NCBI GenBank assembly: GCA_010031845.1
Contig: RGYX01000009.1
Location: 1 to 12,570 of the forward strand
Length of the DNA stretch: 12,570 nt
Reading direction: 5' to 3'
Source of the DNA: Verrucomicrobiota bacterium
Lineage (GTDB): Bacteria > Verrucomicrobiota > Verrucomicrobiia > Methylacidiphilales > Verrucolacustridaceae
The notes under the pieces were generated by a model. The model was given only the letters and a program-made list of their open reading frames with translations. It did not search any database and had not been told where the DNA came from. Below, piece after piece: positions 1-12,570 of the stretch. Both the position numbers and the translations under genes were made by a program. Within the stretch, counting starts at the first letter, position 1. Every line of letters starts with the position of its first letter.

Positions 1-57
1 GGCACCCTTTGCCTGCATCTTTTTTGCCCGACACGCCAAGTCCATGTTTCTCGCGTT

Positions 58-75
58 GGATCATTTTTTTGATCC
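58..75. other. Short inverted repeat upstream of the DHS-like gene
   Basis: GGATCA (58-63) and TGATCC (70-75) form a perfect 6-bp inverted repeat around a T6 loop. It lies about 80 bases before the ATG at 156. It could be an operator or a weak hairpin. There is no T-run after the right arm, so it is not a convincing terminator. The rest of 1-155 shows A-rich tracts around 88-105 and no gene I can support. Confidence 0.25.
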
Positions 76-155
76 CCACTTACGCACACAAAAAAAGGAA
101 AAAAGGTCGGAATAGCTTGTCATCATGTCCCCGGGAGGCTTCAAATAGGAGTTGC

Positions 156-1130
156 ATGGCAGTAGGACCGGTTTCGAAATTCATCGACAGACATTATCGT
201 CATTTCAACGCCGCGGTGGTGAAGGACGCCGCCACCGCTTACCGCAAACTTTTGGACGACGGCGGCCGCATGCTGGTCACTTTGGCCGGGGCGATGAGCA
301 CCGCCGAGTTGGGGATCTCCCTCGCGGAAATGATCCGGCAGGGCAAAGTTCATGCGATCAGCTGCACCGGCGCGAACCTTGAGGAGGATGTCTACAACCT
401 CGTGGCCCATGATCATTACCGCCGGATTCCGGGGTATCGTTACCTGACCGGCAAAGACGAGGAAAAGCTCCTCCAGGATCATCTCAACCGCGTGACCGAC
501 ACCTGTATCCCGGAGCATGAGGCCATGAGACGGATCGAGGGCACGATCCTTGAGCTTTGGAAACGGGACGAGAAGGCGGGTTTGCGAAAGTTTCCCCACG
601 AGTACTTTTACGAGGTTCTGCAAAAGGGGCTGCTGAAAAAGTATTATCAGATCGACCCCAAGGATTCCTGGATGATGGCGGCCGCCGAAAAAAACCTTCC
701 GATCATTGTGCCGGGATGGGAAGACTCCACCTTGGGAAACATGTTTGCCGCCGCCTGCATCCAGAAGGAGGTGAAGTCACCGACGCTGATCCGCAGCGGA
801 ATCGAGTACATGATTCATTTTTCCGATTGGTATCAGAAGACGCAAAAGACCCCGCTTGGATTCTTCCAAATCGGCGGGGGCATTGCGGGTGACTTTCCGA
901 TCTGTGTGGTGCCAATGCTGCATCAGGACCTGAAGAAATCGGGCGTTCCGCTTTGGGCTTACTTCTGCCAGATCAGCGATTCAACCACCAGTTATGGCTC
1001 CTATTCCGGTGCGGTGCCCAACGAGAAGATCACTTGGGGCAAGTTGGGGGTGAACACTCCCCAGTTCGTCATCGAGTCGGATGCAACGATCGTGGCCCCG
1101 CTGCTCTTTGCCTACGTTTTGGGGCAGTAA
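156..1130 (+). CDS. Deoxyhypusine synthase family protein (bacterial; probable polyamine aminobutyl transferase)
   Basis: This is a 324-residue member of the deoxyhypusine synthase fold family, cytosolic and NAD-dependent. Family enzymes oxidise spermidine, hold the aminobutyl group on an active-site lysine as an imine and pass it to an acceptor. Visible landmarks are GAMSTAELG at residues 45-53, the glycine-rich IGGGIAGDF at 239-247, and SGAVPNEKITWGK at 284-296. K296 aligns with the catalytic lysine of the eukaryotic enzymes. Bacteria have no eIF5A, so the product is more likely a polyamine such as homospermidine, or a guanidino analogue made from agmatine, than hypusine. The ATG at 156 is chosen because AATAGGAG lies 4 bases upstream and the family N-terminus fits. 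The frame is open back to a TTG at 9, but that extension looks non-coding. The gene is convergent with prs, and no polyamine gene is adjacent. The fold is secure; the substrate is unknown. Confidence 0.88.
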   Translation: MAVGPVSKFIDRHYRHFNAAVVKDAATAYRKLLDDGGRMLVTLAGAMSTAELGISLAEMIRQGKVHAISCTGANLEEDVYNLVAHDHYRRIPGYRYLTGKDEEKLLQDHLNRVTDTCIPEHEAMRRIEGTILELWKRDEKAGLRKFPHEYFYEVLQKGLLKKYYQIDPKDSWMMAAAEKNLPIIVPGWEDSTLGNMFAAACIQKEVKSPTLIRSGIEYMIHFSDWYQKTQKTPLGFFQIGGGIAGDFPICVVPMLHQDLKKSGVPLWAYFCQISDSTTSYGSYSGAVPNEKITWGKLGVNTPQFVIESDATIVAPLLFAYVLGQ

Positions 1131-1210
1131 CGGCTTTTTCCGGATGCACTTTGGTTCGCGTGCCCAGCGAGCCTTACCGAAGTTCCAGTGTTGTATCCTG
1201 AGGATTTTGT

Positions 1211-2179
1211 TTACGTCTTAACGCCGGCGCGGATTTCAAACAGGGAAGAGACGGATTCCCCGTTGTGGATCCGTTGGATGGCATCGGCCAGCAGGGGGGC
1301 GACACAGAGCACTTTGGTCTGCACGCCGGGAATCTCGGTTTGGGGTGTGGTGTTCGTGGTGATCAATTCCTTGATTTTCGCCTTTTGAAAACGTTCGATC
1401 GCCATCGGATTGAGCACCACGTGAGGGATGCCGACGTAGAAGTCCTTGGCCCCTTCCCGGCGCAACAGTTCGACCGCCGAGGTGATCGTTCCCGCCGTTT
1501 CCGTAATATCGTCGACCAGCAGCACATTCTTGCCTTTGACCTCACCGATCAGGTTCATGGATTCCGTCTGGGTGGCGTTGAGCCGACGTTTGCTGACAAT
1601 CGCCAGACCACAGCTGAACATCTGGGCGTAGGCGGCCGCCATTTTCATCCCGCCCACATCCGGGGTGACCACGACAAGATCGGGAATCTTTTTCTCGGCG
1701 ATGTATTTGTAGAAAACGGGCGAACAGAAGAGATGATCGACGGGAATGTCGAAGAATCCCTGGATTTGTTGGGCGTGCAGATCCATCGCCAGAACACGGT
1801 TCACCCCGGCGGCCACCAGCAGGTTGGCGACGAGTTTGGCGGTGATGGGAACACGCGGCTGATCTTTGCGGTCCTGCCGGGCGTAGCCGAAAAAGGGAAG
1901 AACCGCGGTGATCCGGAAGGCGCTGGCCCGGCGGGCGGCATCCACCATGATCAGTAGCTCCATCAAATTCTGGTTGGTCGGGGGGCAGGTCGGTTGGACG
2001 ATAAAGACGTCGTTGCCTCGGATGTTTTCATCAAATTTGACGAAGGTCTCACCGTCCGGGAAGGAGGTGACGGTGGCGCGACCCAGCGGAACCTTGATTC
2101 GCTCGGCAATGCGCTGGGCGAGCTCGCGATTGGCGTTCCCCGTGAAGATCTGAAGCTGGTTGCCGAAAATGGAGGGCAC
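1211..2179 (-). CDS. prs: Ribose-phosphate pyrophosphokinase (PRPP synthase)
   Basis: This 322-residue class I PRPP synthase makes 5-phosphoribosyl-1-pyrophosphate from ribose 5-phosphate and ATP in the cytosol, feeding nucleotide, NAD, histidine and tryptophan synthesis. The ATP-loop region FGYARQDRKDQPR spans 97-109. The catalytic-His segment MDLHAQQIQGFF spans 132-143 (H135), with TPDVGG at 172-177. The PRPP-binding loop is VDDITETAGT at 222-231. That loop usually reads DTAGT or DTGGT, so E227 is a conservative departure. The start is GTG at 2179; no in-frame ATG lies nearby and no clear Shine-Dalgarno site is visible. It is the last gene of a minus-strand cluster, 51 bases after yjbQ, and ends convergently with the DHS-like gene. 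Length and all core motifs match the family. Confidence 0.97.
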   Translation of the reverse strand: MPSIFGNQLQIFTGNANRELAQRIAERIKVPLGRATVTSFPDGETFVKFDENIRGNDVFIVQPTCPPTNQNLMELLIMVDAARRASAFRITAVLPFFGYARQDRKDQPRVPITAKLVANLLVAAGVNRVLAMDLHAQQIQGFFDIPVDHLFCSPVFYKYIAEKKIPDLVVVTPDVGGMKMAAAYAQMFSCGLAIVSKRRLNATQTESMNLIGEVKGKNVLLVDDITETAGTITSAVELLRREGAKDFYVGIPHVVLNPMAIERFQKAKIKELITTNTTPQTEIPGVQTKVLCVAPLLADAIQRIHNGESVSSLFEIRAGVKT

Positions 2180-2230
2180 AGATTTTTTTATAGGTTCATC
2201 AGCAAGGGCGGAAAAGGGGGAAAGACCGGG

Positions 2231-2647
2231 TTATTCGCCGATAATTTTGATCAGAGCACGCTTGGCCCGTTTGCCGTCGAACTCCCCATAGAAGATCTGT
2301 TCCCACGGGCCGAAATCGAGGCGACCTCCGGTCACCGCGACCACACACTCCCTCCCCATGACGGAACGCTTGAGGTGGGCGTCGGCGTTGTCCTCGGCCC
2401 CATTGTGTTGGTACTGGGAGTAGGGCTTTTCCGGGGCCAGTTTTTCCAGCCATTTTTCAAAGTCGGCATGGAGACCTGATTCGTTGTCATTGATGAAGAC
2501 CGAGGCGGTAATGTGCATCGCGTTGACCAGACAGAGACCCTCCCGGATGCCCGATTCTTTCAGGGCACTCTCCACCTCCGGGGTGATGTTGAGGTAGGCG
2601 CGTCGGGTCGGGGTGCGAAAGGTGATTTCCTTGCGGAAGGACTTCAC
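2231..2647 (-). CDS. yjbQ: YjbQ/UPF0047 family protein
   Basis: This is a 138-residue single-domain protein of the UPF0047/YjbQ family. Members are often annotated as secondary thiamine-phosphate synthase because some complement thiamine auxotrophs, but the physiological role is unsettled. Diagnostic motifs are MHITAS at 44-49, [14 protein letters not shown] at 81-94, and [13 protein letters not shown] at 113-125. H45, H81 and H91 are the likely metal-binding histidines. The start is GTG at 2647, overlapping the stop of the upstream peroxiredoxin as GTGA (2647-2644), so translation is probably coupled. prs follows 51 bases downstream. No thiamine gene is near, so the context does not support a dedicated thiamine role. 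Family assignment is firm; function is open. Confidence 0.92.
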
Positions 2648-3162
2648 GAACGAGGAAGCGCCTCGATGGCTTTCAGCACGGTCTCCCCCTGGTCGGAGGT
2701 TGATCCCTTTGGATCGCGCCAGACGAGCTTGCCATCGCGGAAAAGAAAAGCGGAACGTTTGGCGAAACCAAAGGCCATTCCTTCCACGCCAAATGCCTTG
2801 ATGATTTTGCCGTCGTGATCGGCCAGCAACGGGTAGGGGAGTTTCTGTTGGGTGATAAACTCCTTCTGGGACTCAGGCTTGTCGGCGCTGACCCCGACAA
2901 TTTTCACCCCTTTTTGAGTCAGCTCGGCGCTGGCGTCCCGCAGACTGCAGGCTTGGGCGGTGCACCCGGGGGTGTTGGCTTTCGGGTAAAAGAAAACCAG
3001 CAGGAGTCCCTGCGAACCATGGGCGGCCAGATCCAACGGCTTGCCGTCCTGATCCGGAACCGAAACGGGGGGAATGGGATCACCCAACTTGATTCCGTCC
3101 GCGGCCCGGGCACTGAACATCGATCCCATGATCAGAAAAAAAAGGCAAAGAATGCGGATCAC
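2644..3162 (-). CDS. Exported BCP/AhpC-TSA family peroxiredoxin
   Basis: This is a 172-residue thiol peroxidase that reduces H2O2 or organic hydroperoxides. Residues 1-21 form a signal peptide with a hydrophobic core ([10 protein letters not shown]) and an ARA-AD-type cleavage site, so the mature protein is extracytoplasmic. The thioredoxin-fold domain carries [11 protein letters not shown]67 is the peroxidatic cysteine, and C72 five residues on is the resolving cysteine of the atypical 2-Cys BCP layout. The start is GTG at 3162, forming a GTGA overlap with the stop of the upstream small membrane protein. Its own stop overlaps the yjbQ start in the same way. Most BCP proteins are cytoplasmic, so the signal peptide is notable. 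Its electron donor would need to be periplasmic, and the cysteine-rich neighbour is a candidate by context only. Confidence 0.93.
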
Positions 3163-3572
3163 TTGCGCGGGGGATGGGAGACGTCCGCCACCATCTTCTT
3201 TTCCAGGGCCTGAAGAAGGTTTCGGGCCTCCGTCAAATCACGGGCTTTGGACAGTTTCTGTGCCAGATCGGCCAGATCCGGCATGCTGGCCTGGAGTTGG
3301 TCTCCCAGTTTTTCGGCCTGACCCCGGGCCTCCGTCAGATCGTCTTTTTGTAGGGCAAGCTTCACTTTCTGCAGGGTGGAGGTGACCGGGCAGGCCTCCG
3401 AATAGATCGGGCAAACGCCGGAGGACATCGGGCATCCGCGCAAAAGGAGGAAGGCGGCGAGGAAACCAACCCCGGCGGCCAGACCTAATGGAAGAATTTT
3501 AGAGCCGCAGCAGGAGGAAGGATTGGAGGGGGAAGTTTTAGGATTGGGGTTCTTTTTCGGATTTTTAGGCAT
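3159..3572 (-). CDS. Small membrane protein with three CP heptads
   Basis: No family is recognised. From the ATG at 3572 the product is 137 residues. The basic, lysine/proline-rich N-terminus (1-20) precedes SSCCGS, then one TM helix at about 26-45. The positive N-terminus predicts C-terminus out. Immediately after the helix, CP pairs recur at 47, 54 and 61 with exact 7-residue spacing (GCPMSSG, VCPIYSE, ACPVTST). The rest (65-130) is helical with two similar segments, DDLTEAR at 77-83 and RDLTEAR at 111-117. An in-frame TTG at 3584 is a possible alternative start. Its TGA overlaps the GTG of the exported peroxiredoxin, so the two are probably translated together. A role in extracytoplasmic thiol chemistry or metal binding is inference only. 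Confidence 0.75.
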   Translation of the reverse strand: MPKNPKKNPNPKTSPSNPSSCCGSKILPLGLAAGVGFLAAFLLLRGCPMSSGVCPIYSEACPVTSTLQKVKLALQKDDLTEARGQAEKLGDQLQASMPDLADLAQKLSKARDLTEARNLLQALEKKMVADVSHPPRK

Positions 3573-3608
3573 GCGCGAATTCAAGCAGAGACGGGTGGGG
3601 AGTCGAGC

Positions 3609-3639
3609 ATCGGGTGCGGTGAGGAAATAACGCCCCTAT
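3609..3639. repeat. Intergenic direct repeat, copy A
   Basis: This is a diverged copy of the motif seen again at 3745-3778. Both read AT(C/T)GGG, then a purine/G-rich stretch, then CGCCCCTA. Its end adjoins a small hairpin, CTATC-GAT-GATAG (3636-3648). It probably belongs to a dispersed intergenic repeat family. Confidence 0.45.
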
Positions 3640-3676
3640 CGATGATAGAAATTGGTGGAGGTTAGTTCTGGCTTTG

Positions 3677-3732
3677 GGTACGGACGCGTGACCGCACGCG
3701 CCCTAGGACGGCTGAGGGCAGCCGTCCGTACC
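3677..3732. repeat. GC-rich compound inverted repeat
   Basis: Three perfect stems are nested or competing here. GGTACGGACG (3677-3686) pairs with CGTCCGTACC (3723-3732). CGCGTG (3685-3690) pairs with CACGCG (3695-3700) around ACCG. GGACGGCTG (3706-3714) pairs with CAGCCGTCC (3719-3727) around AGGG. The outer and third stems share 3723-3727, so the whole can fold as a long cruciform with arms or as two separate hairpins. It lies between thyX and the small membrane-protein gene and looks like a REP-type mobile intergenic element, not a regulatory site of either gene. Confidence 0.6.
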
Positions 3733-3744
3733 GATAATTCAAAC

Positions 3745-3778
3745 ATTGGGCACGGGGGGGAAGGATAGCCGCCCCTAC
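3745..3778. repeat. Intergenic direct repeat, copy B
   Basis: This is the second copy of the motif at 3609-3639, ending GCCGCCCCTAC. On the opposite strand it reads GTAGGGGCGGCTATCC, a style typical of dispersed intergenic repeats. Together the two copies flank the compound inverted repeat at 3677-3732. Confidence 0.45.
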
Positions 3779-3785
3779 AAAGGCA

Positions 3786-3806
3786 GAAAAAAGGGTGCAG
3801 GACCCC
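3786..3806 (-). terminator. Possible intrinsic terminator of thyX
   Basis: Read on the minus strand just after the thyX stop, GGGT (3805-3802 side) pairs with ACCC across a 5-base loop. A further G-T pair extends the stem, and a run of six T follows (opposite A3787-3792). The stem is short, so this is a weak but well-placed terminator. It would separate the valS-thyX unit from the downstream peroxiredoxin cluster. Confidence 0.4.
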
Positions 3807-3814
3807 TGGGAGAA

Positions 3815-4510
3815 TCAATCAGATTTCGGCTTTTCGGAAACCGCCATGCGGTACTTGTGATAAGCCTCGAAGGTCCAGGGGTAAAGAGTCTCGGCGATCT
3901 GTCGCATGGCAGCGCTTAGTTCGCGGATTTCCTGCTGGGCATGGTCATCCTCACGAAGTTGGAGGAAATGAATCAGGTTGTGCAGGTCGCAGTTCACATA
4001 GACCTCGGTGAAAATGCTCACGGGCAGGACCATTCGCGCCAGTTCCTTGGCCACGCCCTGTTTCAGCAGGTTTTGGTAGGTGGCGTAGGCCTGCTGGTTG
4101 AAATCCTCCACCTCCTTGGTGAGGGCCTGATGGTTCAGGGTGTCGGAAACCTGGCTGCCTTGTTTGTTTTTGGCGTCGGCGGCGCGCCATTGGGTGGGCA
4201 CGTAAAACTCGTCCGCCAGTTCGGAGTAGCGGCCGCTCCATTCGTTCAGGCGAAAGGTCCGGTGCCGGACGAACTGCCGCATGATGAAAATCGGCATCTT
4301 AATATTGAAGGTGATGGAGCACTGTTCAAAGGGGCTCGTGTGCCGGTGTTTGTAGAGATAGATCAGCAGTTTCTTGTCCTGGTCCTCGCCCTTGCTGGGG
4401 CTCTTATAGGAGATGCGGGCGGATTCCACGATGCGCAGGTCCGTGCCCAGGTGGTCGATGTAGCGGACGTACCCCTTGCCGAGGATTGGAATGGTGTGGC
4501 CGGGTTTCAT
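3815..4510 (-). CDS. thyX: Flavin-dependent thymidylate synthase
   Basis: This is a 231-residue ThyX, a cytosolic FAD enzyme that methylates dUMP to dTMP using methylenetetrahydrofolate and NADPH. The signature RHRX7S is intact at R82-H83-R84 and S92, followed by GRYSEL. Upstream, KHRHTSPFEQ (54-63) matches the conserved segment before the flavin-binding strand. NCDLHNLIHFLQLR at 173-186 is the conserved dUMP/FAD region. The ATG at 4510 is preferred; an in-frame TTG at 4525 would add five residues (MCPCL) with no family support. It lies 60 bases downstream of valS on the same strand and is probably co-transcribed with it. A possible terminator follows. ThyX implies that the organism may lack ThyA, which cannot be judged from this window. 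Confidence 0.96.
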   Translation of the reverse strand: MKPGHTIPILGKGYVRYIDHLGTDLRIVESARISYKSPSKGEDQDKKLLIYLYKHRHTSPFEQCSITFNIKMPIFIMRQFVRHRTFRLNEWSGRYSELADEFYVPTQWRAADAKNKQGSQVSDTLNHQALTKEVEDFNQQAYATYQNLLKQGVAKELARMVLPVSIFTEVYVNCDLHNLIHFLQLREDDHAQQEIRELSAAMRQIAETLYPWTFEAYHKYRMAVSEKPKSD

Positions 4511-4570
4511 CAAGCAAGGACACAACCCAATCCCGGAAGGTATGCCCAGCGGAAAAGGGCGCCGGTTTGA

Positions 4571-7192
4571 TTAAGTTGTGAAAAGTTTGAGCTGTTCCTG
4601 CAAGCGAGCCATCCGCTCCGTGGCTTCCCGCTCGATCCGGCGCCACTCCTCGAGTTTCTCAGGCGGAGCCTTGGCGGCCATCTTGGGATCGGAAAGTTTG
4701 GCCGTCTCGCGGGCCCGCGCGGCCTCGCAGGCCGTGATCTCTTTTTCCAGTCGGGCCCGCTCCTTGGCCGGATCCAAGAGACCCTCCAGCGGAAGATAAA
4801 GCTCACCCCAGGGAGCGGGGGTCATGGGAGCCTTCGGCGGGGTTTGGGTCAGTTCGACGGAGCCGCACTGGAGAAGTTTGGCCAGCGTCTGCAGGGATTC
4901 GGGAGAGGGCTTGGAACCCGGGGTCGGAAAAAGAAGGAACTTCAGTTTCTGGGATCCCGAAAGACCGAACTCTCCCCGGAGTTTTCGTCCCGCATCGGCG
5001 GTGGCGTAGCAGAAGGCGGCCTGTTTGGCCTGGGCCGAATCCCAGCGAACTTCTTCGCTCCTCGGCCAACCGGAGAACTGGATCGTTTCCGTTCCCAAGC
5101 CGAGCGTGAGCCAAAGTTCCTCGGTGATGAACGGCATATAGGGATGAAGCAGTCGGAGCACCCGCGAGAGAACGAAGTCGGCGGTGGCCAGGGTACCGGC
5201 CCGGGTCGGGGAGGAGGGGTTGAGGAAGTCCGCCTTGGCCGTCTCGATAAAGCGGGCGCAGAATTCGTCCCAGACAAAGCCGTAAAGCGCCTGCGCAATC
5301 TGGCTGAACTCGTAATGCGTGTAGAGCCGTTCCAACTCCTTCTCCAGAGCGTCCAATTTTTCCAGCAGAAAATCGCAGAAGGGAGTGCGGGCATGGTTGG
5401 CCGGGTTCGCCTTCGGGTCGGAAGGTCCTTGCGGTTGGCGGAAGCGGCAGGCGTTCCAAAGTTTGTTGGCAAAGTTTCTCCCCTCTTCGATCTGTTTCTC
5501 GTCGTAGCGAATGTCGGCACCCTGAGGGGCGATGCGCAGCAGGCCGAAACGCAATCCGTCCGCGCCGTACTTGGCGATCAGATCAAGGGGATCGGGCGAG
5601 TTGCCGAGGGATTTGGAAAGTTTCCGTCCTTTGGCGTCCCGGATCAGTCCCGTGAAATAGACGTTACGGAAGGGAAGTTCCCCCATGTATTCGAAACCGG
5701 CCATGATCATGCGGGCCACCCAGAAAAAGATGATGTCGGGTCCGGTGACGAGATCGGTGGTCGGATAAAACTTTTTCAGCTCTGGAGTCTTTTCCGGCCA
5801 ACCCATGGTGGCGAAGGGCCAGAGCCAGGAGCTGAACCAGGTGTCGAGTACGTCGGAATCCTGACGCCAGTCCGTCCCAGGGGATTCGATCTGGCAGCGC
5901 ATCTCGTCCCCGCGATACCAGACGGGAATTCGGTGGCCCCACCAGAGCTGACGGCTGATGCACCAGTCCTGCAGATTCTCCATCCAGTGGTCGTAAACCT
6001 TGCTCCAGCGCTCTGGGAAAAAACGAAGTTTCCCGGTCGAGACGATGGTGCGTGATCTTTCCGTGCTGGGATAACGGAGGAACCACTGCTCGGAAAGCCG
6101 GGGCTCCACCGGCACGTCGGCCCGTTCGCTGTAGCCGACCTGGTTGGTGTAAGGCTCCTCCTTGTCCAGCCAACCGAGCTCCTTGAGTTGCTCCGCCGCC
6201 GCGGTGCGGGCTTGGGTCCGATCCAGTCCGACCAAGGCCGAGCCGGCATGGGTGTTCATCAGGCCGGATTCGTCGATCACCTCAAGGGAAGGAAGTTGGT
6301 GGCGCTGGCCGATGAGGAAGTCGGCAGGATCGTGGGCCGGCGTCACCTTAAGAACACCGGTGCCGAACTCGAGGTCGACGTGCTCATCCCCAATAATCGG
6401 GATGCGACGTTGATCCTCGGGCAATTCGGGGGGGAGGGGGCGGATGGCGAATTGGCCGATCAGCGAGGCATAGCGGGGGTCCTTCGGGTTGACGGCGATG
6501 GCGGTGTCGCCCGGAATGGTTTCCGGTCGCGTCGTGGCGATGGTGAGAAAGCGGTCCTTCTGTCCGGCCACCGGAACACGGAAATGGTAGAGGAGGCCCT
6601 TTTGTTCCTTCATGATGACTTCCTCGTCGGAGAGGGCCGTGCGCGAGACGGGGCACCAGTTGACCATCCTTCGTCCGCGATAGATCAGTTTCTTTTTAAA
6701 AAGATCGACAAAGACCTGTTGGACGCAGGCGGAGTAGGCCGGGTCCATGGTGAAGCGCTCCCGTGACCAATCGCAGGAGGCCCCGAGTTTTTTCAGCTGC
6801 TGAATGATGATGCCCCCGTGCTTGTCCTTCCACTGCCAGACCTGCCGGAGGAATTCCTCGCGGCCGAGGTCGTCCCGGTGGCGGATTTTTCCCTCCTTCT
6901 TCAGGGTTCTTTCCACCACGGTTTGGGTGGCAATGCCGGCATGGTCGGTTCCCGGGAGCCAGAGCACTTCCCGCCCGAGTAGGCGGGCACGGCGGGCGAG
7001 GATGTCCTGGATCGTGTTGTTGAGAACGTGACCCAGCGTCAGGATCCCGGTGACGTTGGGAGGTGGAATGACGATGGAGTAGCCGGGTTTGGTGGATTGC
7101 GGATTGGCCCGGTAGTCCTGGCGATTGGTCCACTCAAGGTAGAGGCGGTCCTCGACCTTCGAGGGTTCGTAAGCGGGGGCGAGTTCCGGCAT
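4571..7192 (-). CDS. valS: Valyl-tRNA synthetase
   Basis: This 873-residue class Ia synthetase charges tRNA-Val in the cytosol. The Rossmann core opens with PPPNVTGILTLGHVLNN (43-59). The HIGH motif reads TLGH (52-55), with threonine in place of the first histidine. WLPGTDHAGIATQ at 78-90 is diagnostic for ValRS/IleRS. The CP1 editing domain (about 200-350) has TTRPETIPGDTA and FGTGVLKVTPAHDP (276-289). The second signature is KLSKS (524-528) in KGRKLSKSLGN. The anticodon-binding domain follows, ending in an alpha-helical coiled-coil arm (about 815-873) typical of ValRS. The ATG at 7192 gives the family N-terminus; an AGGAAGG lies rather far upstream. Its neighbours are a LapG-like protease 48 bases upstream and thyX 60 bases downstream, all on the same strand. 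Confidence 0.98.
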   Translation of the reverse strand: MPELAPAYEPSKVEDRLYLEWTNRQDYRANPQSTKPGYSIVIPPPNVTGILTLGHVLNNTIQDILARRARLLGREVLWLPGTDHAGIATQTVVERTLKKEGKIRHRDDLGREEFLRQVWQWKDKHGGIIIQQLKKLGASCDWSRERFTMDPAYSACVQQVFVDLFKKKLIYRGRRMVNWCPVSRTALSDEEVIMKEQKGLLYHFRVPVAGQKDRFLTIATTRPETIPGDTAIAVNPKDPRYASLIGQFAIRPLPPELPEDQRRIPIIGDEHVDLEFGTGVLKVTPAHDPADFLIGQRHQLPSLEVIDESGLMNTHAGSALVGLDRTQARTAAAEQLKELGWLDKEEPYTNQVGYSERADVPVEPRLSEQWFLRYPSTERSRTIVSTGKLRFFPERWSKVYDHWMENLQDWCISRQLWWGHRIPVWYRGDEMRCQIESPGTDWRQDSDVLDTWFSSWLWPFATMGWPEKTPELKKFYPTTDLVTGPDIIFFWVARMIMAGFEYMGELPFRNVYFTGLIRDAKGRKLSKSLGNSPDPLDLIAKYGADGLRFGLLRIAPQGADIRYDEKQIEEGRNFANKLWNACRFRQPQGPSDPKANPANHARTPFCDFLLEKLDALEKELERLYTHYEFSQIAQALYGFVWDEFCARFIETAKADFLNPSSPTRAGTLATADFVLSRVLRLLHPYMPFITEELWLTLGLGTETIQFSGWPRSEEVRWDSAQAKQAAFCYATADAGRKLRGEFGLSGSQKLKFLLFPTPGSKPSPESLQTLAKLLQCGSVELTQTPPKAPMTPAPWGELYLPLEGLLDPAKERARLEKEITACEAARARETAKLSDPKMAAKAPPEKLEEWRRIEREATERMARLQEQLKLFTT

Positions 7193-7240
7193 GAGGGCAT
7201 CGAGATTGCCCTTCCTTGCCCGTTAAGAAAAGCCTGTGGG

Positions 7241-7924
7241 TTAGTCGCCTTGGCCGGCTCCACCCCCTCCGCCCGCGGCGGCGGGGGCAGGGGCTCCGGC
7301 GGGAACAAACTGCCACCAGTGCTGTTCATTGATGGCGTAGATCGGCTTGTAGTGCTGGATCTGGCTGGCCGACCAGACGCTCTTGATCTGGTTGTCGAGG
7401 ATGAGGCATTGGCCCCCGTAAATGACGCCCAGAATGCAGTGACCGACCCCCAGGTTCAGATCTTTCACCACCAAAATCCGGAGCTCGTCCTGCGTGAAGC
7501 CGAGTTTCTGCAGGGCATAGTATTTCGCGATGGCATGATCCTCGCAGTCCCCGCTGATCCGACCCGGGACAAGATAATCGGGTCCTTGGGTGAACTGAAC
7601 CGGAGTGTTCCATAGGTCAGGCACGCCCCAGTTTTTTTGATCCGGCACGTAGCGCATGGAGTTGAAGGTTTCGTTCACCTTTTTGATCATCTCCATCCTG
7701 TCGGCCGCTTGGTTCTTTTGGACAAATTCCTCCCAACCCCCGGCATAAGGGGCATTAATGTCGGCCTTTTTTTGGAGTTCCTCGGCCACCGAGGCCAGAA
7801 TCCCCGTCCACTTGGGAAACTTGTCGATCGGATCCTGTTGGACCACCTGATACTCGCCGTCCCACGACCAGAGGCTTGTCGGGGCGAGGCCTGCGATCAA
7901 AAAGAAGATCCAAATCGTTCGCAC
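7241..7924 (-). CDS. LapG-like transglutaminase-fold cysteine protease (BTLCP family), exported
   Basis: This is a 227-residue protein with a signal peptide at about 1-20 (WIFFLIAGLAPTSLW). The remainder matches the bacterial transglutaminase-like cysteine proteinase family, whose best-known member is LapG, the periplasmic protease that cuts giant adhesins such as LapA. The triad is visible: C127 in SGDCEDHAIAKYYAL, H162 in VGHCILGV, and D177 in LILDNQ. The C-terminus carries an Ala/Pro/Gly tail (PAGAPAPAAAGGGGGAGQGD) that most LapG proteins lack. The start is GTG at 7924; an in-frame stop lies just upstream and the signal peptide begins there. It is divergent from a membrane sensor with a dead HD-GYP-like domain (96-base gap) and precedes valS. 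Proteolysis of a surface protein is likely from the family; the substrate is unknown. Confidence 0.87.
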   Translation of the reverse strand: MRTIWIFFLIAGLAPTSLWSWDGEYQVVQQDPIDKFPKWTGILASVAEELQKKADINAPYAGGWEEFVQKNQAADRMEMIKKVNETFNSMRYVPDQKNWGVPDLWNTPVQFTQGPDYLVPGRISGDCEDHAIAKYYALQKLGFTQDELRILVVKDLNLGVGHCILGVIYGGQCLILDNQIKSVWSASQIQHYKPIYAINEQHWWQFVPAGAPAPAAAGGGGGAGQGD

Positions 7925-8020
7925 AAAAAGGAATATACTCCATCAGGACGTGAAGGAAATACTTGAGCTGAGCCTCCCCTTCGAGGGATAGTTTTCCTTC
8001 AACCGAAAGGAACTCCCCCC

Positions 8021-10183
8021 ATGGCCGATACCCCTACTCCCGCCGCCCAAGATCCGTCGAAACTCAAGATTTCCGGCCCGAAAGTTCCTGAGGCGCCGGT
8101 CAAACGCCCGGTGAAGTGGACCACGGTGGCGGCCGGTGTTTTTCTGGTGGTGTTTGCCTTGGCCGGCTTCGGATTGGTGTGGCAGCAGGCGAATCAGAAC
8201 ATTGCCGACGAGAAGGCCAAGTTGCAGACCCAGATGAACCTGATCTTGGAGAGCCGGGCCAAGGATGTGGAAGGATGGCTCAAATCCCAATTCAACGTGC
8301 TGCGGAACGTGGCCACCAACGAGTCCCAGAAAATTTATATCGATGCCCTGCTGGATCCCAACACCCCGGCCGACCGCCGGGAAGGGGCGGAAACCTTCCT
8401 CCGTAATTACCTCAAGCGGATGGCCGAGGATTTCGGCTTCGTCACTCCTCCGCGAAAGCTGGAGATCGAGGCCAACGTGGTGCGGGATGGAATCGCCGGT
8501 CTGGCGGTGGTCAATCCGGAAGGGCAGATCTTGGTGGCGAGCGAGTTCGTGCCGGCCCTCAAGGAGGACAAGTTCCTCGATGTGTTGAAACAAAACGCCG
8601 CCCGCCAAAACGGCCTGTGGAACATCCATCTCGACCGGGAAAACGAGCCCAGCATGGGATTCCTGCTCCCCATCTATCCCATGGATGCCAAGGACAACGC
8701 CAAGCCGATCGCCTATGTCGTCGGCATCAAACAGGTGGCCAAGGAACTGTATCCGCTCCTCCAACAAGAGGGGGATCCCTACAAGAGCGCCGAAATCTAT
8801 CTGGCCCAGATCAAGGCCGGCACCGGCGACGGAACGGTCCAGTATGTTTCCCCGCGCCTTCTGCCAAAGCCCAACGGGATCAAGCCCTTTTCCTCCGATG
8901 AACCCAACGATGCGAGAGTGCGGGCCACCGCCTTTGCCATCGGCAAGCCGGGTGGTTTTGGAATTCTGCAAAGCTACCAGAACGTCAAATCCGTGGTCGG
9001 TGGGGTAAAGATCGACGGCACGCCATGGACCCTGGTCCGCACCGCAGATTTTTCGGAAACCGTCGGTCCCGCCATCAAGGAGCAACGGAAAGATCTCATC
9101 TCGTTTGGTCTGCTGATGGTCATCGCCGTGGTCTCCCTGGTCATCGCCTGGAAGCACGGGGCGGAACTGCGCGCCTCGGCGGAGGCCCAGCGCTTGAAGA
9201 TCGCGGCGGAGAGGTTCACCGGGTTTTCCAAATTTCTCCGCGTCATCACCGACAACCAGCCCACGGCCATCGCGGCGGTGGATGGGGGAGGGAAGTACAG
9301 TTTTGCCAACCGCACCCTGGCTGAGGCAGCCGGCATCGCCACGGAGGAGGTGGCCGGCAAAACCATGCCCGCCGTCATCGGACCCGTGCGGGCCGCGGCC
9401 TACCAGAAGATCAACAAGCAAGTCATCGACGACCTCTATCCCGGTTGGCCGGCGGATCGGACGGAGGGAAAATGGCAACCGCAGAAGGGACGCCATGAAT
9501 TCGAGGAGGGTGGGAAAAAGAAGTACACCAAGACCGACCACATTCCCTTGCGGGCGGACCGGGATCATCCTCCCGGGGTTCTGCTGATTGAGCAGGACAT
9601 CACCGAATTCATGCTGATCGAGGCGTTCGTCAAGGAGGTGGACAGCCGGCAGGCTGAAGCCGCCCGGACCAACGGAAAGCTCATCGCCAAACTGGCCCGC
9701 GGGGCCGCCGAAGAGATGGGGCTGAATCCCACCGAAGTGGAGACGGCCGAGCTGGCCGGGGAGTTACTGAATCTGGGGACGGTCTCCCTGCCGCACGATC
9801 TCCTGAGCAAGGGAGGCAACCGCAACGAGGACGAGAAGCGTCGCCTGCGGGAGGCCATTGTCCGGAGTGCCGATCTCCTTTCCGGTTTGGAATTCGAGGG
9901 ACCGGTGGCGGAAGTCATTCGGCAGGCGCAGGAGCGGGTGGATGGGAGCGGGTTCCCGAATCGTTTGGCCGGAGACGCCATTCTGCCCACGGCCAAAGTC
10001 GTGGCGGTGGCCAAGCGGGTGATTGATCTGTGGCAGGGTCAGGAAAGCTCCGCCCAGTCGTTGGATCAGGCCCTGAAAACGGTGATGGCTGAAGCCGGAA
10101 GTTCCCTCGACCGTGGGGCCGTGGCCGCTTTGGTCGACTTTCTTGATAACCGGGGCGGTCGAGCCAAGGTCGGGCTGGCCTGA
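8021..10183 (+). CDS. Two-TM sensor: extracytoplasmic domain, PAS, degenerate HD-GYP domain
   Basis: This 720-residue inner-membrane signalling protein has a cytoplasmic Pro-rich N-tail, TM1 at about 35-54, a roughly 300-residue extracytoplasmic domain (55-358, Cache-like layout with a long helix first), and TM2 at about 359-377. A PAS domain follows (about 400-530), ending LLIEQDITEF. A C-terminal HD-GYP-like region spans about 548-672. There the usual HD pair reads L583-N584 in AGELLNLGTVSLP. The HH of HHExxDGxGYP reads A636-Q637 in AQERVDGSGFP. The later metal Asp in VAD reads K665. DGSGFP is kept, so the fold is plausible but phosphodiesterase chemistry is not. No kinase, receiver or GGDEF domain is present. 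The ATG at 8021 has GAAAGGA 9 bases upstream. The gene is divergent from the LapG-like protease and 59 bases before a FecR gene. A receptor role is inference. Confidence 0.82.
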   Translation: MADTPTPAAQDPSKLKISGPKVPEAPVKRPVKWTTVAAGVFLVVFALAGFGLVWQQANQNIADEKAKLQTQMNLILESRAKDVEGWLKSQFNVLRNVATNESQKIYIDALLDPNTPADRREGAETFLRNYLKRMAEDFGFVTPPRKLEIEANVVRDGIAGLAVVNPEGQILVASEFVPALKEDKFLDVLKQNAARQNGLWNIHLDRENEPSMGFLLPIYPMDAKDNAKPIAYVVGIKQVAKELYPLLQQEGDPYKSAEIYLAQIKAGTGDGTVQYVSPRLLPKPNGIKPFSSDEPNDARVRATAFAIGKPGGFGILQSYQNVKSVVGGVKIDGTPWTLVRTADFSETVGPAIKEQRKDLISFGLLMVIAVVSLVIAWKHGAELRASAEAQRLKIAAERFTGFSKFLRVITDNQPTAIAAVDGGGKYSFANRTLAEAAGIATEEVAGKTMPAVIGPVRAAAYQKINKQVIDDLYPGWPADRTEGKWQPQKGRHEFEEGGKKKYTKTDHIPLRADRDHPPGVLLIEQDITEFMLIEAFVKEVDSRQAEAARTNGKLIAKLARGAAEEMGLNPTEVETAELAGELLNLGTVSLPHDLLSKGGNRNEDEKRRLREAIVRSADLLSGLEFEGPVAEVIRQAQERVDGSGFPNRLAGDAILPTAKVVAVAKRVIDLWQGQESSAQSLDQALKTVMAEAGSSLDRGAVAALVDFLDNRGGRAKVGLA

Positions 10184-10242
10184 GGCGGCGATTGCCTAAT
10201 CCCGATCGGCAGGATTCGGCTTGGGTGAATCCTTTTTCTGGC

Positions 10243-10762
10243 ATGAAAAAGGTTGTGAACCTTGGGCTCCCGGTCTTGTGGGGCGCCTTTTTTTGTGTGG
10301 GGGACCTGCCGGCTCAGGAACAAGGAGAGACAAAAATCACCGCGGTACGCAACCAGGTAACCAAGAGCGCAGAGGGCACGAACGCGCCGACCGATGTCGG
10401 GCATGCGTTGAAGTCCGGGGAAGCGGTGGAGACAGGGGAGCAGGGACTGGCGGAGCTAAAATCCTCCGATGCCACCACGGTGCGGATCGGCGAGAAGAGC
10501 CGCGTGGCTTATGACCCGAATGACCGGACGGTGAAGTTGGATCGGGGAATTGTGGTGGTGGATACACCATCGGAAGGAGGGCCGGTCAAAATTGATTTGG
10601 GTCAAAATTGATTTGGGTGGTTTGACTTACACCGTCACCACGGACGAGACAGATCTGACCAAGACAAACCAAGCCCAAAACACCGTTTCGCAAAAAAAAG
10701 ACCAACTCAGCAAAAGCAATTCAGCTGTCATCAAAGGGCAGTCAGCAGTAAATCCAAAATAG
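10243..10762 (+). pseudogene. Exported FecR-domain protein, frameshifted by a 16-bp tandem duplication
   Basis: The ATG at 10243 begins a signal peptide (KKVVNLGLPVLWGAFFCVG) followed by a FecR-type beta domain: ETKITAVRNQV, DVGHALKSGEAVETG, AELKSSDATTVRIGEKSRV, then VKLDRGIVVVDTPSEGG. The frame hits TGA at 10609-10611, giving only 122 residues. Removing one copy of the 16-bp duplication at 10585-10616 restores the frame through to TAG at 10760-10762. That reads VKIDLGGLTYTVTTDETDL and a Gln/Lys/Ser-rich tail, 167 residues in all. The N-terminal 90 or so residues resemble the FecR region of the gene at 11192. The reconstructed protein is short and lacks the usual GTTF strand after the VETP-like segment. 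It could be a recent pseudogene, a slippage-switched gene or an assembly error. It follows the sensor gene by 59 bases on the same strand. Confidence 0.8.
10585..10616 (+). repeat. Exact 16-bp tandem duplication
   Basis: GTCAAAATTGATTTGG occurs twice head to tail (10585-10600 and 10601-10616). Because 16 is not a multiple of three, the second copy shifts the FecR frame by one and brings in the TGA at 10609. Confidence 0.97.
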
Positions 10763-10799
10763 GCGCCCATCGGAATTGCCAAATAGGGACTGTCTTTAT

Positions 10800-10837
10800 C
10801 CCTCAATACCATCGGTTGTATTGAGGGTATTTGTCTT
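10800..10837 (+). terminator. Probable intrinsic terminator after the FecR pseudogene
   Basis: CCCTCAATAC (10800-10809) pairs perfectly with GTATTGAGGG (10818-10827) around an 8-base loop. It is followed by TATTTGTCTT, a broken T-tract. The stem sits 38 bases after the FecR stop codon. The stem is strong but the T-run is imperfect, so it could also be a rho-independent terminator with reduced efficiency. Confidence 0.65.
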
Positions 10838-11173
10838 AACTAACCGACTCCAAGTTAACTCTGATGGTTCTCTGATAAAAAAATCGATATTTTTTGCAAA
10901 AATGCGGTTGGATTATTTATTTATAAAACATTTATAAGATATTGATGAGTAATTGATAGCGTCATTTTGATAAACATATTTAGTAAATAATAAAAAAAGC
11001 TCGCGGGGTATTGAAAAAAAAAGACCCATTACTAGGATATTATTGTGAATTTAGGTCGAGCCATCTCACATACTTTTCAAGCACTTACACGTAGGAATTC
11101 GTCTGGAAAAAATTTTCTTTTTTCCATTAAATCCGCAACGGTTCTGTTTCCTCGCTGTCCAAACTAAATCGGC
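10838..11173. other. AT-rich intergenic region
   Basis: There is no gene here. GC is about 26% over 10861-11040 by hand count, against roughly 58-60% in the flanking genes, rising towards 40% by 11160. It holds many A and T runs (for example around 10877-10883, 10991-10998 and 11013-11022) that would favour intrinsic curvature. Candidate -35-like TTGATA sites are at 10953 and 10967, each followed by AT-rich -10-like sequence, but none is convincing. It most likely contains the promoter of the large gene starting at 11192. Confidence 0.6.
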
Positions 11174-11191
11174 ATGATTCTTTTGTGTGAC

Positions 11192-12570
11192 ATGTGGTTA
11201 AGTCGTTTGGTGCGGACTTTTTTCGGGTTCTTGGGGATTTGCTTGTTCATGGTTGTTCCTGGTGATGGGGTCGCTGATGAACTTGGTTCCACCAAAATCA
11301 CGGCGGTCCGGAATCTGGTGGAGCACAATGACGGGCAAAACAAAAAAACCGCTGACGTCGGTCAGACGGTGACCCAAGGTCAGTGTGTATTGACCAAGGA
11401 GCAGGCCTTGGCCGAGTTGGTGGCGGATGACAGCAGCGTCATACGTTTGGGAGCGAACAGCGTTTTTTCCTATAGCTCGAAGGAGCGGATCGTGAAGTTG
11501 GACAAGGGCACCATGCTGATGCACACGCCTCCGGGTAACGGGGGTGCCACCATCGATTCCGGGGGCGTGGTAGGGGCGATCTCCGGCACCACCTTCATGT
11601 TGACCGCCAGTCCGGCCAAGTGCGCCCAATGCGGAAGTGAACTGGAAATCAAACCCGATGGAAAAATCGTCTGCCGTGATCACCCTGATTTGAAGCCGGC
11701 CAATTCCGGTTTTGCCCTCATTGTGCTGGAAGGTGGATCTGTCACCAAGGTGACGGGTCCGGATGGTCAGACCGTGGCGATTTCCCCGGGCCAAATGGCC
11801 GTGGTCGGGCCCAAGGGTTCCGGTGCCCCTAAGGTTTATGCCGTCAATGTGGCCCAGATCGCCCGGACCAGCCCGCTGATCAACGCCTTTCCCAATCCAC
11901 TGCCTTCTTTCCCGAAAATCGTGGCTACTGCTTACGGTTTGCAGGGGTACAACCCGAATCCCACCGGAACGAGTGCCGTGGCTCTGGGCTCGGGAGGGCA
12001 ACTGCTAACCGCGGTTTCGCCTTTGCCCAATCCCTTTCAGCTGTCCTTTCCCATGGCGGTCAATCAGCCCGGGGCCAACAACATCCCCAATAATATAAAC
12101 TTGGCCAACATCAACACGGCGTCCGGCGGCGGAGGTTCCGGCGGACCTGTCACGCCCACCGGCGTGGCTGGCGGAGGTGGCGGTTCTGCCGGACCGAGCA
12201 TTCCCACCCTTCCCGTTCCGCCACCCAATAACAGCCAGCAGGCCATTCCGGCAGGCGGCGCCACGCAAATCACTTTGTTGTCGGTTGCCGGAGCTTCCAT
12301 TACTCCGAAAATTTATGATGGCACAAAATCGGCGTCGATTGTGGGCGCTTTTCTTTCAGGGGCGGTGTCCTCGGGCGTCGCTCTCGCCAACGATACCGCC
12401 GGCCTCTTTGCCTCGAAGGATGTGGGCACGGGAATCGCTGTCACCACCGCCATGACCCTCACCGGTGCCAATGCCTCTCAGTTCGCCCTGAGCGGGCAAC
12501 CGACCTTGGCGGGCGACATCACTCCCAAGGACCTAAGGGTCGCCAACGCGGTGGTCACCATGAAAGTCTA
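11192..12570 (+). CDS. Secreted FecR-domain protein with zinc-ribbon-like insert and YDG repeats (partial, runs off window)
   Basis: The frame is open from ATG 11192 to the window end (459 codons, no stop). An in-frame ATG at 11174 is an alternative; neither start has a clear Shine-Dalgarno site. Residues 1-28 are a signal peptide (LVRTFFGFLGICLFMVV). A FecR-type domain spans about 35-205: TKITAVRN, DVGQTVTQGQ, AELVADDSSVIRLGANS, VKLDKGTMLMHTP, VVGAISGTTFML and later FALIVLEG. Between GTTF and IVLEG sits a CX2CX13CX2H insert (C144, C147, C161, H164). A Pro/Gly/Asn-rich linker (about 225-355) follows, with GGGG runs. A YDG domain spans about 369-447 (ITPKIYDGTKSAS to LAGDITPK), and K458-V459 plus TA at the edge begins a second. 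YDG repeats are typical of large surface adhesins. Role by inference: surface attachment. The paralogous FecR gene lies upstream. Confidence 0.85.
   Translation, partial: MWLSRLVRTFFGFLGICLFMVVPGDGVADELGSTKITAVRNLVEHNDGQNKKTADVGQTVTQGQCVLTKEQALAELVADDSSVIRLGANSVFSYSSKERIVKLDKGTMLMHTPPGNGGATIDSGGVVGAISGTTFMLTASPAKCAQCGSELEIKPDGKIVCRDHPDLKPANSGFALIVLEGGSVTKVTGPDGQTVAISPGQMAVVGPKGSGAPKVYAVNVAQIARTSPLINAFPNPLPSFPKIVATAYGLQGYNPNPTGTSAVALGSGGQLLTAVSPLPNPFQLSFPMAVNQPGANNIPNNINLANINTASGGGGSGGPVTPTGVAGGGGGSAGPSIPTLPVPPPNNSQQAIPAGGATQITLLSVAGASITPKIYDGTKSASIVGAFLSGAVSSGVALANDTAGLFASKDVGTGIAVTTAMTLTGANASQFALSGQPTLAGDITPKDLRVANAVVTMKV
12296..12532 (+). repeat. YDG repeat, first unit
   Basis: The coding repeat covers residues about 369-447 of the gene at 11192. 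It runs from KIYDGTKSAS through LFASKDVGTGIAVT and MTLTGANASQFAL to DITPK, matching the YDG/MBG-like repeat layout. The next unit begins with KV(Y) at residues 458-460, cut by the window end, giving an 85-residue period. Confidence 0.75.

What the first reader, a model, noticed from the sequence alone, without database searches (positions are those of the whole stretch)
7241..10183. LapG-like protease divergent from a membrane receptor with a dead HD-GYP-like domain: a possible alternative Lap-type switch
Seen: an exported protease with the LapG triad (C127/H162/D177) lies head to head, 96 bases apart, with a two-TM protein that has a large extracytoplasmic domain and a cytoplasmic PAS plus HD-GYP-like domain lacking metal ligands. 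Known: in Pseudomonas, LapD is an inner-membrane protein with degenerate GGDEF/EAL domains that binds c-di-GMP and sequesters LapG, sparing the adhesin LapA. Inference: here a dead HD-GYP could play the c-di-GMP-reading role of LapD's dead EAL, with the extracytoplasmic domain holding the protease. A repeat-bearing putative adhesin lies 1 kb further on. I know of no described system with this architecture, but I cannot search for one.
Basis: partly seen in the sequence, partly recalled or inferred. Interest (0 to 1): 0.7.

Follow-up and report, generated by a model that had tools for sequence, protein, structure and literature searches.

The report
Verrucomicrobial Dvh-type protease switch, many targets
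A freshwater bacterium carries its own version of a recently described protease-and-receptor switch, which seems to have lost the usual c-di-GMP clamp and may cut many exported proteins sharing a short tag, rather than one sticky surface protein.

Summary
In detail: a LapG-like protease (C127/H162/D177) lies 96 bases head to head with a two-TM receptor ending in PAS and an HD-GYP without metal ligands. 'No described system' is out of date: Desulfovibrio DvhG/DvhD (PMC13090378) has this architecture, and the receptor matches DvhD's PAS, HD-GYP and periplasmic structures. The pairing is conserved in 16 of 16 testable genus loci and in two of three distant alphaproteobacterial/Rickettsiales loci. 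New here: (1) 26 of 26 aligned close receptors lack DvhD's R650/Y652/R653 and GGDEF was found in 2 of 21 genus genomes, so c-di-GMP reading is doubtful. (2) The LapG-type site D-[IMV]-x-TA[AS]G occurs 51 times in the genus against 4 for a codon-permuted control, 38 of 51 in exported-looking proteins of several unrelated families, some ending TAAG-TM-RR. [DE]TAAGG[DE] also lies in a putative ECF anti-sigma factor. (3) The neighbouring adhesin's FecR part resembles a surface-anchoring domain, but its own site is degenerate (TASG). Reading: a Dvh-type switch rewired into a many-target protease. Cleavage is untested.

The parts
7241..7924 (-). BTLCP / Peptidase_C93 (LapG/DvhG-like) exported cysteine protease; triad C127-H162-D177, D126/E128 of the D-C-E calcium-site motif
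   Evidence: PF06035 57.8 bits; PDB matches 4u65 E 5.5e-18 and 4fgo E 5.3e-15; residues checked; triad invariant in the 6 sequences. Below the NCBIfam LapG equivalog cut-off, 91.6 of 320 bits
7925..8020 (.). 96-base divergent intergenic region
   Evidence: head-to-head order in 16 of 16 testable genus loci
8021..10183 (+). DvhD-like receptor, 720 aa: TM, dCache, TM, PAS, dead HD-GYP
   Evidence: phmmer to 9rc0 E 5.9e-23 and 9rbz E 6.8e-19, titled DvhD; Foldseek 9rc0 rank 1, DvhD periplasmic domain 9rc2 rank 3 with TMt 0.75
8192..9091 (+). extracytoplasmic dCache-type domain (about residues 58-357), the proposed protease-holding part
   Evidence: between the two hydrophobic segments; fold match to DvhD periplasmic domain 9rc2
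9233..9610 (+). PAS domain (residues 405-530)
   Evidence: PF08448/PF00989
9656..10114 (+). degenerate HD-GYP (residues 546-698): HD to LN, HH to AQ, GYP to GFP, R650-x-Y652-R653 lost
   Evidence: PF13487 E 5.5e-25; residue table
10192..10611 (+). short FecR-domain protein, 139 aa
   Evidence: PF04773 E 7.6e-6; weak hit to LapA retention module NF033682, 24.4 bits against cut-off 50
11174..12568 (+). FecR + YDG adhesin-like protein, signal-peptide-like N-terminus by eye, runs off contig
12116..12127 (+). degenerate LapG-type site TASG (residues 315-318, ANINTASGG) where some relatives have LDIxTA[AS]GG
   Evidence: alignment

Best explanation
This is a Dvh-type inside-out protease switch in Verrucomicrobia subdivision 6. 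The receptor's dCache domain binds and restrains the periplasmic BTLCP protease; a change in the cytoplasmic PAS/dead HD-GYP half (or a dCache ligand) moves the stalk and TMs and frees the protease. Freed protease cuts TA|[AS]G sites. Unlike Lap and Dvh, its targets in this genus are probably many unrelated envelope proteins: FecR-domain adhesin-like proteins, Sel1-like and TM-tailed proteins with a C-terminal TAAG, YHYH proteins, and a putative ECF anti-sigma factor. c-di-GMP is probably no longer the input, because the canonical clamp is gone. Shown here: sequences, homology to DvhD/DvhG, conserved pairing, residue losses, motif enrichment. Inferred: receptor-protease binding, the signal, cleavage, and what the cuts do.
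For: DvhD is the best solved-structure relative by sequence and is matched by fold for its three domains. Intact triad and D-C-E motif. Head-to-head pairing in 16 of 16 testable genus loci and in L144 and L145, 2 of 3 distant loci. PF06035 in 18 of 21 genus genomes, 1 of 39 others of the order and that below cut-off, over cut-off in 3 of 387 phylum-sample genomes, own included. R650/Y652/R653 lost in 26 of 26 aligned close receptors, kept as R-x-[YH]-R in 4 of 4 outside relatives; GGDEF in 2 of 21 genomes. D-[IMV]-x-TA[AS]G in the genus: 51 hits, reversed control 1, codon-permuted control 4, none of those 4 coding; 38 of 51 coding with signal-like N-terminus against 14 of 50 in the rest of the order. 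TM-RR tails. Anti-sigma-like protein by ECF sigma and HtrA-like genes with [DE]TAAGG[DE] in 61 of 66 relatives.
Against: No cleavage, binding or localisation data. Orthologous hits are not independent, so the p-value overstates the case; the fair unit is five multi-member clusters plus three singletons. The same pattern also gives 50 hits (reversed control 22) in 41 other genomes of the order, where no permuted control was run, and 14 of those 50 classify as exported by the same crude rule. The second pattern [DE]TAAGx[DE] is noisier, 60 against 21 reversed. The BatD-like family's motif lies inside a long protein and may be chance. The window's own adhesin has TASG; near relatives have TSAG, TSSP or TAGG there. 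This genome has a GGDEF protein with an intact motif. Of DvhD's c-di-GMP contacts, the aligned E668 is kept in 26 of 26, K582 in 22 and P567 in 18. L145's protease has N-C-K in place of D-C-E. The genomes are incomplete MAGs, so absences are uncertain.
Confidence: 0.5

Rival explanations
1. A faithful Dvh/Lap switch: the receptor reads c-di-GMP and protects one adhesin, the FecR-YDG protein next door, from the protease.
For: Architecture as DvhD; own genome has a GGDEF protein; aligned E668 kept; FecR part of the adhesin resembles the 5ix9 anchoring domain; FecR genes beside the receptor in the window and G011.
Against: R650/Y652/R653 lost in 26 of 26 aligned close receptors; GGDEF not found in 19 of 21 genomes; FecR genes do not follow the receptor in 12 of 13 other genus loci; the adhesin's site is TASG.
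Confidence: 0.2
2. The TAAG tag is real but is read by another enzyme (a sorting or processing protease not identified here); the BTLCP pair acts on something else.
For: TAAG-TM-RR tails look like LPXTG, PEP-CTERM and GlyGly-CTERM signals, which pair with other enzymes (PMC3237569, abstract).
Against: A cut between the alanines of [T/A/P]AAG is the known LapG/DvhG site (PMC13090378); matched genus genomes hold one BTLCP each and the sampled order and phylum almost none, while the motif is 1.50 per Mb in the genus and 0.42 per Mb in the rest of the order.
Confidence: 0.2
3. The tag is a by-product of a few gene families spreading in the genus (shared ancestry or composition) and has no role as a cleavage site.
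For: Hits are orthologous across 21 related genomes; some families share acidic linkers.
Against: Permuted codons give 4 hits, none coding; the clusters are unrelated by blastp at E 1e-5; by eye the motif stands out in variable linkers of the FecR proteins.
Confidence: 0.1

Closest known systems
DvhD/DvhG (DVU1020/DVU1019), Desulfovibrio vulgaris Hildenborough, PMC13090378
   Same: BTLCP protease next to a TM-dCache-TM-PAS-HD-GYP receptor without metal ligands; best sequence and fold matches
   Different: divergent genes here, one operon there; R650/Y652/R653 lost; no T1SS genes seen in the window; candidate targets many
LapD/LapG, Pseudomonas
   Same: LapG-like protease with C-H-D triad; inside-out logic
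   Different: no GGDEF, EAL or LapD/MoxY match in the receptor; protease is below the LapG equivalog cut-off
CdrA/LapG, Pseudomonas aeruginosa (PMC7484184, passages)
   Different: one adhesin there; several unrelated families here, some with a TM-RR tail
GlyGly-CTERM/rhombosortase (PMC3237569, abstract)
   Same: many-to-one pairing of a short motif, TM and basic tail with one protease
   Different: different enzyme class; here the motif also occurs near N-termini, in linkers and in an anti-sigma-like protein

Membership tests
Dvh system | BTLCP protease with C-H-D triad and D-C-E calcium motif | tested here: met
Dvh system | adjacent receptor with TM, dCache, TM, PAS, HD-GYP | tested here: met
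   dCache by fold match to 9rc2, Pfam dCache_1 only E 0.12
Dvh system | HD-GYP without metal-binding HD and HH | tested here: met
   LN and AQ
Dvh system | canonical c-di-GMP-binding residues R650, Y652 (and neighbouring R653) | tested here: not met
   Q, gap, S/G in 26 of 26 aligned close receptors; aligned E668 kept, K582 in 22 and P567 in 18 of 26
Dvh system | c-di-GMP binding and control of the protease | not testable with these tools
   needs ITC or nanoDSF and reconstitution
Dvh system | T1SS-secreted adhesin with retention domain and [T/A/P]AAG site in the locus | tested here: inconclusive
   FecR-YDG neighbour has an anchoring-like fold but TASG and a Sec-like N-terminus by eye; T1SS genes were not searched
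Lap system (LapD) | LapD/MoxY periplasmic domain with GGDEF-EAL cytoplasmic module in the receptor | tested here: not met
   none among the matches up to E 1
LapG equivalog NF045674 | score over curated cut-off 320 | tested here: not met
   91.6 bits
LPXTG / PEP-CTERM / GlyGly-CTERM type sorting signal | motif, TM helix, basic C-terminus in otherwise unrelated proteins, co-distributed with one enzyme | tested here: inconclusive
   met in form by the 342/355/384-aa proteins; other families carry the motif elsewhere or before an amphipathic tail; co-distribution seen only against order and phylum samples

The most novel reading that the evidence does not exclude
In this genus a LapG-type protease has become a general, regulated TAAG-processing enzyme of the envelope, a many-to-one shedding or sorting system. 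It is held by a DvhD-like receptor that no longer reads c-di-GMP. It also cuts an ECF anti-sigma factor in the periplasm, so that shedding of surface proteins and a transcription response share one protease.
Probability: 0.3. Interest if true: 0.85.

Novelty: new variant of a known kind. Interest (0 to 1): 0.6.

Why it matters
In the papers seen here, LapG-type proteases release one or two large adhesins per organism. If one of them serves a whole set of tagged proteins and an anti-sigma factor, it would be a new kind of regulated envelope processing in a Gram-negative phylum. It would also show how a c-di-GMP receptor can keep its output while losing its ligand. The prediction is sharp: named segments with Ala-Ala sites that can be tested with published reporter assays.

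Tried and rejected
LapD-type reading: rejected on domains. 'No described system': rejected. FecR-YDG gene as the conserved partner: rejected as a rule. Pattern [DE]TAAGx[DE]: 60 hits, reversed control 21; 30 of 60 examined, 12 of them the 154-aa family and several in short frames. YHYH homologues: T[AS][AS]G in the first 110 residues in 36, 18 and 2 of 40 in three rank blocks of the 120 listed of 4456; this follows relatedness and is only supportive. FecR homologues outside the genus: 1 of 14 with an acidic TA[AS]G (these 14 loci stand for 21 outside matches, and several are short frames). Genus FecR loci fetched without the motif: 9 of 15, two of the 15 cut off before the site. One search prints 16 of 22; I dropped 7 fetched by the motif. 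L087 and L093 were not put into; both carry TAAG. The 154-aa family: one search found 72 proteins, all 65-98% identical, so no divergent outside control; 66 of at least 134 aa were counted. No permuted-pattern control was run outside the genus. Literature: the listings (20 of 115; 20 of 30; 10 of 55; 5 of 5; 15 of 38) showed no title or abstract start on a BTLCP with many TAAG targets or in Verrucomicrobia; unlisted papers were not seen. PMC13090378's main text has no 'Verrucomicro', 'Alphaproteo' or 'FecR', but its figure 9b and supplements were not seen. The PNAS 2024 paper is not held and is known here through PMC13090378.
Full report
Check of the observation. The protease (7241-7924, -) is a Peptidase_C93/BTLCP protein (PF06035, E 1.5e-15) with C127, H162 and D177 and a D-C-E stretch at 126-128; the gap to the receptor is 96 bases. 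The receptor (8021-10183, +) has two hydrophobic segments (starting at 35 and 359), a PAS domain at 405-530 and an HD_5 domain at 546-698. Own-genome searches found one PF06035 and one HD_5 match; G000 is a 1.42 Mb, 369-contig, 72% complete genome and the window is the whole contig C348.

What organism. One protein of the 154-aa family carries the source name 'Candidatus Methylacidiphilales bacterium'.

It is a Dvh-type pair. The receptor's best solved-structure relatives by sequence are 9rc0 (E 5.9e-23) and 9rbz (E 6.8e-19), DvhD's PAS/HD-GYP and c-di-GMP-bound HD-GYP structures (titles). The receptor model (mean pLDDT 71.7, pTM 0.47, 30 sequences) matches 9rc0 first and the DvhD periplasmic domain 9rc2 third (TMt 0.75, rmsd 4.1). 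PMC13090378 (abstract, introduction, six result sections, discussion and one methods section read, passages besides) describes DvhG/DvhD with this architecture, an HD-GYP without metal ligands that binds c-di-GMP, and a model, not yet validated there, in which the dCache domain docks on the protease.

Conservation. PF06035 is in 18 of 21 genus genomes and, below cut-off, in 1 of 39 others of the order. In 16 of 16 genus loci (window included) whose contig continues past the protease gene, the receptor lies head to head with it; two more loci (L027, L037) end there. In the phylum sample, 6 of 387 genomes matched at E <= 0.001 and 3 passed the cut-off, own included. Three of the 20 named loci are distant (26-32% identity) and titled Alphaproteobacteria or Rickettsiales; two of the three, L144 and L145, have a BTLCP-like gene (33-34% identical to the window's) head to head with the receptor, and L143 has none beside it.

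c-di-GMP. Against the DvhD residues named in PMC13090378, all 26 close receptors aligned (67-98% identical, window included) have Q for R650, a gap for Y652 and S or G for R653, while 4 of 4 outside relatives keep R-x-[YH]-R. Kept in the 26: aligned E668 in all, K582 in 22, P567 in 18. In DvhD, changing R650 or Y652/R653 weakened stabilisation by c-di-GMP. GGDEF was found in 2 of 21 genus genomes, one being this genome, whose protein has an intact GGDEF motif and, by eye, an EAL part. I conclude that c-di-GMP reading is doubtful for the genus and open for this organism. The cytoplasmic half is nevertheless the better-conserved half (76-88% identity against 58-63% for residues 1-400 in most genus loci; 95 and 97% in the closest, L026), so it probably still has a role. 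The window receptor alone among those aligned lacks 12 residues of the PAS-HD-GYP stalk; I cannot tell a real deletion from an assembly fault.

Targets. Looking at FecR-type relatives of the neighbouring adhesin (16 of 21 genus genomes), I noticed LDIxTAAG after the FecR domain. A cut between the alanines of [T/A/P]AAG is the LapG/DvhG site. The pattern for D-[IMV]-x-T-A-[AS]-G gave 51 hits in 19 of 21 genus genomes with 1 for the reversed pattern, and 4 for the codon-permuted pattern, none of them coding. In 41 other genomes of the order there were 50 hits with 22 for the reversed pattern: 0.42 per Mb against 1.50 per Mb in the genus. By one uniform, crude rule, 38 of 51 genus hits lie in coding frames with a signal-like N-terminus, 5 are coding without it, 5 are cut at the 5' end and 3 are shadowed; in the order 14 of 50 are coding with a signal-like N-terminus, and 12 of the 50 are one recurrent D[VI]ATAAGQ family. 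The 48 coding genus hits fall into five multi-member blastp clusters (FecR-linked 21; Sel1/T2SSG-like 7; a cluster of 7 hits in 6 proteins, of which 4 proteins have a clear TM-RR tail; BatD-like by eye 5; YHYH 5) and three singletons (Pfam names; YHYH). The TM-tailed proteins end LEDVxTAAGVEE, hydrophobic stretch, RRK/RRR; one is in this genome (L279, ETAAGVEE). Orthologues are not independent, so the cluster count, not the p-value, is the fair measure.

A putative anti-sigma factor. A second pattern led to a 154-aa protein with one TM at about 67-85 and [DE]TAAGG[DE] at 125, on the expected periplasmic side. In L217, L222 and L225 its place is between a sigma-like and an HtrA-like ORF; for L216 the ORF list shows the HtrA-like side only. 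Pfam scans of the L222 set give Sigma70 region 2/4 and ECF, nothing for the 154-aa protein, and trypsin-like plus PDZ. Of 66 near-full-length relatives 61 have the strict motif and 65 have T[AS][AS]G. Much of the C-terminus is conserved too, so this is presence of the motif rather than independent proof. 'Anti-sigma' is inferred from gene order and topology.

Mechanism. Shown: homology, anatomy, conserved pairing, residue losses, motif enrichment. Inferred: the dCache domain restrains the protease, release leads to cutting at TAAG, and cutting frees membrane- or surface-held parts. The most novel reading is a many-to-one envelope-processing system comparable in logic to rhombosortase/GlyGly-CTERM (PMC3237569, abstract).

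Noticed in passing
window 8021-10183, after residue 531: The receptor lacks 12 residues of the PAS-HD-GYP stalk that its close relatives have (720 against 732 aa).
   Followed up: partly
window 10192-10611: The short FecR ORF is 139 aa, against 184 aa for its counterpart in L026; possible truncation or frame change.
   Followed up: no
L217, L222, L225: ECF sigma-like gene, single-TM protein with periplasmic [DE]TAAGG[DE], and HtrA/PDZ-like protease gene in one cluster.
   Followed up: partly
L144 5015-7805 and L145 7253-10067: BTLCP-like genes head to head with DvhD-like receptors that keep R-x-[YH]-R, in records titled Rickettsiales and Alphaproteobacteria.
   Followed up: partly
L079, L080, L083, L089: FecR genes lie divergent from genes for 356-387 aa proteins ending in F, as outer-membrane barrels often do; a possible secretion or anchoring partner.
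   Followed up: no
L282 1054-3069: GGDEF protein in this genome with RLGGDEF and HEALFR motifs; GGDEF found in only one other genus genome (G005).
   Followed up: partly
L143 1900-4002: DvhD-like receptor without an adjacent BTLCP gene in an 11.5 kb contig.
   Followed up: no
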